Positions 1 to 64,000 of a stretch of 64,000 bases of DNA are shown piece after piece. The notes under the pieces were generated by a model, which worked only from the letters and a program-made list of their open reading frames with translations, was not told the DNA's origin and did not search any database. Within the stretch, counting starts at the first letter, position 1. Each line of letters starts with the position of its first letter. The position numbers were made by a program, and so were the translations under genes. Source of the stretch: Antedon mediterranea (taxonomy: Eukaryota > Echinodermata > Crinoidea > Comatulida > Antedonidae); contig NC_092677.1 in NCBI RefSeq assembly GCF_964355755.1, positions 23,530,101-23,594,100 on the forward strand. Reading direction: 5' to 3'.

Positions 1-115
1 AACTTTTGCATTATAATTATATTAAGAATGACTATACGATTGTACAATAATCATAGATAATTTATAAAAGATAGTTATAATTATCAAGTTGTATATTAAT
101 GTTGTTTTAACTTAC

Positions 116-218
116 CAGAACATTAGGTATGCATCTTCTCCAACTTTTTCTGTTCCTGCACAGATGACAGAGTCGGTACAATTTACATCAAAACTTGTAA
201 AAACATTCCCTTCATAAC
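116..218 (-). CDS. WDR89: WDR89-like exon 5 (last exon visible)
   Basis: Acceptor TTACTTTTCAG and donor GTAAG. It encodes YEGNV, then FTSFDVNCTDSVICAGTEKV, then GEDAYLMF plus 2 nt of a Trp codon. This is the most diagnostic WDR89 segment. It follows exon 4 in phase across an intron of about 14.5 kb. Confidence 0.9.
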
Positions 219-3200
219 CTGAAAAGTAAAAAGAACCAGTTATATTTATTGAATTTATTTTTCAGAGTTTTTAAGTTGCTATAAATAATTTCTGTAAATA
301 TTAGTAGATAAATTTCATCACATCAAAAAGTTATTCTGCCCATGTGCATTGTAGACATGACAGCAAAAGTATTTTAATATTTGAATGAAAACTGTGGAAG
401 CAGGCTTTCTCTTCTTGTTCGTCATTGATTTGTCATTGGTTTTTCATAAATTAAGGCCAAATTATAATTTTGGGTAGATTGTATTTTAGTAGTATTTTTC
501 TTAATTTCCTGTTGTCCATAGTTAAACCGATTTTCCACTAGGCGAATTTGTTCGCGCGAATCTAACGTTTCGAAGAGAAAACAATCGCCTACTTTTTTTC
601 CACTACATGAGCGAATAGCTGCGACGTTCATATTCCTCGCATGGTTGCTGAGCATTTCGATTCGCATGAGTGCTCATGAAAGCGTCATAGTTCATTTCCT
701 GAGCTCTGATTGGTTGCGCAATATTTCGCTTCGCAAAAAGTAGAAACAATTCGAACTACTAAATTTCGGTGAACCGAAAAATCAAAGGAACTAGAATTCG
801 TCGAAGAAGGGAGTATGACAGACAGAAACTCGAATATGCATGCGCATAGCATGACGCTTTCGATTCGCGCGAACAAATTTGCCTAGTGGAAAATAGGCTT
901 TAAACATTAACGTTTCCGTAATCTAGATTTCAATATTTTAGTTTCTAGTATAGTAGTATATGATTTAAGAGACAAGGAAATTTAACAACAAATATTGACT
1001 ACAGCTATGAGTCATCTGTATTTACTTCTATTCCATCTATCAATAGCAAAGATGCAAATGGAAAAAATAAGTGCTGAGATTATTTGGACAAAATGTCTGA
1101 TTCACTGAAAGTCATAAATTGAATAAAATGTATCCTGTGTGTGTGTTAATCTAAGAGCTGTAGAAACTAATAGTATAATTTTAATGCATTATTTATTTAA
1201 AAGAAATGCAAGAATAAACCACCCACAACCAAGTATACGTTTTCCAGATTGCATTATTAATAATTACAGTTGAAGAAGATTAATTAATTATTACTAAAGT
1301 TGAAAAATAAGGGCAACTATAAGACCATAACATTACATAATTTGAACGTTATTTCTTCAGTATCTGATAAACAACAAATTAATGACAACATGTAGGAGGT
1401 AGAAGATTGAGTAGGAAGCAAAAGTTACATTCATGTCTGAAATGAGACAGATACTACGAGTACGAGTCATATAAAACATTAACTCTGTACTAAATGTTTG
1501 CAGAAATCGGTTAATAGAATCTATCTATCTCGAACTTCAGACCTTGCCTGCTGATGCCCATATGCAAAACATGTAAATCAGATTTAACGAGGAACCTAGA
1601 GGGAAATTTGAACCTATCAACATAAATGGCGGATGGTTTGATGTTGGGTTGTCTCCACAACATTAGAAATATGCCCAATTTATATACTATTTAGATTCGT
1701 ATAATTTATAACTACTATACCGCACTTATTTGATTAAACGTCCTGGGACGTTACTCCTTGGTAGGGTTTTTAGAAGCCCAATACAAAATACAACACAACA
1801 ATTAATATTAGGAAGCGATAAAATACAGTAAAAATTGTATCAAAATGCTTGGTAATTTGTAGATCATGTATTAAGTCTAAAAAGTGATCCATTCCAACAA
1901 GCAACCCACTCTAACGAGTGGTCCATTCTAACAAGCGGTTTATTCTAACAAGCAGTCTGTTCTAACAAGCAGCCCATTCTAAAATAAAAGGTGGACCATT
2001 GTAACTAGTTTAACAAATGGCCTATCTATATTAACAAAATAAAAATACAAACAAGCTTAAACTTTTTTTTTTCTGCCAAATGCATTTCACATTGTCCAAT
2101 AGATTTAAATTGAAATAAACTGTTTGTAAAATTTTGTCGATCAATATTGTTGTATGTGTCAGCTTAATCGCTCAATTTAACCACTGTGATTTTACTTTTT
2201 CTCTACATTTTCGTGGAAATAACTGTTTTGTTTCATTGGTTTGTTAAAAAAATCTGCTGGTTTATAGGACAATAAACCATGTATTTTTTTTTATGAATAT
2301 TCCAAGAATTGGAAGTTTAGTTTCTTAAATCGTAGGGCCTGTTTTTGCTGCCAAGAAATAATCCATTAATAATAGTTAATTGATTAAAACTGAAGAATTT
2401 TATATTAACACAGTGGCACATTCCTATGAGCAGCCTACTATAATTATTTGCCAGCAAAAAGAGGACCAATAGAACTGTACATAATTGATTAAAAACATGC
2501 ACGCCAATAACTGATTTCCCCCTTTTCTTGAACACACTGACAATATGACAATTGCTGGCCTACAAATATTCTGTATGACAAAAATCCCCCTCAACCCCAC
2601 CAAGAACAAATCCCCCTCAACCCCACCAAGAACAAATCCCCCTCAACCCCACCAAGAACAAATCCCCCTCAACCCCACCAAGAACAAATCCCCCTCAACC
2701 CCACCAAGAACAAATCCCCCTCAACCCTACCAAGAAGAAATCCCCCTCAACCCCTACCAAGAAGAAATCCCCCTCAACCCCTACCAAGAAGAAATCCCCC
2801 TCAACCCCTACCAAGAAGAAATCCCCCTCAACCCCACCAAGAACAAATCCCCCTCAACCCCACCAAGAACAAATCCCCCTCAACCCCACCAAGAACAAAT
2901 CTCCCTCAACCCCACCAAGAACAAATCTCCCTCAACCCCACCAAGAACAAATCTCCCTCAACCCCACCAAGAACAAATCCCCCTCAACCCCACCAAGAAC
3001 AAATCCCCCTCAACCCCACCAAGAACAAATCCCCCTCAACCCCACCAAGAACAAATCCCCCTCAACCCCACCAAGAACAAATCCCCCTCAACCCCACCAA
3101 GAACAAATCCCCCTCAACCCCACCAAGAACAAATCTCCCTCAACCCCACCAAGAACAAATCTCCCTCAACCCCACCAAGAACAAATCCCCCTCAACCCCA

Positions 3201-6200
3201 CCAAGAACAAATCCCCCTCAACCCCACCAAGAACAAATCCCCCTCAACCCCACCAAGAACAAATCCCCCTCAACCCCACCAAGAACAAATCCCCCTCAAC
3301 CCCACCAAGAACAAATCCCCCTCAACCCCACCAAGAACAAATCCCCCTCAACCCCACCAAGAACAAATCCCCCTCAACCCCACCAAGAACAAATCCCCCT
3401 CAACCCCACCAAGAACAAATCCCCCTCAACCCCACCAAGAACAAATCCCCCTCAACCCCACCAAGAACAAATCCCCCTCAACCCCACCAAGAACAAATCC
3501 CCCTCAACCCCACCAAGAACAAATCCCCCTCAACCCCACCAAGAACAAATCCCCCTCAACCCCACCAAGAACAAATCCCCCTCAACCCCACCAAGAACAA
3601 ATCCCCCTCAACCCCACCAAGAACAAATCCCCCTCAACCCCACCAAGAACAAATCCCCCTCAACCCCTACCAAGAACAAATCCCCCTCAACCCCTACCAA
3701 GAACAAATCCCCCTCAACCCCTACCAAGAACAAATCCCCCTCAACCCCTACCAAGAACAAATCCCCCTCAACCCCTACCAAGAACAAATCCCCCTCAACC
3801 CCTACCAAGAACAAATCCCCCTCAACCCCTACCAAGAACAAATCCCCCTCAACCCCTACCAAGAACAAATCCCCCTCAACCCCTACCAAGAACAAATCCC
3901 CCTCAACCCCTACCAAGAACAAATCCCCCTCAACCCCTACCAAGAACAAATCCCCCTCAACCCCACCAAGAACAAATCCCCCTCAACCCCACCAAGAACA
4001 AATCCCCCTCAACCCCACCAAGAACAAATCCCCCTCAACCCCACCAAGAACAAATCCCCCTCAACCCCACCAAGAACAAATCCCCCTCAACCCCACCAAG
4101 AACAAATCCCCCTCAACCCCACCAAGAACCAATCCCCCTCAACCCCACCAAGAACCAATCCCCCTCAACCCCACCAAGAACAAATCCCCCTCAACCCCAC
4201 CAAGAACAAATCCCCCTCAACCCCACCAAGAACAAATCCCCCTCAACCCCACCAAGAACAAATCTCCCTCAACCCCACCAAGAACAAATCTCCCTCAACC
4301 CCACCAAGAACAAATCTCCCTCAACCCCACCAAGAACAAATCCCCCTCAACCCCACCAAGAACAAATCCCCCTCAACCCCACCAAGAACAAATCCCCCTC
4401 AACCCCACCAAGAACAAATCCCCCTCAACCCCACCAAGAACAAATCCCCCTCAACCCCACCAAGAACAAATCCCCCTCAACCCCACCAAGAACAAATCCC
4501 CCTCAACCCCACCAAGAACAAATCCCCCTCAACCCCACCAAGAACAAATCCCCCTCAACCCCACCAAGAACAAATCCCCCTCAACCCCACCAAGAACAAA
4601 TCCCCCTCAACCCCACCAAGAACAAATCCCCCTCAACCCCACCAAGAACAAATCCCCCTCAACCCCACCAAGAACAAATCCCCCTCAACCCCACCAAGAA
4701 CAAATCCCCCTCAACCCCACCAAGAACAAATCCCCCTCAACCCCACCAAGAACAAATCCCCCTCAACCCCACCAAGAACAAATCCCCCTCAACCCCACCA
4801 AGAACAAATCCCCCTCAACCCCACCAAGAACAAATCCCCCTCAACCCCACCAAGAACAAATCCCCCTCAACCCCACCAAGAACAAATCCCCCTCAACCCC
4901 ACCAAGAACAAATCCCCCTCAACCCCACCAAGAACAAATCCCCCTCAACCCCACCAAGAACAAATCCCCCTCAACCCCACCAAGAACAAATCCCCCTCAA
5001 CCCCACCAAGAACAAATCCCCCTCAACCCCACCAAGAACAAATCCCCCTCAACCCCACCAAGAACAAATCCCCCTCAACCCCACCAAGAACAAATCTCCC
5101 TCAACCCCACCAAGAACAAATCTCCCTCAACCCCACCAAGAACAAATCTCCCTCAACCCCACCAAGAACAAATCCCCCTCAACCCCACCAAGAACAAATC
5201 CCCCTCAACCCCACCAAGAACAAATCCCCCTCAACCCCACCAAGAACAAATTCCCCTCAACCCCACCAAGAACAAATCCCCCTCAACCCCACCAAGAACA
5301 AATCCCCCTCAACCCCACCAAGAACAAATCCCCCTCAACCCCACCAAGAACAAATCCCCCTCAACCCCACCAAGAACAAATTCGACTATTTTTTAAATAA
5401 AACAATTCAAACAGCAACAATAGTTGGTTACATAATATCTAAATACAGTAATATAATGTGGCTGGCAAGTCCACGGTCTAGCCTTTGGCTATCTATTTAG
5501 AAAAATGAAGAAAATAATAAAAAATAAAAAAAACAGAGCTAGAATAATATATTCAATTTTGACAGAAAAGTTAAAAATATAGTATTATGGGCAAGTAAAG
5601 TATGAAAAATCAAATTTACATAAAGCCGTAAAATAAATGAGATATTTCACGAATGTTCAAAGTATGCTTTAAGTCTGATTGCTAGATCAGTTGAATCCAT
5701 TTCAATTTATGTACAGTTTGTTGCAAAATTCATCAAGCCAAAAGAAAATCCCTCATTTATTAGAATTTGGAGAATTTACAAATCCAACAATGAATTACAC
5801 ACAAATGTTATTATAGAACTTTATACATGTTAAAACTTTGTATTCTAAGAAAAATATATATTTGCTGTATAAACATTTAAGGTGTTATAAATGGCTTTCA
5901 TTGGACTATAGAAATGTTCAGAAAGTCTGAAGCCTTGAAGTACAGTTCAAGCCCTGGAAAGATGTTGTATTAACTTACTTCAAGTTTAATTACTACAGAC
6001 AATGTATTCCAAATAAGTTTCAGGAGTGCTACTTCCACATTGAGATATGTACTAGAAAACTAGTGTAAAGCTCTGTCTGCAATATCAAACTAGTTTGACA
6101 AAAAAGTGTGATGTGCCCAAATATGGTAGTGATATACTCAAATATGGTAGTGATATGACATCATCATGTTCATATATGGACACATCACGTTTTTTTTTGT

Positions 6201-9200
6201 CAAATAAAGTTTGATAGTGTAGACAGCTTTATGTAGATGGCATTACAATTTTTTACATCAAAGCTCACATATTTTATCATTTCAAGTTAATAATTACATA
6301 ACTTTACATCATACGTCTGAAAATACTATTAGAGCAGAAACACCCAATACTATAGTTTAAATTATTTAGTTAAGTATTTAACAATACTTAACTTCATCAT
6401 GTTAATAAAGTAACATTAAAGATAATAATATTGTATGGAAATTTTTTATTTTTAAAATGTTTTTTTTTTAATAATGCCATTTTAATGTCACATACGGTAA
6501 TAGTTATTCACTTTGACTGACCAAATACTGGATCCACAGAAACAAAATATACAATTACTAGCTATGTACGCTGTTCTTAACAATTCGGATATAAATACAT
6601 AGACCCTTAAGCAATTCTTACGAGTTGTCAATTTAACAGACACTTTTAAAAATCTTGTATCGTCCTAGTTCTGTAGTTTGAATAAGAAACTGAATCTGTA
6701 GCCTAATGAATAGGTCTATATATTTTTAAACAATGTACATATTTTGTAATTTAATGCAATAAGTAATTCATGTTTTGGTGTCATGTTAAACGAATGAAAG
6801 TATAATGAAGATTTATATTCAAAATGCTTTTTAGCTTAAATTAAAAAGCTATTTTATGCAGAATACCGAATAATGAAGCTGTTAAAACACAAGTTTATAA
6901 TACTTTAGTTACAGTCTTCTAATAATAAGCACTAAGTATGACCTTTAAATTACAATTTCTTCTCCTCAAAAACTTATTTTGATCGTTTTCACACAAAATT
7001 AATCCAGTCAATAGAACTGAACTTTAAGTTTTGCAATGAAATGGTAATTTCTCGCGCTGTAGTATAGTAAGATATTAAACATAGTCCTATCATCGAACTT
7101 ATCAACTTTAATGATGTATTGTCCCCCTGCAAAAATAATTAAACATTTTTTGTTGAATATACCATTTTAATGTTCCATATTAGTTATCCACTTTGACCAA
7201 AAATTGGATTGAAAAAAATGTATTTACCTGAAAAACTGTAATTTAAAGCAAAACATAGTCAAATTTGCTGCCAGCCAATTGGTTTTTGGTTGAATTTTAA
7301 CTAGTTTACTTTGTCTTTTTCGTTTTTTATCTACGGAAGTGATTAACTTTATTAAAAATACAAAATAACCCATTGAAATTACTCTTTATTTTTCTGGATG
7401 CGGGGGGGACAATACAGTACATCTTTAAACAAAATCAAATTTGTTTACAAATAATCACTAAAATTCAGCTTGTCTTAGAAAACAGATAAAAACATCAAAA
7501 AATTTAGATTCAGATGGTGACAAATAAAAAAACAGGTATGAGAATGTTGAGATACAGATGATTGAAATTCAAAAACATAGGTTAATAATGACAAGTTAAT
7601 GGTAGGATAGGGAAATAAGTATCACCTCTAGCCTACGTAAAAGATGCAAGTCGTTGGTATTGTCTTTTATAATTTACAGATTTCAGACAACACGATAAAA
7701 CTGTATGTGCTACAAATATGATGGAAGTATAAAAAAAAGTGTCAAATTTACGTCATAAAAAGACAGAAACAATAGCTGGTATTAAAATTAATTAAAGGGG
7801 ACATGAACCACTGCAAAAACAAGGAAATTATTATTATAAGCACTAATATTTTTTCTATAATAAAAAATTATTGTGAGATGTTGATATGAAATAGGGGACA
7901 CTGCTTCACAACTAGCAAAGCTACCCCTAGAAATTCTTTTTCCTTTTCCTCTTTTTCTTAATTAATTTTGTAATGTATTTTAAACTGTGTATTAATACTT
8001 TGTATGTAGTTAAGTTCTTCTGGGGCCCCAGACATTTCATGTTATGGTGACTATGGTTGCTTATGGGTCCCAGGACATGATGTCAAATAAATAAATGAAA
8101 TGAAATCCCACTAAACATTAGTCATTGCTAGATGAAGATTTGTTAAAACGTTGCACACGTATGTATCTAATTACTGGTTTTAATGTCAAGAATTGCATAC
8201 AGATGATCAAGGATAAGCAATTACTTATAGAAACCGAGCCATGGGGTTTATTCCTCTAAAAATTCTATGAACATGTGTGTACCTGGTCATGACAATGCCA
8301 TTTCAAAATAAGGGGTTTGGATCTTGTCGTTTCTACATCCTTGACGACTGTTGTTGTTGTCAAGCACCTTCAAAGGGTTTTATTTTATGTAGAAGACAAT
8401 ATAAAAAAAAGAAAGGTCCAATTACTACCTCAAGAATGATCCAAATGACATCACAGATAGCAACCAATCATTCAGAACTTTAATCAAAACATATTTTGAT
8501 AGATGACCAATTTTATAATGCTCCATATTACAATTTTCTATAAATTATACATTATACAAGAATAAAAATCTTAAATTTGGCTATATATCAACTGAAAGGA
8601 ACTAACTACACAAGAACGCTTATAGAACTGAATAGAGCGAATGCTTATGGAACTGAATAGAGCAAACGAATGGAGGAAATGACTGGAAGAACTGAATGGA
8701 GCAACTGAATGGAGAAACTGAACAGAGCAACTGAATTGAGAAACTACTAGAAGAACAGAGCAATTGAATTGAAGAACTGAACAGAGCAACTTAACGGAGG
8801 AACTGACTGGAGCAACTGAACAGAGCAACTGAATGGAGCAACTAAATGGAGCAACTGAATGGAGGAACTAACTGGAGCAACTGAATTGAGGAACTGACTG
8901 AAAGAACTGACTGGAGAAACTGAATGGAGGAACTGAGCAAATGAATGGAGGAACTGAACAGAGCAACTGAACGGAGGAACTGACTGGAGCAACTGAACAG
9001 GGCAACTGAACGAAGGAACTGACTGGAGCAACTGAACAGAGCAACTGAATGGAGCAACTGAACCGAGGAACTGACTGGAGCAACTGAAAGGAGTAACTGA
9101 CTAGAGCAAATAAACAAAGCAATTGAATGGAGGAACTGAATTGAGAAACTGAATAGAGGAACTGAACAGAGCAATATTTCAAGCATCAGAGACAGTGAAA

Positions 9201-12200
9201 GGGAAAATCTAATGAGAGTTATACAGTATATACACCTGTCTTGATGTGACTGGTAGATTGTTACAAATCACTTCATAGTAATAACAAATCTATACATAGC
9301 ATGTGCTGCTGCAAGTGTGGCTCATTAATTATCTATAAACACCTAAACGATACATGCTAGGATACTAATTATTCAATTATGAATAAAGGCTCTACATCAC
9401 TCATTCATCAACAAATAACGATCATTTTTGCCTTTGGTCTGCTTCTGCAAACTGACCAAAGACATACATTATATAGTTCAACTTGGATGCAATGAAATCA
9501 ATGTAAGAAAATGCCCTTTCAACAGTTTCCTCATCCCTGCAAAAATACATACATATTTCACAGTCATAGAATTTGAATTCAGGTGTAACAAACAGTTACT
9601 TTAGAAGAATGAAAGTAATTAGACAGATTAACTTCTAGAGGGCCAATTATAGAGTCATACAGTATTTGACTCAGTTGATATGCTTCTTGGTTTATGATTT
9701 TTTGTTTCTTTTATGCATCTTTTAGGTATCAATGAGTCACATGAATTGGCCTGCTAGAGCTGAGTTTGCCTAACACTAACAGCTTGTCGTTTGTCTAAAA
9801 AAAGTTTGTGTTTAGGTGTTAGGAAAATGTCAAGGCATCTAATTTCAGATTTTATGATAGGTTTGATAAAAAAATAAATTTTTTCTATTTTCAGACACTG
9901 CAAAAAGAGCAATATAAACATTGAATTTGATTATCTCACAATGACCCCTCAAAAGTAAGAGGTTTAGAGTAAACAAAATATAGTTATCAGTATCTGACAT
10001 GGTCCATCTAGTAAAATCTTTTAGAATCAGGAAATATAGTACGAAATACACATGCTGTAGAATGATAATGAATAAAAATGTGACATAATCCCTACAGGGA
10101 TTATATTGACAATTCTAAAGACACAAAAACACACCGATGAAATGTTTGGCGAGATGTCACTACTTTGTATGTCGCACAGAAGACCTGAATCAAATGACTC
10201 TTGCAAGAAAACAAAAATCGATAAAAAGTGGCATTGACTGATCATGTGACATGAAAACGATGCCTGCCAGACATAATCGTTGTAGGCATCATTGATCCAG
10301 CAGCAGAATGGCCAAAGCATCAACAACTAAGTGCAAAATCAATGTATCAGATTTCAATTTTTTTTTACTACGCCTTATTCCAATTCACATGCTATTTATG
10401 GAATCAAATCAATATTACGGACCTCAGTGTCTACCCAGCTGGCGTCCCTAGAGATTACAGGGTGAGAAATCAAATAAGATTAGAGAAGATTTCTATAGAC
10501 CAAAGATGCAACCACTCACTCATAACTAGATCAATCAACATCAATCAATAATCTTTTTGTTGTAATTGCATATTAGTGGATCACAACCAAAATTAAAACC
10601 TGTTTACGCAATTCTCATTCAAATTTATTTACTCAATAAATTTGAATATACGTCCAAAATGTTTTCCTTAAGGTGTAAACAAACCATTCCCCCACTTCAT
10701 AATTTTTACAGAATATTGCAAAAATTTAAATAGATGATGGCTTACATCATTATTACTGCAGAGTACTTAAACTACGTGTTAAACTACATGCTTTTCGATC
10801 ACCAAGTAAGAGCAACAGATGAAGTCATGTCACCGAAAGCTTAACTCCCATCACCCCGTGCTGGCCACATGCTCTTAACTCTGTGAGGCACGAATCAACA
10901 AATTATAATTTATATCATAATTTACCAAACCAGACATATTCCCCACTATAATTTTACATCCATACAACTTTCATATTATTGTGGTCCGAAGAACTAGGAT
11001 AACATTGTGTGTTGCTTCTTAGTATGTTCAGATTCATATCATTGTCGATTGAAACAAACTTACATCCTCTCAACTTTGTTTACACAGAGAAGGGGAAAAC
11101 CCTGTTGCAAAACACACCCCCTCACCGATTTATTATAAAGAGTGGGTAATAAAATAAATAAAAGACAAAATTAAAGCTTTTTTAACAACAACATCAAATG
11201 GTTTCTTCGAGCTTAAACAAATCATAAACATAAAGTATAAAAATAACATTTCAATTTATAGAAGTTCAAAATATTTCAGATCAGTAAACTCATCTCTCAA
11301 ATGTTAAAAAATAAGTATAAACCACAAATTCTGACCCAAATTGCAAAATATAAAACAATATCAACATTATTATTACACATAAACAGTTCTAAACTAATAT
11401 TTGATGACAGACGGTTATGTATTGCATCAATGTATTTTTTATAAATGCTTGTGGAACTGAGCATTTAGTTGCGTTGATATTAACACTGACGCCTAATCAC
11501 AAAGTTATGCAGTTAACGAATATGGCATCTGTAAGTTCATCATTCACGTGAACAACAAACTTTTAATACAAAAAAAGGTGCAGTTTAACAGGAACATTTT
11601 AGGTCTAACACTATCTTTTATAAAATAATATTTATCGTTCATCTTGTATTGGAAATAGTCCTTCCCGTCCATAGTGCTTGTATACACTCACACTCCTGTA
11701 ACACTTTTGGCTACTGTATAGGCTTGCTTTGACAAATCCGTTTGAAACTCACTAATATTCCAAATTATTTTGTTGGGCGGATAAGAGAACAACGCAAGAT
11801 ATAGGTAAAGAATCATAATTCAAGACAGCTGGCTCTGCCTGTCCTTCAGATTGAACAGTAAGCTGTTGGTCCAATGTGATTTAAACGAGTGTCTATGTTA
11901 GGTGGTGATTCGTTACTGTGTCTGACTGTGTGTGGGCCTGTATTATTGTTGACATTATAATAAGTATTGTACAGTGGTAGAGAAAGATGTATGCCCTGAC
12001 AAGGGATTTCATGAATGCGAACAGTTTGTGGGGTATATTACCAACCAAAAAGTTTTTAAAAAATGCAAAAAATTGATGAAACCAATCAATTCCCATTTGT
12101 TTTGGATGTACTGAAATCCAAATATTTATTTAGTTAAGATATGAATTATTGTCATATTTTTCTCATCCCACCATCTCTTCTCCTCGTATTATACTCCCTG

Positions 12201-15200
12201 TTGAGAAGTAGAAAGAAAACATGAAAGATCAACAGCAAGCCAGCCATAATTACTATGTTTATGTTTAAAAAAAACACTGTTTATGTTTGAAGGAGATAAA
12301 TTTAATTGAGATAATCACTACAAAAACCATTTCAAATGTCACATAAACATCAAAAAAGTCTTTTAAGTAACACCGTTAAAGTGCTTTTGATGATTGCAAT
12401 TGGATAGAGTGCATGATTTCTGCCTCGGCATAGTAGCAGAATTCAACAAGAAAACATCTATTTTAGCTTTTAACATTTGAAACATTTTCATCTTAACAAA
12501 ATAATAGCCTGCAGATCACGGGCATCGGCAAGGAGAAGATGTTGTAAAAAATCAAAGTATTTAATGATGTGTTTCTTTATTAAATATTATTGATAAGACA
12601 CTGGGGCTTTTTCATTAATTGGTTACTGAATCCGTCTGAATACTTATGGAATAAAGTAAATATGTATAAATATTCACTAGGCAATTTAAAAAAAAAAAAC
12701 GAAATAAAATAAATATTAAGCCTAACATTAAAATAATAATTTAATAAACAATAAATGAAAACATTCCACGAGGCAGATCTAAGGTCTCTCTATAGGGACA
12801 TCCAGAATTGAATTAAAGTACAACAAAATCATCACCTAAACATCTAATACCAAGTTATATCCAGTTAAACTAGCGTTGAAATTATGAATTTGCAATGCCT
12901 ACTAAATAAAAAAAACAAATTTAAATATTGTCATAATAAGATCTTCTCTATCTATACTTAAAATAGATTTAAACCACTACTGATGCAAGACCACACACTG
13001 GTGAAAAACTTTTATAAAAATAATCTATTTAATTTCTAATAGTAATTTACAAGATCTTGTGGTATTTGTGAATTTATATAATTTATGCTTGAGACATCGT
13101 CACTGAGGCATGTTTCGGCAAATTCTCTGGGACAGTGTGGTAGTGTCGAGTACTGTAAAGCTTGCTTCTCACTTGCACGTGTCATAATGACGTAGGGACA
13201 ACGCAAGTGATTCATCACATTATGATTGTGTTGAGCTTAAATCCTTGAGTTACGTCAAAGTGAGAACAAAGCTTACCGTAATAAATACAGTAGGTAGATT
13301 TTAAAAAGTATGTACAAAAACTTGTAAAACTATTAGTATTATACAAAAAATGTTTACCATGTTTACTGTACTTAAGTTATGTATTGTTTGAAGATTTGCA
13401 TGGCGAAATCAAATGTTGATATAAAGTTTGCGGTACACCACGTATATTAGTTCCGAAAAGAACTCTTGAGTTTCTCACTCCTGAGGATGATCAAAGCATA
13501 TTGATCGAAACGTCGAGAAACTCAAAAGTTCTTTTCAGAACTAATATATGTGGTGTACCGCAAACTTTATATCAACATTGGAACACTATGGAAGCACTAT
13601 GGAAAATCATATAAAAAAACAAGTGTCTGTGTCTCTGCCTTAACAAAAACTCTGAACCTAGCTATATCACCATGGCCAAACTCTTGTACACACAGGACTT
13701 GCCCTATACCAATTTTCATCAGCATAGGAAACTTGCATCAGTAAGTATAATTACAAAGGCAAATTTGCTTTAATAGATTATGTTTGTTTGTCCTGCTTCA
13801 ATTTAAAAAACAAGTTGGCAAAGTTTGAATCTCTTTCCGATAAAGCCTACTGTAGATGTTCTGTACTTCTCGTTGGAATAAAATGTAATCCCATCACTAG
13901 GACAGGGCCTCATTACACAAATCTTAATCCTAATTCATCTGACGATTCTTCAAGTACCATAATATATTTATTTGCTTGATTTGACTTGATTTTATTTTAT
14001 TTTATTCAGGTTTCAACATAAAATTACAAAGACAAAGATAAAAAATACAAATAGAAACATGCAAAGTATTGCACAGTACACAAGAAACCTAGGATAGCCC
14101 ATAAAGTCGAAAAAAAACCCAACTTATTTCCAATGGGGTCCTATTTGATAACCATTTTCTATGGTATGTTGGTAACCATTTTCTATGGTATGTTGGTAAC
14201 CATTTTCTATGGTATGTTGGTAACCATTTTCTATGGTATGTTGGTAACCATTTTCTATGGTATGTTGGTAACCATTTTCTATGGTATGTTGGTAAACATT
14301 TTCTATGGTATGTTTGGTAACCATTTTCTATGGTATGTTGGTAACCATTTTCTATGGTATGTTGGTAACCATTTTCTATGGTATGTTGGTAACCATTTTC
14401 TATGGTATGTTGGTAAACATTTTCTATGGTATGTTGGTAAACATTTTCTATGATATGTTGGTAAACATTTTCTATGGTATGTTGGTAAACATTTTCTATG
14501 GTATGTTGTTAACCATTTTCTATGATATGTTGGTAACCATTTTCTATGGTATGTTGGTAAACATTTTCTATGGTATGTTGGTAAACATTTTCTATGGTAG
14601 GTTGGTAAACATTTTCTATGGTATGTTGGTAACCATTTTCTATGGTATGTTGGTAAACATTTTCCAGATAATAATAATAGTTCTATATATAATACAGATA
14701 ATAATAAATATAAAAACATACCTGTAAATATTTGCTGGGCCTTGTTTCTTTTGCTTCTCATGTCCCATCCTCTGAAATATAAAATATTTTCAAATTTATA
14801 TTTACCTAATCTATTGTTGTTATTGTAGTTAAAATTGTTCTATTTTATGACAGTCAAATGGCCAGCTGGTTTGATTAAAAACCCTTTTTTTTTTTATTTT
14901 GGGTACAGTATAAAAAGAAAATTTCTTGCACTTGCAGTCTAACTTTTAAATTGATTTCATGTTAGTGTTGAGTGGTTATAACTGAACGAGGCACTACTGT
15001 ACAACGAGTCAAATGGCCGAGTAGTTAAGGCAGGGGCACCGTTTACCGTACTTTAAAAGAGCCAACAACATTGGCAAGGGTTCGAGGCCGACTCGCTCCT
15101 AGTTCTGCTGGTGGAACAAGTCTTCTCGGATAAGGACTATAAACCATAGGTCTAGTGTGCTGAGTTATTACCTGTGTGCACGTTAAAGAACCCAGTTTTT

Positions 15201-18200
15201 TTTTTCAGAAGAAAGGGGGTTACCCCGGTAAACTGGTTCACAAAATAGGCCCTGTATGTTGATTACCACCTATCTGATAGGACAGTGATTAATTCACTAT
15301 TGGTAATCCTTGGCCACATTGCCTAAAGACATAAAATAAAAAATAAGGCAAAATCATTATATTTACCTAATTGTTCCATCCATTGAACATGAATACAAAA
15401 CATTAGGATTACATGGGCTGAATCGAACCCCTGTGATAGATTTTTCATGACCTAAAAAAAAGAACAACCATTTTATGTTATTTTATCTATTTAATAAATC
15501 AATATTGATGACCTACATAGCAAGCATCATACATTTATAATATGAATAACACATAATTCCATATTACGGTGGCATTACAATTATTAATTATTTATAATGG
15601 AATTTAAACTATAACCTGATCAATAAACATAAATAAAAAACCGTTTATGTAATATATGTTTGTTTTTTGTTTGTAAAACTAGGCTAGCGAGCAATCAATG
15701 TTTTAACCAACTATTGCCATTTTTGTTGTAAATGTCATGTTGCTTTTTTTCTGACAATAAATGAATGAATAAATAAAACAAGACAAATATTGTGCACAAA
15801 AAAAACCCATTAACTACTTCAGATTTAAAGCTAAACACAGTAGGAAAAACCACCAAACCCAAGACAAAACTGGAAAACATGGGTACATTCTGGGTTGACT
15901 ACATGCTGAATGTATTACGCATAACTTATCCGGATACTGTTTATAAAAGAAAGCACTTCCGACAATTATGACTGTCAGTTGAGATCACTATAAAATGCAT
16001 GTTTTCAATGAATATTGGGAAGATGAATTTATCAAAACTAGCACACCTATTAGAGTTGTACGATAATGAAAGCAATACCGCAGTAGCAGAGCAATACATT
16101 GTCTTGATTAATTAATCAATATTGGTTCATTATCGCTGATCGTCAAGCTTTTAATCTGAATAATATAGAATTTCCGTAGCAATCACACCTGATAATGATG
16201 GGCACACAGATTTAAAAAAGTACATATAGAGTCAAGAGAAGATGTGATGTGCAAAAAGACTAAAAATCATATTAAACGATATTTTGAAAGATAACAAGTG
16301 TAAACACAATAGTATTAAGTGTTTGCTGGCTGCCTAAAAATAATTTTAAATCAGTGAAAATATTGCAGGCACCTACAGTACAGTAATTGTCAATTGTAAA
16401 TGGGGTCTATGTTAAAGGTACCGTAGTAGCAATAGTTTTTAAAAACAAGCAAGATTACAAAACTACTGTTTAGTCAATATAAGGCAACCATTGTAAAAAA
16501 TGTTATTCATTCAAATTATTTAATGTTCTAAAATTAAAATTGCGAAACTTCGAAATTGACTACTCATCAAGTTTTAACAAAACAGTGACCGACAAAGTTA
16601 ATTTTACATCTCAAGTTTGTGAAGAGATGGATCTGGAGAGATGATCCGAGGAAACATGAAAACATGTGGTTAAGAATAGCAAAATAAAGGAGATAAATAT
16701 AGAACTTTGGAAGAGGGATATGACCTGCATATGTCCCAAAAAGAAACATTTATTCTATAATTGTCCTATCCATCTGGAGAGATGATCCGAGGAAACATGA
16801 ACACATGTGGTTGAGAATAGCAATAAAAGGAGTTAAATATAGATCGAGCTATGGATATGTCTTGCAGTGGACTGCTAAATCCCCAAGAAGAAACATTATT
16901 CTATAATTGTCCTATCCATCTGGGGAGATGATCCGAGGAAACATGTAAACACCTGGTTGTTGAGAATAGCAAAAAAAGAAGTTAAATAGAGAACTTTGGA
17001 TATGTCCTACAGTGGACTGCTAAATCCCCAAGAAACATTTTATAATTGTTCTATCATTTTGCAGTTTGTTTGAAGTTCATTTTGTTTTGTTGCAGAGAGT
17101 GAGCTCAAAAATAAGCTTTCATCTAAATATAGAACTTAAACTGTTAATAACCCATAATTCAGTTTTAATAAATGCCATGAATATGACTCTCTATATCGAA
17201 TATTAATCTCTCAATTTTATAAAAAATTGGCTTTTCTATATAAAAAAAACAAATATTAACTTAGACTTCAATATATAAATTATGCTTAATTCTGAAATAA
17301 GATTTTGTACAGATCTCCTCCTTGGATACCTACCCTATCTGTCTAATGTATTTTGTAACATTAGTGTTCACCATTACTATATTGTTTCCTACAGTATATC
17401 TCTCTTAGGAAGATATCATCAAGGGTTTTAAAACAAAATTTCTGATTTCATCGGTAGATTTTTAACCGTCACCGTGGTAGAAGTAATTAGTCATCACTTT
17501 GCGTTTTCCGGTATTTTCTGCCCCCTCAATATTGACCATTGTTTATTTTCAGGGGCCGTAGCATGATTGCAAAGTGGGCAAGTTAGTACTAGATACTGTA
17601 TAATGAGGGGATCTCTTCATGTTGACTAGTCAAGAACAGGAAATTTATCCTGGAAACAACAATGCGTTTTCTTTTGAGGTTTAATTATCAAAAAATGTTA
17701 TTATATATTAAAAATGTTCATAAAAATATAGAAGGTTCATAATTAAGAAGTATGAAAATGAAAAGGTTGACATTTGAAGCAATCTTATGGTATCATATGC
17801 AATTATCATGTCATTCATAAATGAATATATTTAGAACATTGATTGAGTAAAGCTTTGATGAAAACAAGCGTAACGAGTGCAATTATTGCCATGGAAATGG
17901 CTTCTCTAACGGAAGTAGGCACAAAAGGGCACGAATTGAAATATTTTAATAACAAAGTATGGTCTGTGTTTTGTGATGTTAATAAATTTATTAAATCTAT
18001 GTTTGATATTTTATGCTCTAAAATATGCTCATGAAATAACTAACATTTTGAAACAAATAGTTAACAAACGATTATTAAAATCCCGTTTCCCATTTCCAGC
18101 ATGTCGATGGTATCAACATGCGATTGGGGTGGGGGGGGGGGGGATTTGGACATGATCTGGGATCTGGAGATTTAATTGTTTTCATTAGATCCGGCGTGTT

Positions 18201-21200
18201 TATGACGGCGTGTTTATGATTTGATTCATTTACGTCATTTCTCAAGCCATAGGTGACAGTTCAATGCATACATTCCATCCAAACATCAATCAATCAATCA
18301 AAATTAACATTTATTTCCAAAATGGTGGCATCACCAATAAGCAAATGCTTGTGTCAGGGACGCCAAAAATAAAACAGGACATAAAGCAGTACATTTCAAC
18401 TGCAGTATAAATCATATTAATGAATAAAAGCCACTCCTGAAAATACTTTCAGATGCAGGGCTAACATTGTGGAATATATATTGATTGCCAATCAAGAGGC
18501 ATCTCTGGGCTAATAGGTCATTCCAAGAAATCTCAAAGTTAAATACAGTCCTCTGGGAACACCTACATCAAGGAGACACTTTCAATTTTCATGCAAAACA
18601 AATAAGGGAGAATATATTTTCTAACACTATCAGGGGACATCCTATTAAAATGTTCCATAGGGTTAGTGTATATGGAAAGCACATTTTTGGCAATCAAGTC
18701 ATAGCATACATCTAGAAATGTCTTTAGGAATGTCACTCTTAAATACTTACTTACATACAGGAAGGTGCCACATTAAGGGGTATATTTTTGTGGGCCTGGT
18801 AGCACAAGTGAGGAAAAAAGTGCAAAATTTTTGTTGTATATTTCTGAGGTGTGAAATGATGGGGTGAAATTAGTAGTTTACAGCTATTTTTTATCGCACA
18901 GTTTTAGCGGGGATTTTAGTTATTCTGGATGCTAAGCTCATCACTAAAGGGGTCCTACATTTGAATCATTGAAACCTACCTGCAAACAAAACAGACATAA
19001 AATACTGTATGTGTTAGTTCTCCTTCTGTGTGGTATATTTGTATCTTTTTTTGTTTTCATTATATTTGTATATAAATGAAATGTAAAACCACTCAACCAA
19101 ATTTCATATGTACGTAGTTGTAAAAATTATAACAAATACTATCGTAAGTATTGCATCGTCATCTACTATAGTATATTAGAAAAGGATGACTCTAAGTACT
19201 GAGAATACTTTAGAGACTAATAAAAGCTAAGAGGGCCGGTTTCTAATTACAAAACTCAAATGTTATTTTATTTCAAACTCATTGTGATTGACAGAGTAAA
19301 TAAACAGAAAAACAATGGAGACAATTTGTAATTATTATAACAATTATAACAATTTGTATAGTCACCATTAATTTCTGTTCATGGCACTGTGTACTACTGT
19401 AGGCAATGCTTCACCCCTAAGGGTCATGCCATATCAGTGCTGCCAATTCAGGGGCTCTCTCCCCTGTCCACAACAGTGGCTGTGTGTTAAATAGCATACT
19501 GGGGTAAACCTCCAACTCATCTTGAAAGATGTACTGTAGAATACTAGGTTCTTAATAAAATAATAGAGATATTATAGTTCACTATAATATCTCTATGATA
19601 AAATGCACACCAGCATTTTGTGTACACTGGACCTGGCAGACTGGATGGCAGTACCTACATGAGAAAAATTGCCCTATATCCAAGTATCAAGTGAGCCTTG
19701 AACATTTGCTGGTATTATAGCTATGGATAATGGTTCCACTGTCTTCTTAACCAATCGGTCACTTGTAATATAATATCAATTACAACATATAACTGCTACT
19801 TATTTTTAGTTTTATGAATCAAACTACTTTCTAAGCAACGCTAGTCCCTTTCCCCTAAACGAACCTCTCTATAGTCTAGCCTTTACTGCAGCATAACAGT
19901 TCATGAATGAATATTAAGAATCACTGGTTATAATTGCCATTATGATAAGTTGTAGACATTTCATTTTAGAAATATCATATAATTTGTGTTAATCTAAATA
20001 TATTCATCCAAACGTCTGCTCATAATTTGTTTGTAAATTGGGCTTTTGTTATTGTTTTTTAGTGTTTTCTTTTAATCTTTTAATCAATTGTTGTAAATTA
20101 TAATTAAAAACTCAGTTTTACTGTGAAGATGATTTTTGTTCAATTAATATACAATTGTGAATGAATGCAATACAGACAAACACAATCACATAGCCAGACG
20201 GGTCAAATAAACACCACTTTTTGCTGAGAAGTGCAAACTTTTAAAACTAGAAATGTGTAGCAAATGTAAATAGACTAGTCTATTTTTTTCAATTTTGTGG
20301 GAAAACAAATCTCTTTATAAACATTCTGGCTACCAACTTGAAACAAGCAAGACACAGAACCTTAAAGGGTAGCTCCAAATTGATCAAACAACTACATTGA
20401 TATTGGCAACAATAAACAATAGATAGTTTTAACCCGGGAGCTACCTTTTACAACAAAATGAATAAGGATTCTCTGATCATGTGTGAAGACAATCTTGAAG
20501 CAGATCTGCAAACAGTACTGTAGTCTGAATCATTGCAATAAATTAAGAAAATAAAATTAGATAGGCAAATTAATATGGACATTTGCAATAACTCCCATGA
20601 TGTTATTAGAGAGAAGGCACATCTGAAATGAACATAAAAATCTCAACAAGCTCGTTGGTGTGGGCTTGATGCGTGCTTTGCTCAGCATACCAATGTCCAT
20701 TAATATCAGAAATTTAGATCACTATGACTAAAAGTGACTTTCATTTACTCATGATTTGCATTGCAATTTAAAATGGCAACCGTAATTACTTAACATTTTG
20801 CAATAATAATAATATATTTTATGTGCTGCGAATATGACTAAGCATGGGAATAAATTCACTCATGGCAACAGTGACACTGCCCCAGTGTCAATACAGAATT
20901 AATCCTAGGTATAGGATGAGTCATGTTTGCCTATTGTATATTTTAAAATAAATTTTTAAAAAAGAATATCTTAAATAAAAATAAATTATCAGAATAATTG
21001 GTAAACCAAATGGGGACGGATGTTCCTATAATTCCAACATATTTTAAAATTTGACCGCTTTTATAATATCATCGCGTATATGTTGTTTGGTTCACGGTAG
21101 CCATTGGCCAAAGGCTACTGGGAAATCAATGTGGCAACAAATGTTGCCAAATGTATTTCGCTTCTGCTGGACGTTAAAGATACCTTGAATATATACGTAA

Positions 21201-24200
21201 TACATTTTGGAATCAGTCAGTGTTCCGGATTAAGCAATTGTCAATTTATGACAATTGTTTTGAATAAACAGTGGTTGCAAGGCACATGTTTGATAGTTCA
21301 AGTACCATTAATAATCATTTAAAAAAAGCATAAATAACAAGAAATTATCAGAATAAATGGTAAACCAAATGGGGACTATAATAAATTATAAATAAATATA
21401 AATTATTTTTAATAAATTATAGGGGTGTTCACTATTTAAAAATAGTGAACACCCCTATAATTTATAAAATCCACCAATTTGGTTTTTATCTCTACAAAAG
21501 TCTCTCCACACACATGAGGTAGGAAGCCATGTTTTTTTTTTTTTATTCTGTGAAAAACTCAAGTTCAAGAGATTGGGAAGATGGAATGATGAAAATACGT
21601 ATAACTATAACCTGACGATTCACACGACGAACAAATTCGCCTAGTGGAAAACAGGTTTTACGTATCAGGATTTGGAGTAATGGAAATAAAGCAGACTATT
21701 TATCATTCTGCATTCATTTATTTGTTGCATTGCTGCTAATATTCACACTGTAGTAATATATTTCAAGATCAATATAACAATGATGCAAAATTATTCCCAA
21801 TGGTTGTAACAAAATTTGTTAAACATACAAATTTGAATCAAGATTTATCAAAGGTAAATTATAACCTAATTTATTGTGGATTAAAATTTAGATTTGCATA
21901 AATAAATCATTACAAGGGTAATTGTGAAATAGTTTTATTGTAGTCGACAAAGTATGATAATTACATAAGAAACCAGAGTCCTGTGGGGACCGAGGTTTCT
22001 ATGTGTAAGATGTCTATACGAGTTTAAGTTAATATCTATCTGAACATGTTATGTACTATTAATTATACACAATACGTAAATCACAATGCAATTAGTCTGT
22101 AAGTAAGATGTCTTAATACGGTTTAAGTTAGTATCTGTTGTGAACATGTTATTTATTTATTTTTTTTTTTTATTTATTTTTTTTTAACCATATTTAATGA
22201 GGGTGATCCATCCAGCTATTGCTGATCATTAGAGCCCTCAGAGGTTCACAAGACAAACATATATAAACAAGATGCTCTACATAAACAAAGTCTTATTACA
22301 AGTCTTTGGGAGTGGAGTAATTTGGTCCTTAGAAAAAATCCTGACATGTGACGGGACTTGAACCCAGGACCCTTGGAGTGGTAGCCATGCATCATAACCA
22401 CCAAGCCACAACTCCACTCAAAAATATAATATGTATACTATTGTAATTAAACACAGACGTCAACCACATTGTGATTAGTCTGTAAAAATCAAATAACAGG
22501 TTACGCCCACAAAAATATTCTTACTACGCAATGTCCAGTAAACCATTGAACTAAGACGATCAATAATACAAAAATCATCCTAGAATCAAACCCCACAAAA
22601 TGTATAAGAAGAACAAATGATTGCCGTTGTTGTGCAGACAGGAAAATAATATTAAAACATTTTAAGAGGATTCTAACTTATCCGAGTGGTATCCTGGCAA
22701 AGTGGTGTAATTTTTGGAGATACAGTAGCAAGGAAAAGAAGAGGGCACATGATAAAGAAGAAAATAACAGTATTAAAAAAAAAAGTGGCATAACTAAAAA
22801 AAAAACCCTTGTAAAGAAAACAGATCAATGAAGATAACAATTGATTCAATTTATATCCTGACACTGACGGAGTGGTGTAATCGTACACAAATGCACAACA
22901 GAATTTAGTAATTTTTGGAGCTGGTGAAGACGGGGCATATCATGATAAAGTAAGAAAATAATAGTAATTCATATTCATATTCATTTATTATCCAGAAAAA
23001 ATAATACAAAAACAATACAAAAAGCATATATAACATAGAACAACAACAAGCAGAGAAAAAGCGCAGAACACTATCCTGGCGGATTGTCAAAAAGCAAAAA
23101 ATATCGCTATAAAAGACTCTCCTGATAGTGCTGGTGGCAAAATAACATTAACAAGGATAAACATTTAACAACCCGGTAACATAGAATTTATATAAAACAG
23201 AATAAAAATTGTTTATTTAATAATAGTAAACACAAAAAAAACACTTGTTGTAAAGATCAGTAAGGATAACAAATGATTCAATATAAATATAGAGGAATAA
23301 CATTGTCTTTGTATGATTAACATTATTTATTATTTTTTTTTTATTTATTCGACTTCTCACTAACTCAGTTAGTGAAGGATCTGCACCAACAGGTGGTAAA
23401 CACCTCTAAAACGGTCCAGTCCCAATTTGCACAGTGGCTGTGTGTGACAGTGGCTGTGTTTGTGTGGACTAGTACACCGGGGTAACCCCCTACTTGTCTC
23501 GAAAGATGTACTAGGTTCTTTAAAGTGCGCATGAGCTATGTGTACACTGGACCTACGGTTTATAGTCCTTATCCGAGAAGACCACCAGAACCATGGAGCG
23601 AGTGAGCCTCGAACCCTTGCCGATGTTATGGCTACGTAATTACGGTTCCACTGTCTTAACCGCTCGGCCACTCACTCACTCATTGCTATTCCGACTAGAT
23701 TTTGAGAAAGTTGTATATTAATCCTATGTAATGCGTTGTGTGCAATCAGTCTAATGCCATGTTTATACATGACTATACATCAAACAGAATCATGCAGACC
23801 TTCTTGAATAAAACTGTAACACTGGCAGGTCGATGACCAAAAACAAATTGATCAAAAATCTACTGGATGTAAGGAATAATTCTGACCAATTTTATTATCA
23901 TACCATATAATTGAATAATATAATATTAATAAGTATATATTAAGTACCAAAACCAAGAAAGCAAAGCTTGTAGGTATGGATCCAGTCAAAATTATTCTAC
24001 TGCAGTTACTGCATGCAGTAGTTATTATAAAGATATTGCCTGCTTAGAGGTAAAATATAAGATTTGACATCCCTGAGGGAATGATATTTTGCTTGAGGGA
24101 ATTATATTTCCCGAAGCGCCAGCTGAGGGAAATATAATTCTCAAGAGCAAAATCCTCCCTAATCTGTATTTGATAACTACTGCAGTAGAATAATGTTTGG

Positions 24201-27200
24201 CTTCTGGCAATTTCTATTTAACGTATCCTCCCTAATATTTTCATTTACAGGTGAGTGGATGAGAGAGTTGAACTCAGGATTTTAGACTCTACAGCTCACT
24301 ATGTCAGTCGGTTGGTGGGTAAACACTAACTCAAATTTGAGCAGGTGACTGCAGCCATGTTTATGGCCTTGTTCTGTATGTCATAAACACTATGCTACCC
24401 CGACTTCTTATATAGATAAGTAAAACTCCAATATTATTTTATTCAATATGGTTGCACCAATTTTTTATGTGCCATCAATGAAAAGGCAGCACATAAAAAA
24501 TTGGTTGCTATATAAAGGCTTTAATAATTTATTTTCAAAAATGTATTACAAATAATCAACAACACATAAACTGAATCAATATTGTTATTTGATGTTGAGT
24601 CTTTTAAGACATTTTATATTGTACAGTATGTAGTATTCCATTTAAAAATATCATGAATATAGATTTGAATATATTTTATATAATGTAGATAAGTTAAATT
24701 GAATGACAATCTGTCAATTGGAATGTTCTTCGGCATAAAATTATTAAGAAAGTCAATAATCTTACATTTTGTATGCATTTTTATATCAAGTTTTTATTTC
24801 AGGTAGAAAGATGGACTGTGTTGGGGTGGAAGATGGACTAAAGTGTGTTGTGGTGGAGGATGGACTCAAGTGTGTGGCGGTGGAGGATGAACTCAAGTGC
24901 GTTGGGGTGGAGGATGGACTCAAGTGCGTTGGGGTGGAGGATGGACTCAAGTGTGTGGCAGTGGAGGATAGATTCAAATGTAGGGCAGTGGAGGATGGAC
25001 TCAAGTGTGATGTGGTGGAGAATGGATTCAAGTGTGTTGTGGTGGAGAATGAACTCAAGTGTGTTGGGATTGAGGATGGACTCAAGTGTGTTGGGTTGGA
25101 GGATGGACTCAAGTGTGTTGGGTTGGAGGATGGACTCAAGTGCGTTGGGGTGGAGGATGGACTCAAGTGTGTGGCAGTGGAGGATAGATTCAAATGTAGG
25201 GCAGTGGAGGATGGACTCAAGTGTGATGTGGTGGAGAATGGATTCAAGTGTTTTGTGGTGGAGAATGGACTCAAGTGTGTTGGGATTGAGGATGGACTCA
25301 ACTGTGTGGCGGTGGAGGATGGACTCAAGTGTGTTGGGGTGGACTTTGGAATCAAGTATGTTGTGGTGGAGAATGGACTCAAGTGTGATGTAGTGAAGGA
25401 TAGACTCAAGTGTGTAGTGGTGGAGGATGGACTCAAGTGTGTAGTGGTGGAGGATGGACTCAAGTGTAATGTGGTGGAGGATGGACTCAAGTGTAATGTG
25501 GAGGAGGATGGACTCAAGTGTAATGTGGAGAGGATGGACTCAAGTGTAATGTGGAGAGGATGGACTCAAGTGTATTGTGGAGAGGATGGACTCAAGTGTA
25601 ATGTGGAGAGGATGAACTCAAGTGTATTGTGGTGAGGATGGACTCAAGTGTAATGTGGAGGAGGATGGACTCAAGTGTATTGTGGTGAGGATGGACTCAA
25701 GTGTATTGTGGTGGAGGATGGACTCAAGTGTAATGTGGAGGAGGATGGACTCAAGTGTATTGTGGTGGAGCATGGACTCAAGTGTAATGTGGTGGAGCAT
25801 GGACTCAAGTGTAATGTGGAGGAGGATGGACTCAAGTGTAATGTGGAGAGGATGGACTCAAGTGTAATGTGGAGAGGATGGACTCAAGTGTAATGTGGAG
25901 AGGATGGACTCAAGTGTAATGTGGAGAGGATGGACTCAAGTGTAATGTGGAGAGGATGGACTCAAGTGTAATGTGGAGAGGATGGACTCAAGTGTAATGT
26001 GGAGAGGATGGACGCAAGTGTAATGTGGAGAGGATGGACTCAAGTGTATTGTGGTGAGGATGGACTCAAGTGTAATGTGGAGAGGATGGACTCAAGTGTA
26101 ATGTGGAGAGGATGGACTCAAGTGTATTGTGGTGGAGGATGGACTCAAGTGTAATATGGAGGAGGATGGACTCAAGTGTATTGTGGTGGAGGATGGACTC
26201 AAGTGTAATGTGGAGAGGATGGACTCAAGTGTAATGTGGAGAGGATGGACTCAAGTGTAATGTGGAGAGGATGGACTCAAGTGTAATGTGGAGAGGATGG
26301 ACTCAAGTGTAATGTGGAGAGGATGGACTCAAGTGTATTGTGGTGAGGATGGACTCAAGTGTAATGTGGAGGAGGATGGACTCAAGTGTAATGTGGAGAG
26401 GATGGACTCAAGTGTATTGTGGTGGAGGATGGACTCAAGTGTAATGTGGAGGATGGACTCAAGTGTAATGTGGAGAGGATGGACTCAAGTGTAATGTGGA
26501 GAGGATGGACTCAAGTGTAATGTGGAGAGGATGGACTCAAGTGTATTGTGGTGGAGGATGGACTCAAGTGTAATGTGGAGAGGATGGACTCAAGTGTAAT
26601 GTGGAGAGGATGGACTCAAGTGTAATGTGGAGAGGATGGACTCAAGTGTAATGTGGAAAGGATGGACTCAAGTGTAATGTGGAGAGGATGGACTCAAGTG
26701 TATTGTGGTGAGGATGGACTCAAGTGTAATGTGGAGAGGATGGACTCAAGTGTAATGGAATGAAGAAAGAGACTCAAGTGTATGAGGGATAACACTAATG
26801 CCCATCTCTTCAACATTGTTGGTGCTTATGTAAAAATAAAAAAGTATGTTATGTATACCTGTATACTTAGCATAGGATGAGAAGGTATCTCTTGTGAAAA
26901 GGTTCAATGACATGTCTGATCCAACAATAGCAACCAGCGGCTCACCTCTTGAATACCCTCTATTAAAACAAAATTATTTTAATTAATTATTTCATTTATT
27001 ATCAAACACAATACATTGTAATGCATAGAATACACAACTTTCAAACAAAACTACAATAAATAATGTTTACTATTTGCAGTAAAATATATAGTTATAAATA
27101 GTGAATCTTTAAAAATTTTTAAAAATTTCTATCTTTTTTTCTTCTATAAACAAAGTTAATTATTTATTATAGAAGTATAGTAGTATGTTATTTGTATAGT

Positions 27201-28412
27201 TTGCTTTGCATAATATCCTGCTTTGCATAAATAGTTTGATTTGCATTTGAAATTTGCATAAACCACTTGCCTACTACATGTTTTGCATATACACCCTGAT
27301 TTGCATTCACTTCCTTTGAATATTCTTATATCCTATATTTCATCATTTGTAAACATTGCTTTGTATTAGTTTTTAATAAAATTCTAATAAAAATACTATA
27401 TACCAGGCTTCAATAAACATTTACACAGACTATTAATAATCATTGATTTTCTATTGATAATAGTTCGATTCATATTATTGAGCAATCTTAAGTGCAATGT
27501 ACTTTACTTCCAATATTCATAATTTAACAAACCATATTTAAATTACATTTTATTATTACAAACGAACCAAATCTAATAGTCACGTACTCTTCTTAATAAT
27601 CTTATGAGAAATTACAATATTAAATCGAGTTTCCAAGGATATTTTCTTTTAATACAATGAGCCTTAGTACACATAGCTTATGCAAATGGTAAGGTAATCC
27701 AAGGTGTTCACACATACGTAAATTAATGGTCGAGGTTTATCGTTTACATTTAAAAGGTTGCTCAGGGTCCCTAGTTCAAATTTTAGAGTGATCATGGGTG
27801 TTTTTTGTCTTTTCGTGAAATTAGGCCATCTTAGTTATTGCCAATGCTTGTTTTCATTTCTCGAGTTCAATCCTTCCAGAAAGTCACTCTGCTTTTGTCA
27901 ATTATTTACTTTTATTTGATTCTAAACAATTCATGCGCTTTCAGATCGAAATTCAAAAGTAAACATTTTTTAGGAATCGCTTGTGACTGACAGCTCTGCG
28001 TTATAAATGGGCGCATGTAGCTGTCGTACAAACGGCAAGGACGTGGATAAAGAGTGGAGTTAACCTACCATAGTTCACATAAGGCATTGGTTACGCGAAG
28101 CTGACACTAGCCTTATACCATGCATGTGAGCACACACCTTGGCATTTTAATCAGTGGATTACCTTACCATTTGCATAAGCTGTGCCAGTCTTGCGCCATA
28201 CATGTGTACTAAGGCTCATTGTATTAAGTACCCTTAGTACACTCTGTGTAATATATTGAATAAATAAAAAAAAAATATACCCTTTGTATTTCAGAAATAA
28301 GAATAATTTATTACCTTGACTGGCCATCAATCTCGACCAAATATGTTTTGTTGCCAGGTGGCGTCACTTGCGTTTTCCTCCGCAAAGATATATTGGTTAA
28401 TGGTCGAAACAT
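116..28412 (-). CDS. WDR89: WDR89-like WD40-repeat protein, 5' part of gene (five exons)
   Basis: Coding exons in transcript order are 28315-28412, 26859-26959, 15367-15451, 14722-14771 and 116-218; the gene continues left of the window. All junctions are GT-AG and codon phases agree (2,1,2,1,2). The joined frame gives 145 residues and part of the next (Trp) codon. Seen: an N-terminal extension, a first WD-like blade (EPLVAIVGSDMSLNLFTRDT), a second blade (GVRFSPCNPNVLYSCSMDGT followed by RGWDMRS), and a third with FTSFDVNCTDSVICAGTEKV then LMFW. From memory, the CAGTEKV..DA.L.FWD signature and the order of blades match vertebrate WDR89, a roughly 390-aa WD40 protein of poorly known function. 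About the first 40% is present. Introns are about 1.36, 11.4, 0.6 and 14.5 kb, and all four large minisatellites of the window lie in them. The start Met is the first in-frame ATG after the acceptor at 28420-28421. Other WD40 proteins are possible but less likely. Confidence 0.85.
526..899. mobile_element. piggyBac-like MITE (TTAA flanks)
   Basis: Imperfect terminal inverted repeats TTTTCCACTAGGCGAATTTG (left) and the reverse complement of the matching 3' end, continuing into GTTCGCGCGAAT. TTAA occurs at both borders (522-525 and 900-903). No transposase frame is visible. TTAA duplication with short inverted ends is typical of piggyBac-mobilised non-autonomous elements. A half copy of the same end lies near 21618-21655. 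Confidence 0.7.
904..1894. other. intronic AT-rich DNA, nothing recognised
   Basis: Part of the 14.5-kb WDR89-like intron. No coding-like segment with splice signals and no clear repeat was seen. Confidence 0.5.
1895..1985. repeat. short 17-bp tandem repeat
   Basis: About five diverged copies of a unit like CCATTCTAACAAGCAGT. They are heavily mutated, consistent with an old small minisatellite. Confidence 0.6.
1986..2582. other. intronic AT-rich DNA, nothing recognised
   Basis: No gene or repeat structure identified between the 17-bp repeat and the large minisatellite. Confidence 0.5.
2583..5382. repeat. 26-bp minisatellite, about 107 copies, strongly strand-asymmetric
   Basis: The unit begins CCCCCTCAACCCCACCAAGA and ends ACAAAT. 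A 27-bp variant with an extra T (CCCCTACC) forms one block of about 11 copies at 3662-3952 and a smaller block near 2725-2830, where AACAA is also AAGAA. A CTCCCTC variant recurs in runs of two or three (near 2900, 3135, 4263, 5095), which suggests block amplification. The plus strand is C-rich with one G per unit. The minus strand, which is the transcript strand of the WDR89-like gene, has runs of four and five G per unit. Since 26 is not a multiple of 3 and no frame holds a stop, a 951-codon open frame (2545-5400, plus) arises by chance. Confidence 0.97.
5383..6067. other. intronic AT-rich DNA, nothing recognised
   Basis: Unremarkable sequence following the minisatellite; no coding or mobile-element signature seen. 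Confidence 0.5.
6068..6229. mobile_element. TA-flanked MITE, family A copy 1
   Basis: Inverted ends related to AAGCTCTGTCTACACTATCA, with TA at both borders (6066-6067, 6230-6231). The interior has repeated AAATATGGTAGTGATAT and a central inverted segment. Related copies lie at 28497-28613 and 36074-36226. TA target sites point to the Tc1/mariner/pogo superfamily. Confidence 0.8.
6230..7118. other. intronic DNA with a MITE fragment
   Basis: Mostly featureless. A short stretch near 6472-6530 resembles the interior of the TTGTCCCCC-ended MITE found at 7119-7412, so it is probably an end-less fragment. Confidence 0.45.
7119..7412. mobile_element. TA-flanked MITE, family B copy 1 (TTGTCCCCC ends)
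   Basis: 294 bp with inverted ends TTGTCCCCC...GGGGGACAA and TA at both borders. It shares its whole length, with point changes and indels, with 34602-34891, so the borders are set by two independent copies. Confidence 0.8.
7413..7914. other. intronic AT-rich DNA, nothing recognised
   Basis: No coding or repeat structure recognised. Confidence 0.5.
7915..8106 (+). mobile_element. non-LTR retrotransposon 3' end (remnant)
   Basis: A T-rich 3'-UTR-like segment with TTCTGGGGCCCCAGACATTT and a second GGGTCCCAGGAC, ending in an AAATAAATGAAATG-type microsatellite tail. This layout is typical of CR1/L2-like element 3' ends. No reverse-transcriptase frame remains. Confidence 0.5.
8107..8611. other. 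intronic AT-rich DNA, nothing recognised
   Basis: A 68-codon open frame at 8277-8483 has no supporting splice, start or homology signal. Confidence 0.45.
8612..9172. repeat. 13-bp minisatellite, about 43 diverged copies
   Basis: The unit is GAGCAACTGAATG with many substitutions (GAGGAACTGACTG, GAACAGAGCAACT). The 13-bp period cycles through all three frames, so overlapping minus-strand open frames of 85-114 codons appear without being genes. It lies inside the large WDR89-like intron. Confidence 0.92.
9422..9536 (-). CDS. candidate terminal exon inside the WDR89-like intron
   Basis: A strong acceptor (TATTTTTGCAG) precedes 37 coding-looking residues (DEETVERAFSYIDFIASKLN, then YIMYVFGQFAEADQRQK) and a stop. 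The entry phase needs two upstream nucleotides. That fits splicing from WDR89-like exon 3 or exon 1 but not exon 4. It could be an alternative last exon, a nested gene's last exon or an exon relic. No AATAAA was seen nearby. Family not recognised. Confidence 0.3.
9537..13411. other. intronic AT-rich DNA, nothing recognised
   Basis: About 3.9 kb without a recognisable gene, RNA or repeat family; open frames are short and unsupported. Confidence 0.5.
13412..13579. repeat. long inverted repeat with ribozyme-like central loop
   Basis: Arms 13412-13476 and 13515-13579 match at 62 of 65 positions, and all three differences are transitions. The 38-nt loop contains CTGAGGA, a possible 6-bp stem (GATCAA/TTGATC) and GAAACGTC. 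That order resembles a hammerhead ribozyme core and the CGAAACGTCG motif common in Penelope-like element repeats. The 10.1-11.1 position of stem II does not pair, so the ribozyme reading is tentative. Confidence 0.75.
13981..14140 (-). mobile_element. non-LTR retrotransposon 3' tail (remnant)
   Basis: Read on the minus strand, a T-rich 3' UTR ends AACCTGAATAAAATAAAATA followed by a TCAAGTCAAATCA simple tail, as in CR1/L2/RTE-type element ends. No coding part remains. Confidence 0.5.
14146..14664. repeat. 24-bp minisatellite, about 21 copies, next to a 5' splice site
   Basis: The unit is GGTAACCATTTTCTATGGTA plus TGTT, with AAC/ACC variants and one extra T near 14312. A 24-bp period keeps frame, so both strands show open frames of repeated octapeptides (TIFYGMLV / LPTYHRKW). 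These are repeat artefacts. The array ends 57 bp from the donor of WDR89-like exon 4. Confidence 0.95.
14722..14771 (-). CDS. WDR89: WDR89-like exon 4
   Basis: A 50-nt exon with acceptor TATTTCAG and donor GTATGT. It encodes GWDMRSKRNKAQQIFT and completes the WD blade opened by exon 3 with the Trp-Asp dipeptide and the following Arg. A 24-bp minisatellite ends 57 bp into the following intron. Confidence 0.85.
15003..15330 (+). mobile_element. tRNA-derived SINE, family 1 copy 1
   Basis: The 5' part has a Pol III A box (TGGCCGAGTAGTTAAGG) and B box (GGTTCGAGGC) spaced as in a Leu/Ser-type tRNA. A body follows containing AAGGACTATAAACC, CGTTAAAGAACC and GTTACCCCGGT. The same body is found on the minus strand at 23345-23690 and, degraded, at 19386-19765. 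Confidence 0.75.
15367..15451 (-). CDS. WDR89: WDR89-like exon 3
   Basis: Acceptor TTTTTTTAG ends at 15452 and donor GTAAAT starts at 15366. It encodes HEKSITGVRFSPCNPNVLYS then CSMDGTI plus a split Arg codon. This is a canonical WD40 B-C strand segment (H..I..V.FSP....L.S.S.DGTI). Confidence 0.9.
15452..16625. other. intronic AT-rich DNA, nothing recognised
   Basis: No recognisable element between exon 3 and the 140-bp tandem repeat. Confidence 0.5.
16626..17045. repeat. tandem triplication of a unit of about 143 bp
   Basis: Three diverged copies each contain GGAGAGATGATCCGAGGAAA, beginning near 16631, 16772 and 16918. Each ends with an AAGAAACATT...ATAATTGTCCTATC block. Confidence 0.85.
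17046..18280. other. intronic DNA; poly-G run at 18128-18142
   Basis: Nothing else recognised. The G run is broken by a single T. Confidence 0.5.
18281..18780 (-). mobile_element. non-LTR retrotransposon 3' end (remnant)
   Basis: On the minus strand: GCGTCCCTGACACAAGCATT, TTGGTGATGCCACC, AATAAATG, then an (ATTG)n tail at 18284-18300. This resembles CR1/L2-like 3' UTRs. The part beyond about 18430 is less certain. Confidence 0.5.
18781..19385. other. intronic AT-rich DNA, nothing recognised
   Basis: No supported feature. Confidence 0.5.
19386..19765 (-). mobile_element. tRNA-derived SINE, family 1 degraded copy with nested insertion
   Basis: Collinear with the 23345-23690 copy: GGGGTAAACCTCCAACTCAT, TGTGTACACTGGACCTGG, GAGCCTTGAACATTTGC and ACCAATCGGTCAC correspond to conserved blocks. 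It is interrupted at 19555-19604 by a palindromic mini-insertion with a 7-bp duplication. Confidence 0.65.
19562..19597. mobile_element. 36-bp palindromic mini-insertion, copy in SINE
   Basis: Perfect 16-bp arms (ATAGAGATATTATAGT and its complement) around a 2-nt loop. Both sides carry the 7-bp direct repeat ATAAAAT (19555-19561, 19598-19604). A second-locus relative is at 54806-54836, also with a 7-bp duplication. Confidence 0.7.
19766..20980. other. intronic AT-rich DNA, nothing recognised
   Basis: No supported feature. Confidence 0.5.
20985..21380. repeat. pair of 33-bp direct repeats about 357 bp apart
   Basis: AAATTATCAGAATAATTGGT... at about 20987 recurs as AAATTATCAGAATAAATGGT... at about 21344, both running into AAACCAAATGGGGAC. 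The DNA between them includes a GGCAACAAATGTTGCC palindrome. Confidence 0.55.
21412..21465. repeat. perfect 54-bp palindrome
   Basis: 26-bp arms with no mismatch (core AGGGGTGTTCACTATTT and its complement) separated by 2 nt. It is probably either the end-to-end fused ends of a TIR transposon or a mini-hairpin element. Confidence 0.85.
21618..21655. mobile_element. fragment of piggyBac-like MITE end
   Basis: CGAACAAATTCGCCTAGTGG then AAAACAGGTTTTA matches the right terminal repeat of the element at 526-899. No partner end was found on the left. Confidence 0.55.
22141..22421 (-). mobile_element. tRNA-derived SINE, family 2
   Basis: On the minus strand the head has GTGGCTTGGTGG (A box) and GGGTTCAAGTCCC (B box), then a body, and ends in an A-rich AAAATAAATAAA tail at 22150-22184. 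It is unrelated in sequence to family 1. Confidence 0.75.
22422..22970. other. intronic AT-rich DNA, nothing recognised
   Basis: No supported feature. Confidence 0.5.
22971..23060 (-). mobile_element. retrotransposon 3' tail remnant
   Basis: A minus-strand AT-rich end with GGATAATAAATG followed by a (GAATAT)n simple tail. Only the extreme 3' end is visible. Confidence 0.35.
23345..23690 (-). mobile_element. tRNA-derived SINE, family 1 copy 2 (best preserved)
   Basis: On the minus strand: A box TGGCCGAGCGGTTAAGACAG, B box GGGTTCGAGGCTC, then GGACTATAAACCGTAGGTCC, GTTACCCCGGTGTACTAG and a T/A-rich tail. This copy best defines the family head and body. Confidence 0.8.
23691..24801. other. intronic AT-rich DNA, nothing recognised
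   Basis: A local inverted segment around 24062-24142 (GAGGGAATGATATTTT/AAATATAATTC) was seen; no gene. Confidence 0.45.
24802..26757. repeat. 27-bp then 26-bp minisatellite, about 74 copies
   Basis: The first part (24802-25515) has 27-bp units containing GTGGAGGATGGACTCAAGTG. It includes a higher-order 216-bp duplication (24958 and 25174). The second part has mainly 26-bp units (AATGTGGAGAGGATGGACTC...), with 25- to 27-bp variants. The 27-bp part keeps frame and yields a 288-codon open frame with VEDGLKCV-like nonapeptides. It is antisense to the host gene and is treated as an artefact. The array ends 101 bp from the donor of WDR89-like exon 2. Confidence 0.95.
26859..26959 (-). CDS. WDR89: WDR89-like exon 2
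   Basis: Acceptor TTTTAATAG ends at 26960 and donor GTATAC starts at 26858. It encodes GYSRGEPLVAIVGSDMSLNL and onward to YT, the first WD-like blade. The entry codon is split (AG|A, Arg) and the exit codon is split (G|GT, Gly), matching exons 1 and 3. A 27/26-bp minisatellite ends 101 bp downstream of this donor. Confidence 0.85.
26960..27652. other. intronic DNA with clustered TTTGCAT motifs
   Basis: Seven TTTGCAT-type heptamers, including ATTTGCAT octamers, occur in 27203-27306. The rest is plain AT-rich sequence. Confidence 0.45.
27653..28223. mobile_element. 571-bp piggyBac-like element, non-autonomous
   Basis: Inverted ends TACAATGAGCCTTAGTACAC with TTAA at both borders (27649-27652, 28224-28227). 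A second inverted block (CTTATGCAAATGGTAAGGTA, then ATCC) lies just inside each end. No transposase frame. Confidence 0.8.
28315..28412 (-). CDS. WDR89: WDR89-like exon 1 (first coding exon)
   Basis: Begins with ATG at 28410-28412, 7 nt inside an exon whose acceptor (CTTTTCAG) is at 28420-28421. It encodes 32 residues (MFRPLTNISLRRK...) plus 2 nt and ends at a GTAATA donor. Because the exon has a 3' splice site upstream of the ATG, at least one further 5' non-coding exon should exist at higher coordinates; I could not locate it. Confidence 0.75.
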
Positions 28413-28496
28413 GTTGGTTCTGAAAAGAAAAAGAAATGTTGGGTGATATTACAGGCAGTGTATCTTCTAGGCAGGTGTGATGGATTACCATGACTA

Positions 28497-28613
28497 AAGC
28501 TCTGTCTACACTATCAAAAACACTGACAAAAAAAGTGTGTTGTGCCCAAACATGGTAGTGATATGCCCAAATATGGTACTGATATGACATCACATAAAGT
28601 GTAGACAGAGCTT
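28497..28613. mobile_element. TA-flanked MITE, family A copy 2
   Basis: Ends AAGCTCTGTCTACACTATCA and the complement of AAGCTCTGTCTACACT, with TA at both borders. It lies 80 bp upstream of the first WDR89-like coding exon's acceptor and is shorter than copy 1. Confidence 0.85.
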
Positions 28614-28615
28614 TA

Positions 28616-29613
28616 CACTCAGTCGTCGTCGTTGTACTCTGGGTCCTCTAGATTGCTTTCAAAAAGAGCTGAGCAGTTCTATTATCATATAAATTAATAT
28701 TATTTATAGAATAATGAATATATTTCTATCTAATAATGAATATGAAAATAAGCTGAGTGCTAGTATATGACACATATATACATATTTATAGTGAATCTGA
28801 TGTTAATGTATGCCAAATTGCATGATTTTAAATCTTTTCACTTGAATAATTGTACTCAGTTGCTTCACCAAAGGACTGTGATTTATTTAAGACAAAACAT
28901 AGCGCCAAAAATGATAGACGGATGTATTGTATACCGTATAACATGAGAGACGCTGTGAGAAATGCCATAGTTTCTGCACTGCTTAAGGCCAAATCAAGAC
29001 AGCATTGTACGACTAGGCCCGAAAAAACGTCTTGACTCGCCGGGCCTCTTTGTATGACGAGTTGGCCTTTACAGTGAAGGAAAAAGATGATGCTAAAGAT
29101 AAATGAACTGTATAAAGACACATACGTTGTTTTGGCCTTATTTTTAAAATGTCAACTACATGAAATACAAGACAAAACTCATACTGCCAATCAAAACAAG
29201 TTAAAATCTTTAGATAATGGTTATGCGCACGCTAAATAACAACGATCAATTAGCATCCTCAGTCAGAAAGTAAATAATCGCTCGGAGCACCGCCTCCTAC
29301 ATTGACTATGTTTACCATTATTCTGTCTGATACAGTTGATCAATACCAGAACAATCAGGCAACATGCATAATGCAAACATAGTTGTGAATTACCTGGCCT
29401 CGCTAACGATTTGAGAATGAGAGCAGTGCTTTGAAAATATATTACTTTACTTAGGAATCTCACGATAAATGGACCATCATGAAAACAAAATTTCATGTTG
29501 AAACAGACATTTTAAAGTAAAAAATCACTCATATATTAATCTTCTTTAAAACTTATATTGTGAAAAAGTCTAAAAAATCTATTCAGTCCAGAACAAAATT
29601 TTAAGGTTTAATA
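28616..29613. other. AT-rich DNA upstream of or within the 5' region of WDR89
   Basis: No promoter or 5' non-coding exon could be identified. Short open frames on both strands at 28.8-29.1 kb lack support. Confidence 0.45.
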
Positions 29614-30412
29614 AAGCCCCTTTCTCACAGATGTGCCTGCAATATACCGGTATTATGTTGGCGTCGTGCCGGTATCGTTACCGGCATATACCCATTCTCA
29701 TCGGACTATCGTGCCGGACATATAACCGGTATATACCAGCTTTCTGTGAGAAAGGAGTCGGGCATATTCGGCCAATAAAAGTCTCCGACTAAATAATTAT
29801 TGAAGGCGTCCTTTATTGTTATTATTTTTGTCTAGCGATATATGGCGGCGAATTTTAAGTTACAGGTTATTATCTTCCTTAATAGCATAGTTATGCAATA
29901 CATGCTGTGTACAGTATATTGCGCATATATTATACAGGTACAGCAATTAATTAGCCGTCATCGGCAATCTGTAAAACACCTTAGAAGGCTGTACAATTTA
30001 CAAGGCGACGAAGGGTCAGGCACCAACAAAAGAGCTATGGCCTAGGCCTATAGATTAAGCTACAAATGTCTTTTTGTCCCCTTATTTAAGCAGCTCTCTT
30101 ATCTCATTATCCCTCCAGTTCGACATTATTATTGTAAATTGAATCGGCACCAAAGTGATACACTTGACCGCGCAAGGTGTCAAAGCCTCGACGGGGAATT
30201 AAATATAACCCGGAATATAACGGCGTTACGTTGTCACAGAATGCCCGTCTGGCATTGCGGGGAATATCCCTAGAATATTACTAGGTCTAAAGCAGGTCAT
30301 GTCGATGCCGGCATGATGCCAAGACGACCCGTTCTCACAGAAAATCATACCGGCATGGTAATGGTATATTCCCGCAATATTCCTGGCACACAGCTCTGTG
30401 AGAAAGGGGCTT
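29614..30412. mobile_element. about 0.8-kb TIR element with CCGG-rich subterminal motifs
   Basis: Terminal inverted repeats AAGCCCCTTTCTCACAGA at both ends. Internal copies of the TTCTGTGAGAA block near 29740 and 30332 and repeated ATACCGG/CCGGTAT-type motifs near both ends give a multi-hairpin structure. The target duplication is unresolved (TA versus AT). No transposase frame. Confidence 0.7.
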
Positions 30413-33296
30413 ATGTCGAACATTCATCATACTTAACCGATTTAATCATCAAGAATATTGCTAACAGCATTTTGTATTCGATAACCATATTTGACATTAA
30501 CATTTTTTTTAAAAACCTTTTCCACTGCAGCACGATGGATGTAGAATTTAACCAATAGCTGATATTATTACTGGAATTTGGCAAATTTTGATGGGTAAAT
30601 TCAAATATTAATTGTGTGGCACACTTTGACATGCATTTGTTTATTCATGTTTTTTACTTATCGTTAAGTAATAAATCACCAACATATATTCTACAACTCA
30701 ATTTCAGTAAACACTAAGAAATGGTATAAGAAAATATATAAACATGATAGAAATGCTATAAACATAGATTAAAACGCAAGACAATTTTTAAGGAAAGTTT
30801 ATATTAGGAAATGTTATTTTAAAGCATTTCTATATTAATTTTATCATTTTCTATGAATAAAATCCAGTAGTACGGTATATATATCTTTTTTGTACAGTAG
30901 TTGAATAATGACATAATGAATGTGTTGACTATGGTATACAGTATGTATGTCAATTCGTGGAGTGTATTACATTTACTTGTCAGATTCTAAAAGCACTACT
31001 GCAGGTGTATTGTGCAAGAAATGCATTCAATGATGACATTTAGACTTTACTGATGGGAGATTTATGATTTAATATTTAATATCTATGAATTACATATGTA
31101 TACCATTATTGAATAATTAACTATATCATAAATTGTACGATAGAGATGTTCCACATTTAATAATTTTTAATTACATTCTGTAAATAAAAGATCATTACAT
31201 TATATCTCTATAGTTTGTTGTCTCTATAGTGTTTTGTTGTTGTTAACATTTGTTATTACTAAACTGTATGATGTGTAAGCTGGATATATAAAAATTCACA
31301 AAGTTGTAGTGCAATTAGCCTAATCAATCAATCATCAGCACTAAAGACAAAAAAAAAAACACAAAATAAAATATCAGGGGAAATGATATGTAGGGAAATT
31401 ATACTTTAGACAGAGAGTGCCCTTCTATCAATGTCATTTGTTGTAGTTTCATCAACCCCACAATTTATAATAAACTTCCCTATTGGCTTCCAATTGGCAA
31501 ACTTTATTGGCTTAAAAAAACATATTTTACATGGATAATATTATTATTTGTTTTGATTTATTATATTATAGAAAAACATGATAAATGTGCACGCAATATT
31601 ATTCAAATGTCCAAATATGGAAGTGAAATTTCTTTATTGTATATTTTTACTTGAGGAAAAGGAAACTATCTTAAACTTGTCATTTGTTTTTCTTACTAAT
31701 TGTTAAGTTGATGTATTTAGATGACATAGATACGTTGCCTTTAGATGCATCCAGTATAAATTGTGAAACTTTATATTCTGATACAGTGTTTAATACAAGT
31801 TCACATCCAGATATAAATCAATATTGTTTGGCATTAGGTATAATAATAGTTAATGGCGAAGTTGGGCGTGTTTCTCTACTGAACAAGATGCTATTAGAGT
31901 TTAATGTCAAAGATCATAATACAGGCCTGTTTCCTCTGCATACAGTATCTTCAGAATAAGTTATAAATAATAAATTATAAAATATTGTATTACACAGTAT
32001 GGTATATTTATACCGTATTGCTACAATTACTATCCTAGGTAGCCATGTTAATATTTTTAACGAAACAGCGTAAATTTATAAATAAATACCATATTTTAAC
32101 CATAAATTTGGTGGGAAAATGAAGTATATTTTATATGGTACATTTTTTCGAGCATCATTTATACTGTAAAATATACAGTGTTTATTAGGCAGCAGAAACA
32201 GGCCCTATGAAATAAGATGCCAGAAATAGTAGAATGAAAACCTGCAGTGGAAGACCAACCACACAGCCTCTTGTGTCTCCTTTCTACACAGCAAATGTGA
32301 GTTTAAGCGATTTTAAGCGATTTTCATTCAATTCGACGCATTTAATATTACTTGTACAGTAGATAATTATATTCTTTATATTCTGGTTCTGGCATGGCAG
32401 TGAAAACTGAATTGCAGAACAACATTTTTAGTTTTTAATTTAAATATATATAAAAAGACAAGAGGATTATTTATAAAATAAAAGAATATGCTGTATTTAT
32501 TAAAAGTACCAATGGTCTAACTGATTATTTTCACTTGAGTTGAGAGCCCTTGATCTACTTAGCTTGGCTAATCTGTCGGATCTTGATCTTAAAAGCTTAA
32601 AACATTAAACCATTCTTAATGAATCGGAATGGCCATCAAAATGAATACCTAAAGAAAAAACAAAAAAATACATATTCTCAAACACAAATGTATGCAACTT
32701 TTCAACATACTCTCAAACAAAACAAAACATCTTGAAGGTACTAACATTTAAATCCTCTATGACAGAAAGGTACAAATGTGGCATGTCAATGTTACTGTAT
32801 TATTATTTAGGTATATTATTACTATGTTTAAGTCATACTCATTACAATAGATGCACAACAGCCGTGTAATACATTAAAACAATCATCTTTAATCATTATG
32901 AATTTATTTTGATAAAATTCATTGTCACAATATCATTTTGTTAAATTATACATTTATTTATTAAATATTATTATCCGCATATATTATACAATTTTGTAAT
33001 CTCAGTGAATACATTGCAACATAACGTTCTCTGCCATAATTAATACCCCTTGGGGCAAGAATTAAACTGGTAAAAATAATCTTTGAAACAGGATGTATTA
33101 GACACAAAATGGATGGATTTGATATTCTTTCAGTCTTACTGTATCCCTTACGGAGAAATAATTGGAAATATAGAATTAAATAATCTTTCACATTGGCTGG
33201 CAAGGGATACATAAGACATAGATGAATGGCTTTGACATTCTATCCACCTTATACCTTAGGCAAATGAAGATTGTTGACTTTCATTTATCTTCCATT
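30413..33296. other. intergenic or intronic AT-rich DNA, nothing recognised
   Basis: About 2.9 kb with no supported gene. A 91-codon open frame at 31684-31959 lacks any recognisable domain, splice context or homology I can name. Confidence 0.45.
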
Positions 33297-33500
33297 GCAA
33301 ATAATAATAATAATACCACATTTATATAGCGCCCTTTTCATGAGTAATCATGCTCAAAGGCTCTTTACAAGCATTATTACCCCAGTATTTTTTGGGATCA
33401 AACACGTATGGAAACATACTCCCATAATGCAGCCGGTAACCAGCGCAAAGTTGTGTCTAGATCTAACTGGGTACCCATTTATACACCTGGGTGTAGTGTA
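33297..33500 (-). mobile_element. non-LTR/SINE-like 3' end with (AAT)n tail
   Basis: On the minus strand: TACCCAGTTAGATC, CGCTGGTTACCGGC, GGGCGCTATATAAATG, then (ATT)n. GGCGCTATATAAAT followed by a microsatellite is the usual end of L2/CR1-type elements. Related ends occur at 48930 and 61073-61117. Confidence 0.6.
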
Positions 33501-34601
33501 GTGTACTGTAGTGGTAAACATGCTTTTCCAGAGCTCTGGGTTCAAACCTTAGTTTAGGCTAACACTAATAATTTATCTCTTCATTTAAACTGTTTCACAA
33601 CCAAACCAGATAAAATTATTTATAAAATATTCTAATAATGGTGAAAATAGAACATTTCATCTTTCACTGAATGAATATAAAAGCCATCTGCACTCAAATT
33701 GCGTCACTCAATCATTAAATCACAATGTAAAGCTGTACTAATCGCTGAAAATAATAAATACATTAAATGGATATTGTTTTATTTAAGAAATTTGATAAAG
33801 TAACTTTTTAGTTTCATTTCTTGTCAATGAAATTGAAAGACGGTGATCGAAAACTATTCATTTTGTTGTTCTAATAGTTAATACAATGGAACAATACCAT
33901 TAACAGTAACGGATCTAGGGTACAATAGATATTCTTTTTAAAATAATTTATATATAATATGACTGTATATGAAATCAAAATGTATATAAAGATTTATTTT
34001 TGCAAGTAAATATTCTTTTCATTCTCTGACACAGTGGTGGTGCCAGAATTTGCCCAACAGAGGGCCATATGCACTAAGCTACAACTGAAGCGCTGACGAT
34101 ATTAGACATTTAAGAGTAGTTTTAGTCACTTTTTAAAAAATGAAAATCCTTATGGGAACACATTCGCCCCGACAATCAAGGTCAATCCTCTTTGACGGGG
34201 TCAAACACCCTCCCCATCCCAAATGTTCTGGCCTAGAAGCTTTAAATAAAAAATCTTATCTATAATTTGATATCTGCTTTTGTCAATTTGATGAGTTTTA
34301 ATTTTTTTAAATAGATAGATATAAAACATATCTGTCGACTTAAAAATTTTGACAATTTGTTAACATTTATTTATAGAATTTATAAAAAAAATCAATCATA
34401 AATCTTTATTTAAAACAGTATTTGAATTTCAACAGTAGTATTTCATGTTGTTGTCTCCCTTAAGACTTACCTAGATAAAGTTAATGATCCTAGATTATTA
34501 GTATCCAGGCAAGTCTCAACAACACTAGTCAAGTATCAAATATATCAAGCAGTGTTAAGCTGTGATTATGCAACCAACAATAACAATTAAAGAAGTTAGT
34601 A
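33501..34601. other. AT-rich DNA, nothing recognised
   Basis: A good isolated donor-like GTAAGT on the minus strand near 34467 has no coding-looking exon beside it. Confidence 0.45.
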
Positions 34602-34891
34602 TTGTCCCCCTGAAAATAAAATGTCTGTTGAATATGCCATTTTAATGTCACATAATAGTTATCGTTGAACAAAAATTAGATCGAAAAAAAATGTATTTGC
34701 CTGAAAAAACAGTAATCTAAAGCAAAAAATAGTCAAATTGACTGCCAGCCAATGGATTTTTGGTTGAATTTAAGTGAAAACATTTTTTTCGCTTTTTTTT
34801 CTACGAAAGTGATTAATTTGATTAAAATGATAAAATAATCTATTCAAAGTCTGATTTTATTAATCTTTATTTTTCATGATTTTGGGAACAA
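34602..34891. mobile_element. TA-flanked MITE, family B copy 2
   Basis: 290 bp, collinear with 7119-7412, with TA at both borders. Its right end is decayed (GGGAACAA). Confidence 0.75.
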
Positions 34892-35469
34892 TACATCTTT
34901 AAGCGACAATTAACCGATAAAGTTCCTGTTGAAACAGGTTTAACCGATTTTGCTCAAGAAAAATTAACCAATAATGATGTCAATCAAATCTCATGAAAAG
35001 ATTAAGCATCAGAAATTGCCTATAGTTGTTTAAATAGTTTTCATTTCAACTGGTTCCCAGTGAAGTTACGCTAAGATGTGTAAAGTTTAATTTTTTCCAT
35101 TTTTTATTATACTTTTACCTTTAATTTTTATTCAATTTTTACATAAATATCCTGTAATTCAGCCCCGACTGCGATGACAATATTTGTTTAAGAAAAAAAA
35201 CTAGGATTCTAATTTCAAGCATAACTGCCTGTTAATTAATAACAACAGGGGTAAACACACTTATATTCATTTATGACACTCAGACAGGAGTGCAAATGGT
35301 TACCTGAAGATTGATGTCAAAACTTCTGGGCATCTGCAGTACTTAATAATTAGTTGCATCTTTAAGATTTAGTCCCAAGGGAGGAAAGGTAATTCATATT
35401 TTGGCATTCCATATGATTGATTTTGGTAATCAATTTATTGTACAGCACTACTAGCCAAAATGGATGATA
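34892..35469. other. AT-rich DNA, nothing recognised
   Basis: No supported feature. Confidence 0.5.
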
Positions 35470-35527
35470 TGAAACTATAGCCTTAGATTGAAACTATAGC
35501 CTTTGATTGAAACTATAGCCTTTGATT
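35470..35527. repeat. 19-bp tandem repeat, three copies
   Basis: GAAACTATAGCCTTTGATT repeated almost perfectly. Confidence 0.85.
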
Positions 35528-35708
35528 AATCAATCAAAAATTAATTCAAATCAATATATCATTTCAAATTAAATACAATAACATTTACTGATAATCAAAT
35601 TAAAAAAAAATAAACAAATATAAAAGCACTGTAAGTGTAACATGAAAAATCTATTCATCTGTATTAATACTATTATCTATACATTTTACAGTATCATATG
35701 CAGCTTCT

Positions 35709-35812
35709 GTGATACAGTGTTACATATGTATCACATCTGACACCTGTATCATAGGCCAAGCCTATTGTAACATAATACAGGTGTCACATGTAATACGTGT
35801 GACACAGTATTA
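35709..35812. repeat. imperfect hairpin about 104 bp long
   Basis: TGATACAGTGTTACATATGT... faces the complement of ACACAGTATTA, with the central GACACCTGTATCATAGGC / GCCTATTGT...ACAGGTGTC part best conserved. Possibly a mini foldback element. Confidence 0.65.
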
Positions 35813-36073
35813 TAGAATATGGATATGATACTGATATTATTATGGCAGTGATGCCATTATATGTAGAGATACAGTACAGAAAATTTGGTGATATTAACAC
35901 AAAAAAATTAAATTGTAAATTTTAAACATTTTTCAATTTATATTATGACAGCATGTTGAATGTTGAGGGAATTAATTGATTTATAATTAATCAGCATCCA
36001 ATCAATCACAAGTAGGTTTATAGATTGGTCACATAATGTGTTATTATCCTATAATAATAAATATTTTGCTCTA

Positions 36074-36226
36074 TTGCTCTGTCTAAACTATCAAACTTTA
36101 TGTGTGATGTGCCCATGTATGGACATGATGATGTCATCACTACTATATTTGGGCATAGCACTCCCATATTTGGGTACATCACACATTTTGTCAAACTACA
36201 GTAGTTTAATAGTGTAGACAGAGCTT
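36074..36226. mobile_element. TA-flanked MITE, family A copy 3
   Basis: Left end TTGCTCTGTCTAAACTATCA and right end TAGTGTAGACAGAGCTT. The interior shares ATTTGGGCATA...TACATCACAC with the other copies. The right TA border is degraded. Confidence 0.75.
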
Positions 36227-36596
36227 AATAAGTGATTGTTCACTTTTCAAATTAAAATTGGAATGACGGTCAGAATTGCTATTATACATGTAATGTTTTC
36301 TGTTACTATGGAGCTAAGGTTTCACTGATAGACTATGAGGCACCGTTTTGTCATACAAACACGGTCGGTCTGCTAGAAATCTGTGCATGCTCATTGGTGC
36401 TTAGCCTAAATTCAGCATTTTACTTTTTTGTAACCATGCAAATTTAGGTGTATCTCGACTATACCGAATAAGACCGTGAAATATTAGGGCAAGAGAAGAG
36501 ATCTAATTTGTTGTTGTGTTGTAGAATAGTAAAACAAAGCAAGGACTAATGAAAAAAATATGTGTATATTGCTGATTGTACCTATGGCAATACTAT

Positions 36597-36776
36597 AAGT
36601 TAGGCTGGGATATTTGGGCCTACTACTACTAGTTAGGCTTAGGGCATTTTGGCCTACTACTACTAGTTACCGTAGGCTTAGGAAATTTGGGCCTACTACT
36701 AGTTAGGCTTAGGACATTGAAGCCTACTACTACTAGTTAGGCTTAGGAAATTTGGGCCTACTACTAGCTAGGCTTA
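36597..36776. repeat. 34-44-bp tandem repeat, five copies
   Basis: The unit is GGCCTACTACTACTAGTTAG followed by GCTTAGGAAATTTG, with length variation in the CTA triplets. Confidence 0.85.
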
Positions 36777-38157
36777 TGAAAAAAAGGCACGGAATATCTT
36801 TAATACAAGTATACTCTGTCATATATAGTTTACTGCTGGAGTTTGTGAAAGACTTTAGCATTATTGTCACGATCCACTCATTTTCTTACTGGCTGTGTGT
36901 AGACATTACCATGCACTAACCTAAATAACCAAAAATCTTTCACACCCATCCAACGATCCTAGTGATGTCTAAATTCCAGCAAACCAAGATCAACAGGTGT
37001 TTTAACATTTTAAAAATAGTATATCAATTAACAAAAGAAAATTGCTAAGAAATCATTTCAAACAAACACAGTACAGTACGCCTAACCCCAACAATAGTCA
37101 TATCCAAGAATAAGGATAAAAGCATGCACAACTTAAATACATACACTGCATCTACTATTAACTTTAGAGTTTCAATGAGTATCTCGAATCTAATGCATGG
37201 AACTCTAATGATGAACTAACAATTTCATCTTTACCTTGTTTTTCCCTATGTACTATCAACAACAGGTAATTCAGTATACACAGAATTTGTGTTTATGTCA
37301 GGTACAATGAAATAGCCATACTAAGTACTGTATAATAATTAAATTAAATAGCTATTGAAGGTACTCACTGTGATAATAAAATGATGCAAATAAAACAAGC
37401 GTCTTCACGTATTGTTGACTTGGTCGATAATTGAAATCGTTCAACGTTGTTGCGTGATGGTCACACAAGTATATAGGCCTACTTCTTCTCGTAATCGACT
37501 GTATATTAATATTCCTGTGTTTGTGTGAAGAGAGATCATTTTATACAGAAACAGAGTAGCACATGCACAAAGCTATGTAATCAAGACAAACCCATACAAG
37601 AGCACGTTCATCACTGCTTCATGCATTATTCATAAGCTTCTTTCTTAACCAATCACGCTATTCTAGTTTCTAGATTTCTAATAACTTCTATCTGAATGTA
37701 CGGTTCTAAAGCAAGACAGTTTAGTGTGTGTGACTCAACTTGTATAAATTTATATCTTATGAATAATGCATGCATTTGCACATGGTTACACATGCATGAA
37801 TTTGTTGGGTTAAGTTATGAAACGTGAAATTTATGCCAGACATATTAAAATGAAAGGTATTTCAAATTTCAAAATGAGTTGTTTATATATTATTATTATC
37901 CATGGTTATATTATCATCTAGATATATTTTCTTCAAATGACAGCACCTGTATCTGCAGGCAAAAATATAACTATATAATATAATAATAATATAACATAAT
38001 AATAATAATAAATTTACAGTACAGTATATTTTACAATATTTTTGGTAGCAGAAATGGGCCTCAGAAGGTAATACAAACCAAAATATTCTTAACTTTCATT
38101 TTTTTTAGAAATTTTTATATTATTAATGTTTCTTGTCCAGCAAACATTAAAATAGGA
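36777..38157. other. AT-rich DNA, nothing recognised
   Basis: No supported gene or element. Confidence 0.5.
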
Positions 38158-38166
38158 TTTTAAATG

Positions 38167-39725
38167 GGGTGTCTAGAAAACTCAGATATGTCTGAGTTTT
38201 CTAGATCTAGAAAACTCAGATATCAATATCTGGGTTTTCTAGTTCCAAAATGGAACTAGAAAACTCAGATTATCAAATGACATGGCATCACAAAACCAGC
38301 GTAGTGTTGGAAATAATTTTTTTTTAGATTTCTATATATTCGTAATCTATATCTTTAAAATGAACCGTTGTTTATTAAAATTGGTTTATTAATGAAAACA
38401 TACGAGTCACTTTCTAGTTCAGGAAATCTTCATTTTGAGAAAATCAACAATAGATAGATAGATAGATCTTTCTTTATTCTAGATATTCATTCAATATTTG
38501 TACATTGTTCTTCCTTGAAGTTTAGTTAACACTTACAAATATAAACAATAAAAATGGAAAATTATAAAAACGTTTTTAAAGACTACAATATCACAGAAGC
38601 AAGAGAAAAATACAGTTAGATCAAATATGAAGTAGCGACACCAATTAGCTTGGCTTGGCCTAGCCCGCAGATCAACGCGACAAGACTCTTTGTCAAAACT
38701 CGCTATTTTCTTCTCCATAACAGCAAACTAGTCGAAAATATCACTGTGTGGTACATAATATTATATTTTTTAAAAATATATATGGATAAAAATAACTATT
38801 AACTTCCTCAATATTCACAAAATGTTGAAACGTGTATTCGAGAAACTACGGAAGAAATCATGCTGTTCATCGTAAACAAAAGCGTCAGCCAATCAGAGAG
38901 CGTAATATATCTCTATAGCCAATCACAGTCAAGGATTCACAAATTCTTGTCAGAAATTTCAGCAACCTAACACCTTAATAAAACCAATTTCCATTGGCTA
39001 GATTAAAAAAATCCCTTAGGTTGTTAACAATTATGGTAGCTGATATATTTTTGAACAGATAGGTACCAAACATGACGTGATTCGGTTTAGCGGTTTGTTT
39101 ACAAAATCGCCGTAAAGAAAGTTGATTTTTGAGTAAACAAAAATACAATTTCCTAATGATTTTCAATGGAAACGACTTAAATAATTGCAAAATACACATA
39201 CTTGTGATATTTTTTTATGAACAAGAGTTTGATATGTTAAAGATTAGTGCAATTTTGAAATGGAAAGGTTAGGCCGTTTTTCACATTCTGAACTTCAAGG
39301 CTAAATATCTCAGAAATTCGGGTTGCGACTCTGCGCCGCTTTTGTGATGCCAGGCTTTAAATGTTTGGTTGGTAGGTCATTTGGATCATTCCATTATTAA
39401 TCAGAAGGTAGCTCATTTGAAATACTAGAGTATTATTAAAACTGATTACTGTGTACGTTTTCTTACTAATATTGTAACATGTAAAAGCGGCTTAAATCAT
39501 AAAGAAAATACAGTGCATGTTACCGTTAAAATGTAGGCTTAAAAATGAGGTATGTACGAGTTGGTTGAGGTACGAGGTACTGTTTAGTATTTCAAATATG
39601 CTAACCTCTAATAAAAATGGAATGATTCAGATCTTGTCTGAGTTTTCTAGATCTAGAAAACTCAGATATCTGACTTTTCTAGATCTAGAAAACTCATATC
39701 TGAGATCTGAGTTTTCTAGACACCC
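38167..39725. mobile_element. 1559-bp foldback-like TIR element with 9-bp target duplication
   Basis: 21-bp perfect terminal inverted repeats (GGGTGTCTAGAAAACTCAGA plus T) and a perfect 9-bp flanking duplication TTTTAAATG (38158-38166, 39726-39734). Both ends carry several alternating copies of CTAGAAAACTCAGA in both orientations, so each end is itself a cluster of hairpins. No transposase frame is visible inside. A 9-bp duplication fits Mutator-like or foldback elements; the superfamily is inferred, not shown. Confidence 0.88.
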
Positions 39726-40094
39726 TTTTAAATGGGCTGTGTAAAGACCCCCTTCAAAAGAGGTCATTTAATATCAATCATTTTATAGTTTTTGTACAGT
39801 ATTTTATTTTACTTTGATAAAATAAATGTGGACTGGACCTAGGATTTAATGCAAATTATACATTGTCCAAGTCGTTAACCATCTGTAAAATTTTGTATCT
39901 GTTCACGACGATTATACACCAAAAAAGATCCATAATCCAATCCAAGGTCCAAATTAAAGTCAATGAATGCAGATAGTACCTCAATATGATGTTACTAAAT
40001 CAAATTCTCCCTATTATTTCAGTACAATATTATAACAGTTTGATGTAGTCAGCTCTCCCAAAAATGTCCAGAAGAATGGGAAATTCACCCAATA

Positions 40095-40487
40095 CAGTAG
40101 AGCCTCTGTTTTACGTACCCTGATTTTACATTCCCTTGATTTTACGTACACTTAAAAATGACCGATGACATCATCATTTTCTTACATTGAGGGCGAAATT
40201 TAACAACAACGCACAAAGCCATGTCTATTAATTATGTGAGGAACTCTGCTGTGTGAGGCAAGCAAGCTTAACACGTGCATTCTCTCTACAGCAGCAACTG
40301 TTTTTATTGATAGAGGCAAGGCCTAGATAGTGACCACCTGCATGCTGTACAGTAGGTAAACACGGCAGCCTTTTTAGCTATGATCTACGTATTTGGGGTC
40401 AAATTAAGGTCAACCTGGATTTTTTGGATCCCATGTTTTATGTATGCCTTTCGGTCACATACCGTACCTAAAATGAAGGTTCTACTG
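40095..40487. mobile_element. 393-bp pogo/Tigger-like MITE
   Basis: Inverted ends CAGTAGAGCCTC / complement of CAGTAGAACCTTC, extending into TTTTACGTAC-like sequence, with TA at both borders (40093-40094, 40488-40489). Several internal TTTTACGTAC repeats follow the left end. Confidence 0.75.
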
Positions 40488-40838
40488 TACTGGGTTGATG
40501 CCGGGCATTTAATCAATAATAATGTTTACCCTTTAACCTGTTTATGCAATTATTTACCATGTTTTTTTTAAAAAGGTAAATCCCACAGGCTGACCCTCAT
40601 AAACCTATAGATACATTGAAACAAACCAATTCAAATCTACATTATTGCAGCAATAAAATATAGGTAATGCTGCAGTAGCTGCAGTAGAATAATTTTGGAT
40701 AATAATGTTTACTACACATTGATGGCTAATTAATTACTCAACATTAGTATTAGTGATCTGCATTCAAACTCACTTCCTTATATTTGATTGAAAAGCTCAT
40801 AAAGAAATGATTATTAGTAATAACACTTTATGACCTAC

Positions 40839-40875
40839 CTAAATCCTTACTGCCACTAGCGTCTCTTTCGCTCAT
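40839..40875 (-). CDS. candidate first coding exon, unassigned
   Basis: ATG followed by 11 codons (SERDASGSKDL) and a split Gly codon at a good donor (AG|GTAGGT). It cannot join WDR89-like exon 1 in a useful frame, because that gives a stop after eight codons. It may start another minus-strand gene or be chance. Confidence 0.2.
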
Positions 40876-41099
40876 CAAAAAGATTCACAATTGACCTTAT
40901 GAATTGCAATCGGTTCTACTAATTCTATGAGAAGGATTTGATTTAAGAAATAATAACGATAACGTCATAGGATGACGTAACAAAGGCCACTGGAATAAAC
41001 AAAGAGAATGACGTAACAATCATTGAAAAGAATCAAACCTTACTGTATTACACCAACATCGACATTCACAATGTAAGACATGTGATTTATCTACATTTA

Positions 41100-41330
41100 T
41101 CAAAACCCAGCAACGAAATTATGCTGCACATCTGATTAGATCCGATAATGATCGGATGACGAAAAAGCTATTCTTCCAAGATGAAAAATGCTCGAAGCAT
41201 GGTAGAAATACGAACACGTTATTCAAACAAGTTCTAGATAATGTTGGAATGGTCAAACAAGCCTTCATTAACAACTCGAAGGCCCGCTTATTTTGAATCA
41301 GCATTTATTTATCATATGCCATCTAGAACA
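41100..41330 (+). pseudogene. reverse-transcriptase C-terminal region, non-LTR type (remnant)
   Basis: The plus-strand reading contains NYAAHLIRSDNDRMTKKLFF, then a basic tail ending in a stop after SKARLF. The spacing and wording resemble the C-terminus of non-LTR retrotransposon polyproteins. An (AT)n run at 41363-41388 follows and may be a tail. Confidence 0.4.
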
Positions 41331-41391
41331 CTCTGTCAGAGTTAGAGATTAAATTTTTATACAATATATATATATATATATATATATTACC

Positions 41392-42440
41392 AAGCGTGAA
41401 GCCGATCTTTTTTAAAGACGACGACGTGTGTAAGGACAGAGAAAGCTTTTTAACAGAGGAAAAAATCTACTTCGCACTGTGTGAACTAATTAACGGCGGA
41501 AACCTTATTAATATTGGAATACAACGAATAAGAAACCTCTGAAGGATTTACCTAAATAGACATGAAGACAGGGTAACTCTAAACACGTAATTGTATACGA
41601 TACAAATCCATATCTCCAATCGAACAACAGTGTTATAGTATTAATAAAAGACGTCTCGATCTCTGTTCATATTGATGAATTTAAGGTTTGTTTAAACAAA
41701 CTTGGATGCAAGATAATAGGAGACATTCAGTATGTGAAATTTAGAATTAACGGGAAGCTATCCCAGTTCGTTAATGGTGACAGAGCTGTCATAGTAGCAC
41801 CATTCAAAGACAGTCTACCACGATTCACAAAATCAATGGATTTAATGCGAGGCTGTTCCATAAAGACAGGCTTGACAGAAGTAACAAATGTTTCAACTGT
41901 AATGAAGATGGTCACAAAGCCAACCAATGCCCAAAAAAGTTTCAACTTACGTGCAAAAAAATGCGGAAATGATGGGCAAAATGAAAAAGTCTGTACCTCA
42001 AAAAATAGACTTACCACTGATCATCATGACACATAAGTTAACAAAAATAGTGAACAGAATAAGACAGCAAAATGTACTGCATCAATGGAATCACTATCAC
42101 CCCAACGAGAAACTTTTAAAACCAACCACAGGGGAAAAGTTTACCCAAGAAATGTTCGACAAAATTGTGAAAGAAAAAACTTCTACAACAAAGGAAACGT
42201 CGAGCAATCATATTCATAGTAACAATAACGAATCAATCATCAAAGAAAGTGAAGAAGAAGAAACAAATGAAAACAAAGAAATTCCTGGTCTCAGGCTTGC
42301 AACTACAGTAACAATATTCAAAGTAAAATTACATCATCCATCGTGGCACCAACTCAACCCAAAGCAAAGAACAATAGTCAAGAACACAATCAAGAACAAG
42401 AACAGACACCTTCAAAGACTTCCGACGAACAAGTAAATCA
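41392..42440 (+). pseudogene. retrotransposon ORF1/gag-like with CCHC zinc knuckle (decayed)
   Basis: The plus-strand reading is broken by stops and frameshifts. It contains KCFNCNEDGHKANQCPKKF near 41888-41942, a CX2CX4HX4C zinc knuckle, followed after an extra A by a second CxxC region. Upstream text (FKDDDVCKDRESFLTEEKIY) and a downstream acidic, Glu-rich segment fit a non-LTR ORF1. It would have bound nucleic acid in a retroelement particle. It is non-functional here. Confidence 0.6.
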
Positions 42441-42525
42441 GAAATCAAACAACAGCTCATCATCTAGTGCTGTGAAAAAACCCAAAAAGAAAAGAAAATG
42501 TCGTGCAAGCAGCAAGTCTCCTTAC

Positions 42526-42881
42526 GGCCAATTTACACAGACGAGCGGTAAGTTTTAGAGGGACTAAATAATAATGCCTAATAACGTACTAATAAAATGT
42601 ATATTTTCTTTTCACTATCTTTATACGAACAAGTCACGTCGTAGGAGTTTGTATTTCTGAATAAAGTTGCAAAACTAGGCTAGGCCTACTACGGCACTCG
42701 TATTTATTGTCATCTTTGACTCGACGGAAGCAAAAAAAAAAGTTGTTGATAGATGACGTTATTTCAATCATGTCGTTGGTTGGCCAGAATCCATTATCGC
42801 GCGGTATTTTCACAAAATCAAATCTGTTTCGATCCTGAGCGGATTTCCACTCAACCGCTCCGCGTTCTGTGTAAATGGTCA
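42526..42881. mobile_element. TIR element of about 350 bp
   Basis: GGCCAATTTACACAGACGAG at the left faces the complement of GACCATTTACACAGAACGCG at the right, with TTA/TTAT next to both ends. Another AGCGGTAAAG-type block lies just outside at 42915. No transposase. Confidence 0.5.
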
Positions 42882-42965
42882 TAAGAAATAACATAGATTC
42901 TATTTTTGCGTTTTCCGCTCAACTTTACCGCTTTAAATGGATTCGGATAGTCGGGATTTTTACAG

Positions 42966-43915
42966 GTGTAGTGAAGGGGGGGGGGGGGGAAAGATCTTTT
43001 TTATGCAAAATGAAATGGGGAGGGAAGATGGAACACTTGGGGAGAGGGGTTTGGATGGTGTTTTAGTCCTACTAGCCTATGCTGTTAGATGTAATGTGCC
43101 TGTTGGCTACTGTAGGTATCAATGGTTAATCAGTTGTCATACAAAAAGTTAAGCACTGCTGATCACTAGTTTGAAAATGGCCACCCCATGGTTCACAATC
43201 CCACATCATTGCTAGGCCAAAACTAACATTTTAAAGGATATTTGTTAGAGGGTTTATGGTCAACAGTTTTTTTCATCATATAGCCAATGAATTGAATGTA
43301 TGGGTACCAAAACTGAAAACTTTCAATTTTGGCAAAGGAAGTACTGTAGGAATACCTTGGGTGTCATTCAAATGCTGGAGCAATAAACATCACTGCCTTG
43401 ACTGAAACATTGTACTACAATTTTAATATGACACTTTAATAGTTTTCACATCACCATATTTTAAATAGGCAATAATAATAAAATCCCAAAGGTGGCATTG
43501 ATCATTTTTGAATGAATATAAATGATGTATTAAATGCAAATGTAGCATACTAATAATGTAATATTCACATAAAGCATCTAGGCTGAAGGTGAAAATAACA
43601 TGCCTCCTTTTATTAGTTGCACCAGCTACAATAGGAGGGAAGGAGAGTACTTAGCAAGTCTAAATAAAGCCAGCAAATTGAATTTCGGCCTGTAAATTGT
43701 TGACACCTAGGTATTACTGAAGCCACAAGAACATTAATTTTACCAGTAGGCCTAATCTAATGTTTTTCTATTTTATTAATGGTAGCCTTCACCTAAAGTT
43801 TATTTCTTTAGAGTTATTGTGATCACCATCCACATTTATAAATAATAAAAGATTTATTAAGAAAATGTATGTATTATTTGTGGAAAAATAATAAACAAAC
43901 AAAACTGTGTAAGGT
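42966..43915. other. poly-G run then AT-rich DNA, nothing recognised
   Basis: A G run lies at about 42975-42988. No gene recognised to 43915. Confidence 0.45.
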
Positions 43916-44035
43916 TTTTCTCTTATTTTACCAACATAGGCCTTTCTGTTATTACCCATAAGACCTTTCTTTTATTTTACCCACAAGGCCTTTCTTTCAT
44001 TTTTTTTACCCACAAGGCCTTTCTCTTATTTTACT
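43916..44035. repeat. tandem repeat of about 30 bp, four copies
   Basis: The unit contains TTTTACCCACAAGGCCTTTC, with length variation in the T run. Confidence 0.8.
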
Positions 44036-44383
44036 GATCATAACTGGAAAATGGTCCAGAATGTATCATGAAACACAGTTGATTGAAAGAACAGGCAACG
44101 AACATGCAAGGAAACCTAACCAAATGTAGTACGATACAAATACATAAAAATTAATTATTGTGTATGATTTTATGATTTTGATACATTATTTTAAGCAAAA
44201 GGATACAAGATACAAAGCCACCTACAATTCCATTTAGTGGGAAGTGGGAAGATAAAAATACAAAATTAAATTTTAAATTAAAACGAATTAAGAAATTGTA
44301 TTTATTCAATACATGACATGCCGGGAAAGCCTTTAGGGCACAACTTGGTTGACACCTGTGCATTAAAATATAATAAGACTCAC

Positions 44384-44446
44384 CTTTTAAGCAGTCATTA
44401 ACAGTAGCAGTAGAAGATGGAATAGCGTTCAAGATGAGTGCAAGGT
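44384..44446 (-). CDS. candidate internal exon, unassigned
   Basis: 63 nt between a strong acceptor (ATTGTTTTACAG) and donor (AAAG|GTGAGT). It is open in one frame with symmetric phase (LALILNAIPSSTATVNDCLK). It does not continue into WDR89-like exon 1 in frame. It may be an exon of an unidentified minus-strand gene, or a non-coding exon. Confidence 0.35.
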
Positions 44447-46266
44447 CTGTAAAACAATATTAAAATAAGAGTACTTAACCTTTTGTTCAAAACCCAAATT
44501 AGATTCTTTTACACATACAGAAAACTCACACTTATGACGAAGAAACAATAAAGACAAATCAGTGAGCCACGACGAATAACAGAATTAGCTCATCACGTCA
44601 TTTGCGTGACCAAAGGATATTGAAAATAGCCCAAACATAGCTCAAGTGAGTACTTGATAATTCAGGCCTTGTCTTTTAAGGAGAGTGAGTGCGATCACTC
44701 ACCTGACACACTCCTAAACTGCACTTGAGGAGTGTGCGATTTACAACATGCCTAAATTTGGTAAACTTCTACACACCAAAATACAAACAGCACACCTACA
44801 ACAGGAGTGCAATTTGTAGCACACCTATGATTTTCAAAAGACAAGCCTGATAATTAGTTTTATCGGAAGTTAAATTTATTATACAATAAAGACAATGTTT
44901 GCAATTAGGCTTATGAAAGAGGAAAAATATCTAAATTTGAAAAAATAAAATGCAAAGATAAAAGACTAAGTTTTCTTCATTTTATACGTTTTTTAAAAGT
45001 ATGGATTCACTAATTGGTTAATATATAAATGGGAGAATATTTTCATTGGTTAAGAAGTTGACCGCTATTGAATGAGGCCAGCTTGAATAGTTAGGCTCAT
45101 CAATTTGATTTTTACCTACTGCCACAAGGAGGTTATGTAGAAAAGCCTATATTATATTTATATTGGGAAGTTATACTTAGGCACTATACATTTACTCGGA
45201 GTTCCGTTTTTTCTAGTTATCATTTTGTTTGCTATAGCTTTTGTCTCAAGTACGACTACAATACGTATTACTTATCGTTAAAGACAACCAATTGAACAAG
45301 TTTTATTATAAATAATGTTATTATTTGACGGTTGCAGAAAAGACATATAATGGCCGAAATCAATATGTTATTAACTGGTAATCATGTACAATTCAAAAAT
45401 AAAAATATTTACATGTCTACAGTATACAAAATTGCAATTTAACACTGCATGTAATAATGTGTAAAGATGATCTTTAATATGTTACAATCTATATATAAAT
45501 TATGGTTAATTCTGACATAGGCAAGCACAATGGCAGAATTTTACATTACTATAATATAATTGAGATTGATGATACATATACATTTCATATTCAAAATAGT
45601 GTATAACATAATACAGTATTTTGCTTTCCATTCATCTAATAAATTTATACCAAATCAAACTTTGTAATTAATAGAGGGCTCACTACTGAACATAAACTGC
45701 ATGGAGGAAATAATAATATGCTTTAACAGTACTCGCATACTTTCCCTACATGTTTCAGTCTATTTTAAGCTCATAAATTATATTTTACAAAAATAAATCC
45801 TATTGCGATAATTTTGTTTGTTTTTAAATGGTTATGTGAAAAAATATGTATACGATACGATAAATAAACAAACAAAAACAAAAAAATATTACTATAATTA
45901 TAATTAGAAAAATAGAAACATTAAGCGGATGGATGATATGAAATATCTATGTTAAAATATTGTATTTCTTTGCTATGTATATTGATACTTTATCTGCTGA
46001 GGGGAAAAATTTAATTCACATATGAAAAATTTTAATTGGCAAACACTAGAGAGAGAATTGATTATTCTGACAATAAACGTGTTTCTCGCACATTGTTCGC
46101 GAATTTTGCATACTCCATGATGTTCAATATTTTCGTTCCCAAATGGAACTATCGCTGGTCTATGATGTTATGTTTTATATTATTATGCCTATCCCCACCG
46201 GCATACAGTATGACCGGTTGGGCCGCCGACCAGTGCGTCTTTTATGACATTTCACATAGTCTAGTG
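44447..46266. other. AT-rich DNA, nothing recognised
   Basis: No supported gene or repeat. Confidence 0.5.
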
Positions 46267-46268
46267 TA

Positions 46269-46842
46269 CTGTATTATTCCTAATAAACGCCCCACCCCTA
46301 ATAATAAACGCCCCCCCCCCCCCCTTTATTTATTTTTTCTAATTAACACACCTAAGTGCCCAATCTATATAAACAGAGGATTCCCACGTTTAGAATTGGT
46401 TTCAGCTCGGAAAGTCACATTTTTCAGCGACTGTGATAACGATGTACGATAAAAGCGTGACAAAACATGTACGAAAAACACGCTGTTTCTGTTGTGAAGG
46501 ACAACGAAGAACGGTGCATCGTTGGCCATTTGCCACAAGAGCAATCCAAGATTTTAATTTTTTTTTTAAACATAAAGGCGAAGTAAAAGTAAAAATTACA
46601 GCTAAACGCAGGCACAGTAGCATAGCAGGGGGTTTGGAGGTACCCTGTGAACTTATTTGTTGCACACCCAAAAAAACATTGATTGACCGTCTGAAGCAAC
46701 CTGTTTAGGGTAGCCTAGGTAGGCCTCGTATAGGCCTAGGCTCTATTTATGATTTTTACATTTCACCCCTAACAAACACCCCCCCCCCCCCACCTTTTTA
46801 AAAAATGCAACGCCCCGGGGGCGTTTATTAGGAACAATACGG
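46269..46842. mobile_element. 574-bp TIR element with poly-C tracts
   Basis: Inverted ends CTGTATTATTCCTAATAAAC (left) and the complement of CCGTATTGTTCCTAATAAAC (right), with TA at both borders (46267-46268, 46843-46844). Poly-C runs sit near both ends. The interior has a 91-codon plus frame (46433-46708; KHKGEVKVKITAKRRHSSIA) of unknown origin, possibly captured or transposase-derived. Confidence 0.75.
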
Positions 46843-46844
46843 TA

Positions 46845-47419
46845 TGTAGTACACAAGTTCATCATGGTCTTTAGGTTTATTGTATTATAAAAATAAATAA
46901 TATATAATACTACAATTTTGTTGGCTTAAACCTCTATAACAACACAAAGGAAAGTAGTTTATTGTAATTTTAATAATTTAATTGTTTTTAATCTTTCAAG
47001 TTAAAAATTCAGTGCACTCCATATGATAATATTTTTCTCGTGTATACCACGTGAAGTCATGTCTTTCATTCAGGCTAATAAAGTATTGACATTCTTCAAA
47101 TGAGGTTTATAAATATTATTTTGTATTTACTAATCATTTAAAATCATATTTTATTGAATTTACTTAACTACACCGTCGTGACACACACAATTTATCATGT
47201 CCAAAAAACAGAAGGTGCAATTCATTCAGTCAGTCTTTGGGAAAAATACTTTTGCCACCCGGAAGTTTGGAACAGGTGTGCAAGACACTTTACATATGAT
47301 CGAATGTGAACACCATAAAATGCATTTTTTTTCTGGGCTTCCCCCCGTGTATTTGCTCTTTACGATCATATGTGCCCCCGCAAAAATAATCCTGGATCTG
47401 CCCCTGCCTATACCCATTA
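46845..47419. other. AT-rich DNA, nothing recognised
   Basis: No supported feature. Confidence 0.45.
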
Positions 47420-47720
47420 GGGCCTAACTAGGCCTACCTTCTACTTATTTAGACTACCTGTAACCTAGCTAGGCCTAGTACTAGGCTAGTTTAAGTTAGT
47501 TACTAGTAGTAGTAGGCTAGTAGTACTACACTAGATAGAGGCCTAGGCCGGCCATTCTAGTCTAGCTAGCTCCTCTAAGTAGTAGGTCAGGCAGAGTAGG
47601 CCTAGGCCCTAGCCTATAGGTAGGGCCAGGCTAGTTAGTTAGTAATAGCTAGACTAGTAGGCCGCCGGCCGGGCTAGGCCTAGGCCTAGGCCTAGTTTAG
47701 GCCCTAGCTAGGCCTAGTAA
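47420..47720. repeat. CTAG/GGCC-rich low-complexity block
   Basis: Dense TAGGCCTAGG, CTAGTAGTAG and CCTAGGCC permutations, highly self-complementary and unlike the AT-rich surroundings. It is best explained as a short-period satellite-like expansion. Confidence 0.75.
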
Positions 47721-48639
47721 ATATCATGCTATATTAAACAACTATAAATTAGGTTGCATCACTTCACAATATACCTTTCCAAGCTTACAATAACCATAAA
47801 GAGGAATTAGTTTAGTGCATTTAGCTGATAAATAATAATACAAATCAATGCAACAAAAACTAAAGAAAGGCAGACGATCTCCCATGCACACGTGCACGCT
47901 CAGCTCCAATCTCAGTTTTGTTTACCAAAATAGAACCGTCCAAAATACTTAATTTCTCAAAAAGAAGATTGTACTTTTAAATAATTTTAGTATACGTACA
48001 AAAAGAAACATAACTCACTATTAAAAACTAGACTATGCATAGGCCTAGGCCCAGTTGTTTAAAAAACATAAAATCGGTATTTTAAATTCCTTACATTACA
48101 TATAGTAAAATGGAATATTCTTAAGCGCAAACATTATAGAGGGCGTCAAATCATTTAAGCATATTTAGCCGAAAATCATAATCAGAAAGGTCATTCCACA
48201 AACTTCTATAACTTATATAAATTCTACAATTCTCTAAAGAAAAAGAATTTCCTCTTACATTTATCCGATCCTTAGGCCTACATGATGAAATTTTAATCTA
48301 TAAGCCTATATATGCCTACATATATAACTCGTTACAGACTCCATACCTTATATATTATTATTTTGCAAAACTACACCATATCAACACCAGCTCTATGACG
48401 ACTATGCATTAATGTTGGTAATCTAATAAATTCAAACAAACTTTATATTATAATTTTTACGTAATCCTGGATTTAACCTAGTAGGTCTTTCTCAAGCAGA
48501 TCCTGATCTTTCATAGGATAGGATTTTTAAGTGTACTGTATTACAATATTCACATTACACCAATAACATTACATAAACTTCACTGGCTTAAATTAAACAA
48601 TGAATTATATTCAAACTAATGTTAATTACATATAAATCA
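47721..48639. other. AT-rich DNA, nothing recognised
   Basis: No supported feature. Confidence 0.45.
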
Positions 48640-48965
48640 TTTCATGACACATCACAACCATATTTCCACTTTAATTATACGAAGATCCTAAATGAAAGAT
48701 CTCTTACGGTACTAGTACATCTGTTCACTGTTTATTCCACGTAGTCGCCGATTATCGAGCCTTTGCAGTTACAGCTCGTCAACTGTGGAACAATCTTCCT
48801 AATCCAATTTAAAATGCACCTTCTTTGAATTTTTCAAAAGCCTTTTAATAACCCATCTTTTTTGTTCTTTGTAGTTTCAGTCTGTTTTTCTCTCATCTTT
48901 ATTTTTAAGCGTTTGGAACCATCTGTTGATTGTAAAAGCGCTATATAAATTTGACAACATTAACA
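48640..48965 (+). pseudogene. non-LTR retrotransposon 3' end with RT C-terminus
   Basis: The plus reading includes VADYRAFAVTARQLWNNLPN at about 48744-48803, the conserved 'R.F...A..LWN.LP' end of CR1/L2/jockey-type polymerases. It continues through a 3' UTR to AAAAGCGCTATATAAATTTG. It is truncated at the 5' side and interrupted by a stop. Confidence 0.7.
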
Positions 48966-49056
48966 ATATTCAACATAGGCTGAATCATGGCCTTTATACA
49001 TTAAAAAACTATCTGCTTTATAGAATTTAAAGGACCGATTTATCATTACGCATTTA

Positions 49057-49520
49057 TTAGGACTTTATTGTTCCTAGAAGAGTATAACTGTATCTACGAT
49101 GATTGTGTCTCACAAACAGAAATGTTGAAACGACGCTGAAAAACATTAATTTAATATTAATAATAATATTTATTCGGCAAAAGTACGTTTTACATTTCAT
49201 CTTGCCAGGAGCAAGTAATAGGCATGCGCCCAAACAGAAAACTGCTCTTACTCCATCATTATTATAAAATACAAAAATAACAAAAACCAAGTAGTACAAA
49301 ATTAAAAACAAAACAAAGTTATAATGAAATACACCAATTAGGAATAAGCTGCATTGAATAAACAATATAAATAATTTAATATTTTAAAATAAGAAATTTT
49401 TGGTGAGTTGGGCTTTAACGTCTGAAATTGTAGCACATTGTTTAATATCATTGGAAAGTTGCTTCCATAATCTAGGGAAAATTACTTCACAGCCAAAGAA
49501 AGCACAGTTGAATTTAAGGA
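49057..49520 (-). pseudogene. non-LTR retrotransposon 3' end with RT C-terminus (second family)
   Basis: The minus reading includes CEVIFPRLWKQLSNDIKQCA near 49428-49487 and ends in NFLF and a stop. It is followed by a 3' UTR with GGGCGCATGCCTATTACTTG and a GCCGAATAAATATTATT tail at about 49150-49180. 5' truncated. Confidence 0.65.
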
Positions 49521-50213
49521 ATAGTTTTTATTGATGCCTTCTAATCTTACCATACTTCAAACTTTCGACAAAATTGGGGGAAAGATATATTACAATTATT
49601 TCCATGAACAGTTGTACAGTAATTTTAGACTAGGGTTAAAAAAAAACTTGTTAAGACCAGGGAAAAGGAATTATTAATTATTATCTAATTAATTCCTCCA
49701 TGTTAAGACATCAGTCTGTAGTGTCTTATCTAAATCCTATATCTAAATACAATCATCGGTATAATAAAGCTTCCTCCGACATTAAACAAACGGATTCTAT
49801 CAAAGTAAAATTGTTTATTATTAATTCCATCGGTTTTAGGAATAGTTTATGCTATAATTTTTGCGGCATTTCCTGTTAACAGTCGGATACAACTGCTTTA
49901 TCAGTGAGATAGCAATACTGTAATTAACAACTCTATATGTTTATTTTCTTTTTGATTAAAATGTTTATATTTCATTATTACTTAATGCAAAAGCCTACAT
50001 TTTAATTCCAAAAAGCATTGATTTCTACATAATATTTTCAAGTGGTCATTATTGTTTAACTAATTTTAATTATTGATTTAAAAAAACTTACAATTAAAAG
50101 TTAATAATTCGGGTAGACACTAAAGAAAACACATCAGTAGTATTATTGAATGTCGATCGATAAAAATAAATATTTCTTTAAAAAAATGTAATTAATGTAA
50201 CATTATAATTTTT
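49521..50213. other. AT-rich DNA left of the tandem array
   Basis: Nothing recognised; array homology starts at about 50200. Confidence 0.5.
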
Positions 50214-50512
50214 CTAGAAATCAATAGAAAGATTGTGAACTGAACATTTTATTCCAATCCGTGCAGAGAGTATTAAGGAATAAAAATGTTAATTGTACTC
50301 ACATTTAATGGGAGTCAATAATAAGTACAATTATACATTTAAAACACTGAGTAAAAAAGAAACAAACAAATGGATTATGATACTGTACCTACAAAAATAA
50401 ATTTATTTAATAAAAAGAACTTGTTAAAAATATACTATTATTTACATGACGTCATTCAGGCAGGTTGTACAATGTTTACGTTAGACTATGAACAATAAAA
50501 CGTTCTCAATGT

Positions 50513-51273
50513 TTAATCAGCAAGTTCATGAGTATGTAAAAATAAGTTGTTATTATAAGACACGTGATTAGATGCTGACTGGAGTTCGATAGTCGTTTGA
50601 TAACTGGTGACGTCTGTCCAGTAGTCTGGTGAGATGCTTAAGAAGTTGTAGTTGAAGACCTCACTCAATTCTTCAACATTTTTGTCGGAATGTTCTACAT
50701 CTTCGTGTGTTTCTGATTCGTGTATCATGGCTGTAAAACAAAATAGGTTAAAATAACTTAAAGATGGCTCGTACAAGTAAGCGTTGTTCTTAATATAAAA
50801 ATGAAGAGATTCTAATTAATTATTAAAGAAACAAAGAGGATATATATTTGTTTATAAATGTTTTTCTTAATTTTAAAATACATAAGTATATTTGATATTT
50901 AATTTATACTTATGAGAAACAAGCAACAGTACTTACATGGACATTCCATTTGAAGCTCACGTAATAAATCGACATCACTGTCGTCATTGGTCTCACAGTC
51001 GCTATCACTGGTATAGTCGTCATCGCTGACCTCACATTCGTCACATGTCATCAGCACATCGGGAGACTCACACACTGACGTTATTGAATCACTTGGTAGA
51101 TGTGGAAAGTATATTCTGAGATCGGAATCCATCTCAGTTTGTAGAAGATCTTCTCTTGATAAATACGGTAGTGGACTGTCATCTTCTTCGATGTCATCAT
51201 GGAAGGTTGTAGAATACATTTCATACCACGGGAGTCTGTTATAGTCACCAATTGAAGATGTTCCAGGATTCAT
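50513..51273 (-). CDS. small acidic two-exon protein, array copy 1 (184 aa)
   Basis: Exons 50937-51273 and 50513-50730 join across a 206-nt GT-AG intron (donor GTAAGT, acceptor TTTTGTTTTACAG). The start is the first ATG of a conserved MNPGTSSIGDYNRLPWYEMY N-terminus. Visible parts: SPLPYLSREDLLQTEMDS (about 33-50), a Cys pair in CDECEVSDDD, an acidic Ser-Asp run (84-102; CK2-site-like), DLLRELQ, then in exon 2 an Asp/Glu-rich linker and EVFNYNFLSISPDYWTDV. There is no signal peptide, membrane segment or known fold. It is acidic and probably disordered, so nuclear or cytosolic. AATAAA lies on the minus strand at 50402-50407. The family is not recognised. Coding status is supported because the exons are far better conserved between copies than the intron. 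It ends HTHELAD, unlike the other copies. Confidence 0.8.
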
Positions 51274-51550
51274 TGTAGTATTACGGATTAATTGCAGAAT
51301 ACGTAAAACTTGATGTAATTAAGCAGATCGTTGGTTCAGATATTTAGGTTATAGCAGTTGAATGTCTATTGAGAAATTGATGATAATTCCACAAATCACT
51401 TGTTTTTATCACGTGGGTTTACTTTTCCTATTGTTTTAATTATTATTTGTTAGCCAATCAAAATGTGTGAAAATTCGCGGTTCCGTCGTAAATCGGTGGC
51501 GGAATGACGTTTGATGATTGATAACGCCGCTTTAACAATAGAGACATTAT
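51274..51550 (-). promoter_or_regulatory. putative promoter region of copy 1
   Basis: The 5' flank keeps, in all four complete copies, a CACGTG E-box (51413-51418), an inverted CCAAT box (51453-51457), an AATTCGCGGTTCCGTCG block and, nearer the ATG, TATAACCTAAATA. These are candidate elements only; the transcription start is unknown. Confidence 0.35.
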
Positions 51551-52127
51551 TTAAAACTATAAATACGAGCTAATTATTATATCAAAAAATTAAGATTAAA
51601 ATAATTAGAAACGTCATAATATTTTAATCCTATACAATATGATGGAATAAGTAAAAACTGTTGAATATATTTAGGTATATTTTTAAAATAAAATTTGATA
51701 AAATAATTTTTGTTCTTCCATTACTTGAAATCAGTTTAAATGAAATATTTTGAATACATTAACTTTATATCTTCGATTAAATCTTAAAAATTTGCGAAAT
51801 TATAGGCCTACAATGTTATTATTAAGAAGCTATATCTGATGCAGCCCATATCAGTTATAAGTTAAATTATCTTTTAAAAAATGCAATTAATTTAAAACTA
51901 TTATATTTAAAAAAAAATAATAGTGAAGATTGAACTAGTTTAGTGTTTATTCACCCTAAGTTCTTATAGAACTAAAATAAATGTACAAGCTCTTAATTTG
52001 AGTTCATTTAAGTAGCAAGAATATACAGTATAATAGGTTCACAGTAACTAAAGTAATTGTTTGAACCGTTTAAGCCTATTAAAATTGAAAAAAACTTTGG
52101 GCAATTAAAACATTCGTAGTTCGTGAA

Positions 52128-52200
52128 GCCCGGTTAGCTCAGTTGGTAGAGCATCAGACTTTTAATCTGAGGGTCAAGGGTTCAAGTCCCTTATTGGGCG
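52128..52200 (+). tRNA. tRNA-Lys (UUU), unit 1, intact
   Basis: 73 nt. Acceptor stem GCCCGGT pairs with ATTGGGC (two G-U), discriminator G, D arm GCTC/GAGC, anticodon loop CTTTTAA with TTT, T arm AGGGTTCAAGTCCCT. A and B boxes are canonical. A T5 terminator follows at 52206-52210. No intron. Confidence 0.97.
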
Positions 52201-53159
52201 TAATGTTTTTGACATTTTATTATCTTTTTTAGTACTTAAAAACAACTTATGAATCACAGAACTTTCTGTTATGTCGCTCAGTTAGAGGATCAAACCTTTG
52301 TCTTCTATTAATCTAAATAAGTACATCGATTTAAATATTTTTTGAAACATTATAATTATGTCTTTAGGTTAAAATATTTGGAAAATCATACAATGTTACA
52401 CGCAGCCCGTTTGTTTAAGTTGATATAACCTGTTTACTATCCTATAATATTAGAAATACTCTGAAATATAATCTTTTAAGTACATTCATGATTACTTGTA
52501 CATTCATTTAAAACTCTATATATGTTTGTTTTTTTTTAAATTTTACCCATTGTATTTTTTAACTACATGTTCTTTCCACTTTTATTTCCTTTCTTGCAGT
52601 ATAAAAATATGTTAATTATTGGTTGTATGTTCGTTGCTACTCTGTATTTCTCTATAACTTGTAGAAATAACTGTTTAATATTTGTTTTTTAATTTGGTTA
52701 CCCTACTAAATATAATGTGTTACCAGGAAAGAGTGTTCACTCATCCCTGGTGTTACTATGTCAGTACCAATAAATGAAATCAATTCGTTTCTTTCTTGCC
52801 GTCGTACTTTGAAAAGTATACTGTATTTTTCTATTGCTGTATTTAGAATTAAAAACCAATGGGCAATTTAAAACGAATGGCTTATGTAGTCAACGGGAAC
52901 CACGGCCGGTTACACACCCACAGTATTATTGTGTTCACATCACAATATCAATACAATTCAATCGGAAACGCCTTTCTTTTATGAAATATACAACTGGAAT
53001 ATCTATGCTATTACTGTTATTTTGGGCGTTATAAGTAACAAATGATTGATAGAAGTTATTGCTGTACATTATAAATTACGCAATTTAAAAAAAAATGTAG
53101 GCCTATTTGGTACAAATGTTTCTTTTTCAAAATGCAGTTAATTTAACATTATAATTGTT
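52201..53159. other. spacer of unit 1 (tRNA to next gene's 3' end)
   Basis: Conserved between units but without a frame common to all. A CTTTCTTGCAG acceptor-like site near 52590 precedes a short frame broken in units 1 and 4. Nothing else recognised. Confidence 0.6.
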
Positions 53160-53522
53160 CTAGAAATCATTAGAAAGATTGTGATTGAAAATTTTATTCC
53201 AATCCATGCAGAGTGTATTAAAGAATATATATGGTAATTGTACTCACATTTAATGGGAGTCAAAATAATATGCGAAAATACATGACACGAACGAATCTAC
53301 CATTTATTCTCCCTAAGAGTTATCTAAGTACAATTATACCTTTAAAACGCAGAGTAAAAAAGAAACCAAACAAACGAATTATGATAGGTAATAACATAAA
53401 TTTATTAAATATAAATCACTGGTTAAAACTATAATTTATATACTATTATTTACATGACGTCATTCAGGTCGTACAATGTTTACGTTAGCCTATGAACTAT
53501 TAAAAACGTTCTCAAAGTTTAA

Positions 53523-54255
53523 TCAGCAAGTTCTGTGAGTATGTAAAAATAAGTTGTTATTATAAGACACGTGATTAGATGCTGGCTGGAGTTTGGTAGT
53601 CAGTTGATAGCTGGTGACGACGTCTGTCCAGTAGTCTGGTGAGATGCTTGAGAAGTTGTAGTTGAAGACCTCACTCCATTCCATTTCTTTATCATTGTTC
53701 TTTGTACCTTCTTCGTTTTGTGTGATGGATTCAGATTCGTCTAACATGGCTGTAAAAGATAATCAAATTATTTAATATAAATATATAAAAATGTAACGAC
53801 AACGTGATTAAAAGAATTTTATGAAAGACATTATTACATTATAATAATGTTCGTCCTTCTATTAGTATTTTAAACTTTAGAGAAACTTTTAGTATGATAA
53901 ATACACAACAGTACTTACAAGGACATCCCATTTGAAGCTCACGTAATAAATCGGCATCACTGTCGTCACTGGTCTCACAGTCGCTATCACTGGCATAGTC
54001 GTCATCGCTGACCTCACATTCGTCACATGTCATTAACACATCGGGAGACTCACACACTGGCGTTGTAGAATCACTTGGTAGATGTGGAAAGTAGATTCTG
54101 AGATTTGAATCCATTTCAGTTTGTAGAAGATCTTCTCTTGACAAATACGGTAGTGGACTGTCATCTTCTTCGATGTCATCATGGAAGGTTGTAGAATACA
54201 TTTCATACCACGGGAGTCTGTTATAGTCACCAATTGAAGATGTTCCAGGATTCAT
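53523..54255 (-). CDS. small acidic two-exon protein, array copy 2 (187 aa)
   Basis: Exons 53919-54255 and 53523-53749, with a 169-nt intron. Exon 1 differs from copy 1 by a few substitutions (MDSNLRIYF, STTPVCESP, DYASDSDCETSDDSDADLL). Exon 2 begins MLDESESITQNEEGTKNNDK, more diverged and three codons longer than copy 1, but converges on EVFNYNFSSISPDYWTDVV. A 1-nt indel near the end changes the C-terminus to HTHRTC. AATAAA is at 53401-53406 (minus). Predicted protein identical to copy 3. Confidence 0.82.
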
Positions 54256-54805
54256 TGTAGTATTACGGATTAATCGCAGAATACGTAAAACTTGACGTAA
54301 TTAAGCAGATCGTTGGTTCAGATATTTACGTTATAGCAGTTGAATGTCTATTGAGAAATTGATGACAATTCTACAAATCACTTGTTTTTATCACGTGGGT
54401 TTACTTTCCCTATTGTTTTAATTATTATACGTTAGCCAATCAAAATGTGTGAAAATTCGCGGTTCCGTCGTAAATCGTTTGATGATTGATAACGCCGCTT
54501 TAACAATAGAGACATTATTTAAAACTATAAATACGAGCTAATTATTATATCAAAAAATTAAGATTAAAATAATTAGAAACGTCATAATATTTTAATCCTA
54601 TACAATATGATGGAATAAGTAAAAACTGTTGAATATATTTAGGCCTATTTTTAAAATAAAATTTTATAAAATAATTTTTGTTCTTGCATTACTTGAAATC
54701 AGTTTAAATGAAATATTTTGAATACATTAACTTTATATCTTAGGTTAAATCTTGAAAATTTGCGAAATTATAGGCCCACAATGTTATTATGAAGCTATAT
54801 CTGAT

Positions 54806-54836
54806 CATATAGAGATATTACTATAATATCTCTATG
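54806..54836. mobile_element. 31-bp palindromic mini-insertion in unit 2
   Basis: 12-bp perfect arms (ATAGAGATATTA / TAATATCTCTAT) around CTA, bordered by a perfect 7-bp direct repeat ATCTGAT (54799-54805, 54837-54843). Units 1 and 4 carry the empty site with one ATCTGAT, giving direct evidence of insertion. Confidence 0.85.
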
Positions 54837-55130
54837 ATCTGATGCAGCCCATATCAGTTATAAGTTAAATTATCTTTTAAAAAATGCAATTAATTTAACA
54901 CTATTATATTTTCTAAAAAAATAATAGTAAAGATTGAACTAGTTTAGTGTTTATTCACCCTAAGTTCTTATAGAACTAAAATAAATGTACAAGCTCTTAA
55001 TTTGAGTACATTTAAGTAGCAAGAATATACAATATAATAGGTTCACAGTAACTAAAGTAATTGTTTGAACCATTTAAGCCTATTAAAATTTAAAAAAACT
55101 TTGGGCAATGAAAACATTCGTAGTTCATGA

Positions 55131-55180
55131 GCATCAGACTTTTAATCTGAGGGTCAAGGGTTCAAGTCCCTTATTGGTCG
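55131..55180 (+). pseudogene. tRNA-Lys relic lacking 5' acceptor and D arm, unit 2
   Basis: Starts at GCATCAGACTTTTAATCTGA. The anticodon and T arms are kept, but the first 23 nt of the tRNA are deleted and the 3' end reads TTGGTCG. The A box is lost, so it is not expected to be expressed. Confidence 0.92.
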
Positions 55181-55282
55181 TATTCGTTTTTTGCTTCCAG
55201 TATCTTTCATGTCAATTTTATACTTTAGGCCAATTGAGATAAAAAACAACTTCTAAGAATGAGAACAAGGTATTTTTATGAA

Positions 55283-55355
55283 GCCCGGTTAGCTCAGTTG
55301 GTAGAGCATCAGACTTTTAATCTGAGGGACAAGGGTTTAAGTCCCGTATTGGGCG
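55283..55355 (+). pseudogene. tRNA-Lys (UUU) with damaged T arm, unit 2
   Basis: 73 nt with good acceptor, D and anticodon arms. The T loop has TTTAAGT instead of TTCAAGT (loss of invariant C56 and of the B-box C) and a stem mismatch (CCCGT). Probably inactive or weak. Confidence 0.8.
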
Positions 55356-55459
55356 TATTTGTTTTTTGCTTCCATTATCTTTGAAGTCAATTTTATACTT
55401 TAGGCCAATTGAAATTTAAAAAAAAACGTCTAAGAATGAGAACAAGGTATTTATATGAA

Positions 55460-55531
55460 GCCCGGTTAGCTCAGTTGGTAGAGCATCAGACTTTAATCTG
55501 AGGGTCAAGGGTTCAAGTCCCTTATTGGGCG
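55460..55531 (+). pseudogene. tRNA-Lys with 1-nt deletion in anticodon loop, unit 2
   Basis: Identical to the intact gene of unit 3 (58765-58837) except that one T is missing: loop CTTTAA, six nucleotides. This would disrupt the anticodon. It is either a new mutation or a base-call error in a T run. Confidence 0.8.
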
Positions 55532-56463
55532 TAATATTTTTTTCCATTTTATTATCTTTTTTAGTACTTAAAAACAACTTATGAATCACAGAACTTTCTG
55601 TTATGTCTCTCAGTTAGAGGATCACACCTTTATCTTCTATTAATCTAAATAAGTACATCGATTTAAATATTTTTTGAAACATTATAATTATGTCTTTAGG
55701 TTACAATATTTGGGAAATCATACAATGTTACACGCAGCCCGTTTGTTTAAGTTGATATAACCTGTTTACTATCCTATAATATTAGAAATACTCTGAAATA
55801 TAATCTTAATCTTCATTTAAAACTCTATATATGTTTGTTTTTTTTAATTTTACCCATTATATTTTTTAACTACATGTGTTTCTTTCCTCTTTTATTTCCT
55901 TTCTTGCAGTATAAAAATATGTTAATTATTGGTTGTATGTTCGTTGCTACTCTGTATTTCTCTATAACTTGTAGAAATAACTGTTTAATATTTGTTTTTT
56001 ATTTGGTTACCCTACTAAATATAATGTGTTACCAGGAAAGAGAGTTCACTCATCCCTGGTGTAACTATGTGAGTACCAATAAATTAAATCAATTCGTTTC
56101 TTTCTTGCCGTGGTACTTTGAAAAGTATACTGTATTTTTCTATTGCTGTATTTAGAATTAAAAACCAATGGGCAATTTAAAACGAATGGCTTATATAGTC
56201 AACGGGAACCACGGCCGGTTACACACCCACAGTATTATTGTGTTCACATCACAATATCAATTCAATCGGAAACGCCTTTCTTTTATGAAATATACAACTG
56301 GAATATCTTTGCTATTACTGGTATTTTGGGCGTTATAAGTAACAAATGATTGATAGAAGTTATTGCTGTACATTATAAATTACGCAATTTAAAAAAAAAT
56401 GTAGGCCTATTTGGTACAAATGTTTCTTTTTCAAAATGCAGTTAATTTAACATTATAATTGTT
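55532..56463. other. spacer of unit 2
   Basis: Carries a 106-codon plus frame (55835-56155) shared with unit 3 only; see rejected items. No supported gene. Confidence 0.55.
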
Positions 56464-56826
56464 CTAGAAATCATTAGAAAGATTGTGATTGAAAATTTTA
56501 TTCCAATCCATGCAGAGTGTATTAAAGAATATATATGGTAATTGTACTCACATTTAATGGGAGTCAAAATAATATGCGAAAATACATGACACGAACGAAT
56601 CTACCATTTATTCTCCCTAAGAGTTATCTAAGTACAATTATACCTTTAAAACGCAGAGTAAAAAAGAAACAAAACAAACGAATTATGATAGGTAATAACA
56701 TAAATTTATTAAATAAAAATCACTGGTTAAAACTATAATTTATATACTATTATTTACATGACGTCATTCAGGTCGTACAATGTTTACGTTAGCCTATGAA
56801 CTATTAAAAACGTTCTCAAAGTTTAA

Positions 56827-57559
56827 TCAGCAAGTTCTGTGAGTATGTAAAAATAAGTTGTTATTATAAGACACGTGATTAGATGCTGGCTGGAGTTTGG
56901 TAGTCAGTTGATAGCTGGTGACGACGTCTGTCCAGTAGTCTGGTGAGATGCTTGAGAAGTTGTAGTTGAAGACCTCACTCCATTCCATTTCTTTATCATT
57001 GTTCTTTGTACCTTCTTCGTTTTGTGTGATGGATTCAGATTCGTCTAACATGGCTGTAAAAGATAATCAAATTATTTAATATAAATATATAAAAATGTAA
57101 CGACAACGTGATTAAAAGAATTTTATGAAAGACATTATTACATTATAATAATGTTCGTCCTTCTATTAGTATTTTAAACTTTAGAGAAACTTTTAGTATG
57201 ATAAATACACAACAGTACTTACAAGGACATCCCATTTGAAGCTCACGTAATAAATCGGCATCACTGTCGTCACTGGTCTCACAGTCGCTATCACTGGCAT
57301 AGTCGTCATCGCTGACCTCACATTCGTCACATGTCATTAACACATCGGGAGACTCACACACTGGCGTTGTAGAATCACTTGGTAGATGTGGAAAGTAGAT
57401 TCTGAGATTTGAATCCATTTCAGTTTGTAGAAGATCTTCTCTTGACAAATACGGTAGTGGACTGTCATCTTCTTCGATGTCATCATGGAAGGTTGTAGAA
57501 TACATTTCATACCACGGGAGTCTGTTATAGTCACCAATTGAAGATGTTCCAGGATTCAT
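56827..57559 (-). CDS. small acidic two-exon protein, array copy 3 (187 aa)
   Basis: Exons 57223-57559 and 56827-57053. Same splice sites and same predicted protein as copy 2, reflecting a very recent duplication of the whole unit. AATAAA is at 56705-56710 (minus). The promoter-side E-box and CCAAT box are retained. Confidence 0.82.
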
Positions 57560-58109
57560 TGTAGTATTACGGATTAATCGCAGAATACGTAAAACTTGAC
57601 ATAATTAAGCAGATCGTTGGTTCAGATATTTACGTTATAGCAGTTGAATGTCTATTGAGAAATTGATGACAATTCTACAAATCACTTGTTTTTATCACGT
57701 GGGTTTACTTTCCCTATTGTTTTAATTATTATACGTTAGCCAATCAAAATGTGTGAAAATTCGCGGTTCCGTCGTAAATCGTTTGATGATTGATAACGCC
57801 GCTTTAACAATAGAGACATTATTTAAAACTATAAATACGAGCTAATTATTATATCAAAAAATTAAGATTAAAATAATTAGAAACGTCATAATATTTTAAT
57901 CCTATACAATATGATGGAATAAGTAAAAACTGTTGAATATATTTAGGCCTATTTTTAAAATAAAATTTTATAAAATAATTTTTGTTCTTGCATTACTTGA
58001 AATCAGTTTAAATGAAATATTTTGAATACATTAACTTTATATCTTAGGTTAAATCTTGAAAATTTGCGAAATTATAGGCCCACAATGTTATTATGAAGCT
58101 ATATCTGAT

Positions 58110-58140
58110 CATATAGAGATATTACTATAATATCTCTATG
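58110..58140. mobile_element. 31-bp palindromic mini-insertion in unit 3
   Basis: Identical to 54806-54836 with the same ATCTGAT duplication. It was inherited through unit duplication and is not an independent insertion. Confidence 0.85.
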
Positions 58141-58434
58141 ATCTGATGCAGCCCATATCAGTTATAAGTTAAATTATCTTTTAAAAAATGCAATTAATTT
58201 AACACTATTATATTTTCTAAAAAAATAATAGTAAAGATTGAACTAGTTTAGTGTTTATTCACCCTAAGTTCTTATAGAACTAAAATAAATGTACAAGCTC
58301 TTAATTTGAGTACATTTAAGTAGCAAGAATATACAATATAATAGGTTCACAGTAACTAAAGTAATTGTTTGAACCATTTAAGCCTATTAAAATTTAAAAA
58401 AACTTTGGGCAATGAAAACATTCGTAGTTCATGA

Positions 58435-58484
58435 GCATCAGACTTTTAATCTGAGGGTCAAGGGTTCAAGTCCCTTATTGGTCG
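58435..58484 (+). pseudogene. tRNA-Lys relic lacking 5' part, unit 3
   Basis: Same truncation as the unit 2 relic at 55131-55180. Confidence 0.92.
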
Positions 58485-58586
58485 TATTCGTTTTTTGCTT
58501 CCAGTATCTTTCATGTCAATTTTATACTTTAGGCCAATTGAGATAAAAAACAACTTCTAAGAATGAGAACAAGGTATTTTTATGAA

Positions 58587-58659
58587 GCCCGGTTAGCTCA
58601 GTTGGTAGAGCATCAGACTTTTAATCTGAGGGACAAGGGTTTAAGTCCCGTATTGGGCG
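58587..58659 (+). pseudogene. tRNA-Lys (UUU) with damaged T arm, unit 3
   Basis: Same TTTAAGT and CCCGT changes as 55283-55355. Confidence 0.8.
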
Positions 58660-58764
58660 TATTTGTTTTTTGCTTCCATTATCTTTGAAGTCAATTTTAT
58701 ACTTTAGGCCAATTGAAATTTAAAAAAAAAACGTCTAAGAATGAGAACAAGGTATTTATATGAA

Positions 58765-58837
58765 GCCCGGTTAGCTCAGTTGGTAGAGCATCAGACTTTT
58801 AATCTGAGGGTCAAGGGTTCAAGTCCCTTATTGGGCG
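58765..58837 (+). tRNA. tRNA-Lys (UUU), unit 3, intact
   Basis: 73 nt, identical to the unit 1 gene, with a complete seven-base anticodon loop and canonical A/B boxes. A T7 run follows at 58843-58849. Confidence 0.96.
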
Positions 58838-59766
58838 TAATATTTTTTTCCATTTTATTATCTTTTTTAGTACTTAAAAACAACTTATGAATCACAGAAC
58901 TTTCTGTTATGTCTCTCAGTTAGAGGATCACACCTTTATCTTCTATTAATCTAAATAAGTACATCGATTTAAATATTTTTTGAAACATTATAATTATGTC
59001 TTTAGGTTACAATATTTGGGAAATCATACAATGTTACACGCAGCCCGTTTGTTTAAGTTGATATAACCTGTTTACTATCCTATAATATTAGAAATACTCT
59101 GAAATATAATCTTAATCTTCATTTAAAACTCTATATATGTTTGTTTTTTTTAATTTTACCCATTATATTTTTTAACTACATGTGTTTCTTTCCTCTTTTA
59201 TTTCCTTTCTTGCAGTATAAAAATATGTTAATTATTGGTTGTATGTTCGTTGCTACTCTGTATTTCTCTATAACTTGTAGAAATAACTGTTTAATATTTG
59301 TTTTTTATTTGGTTACCCTACTAAATATAATGTGTTACCAGGAAAGAGAGTTCACTCATCCCTGGTGTAACTATGTGAGTACCAATAAATTAAATCAATT
59401 CGTTTCTTTCTTGCCGTGGTACTTTGAAAAGTATACTGTATTTTTCTATTGCTGTATTTAGAATTAAAAACCAATGGGCAATTTAAAACGAATGGCTTAT
59501 ATAGTCAACGGGAACCACGGCCGGTTACACACCCACAGTATTATTGTGTTCACATCACAATATCAATTCAATCGGAAACGCCTTTCTTTTATGAAATATA
59601 CAACTGGAATATCTTTGCTATTACTGGTATTTTGGGCGTTATAAGTAACAAATGATTGATAGAAGTTATTGCTGTACATTATAAATTACGCAATTAAAAA
59701 AAAATGTAGGCCTATTCGGTACAAATGTTTCTTTTTCAAAATGCAGTTAATTTAACATTAATTGTT
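58838..59766. other. spacer of unit 3
   Basis: Near-identical to the unit 2 spacer; no supported gene. Confidence 0.55.
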
Positions 59767-60129
59767 CTAGAAATCATTAGAAAGATTGTGATTGAAAATT
59801 TTATTCCAATCCGTGCAGAGTGTATTAAAGAATAAATATGGTAATTGTACTCACATTTAATGGGAGTCAAAATAATATGCGAAAATACATGACACGAACG
59901 AATCTACAATTTATTCTCCCTAAGAGTTATCTAAGTACAATTATACCTTTAAAACGCAGAGTAAAAAAGAAACAAAACAAACGAATTATGATAGGTAATA
60001 ACATAAATTTATTAAATAAAAATCACTGGTTAAAACTATAATTTATATACTATTATTTACATGACGTCATTCAGGTCGTACAATGTTTACGTTAGCCTAT
60101 GAACTATTAAAAACGTTCTCAAAGTTTAA

Positions 60130-60841
60130 TCAGCAAGTTCTATGAGTATGTAAAAATAAGTTGTTATTATAAGACACGTGATTAGATGCTGGCTGGAGTT
60201 TGGTAGTCAGTTGATAGCTGGTGACGACGTCTGTCCAGTAGTCTGGTGAGATGCTTGAGAAGTTGTAGTTGAAGACCTCACTCCATTCCATTTCTTTATC
60301 ATTGTTCTTTGTACCTTCTTCGTTTTGTGTGATGGATTCAGATTCGTCTAACATGGCTGTAAAAGATAATCAAATTATTTAATATAAATATATAAAAATG
60401 TAACGACAACGTGATTAAAAGAATTTTATGAAAGACATTATTACATTATAATAATGTTCGTCCTTCTATTAGTATTTTAAACTTTAGAAAATCTTTTAGT
60501 ATGATAAACACACAACAGTACTTACAAGGACATCCCATTTGAAGCTCACGTAATAAATCGGCATCACTGTCGTCACTGGTCTCACGGTCGCTATCACTGG
60601 TATAGTCGTCATCGCTGACCTCACATTCGGGAGACTCACACACTGGCGTTGTAGAATCACTTGGTAGATGTGGAAAGTAGATTCTGAGATTTGAATCCAT
60701 TTCAGTTTGTAGAAGATCTTCTCTTGACAAATACGGTAGTGGACTGTCATCTTCTTCGATGTCATCATGGAAGGTTGTAGAATACATTTCATACCACGGG
60801 AGTCTGTTATAGTCACCAATTGAAGATGTTCCAGGATTCAT
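60130..60841 (-). CDS. small acidic two-exon protein, array copy 4 (180 aa)
   Basis: Exons 60526-60841 and 60130-60356. A 21-nt in-frame deletion removes seven residues including one Cys (CESPDVLMTCDECEVS becomes CESPECEVS), and CET is changed to RET. The frame, splice sites and the remaining motifs are kept, so the deletion supports a protein-level constraint. AATAAA is at 60008-60013 (minus). Confidence 0.8.
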
Positions 60842-61072
60842 TGTGGTATTACGGATTAATTGCAGAATACGTAAAACTTGACGTAATTAAGCAGATCGTT
60901 GGTTCAGATATTTACGTTATAGCAGTTGAATGTCTATTGAGAAATTGATGACAATTCTACAAATCACTTGTTTTTATCACGTGGGTTTACTTTCCCTATT
61001 GTTTTAATTATTATTTGTTAGCCAATCAAAATGTGTTAAAATTCGCGGTTCCGTCGTAAATCGGTGGCGGCA

Positions 61073-61383
61073 TCAATCAATCAATCAATCGTTCGATTTA
61101 TATAGCGCCATTCCAACATTCATTGCTCATGGCGCTGTAGACAAAATCAGAAAAGGTGAGTTTTGAGTAGTGACTTAAAGTGACTCAATAACGATGTGTG
61201 TTTAATGTTCAAGGGTAGGTGGTTCCAGAGCCTAGGTCCAGCAACACTGAAAGTCCGATCTCTCCAACTATGTTTGCTCCTTGGAATGTCCAGTAGCACC
61301 TGATGACTAGATCTTAGTTCTCGCTTTCCCTTCTTGACTGTCAACAATTCTGAGACATATTTTGGAGCGTAACTATTTAGGCA
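61073..61383 (-). mobile_element. 5'-truncated non-LTR retrotransposon inserted in unit 4
   Basis: The minus reading includes RTFSVAGPRLWNHLPLNIKH and LLSHFKSLLKTHLF (61147-61347), a classic CR1/L2-type polymerase C-terminus. It ends in GGCGCTATATAAATCGAACG and an (ATTG)n tail at 61073-61090. It interrupts the promoter-side flank of gene copy 4 exactly where unit 1 reads GGTGGCGGAATGACG. No obvious target duplication. Confidence 0.88.
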
Positions 61384-62006
61384 TGACGTTTGATGATTGA
61401 TAACGCTGCTTTAACAATAGAGACATTATTTAAAACTATAAATACGAGCTAATTATTATATCAAAAAATTAAGATTAAAATAATTAGAAACGTCATAATA
61501 TTTTAATCCTATACAATATGATGGAATAAGTAAAAACTGTTGAATATATTTAGGTATATTTTTAAAATAAAATTTGATAAAATAATTTTTGTTCTTCCAT
61601 TACTTGAAATCAGTTTAAATGAAATATTTTGAATACATTAACTTTATATTTTCGATTAAATCTTAAAAATTTGTGAAATTATAGGCCTACAATGTTATTA
61701 TTAAGAAGCTATATCTGATGCAGCCCATATCAGTTATAAGTTAAATTATCTTTTAAAAAATGCAATTAATTTAACACTATCATATTTTCTAAAAAAATAA
61801 TAGTGAAGATTGAACTAGTTTAGTTTTTATTCACCCTAAGTTCTTATAGAACTAAAATAAATGTACAAGCTCTTAATTTGAGTGCATTTAAGTAGCAAGA
61901 AGATACAATATAATAGGTTCACTTAACTAAAGTAATTGTTTGAACCATTTAAGCCTATTAAAATTGAAAAAAACTTTGGGCAATTAAAACATTCGTAGTT
62001 TGTGAA

Positions 62007-62079
62007 GCCCGGTTAGCTCAGTTGGTAGAGCATCAGACTTTTAATCTGAGGGTCAAGGGTTCAAGTCCCTTATTGGGCG
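62007..62079 (+). tRNA. tRNA-Lys (UUU), unit 4, intact
   Basis: 73 nt, identical to the unit 1 gene. A single tRNA lies in this unit, as in unit 1. A TTTTTT terminator follows at 62084-62089. Confidence 0.96.
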
Positions 62080-63040
62080 TAATGTTTTTTACATTTTATT
62101 ATCTTTTTTAGTACTTAAAAACAACTTATGAATCACAGAACTTTCTGTTATGTCTCTCAGTTAGAGGATCAAACCTTTGTCTTCTATTAATCTAAATAAG
62201 TACATCGATTTAAATATTTTTTGAAACATTATAATTATGTCTTTAGGTTAAAATATTTGGAAAATCATACAATGTTACACGCAGCCCGTTTGTTTAAGTT
62301 GATATAACCTGTTTACTATCCTATAATATTAGAAATACTCTGAAATATAATCTTTTAAGTACATTCATGATTACTTGTACATTCATTTAAAACTTTATAT
62401 ATGTTTGTTTTTTTTTAATTTTACCCATTGTATTTTTTAACTACATGTGTTTCTTTCCACTTTTATTTCCTTTCTTGCAGTATAAAAATATGTTAATTAT
62501 TGGTTGTATGTTCGTTGCTACTCTGTATTTCTCTATAACTTGTAGAAATAACTGTTTAATATTTGTTTTTTAATTTGGTTACCCTACTAAATAAAATGTG
62601 TTACCAGGAAAGAGTGTTCACTCATCCCTGGTGTTACTATGTCAGTACCAATAAATGAAATCAATTCGTTTCTTTCTTGCCGTGGTACTTTGAAAAGTAT
62701 ACTGTATTTTTCTATTGCTGTATTTAGAATTAAAAACCAATGGGCAATTTAAAACGAATGGCTTATGTAGTCAACGGGAACCACGGCCGGTTACACACCC
62801 ACAGTATTATTGTGTTCACATCACAATATCAATACAATTCAATCGGAAACGCCTTTCTTTTATGAAATATACAACTGGAATATCTATGCTATTACTGTTA
62901 TTTTGGGCCTTATAAGTAACAAATGATTGGTAGAAGTTATTGCTGTACATTATAAATTAAGCAATTTAAAAAAAAATGTAGGCCTATTTGGTACAAATGT
63001 TTCTTTTTCAAAATGCAGTTAATTTAACATTATAATTGTT
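62080..63040. other. spacer of unit 4
   Basis: Resembles the unit 1 spacer more than units 2 and 3 (same frameshifted TTTTTTAATTTGG and TATGTCAGTACC). No supported gene. Confidence 0.55.
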
Positions 63041-63408
63041 CTAGAAATCATTAGAAAGATTGTGATTGAAAATTTTATTCCAATCCGTGCAGAGTGTATT
63101 AAAGAATAAATATGGTAATTGTACTCACATTTAATGAGAGTCAAAATAATATGCGAAAATACATGACACGAACGAATCTACAATTTATTCTCCCTAAGAG
63201 TTATCTAAGTACAATTATACCTTTAAAACGCAGAGTAAAAAAGAAACAAAACAAACGAATTATGATAGGTAATAACATAAATTTATTAAATAAAAATCAC
63301 TGGTTAAAACTATAATTTATATACTGTACTATTATTTACATGACGTCATTCAGGTCGTACAATGTTTACGTTAGCCTATGAACTATTAAAAACGTTCTCA
63401 AAGTTTAA

Positions 63409-64000
63409 TCAGCAAGTTCTATGAGTATGTAAAAATAAGTTGTTATTATAAGACACGTGATTAGATGCTGGCTGGAGTTTGGTAGTCAGTTGATAGCTGG
63501 TGACGACGTCTGTCCAGTAGTCTGGTGAGATGCTTGAGAAGTTGTAGTTGAAGACCTCACTCCATTCCATTTCTTGATCATTGTTCTTTGTACCTTCTTC
63601 GTTTTGTGTGATGGATTCAGATTCGTCTAACATGGCTGTAAAAGATAATCAAATTATTTAATATAAATATATAAAAATGTAACGACAACGTGATTAAAAG
63701 AATTTTATGAAAGACATTATTACATTATAATAATGTTCGTCCTTCTATTAGTATTTTAAACTTTAGAGAAACTTTTAGTATGATAAACACACAACAGTAC
63801 TTACATGGACATCCCATTTGAAGCTCACGTAATAAATCGGCATCACTGTCGTCACTGGTCTCACGGTCGCTATCACTGGTATAGTCGTCATCGCTGACCT
63901 CACATTCGGGAGACTCACACACTGGCGTTGTAGAATCACTTGGTAGATGTGGAAAGTAGATTCTGAGATTTGAATCCATTTCAGTTTGTAGAAGATCTTC
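63409..64000 (-). CDS. small acidic two-exon protein, array copy 5 (partial at window edge)
   Basis: Exon 2 is 63409-63635. Exon 1 starts at its 3' end at 63805 and runs past 64000, so the N-terminus is missing. It shares the seven-residue deletion and the RET change with copy 4; the linker has NNDQEMEW. AATAAA is at 63282-63287 (minus). Confidence 0.78.

Follow-up and report, generated by a model that had tools for sequence, protein, structure and literature searches.

A tandem acidic-protein gene array at the edge of a satellite-like tRNA-Lys(UUU) array in the crinoid Antedon mediterranea

Layout of the locus

The window, that is, the whole stretch of 64,000 nucleotides analysed here, covers C8:23530101-23594100 of the Antedon mediterranea genome (354 Mb in 18 contigs; C8 is NC_092677.1). 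Positions above 64000 continue the window numbering along C8, of which the next 99.5 kb were read gap-free, and all copy numbers derive from one assembly. From about 50.2 kb onward a unit of about 3.3 kb is repeated, and four-copy sequence families recur at this spacing. Each unit in the window holds a two-exon gene for an acidic protein on the minus strand and, upstream of the gene's ATG, tRNA-Lys(UUU) on the plus strand, an assignment on which ARAGORN and Rfam concur. The window contains four complete units of gene plus tRNA-Lys and part of a fifth, represented by the 3' part of gene copy 5 (Table 1). Beyond the right edge the gene array runs on for about 35 kb, so that it comprises overall nine complete two-exon copies, within 50.5-98.8 kb, and one 5' gene fragment at 68.5 kb (C8:23580-23629 kb). 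In a genome-wide protein search, exon matches were confined to this array. The preliminary description of this DNA had proposed at least 4.3 tandem units with a divergent plus-strand tRNA-Lys about 0.85-1.2 kb upstream of the ATG. Both points are borne out, with distances of 853-1166 bp in the window and an array larger than was claimed; missing from it were the three tRNA-Lys sequences in each of units 2 and 3, the continuation of the array past the window, and an array of 229 tRNA monomers that begins about 41 kb beyond the window edge.

Identity is 99.8% between units 2 and 3 across 3.3 kb and about 97% among the left halves of units 2-5, and units 1 and 4 share 98.2% identity over the right half, which contains the tRNA; these values indicate recent co-duplication of gene and tRNA. 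Units 4 and 5 have in common an insert of about 307 bp; its ends show an overlap of about 5 bp between alignment pieces, compatible with a target-site duplication.

Gene copies 1-6 are closely spaced. The interval between copies 6 and 7 contains an otopetrin sequence, and that between copies 7 and 8 an NLR-like gene for a NACHT protein with LRR-like repeats; a divergent forkhead gene directly adjoins the 229-monomer tRNA array. Additionally, a conserved stretch about 75-80 bp long (cggaaacgccttnctttt...tggaatatctatg), which had no Rfam match in the window, is found about 0.35-0.9 kb downstream of gene copies. Elsewhere in the window there are a long tandem repeat (NPPQPHQEQIPLNPTKNKSPSTPPRT) that can be read through in several frames and is likely a minisatellite, and a second coding-like minisatellite with VEDGLKCV repeats. 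Bindin is an echinoderm protein, and a bindin core with LGLLLRHLRHHSDLLANI is present in the genome, which marks it as that of an echinoderm. Searches for COX1 and for tunicate GH6 gave no match, the GH6 result carrying no information since its control was silent as well.

Table 1 Features of the locus in window numbering; (c) marks numbering continued along C8.
Feature	Position	Strand	Details
Tandem repeat, likely minisatellite	2515-5500
Second coding-like minisatellite	24760-26500
Gene copy 1	50513..51273	-	exon 1 51273-50937, intron 50936-50731 (GTAAGT...CAG), exon 2 50730-50513; 184 aa, pI 4.05
Promoter-like block 5' of ATG	51274..51542	-	ATTGG (CCAAT) box and CACGTGATAAAAACAA
tRNA-Lys(UUU), unit 1	52128..52200	+	intact; 72.2 bits
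75-80 bp element	52951-53029; 84085, 93462, 97042, 100940 (c)
Gene copy 2	53523..54255	-	exon 1 54255-53919, intron 53918-53750, exon 2 53749-53523; 187 aa
tRNA-Lys pseudogene, unit 2	55108..55180	+	truncated, without acceptor and D arms; Rfam match 55121-55172
tRNA-Lys(UUU), unit 2	55283..55355	+	T-stem mismatch, altered B box
tRNA-Lys-like, unit 2	55460..55531	+	anticodon loop short by one base
Gene copy 3	56827..57559	-	exon 1 57559-57223, intron 57222-57054, exon 2 57053-56827; 187 aa, protein identical to that of copy 2
tRNA-Lys pseudogene, unit 3	58412..58484	+	truncated
tRNA-Lys(UUU), unit 3	58587..58659	+	T-stem mismatch
tRNA-Lys(UUU), unit 3	58765..58837	+	intact
Gene copy 4	60130..60841	-	exon 1 60841-60526, intron 60525-60357, exon 2 60356-60130; 180 aa (7-aa in-frame deletion)
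Insert common to units 4 and 5	61074..61379	+	about 307 bp; retrotransposon-like peptide on minus strand
tRNA-Lys(UUU), unit 4	62007..62079	+	intact
Gene copy 5 (cut by window edge)	63409..64000	-	ATG 64120 (c), intron 63804-63636, exon 2 63635-63409; 180 aa in full
tRNA-Lys copy	65245-65317 (c)		anticodon now TAT (reads Ile)
tRNA	83762 (c)		degenerate
NLR-like gene	88237-92317 (c)		NACHT, LRR-like repeats
Divergent forkhead gene	103570-104361 (c)	-
229-monomer tRNA-Lys(UUU) array	104867-144988 (c)	+	C8:23634967-23675088

The acidic-protein gene

All nine gene copies retain the GTAAGT donor and CAG acceptor around an intron of 131-206 bp, and in all nine the frame is open, encoding 180-187 aa with a pI of 4.05. 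An AATAAA or ATTAAA follows 91-121 bp beyond the stop in every copy, and the promoter-like block, within about 270 bp 5' of the ATG, is present in all copies with some changes. The single length of 187 aa given previously applies to copies 2 and 3; the protein has 184 aa in copy 1 and 180 aa in copies 4 and 5.

The gene copies differ by at least 121 substitutions, from which chance alone would yield about 4.9 stops; none is seen (P ~0.007). Eight of nine exon gap events are multiples of three, the sole exception lying just before the stop, the corresponding count for intron gap events being 6 of 19. Copy 1 differs from the other copies at 0.40-0.45 per site in the intron, with a dN of 0.026-0.074 and a dS of 0.085-0.17 in exon 1, and introns diverge 2-3 times faster than exons. 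The dN/dS ratio is mostly 0.4-0.8; for copies 8 and 9 it is 1.1, a value based on few changes. The marks of a protein-coding tandem family are therefore all present, namely open frame, splice sites, in-frame indels and constraint above that of the intron. Taken together, the open frames, in-frame gaps, slow exons and conserved upstream block argue that the gene is real and that it is under moderate purifying selection. The preliminary description had called a spliced minus-strand gene of unmatched family, a call that stands on the nine open frames and conserved splice sites; it had named equal exon and intron rates as evidence against the gene, and when the two rates were compared the exons proved slower. 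That the copies are pseudogenes or spurious frames in a satellite-like repeat, as the lack of Pfam or PDB relatives and an array setting with recent duplications might suggest, is extremely improbable, given frames that stay open through so many substitutions, gaps that keep the frame, conserved GTAAGT and CAG, and faster intron divergence.

The introns of copies 2 and 7 differ at 0.07, whereas their exon 1 divergence is about that between copies 2 and 6, whose introns differ at 0.34; a similar intron beside a diverged exon 1 points to gene conversion.

Searches of Pfam and PDB with the sequence and with a seven-sequence profile returned nothing convincing for the protein. A viral origin was considered and rejected, as a peptide pattern and tblastn found no relative in viral contigs. 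AlphaFold2 prediction of exon 1 from three sequences gave a mean pLDDT of 51 and a pTM of 0.16, values obtained with too shallow an alignment and compatible with disorder. Together with the composition, this poor fold prediction suggests a disordered acidic protein. An LxCxE-like stretch (LMTCDECE, then an acidic Ser/Asp run) is absent from copies 4 and 5, and we do not claim it as a motif. The gene probably represents a lineage-specific tandem family encoding a short, acidic, disordered protein. We infer that it is expressed, as are at least some of the tRNAs.

tRNA-Lys monomers in the gene units and in the adjoining array

In the adjoining array, 229 head-to-tail tRNA-Lys(UUU) monomers, each about 175 bp long, extend over about 40 kb, all on the plus strand; the period is mostly 172-177 bp, and with few exceptions the spacing stays within 172-180 bp. 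The anticodon is TTT in 222 of the 229, and about 107 look intact in stems, anticodon, B box and terminator. A canonical B box is found in 147 of 229, and every monomer has a T4 run within 40 bp, features that are compatible with Pol III transcription; a defective class with the B box GTTAAAGCCCG or ATTAAAGCCCG accounts for more than 40 monomers. The array is a homogeneous tandem tDNA array, with one isoacceptor and neighbours less than 1 kb apart. tRNA and spacer evolve in concert: agreement with the consensus is 0.946 for the tRNA and 0.932 for the spacer, and a self-match at an offset of 12,592 reveals a higher-order duplication, in which a 9,965-bp segment recurs with 98.5% identity. Singletons per site are nearly equal in the tRNA (0.43) and the spacer (0.39), indicating that new tRNA mutations are not removed more than spacer mutations and that single copies drift. 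The array is thus satellite-like, with drifting copies, higher-order repeats and no visible selection on single copies.

The gene units carry one to three monomers of the same 175-bp repeat, the spacer matching at 93-96% where it is whole. Units 2 and 3 have three tRNA-Lys sequences each, spaced 175-177 bp apart, and several of these are defective. A tRNA-Lys sequence lies 0.7-1.2 kb upstream of eight of the nine genes in divergent orientation, including the earlier-diverged copies 7 and 8. For copies 2, 3 and 7 the nearest tRNA is truncated or degenerate, and copy 9, which has none within 6.1 kb, still has an intact open frame and promoter block. Truncated or mutated tRNAs occur in units 2, 3, 5 and 7, while all nine genes stay open; the tRNAs of the gene units are decaying and the genes are kept. 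The copy whose anticodon now reads Ile is a candidate for an anticodon-switch pseudogene or for mischarging.

A genome search with the tRNA-Lys repeat gave 193 matches, on a single strand; among the matches listed (about 100 of the 193), nearly all fall at the C8 array locus, and dispersed single tRNA-Lys(UUU) genes lie on C6 and at two other sites of C8. A tRNA-derived SINE was rejected, since dispersed copies on both strands would be expected in place of these local, single-strand ones. C2, C3, C7 and C9 carry tRNA-Lys(CUU) in tandem at intervals of 145-151 bp, and a tandem tRNA-Glu(CUC) array of about 65-70 matches at about 425-bp spacing occupies C10:14303911-14365651, where larger blocks of about 10 kb seem to be repeated. 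tRNA arraying is not special to the Lys(UUU) locus in this genome. No remnant of the acidic-protein gene was found in the Lys(CUU) loci examined (C2, C3 and C7) or at the dispersed Lys(UUU) loci examined.

Origin of the pairing and relation to known arrays

Given the decay of the unit tRNAs, the defective or absent tRNA neighbours and the few lysines of the protein (only 1-3), we read the tie between gene and tRNA as linkage. On this reading, to which we assign a probability of roughly 0.8, the gene array sits at the edge of the tRNA array and in part inside it, and unequal crossing-over or conversion let the two hitchhike without forming a functional module. An ancestral segment would have consisted of the gene on the minus strand, about 0.7-1.2 kb of sequence and a tRNA-Lys monomer on the plus strand. 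Repeated unequal crossing-over or conversion may then have duplicated it, homology for the exchange being offered first by the 175-bp tRNA monomers and later by the 3.3-kb units. Compared with unit 1, units 2 and 3 each contain two additional monomers, placed precisely at the tRNA, as unequal exchange between monomers predicts, and crossing-over is accordingly the mechanism that we infer. The adjoining bare 175-bp monomer would have grown to 229 copies and, like a satellite, become homogeneous and organised in higher-order repeats. Individual tRNA copies would drift, and the gene copies would be preserved by purifying selection on the protein. Counting against linkage is the upstream tRNA-Lys in eight of nine genes, which ancestral linkage explains and which a mild functional tie would explain as well.

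Insulator activity of tRNA genes is known from yeast and mammals, and the preliminary description had considered the tRNA as a boundary or promoter element. In that case the divergent tRNA-Lys would insulate each gene promoter or help to open it, which would fit an orientation and a distance of 0.7-1.2 kb kept in eight of nine copies. Such a module calls for an intact tRNA beside every gene copy; the one nearest to copies 2, 3 and 7 is defective and copy 9 has none within 6 kb, the gene possesses a conserved promoter-like block of its own, and neither the lone tRNA-Lys genes nor the Lys(CUU) arrays examined are accompanied by gene remnants. We hence regard this role as very unlikely. The fuller version, in which a stage-specific orphan family has its copy number and expression tied to the tRNA satellite, the tRNA-Lys monomers serving it as Pol III boundary or opening elements, seems to us very unlikely. 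Joint amplification stood in the same description as a means of raising the dosage of both genes. A real spliced gene and tRNA-Lys are indeed co-duplicated in the same units, both are multicopy, and the gene frames are kept open, as would be expected if selection had raised the copy numbers of two genes needed together, such as in eggs or early embryos. Selection for dosage is nonetheless very improbable: a protein with so few lysines creates no demand for tRNA-Lys, the unit tRNAs decay while the genes are kept, and beside the 229 tRNA-Lys copies that exist next door without the gene, the few in the gene units do not matter for dosage.

We know of no described example of a gene-tRNA-Lys pairing of this kind, and the evidence does not require the pairing as a system. 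The linkage reading provides a clean animal case of a tRNA array turned satellite-like and carrying a constrained orphan gene at its edge. It also cautions that gene-tRNA co-amplification should not be read as function without a check of the neighbourhood.

Lineage-specific tandem gene families evolve by unequal exchange and conversion. The gene array resembles them in that recent units are near-identical, older ones diverged and introns mosaic, and departs from them in having no known protein family and in including a tRNA monomer in its unit. Tandem tRNA gene arrays have been described in Entamoeba (PMC2652664), and the likeness is considerable: head-to-tail units with one or few tRNA genes, homogenised, in many copies and of unclear function. 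Unlike those arrays (PMC2652664), the present one belongs to an animal, carries one isoacceptor per monomer with a unique-looking 102-bp spacer, and includes many pseudogene monomers and an adjoining protein-gene array that shares the monomer. Clusters of fifty or more tDNAs are known from Nematostella and teleosts (PMC2888827), with which this locus shares the number of at least 50 tDNAs, spacing below 1 kb, mostly parallel orientation and fast turnover by local duplication. The Nematostella and zebrafish clusters are reported to form mostly heterogeneous pairs (PMC2888827), whereas here practically a single isoacceptor makes up 229 monomers with higher-order repeats. The C8 locus is thus a further tandem tRNA array, of a single isoacceptor, satellite-like, and bordered by an array of an orphan gene under constraint.
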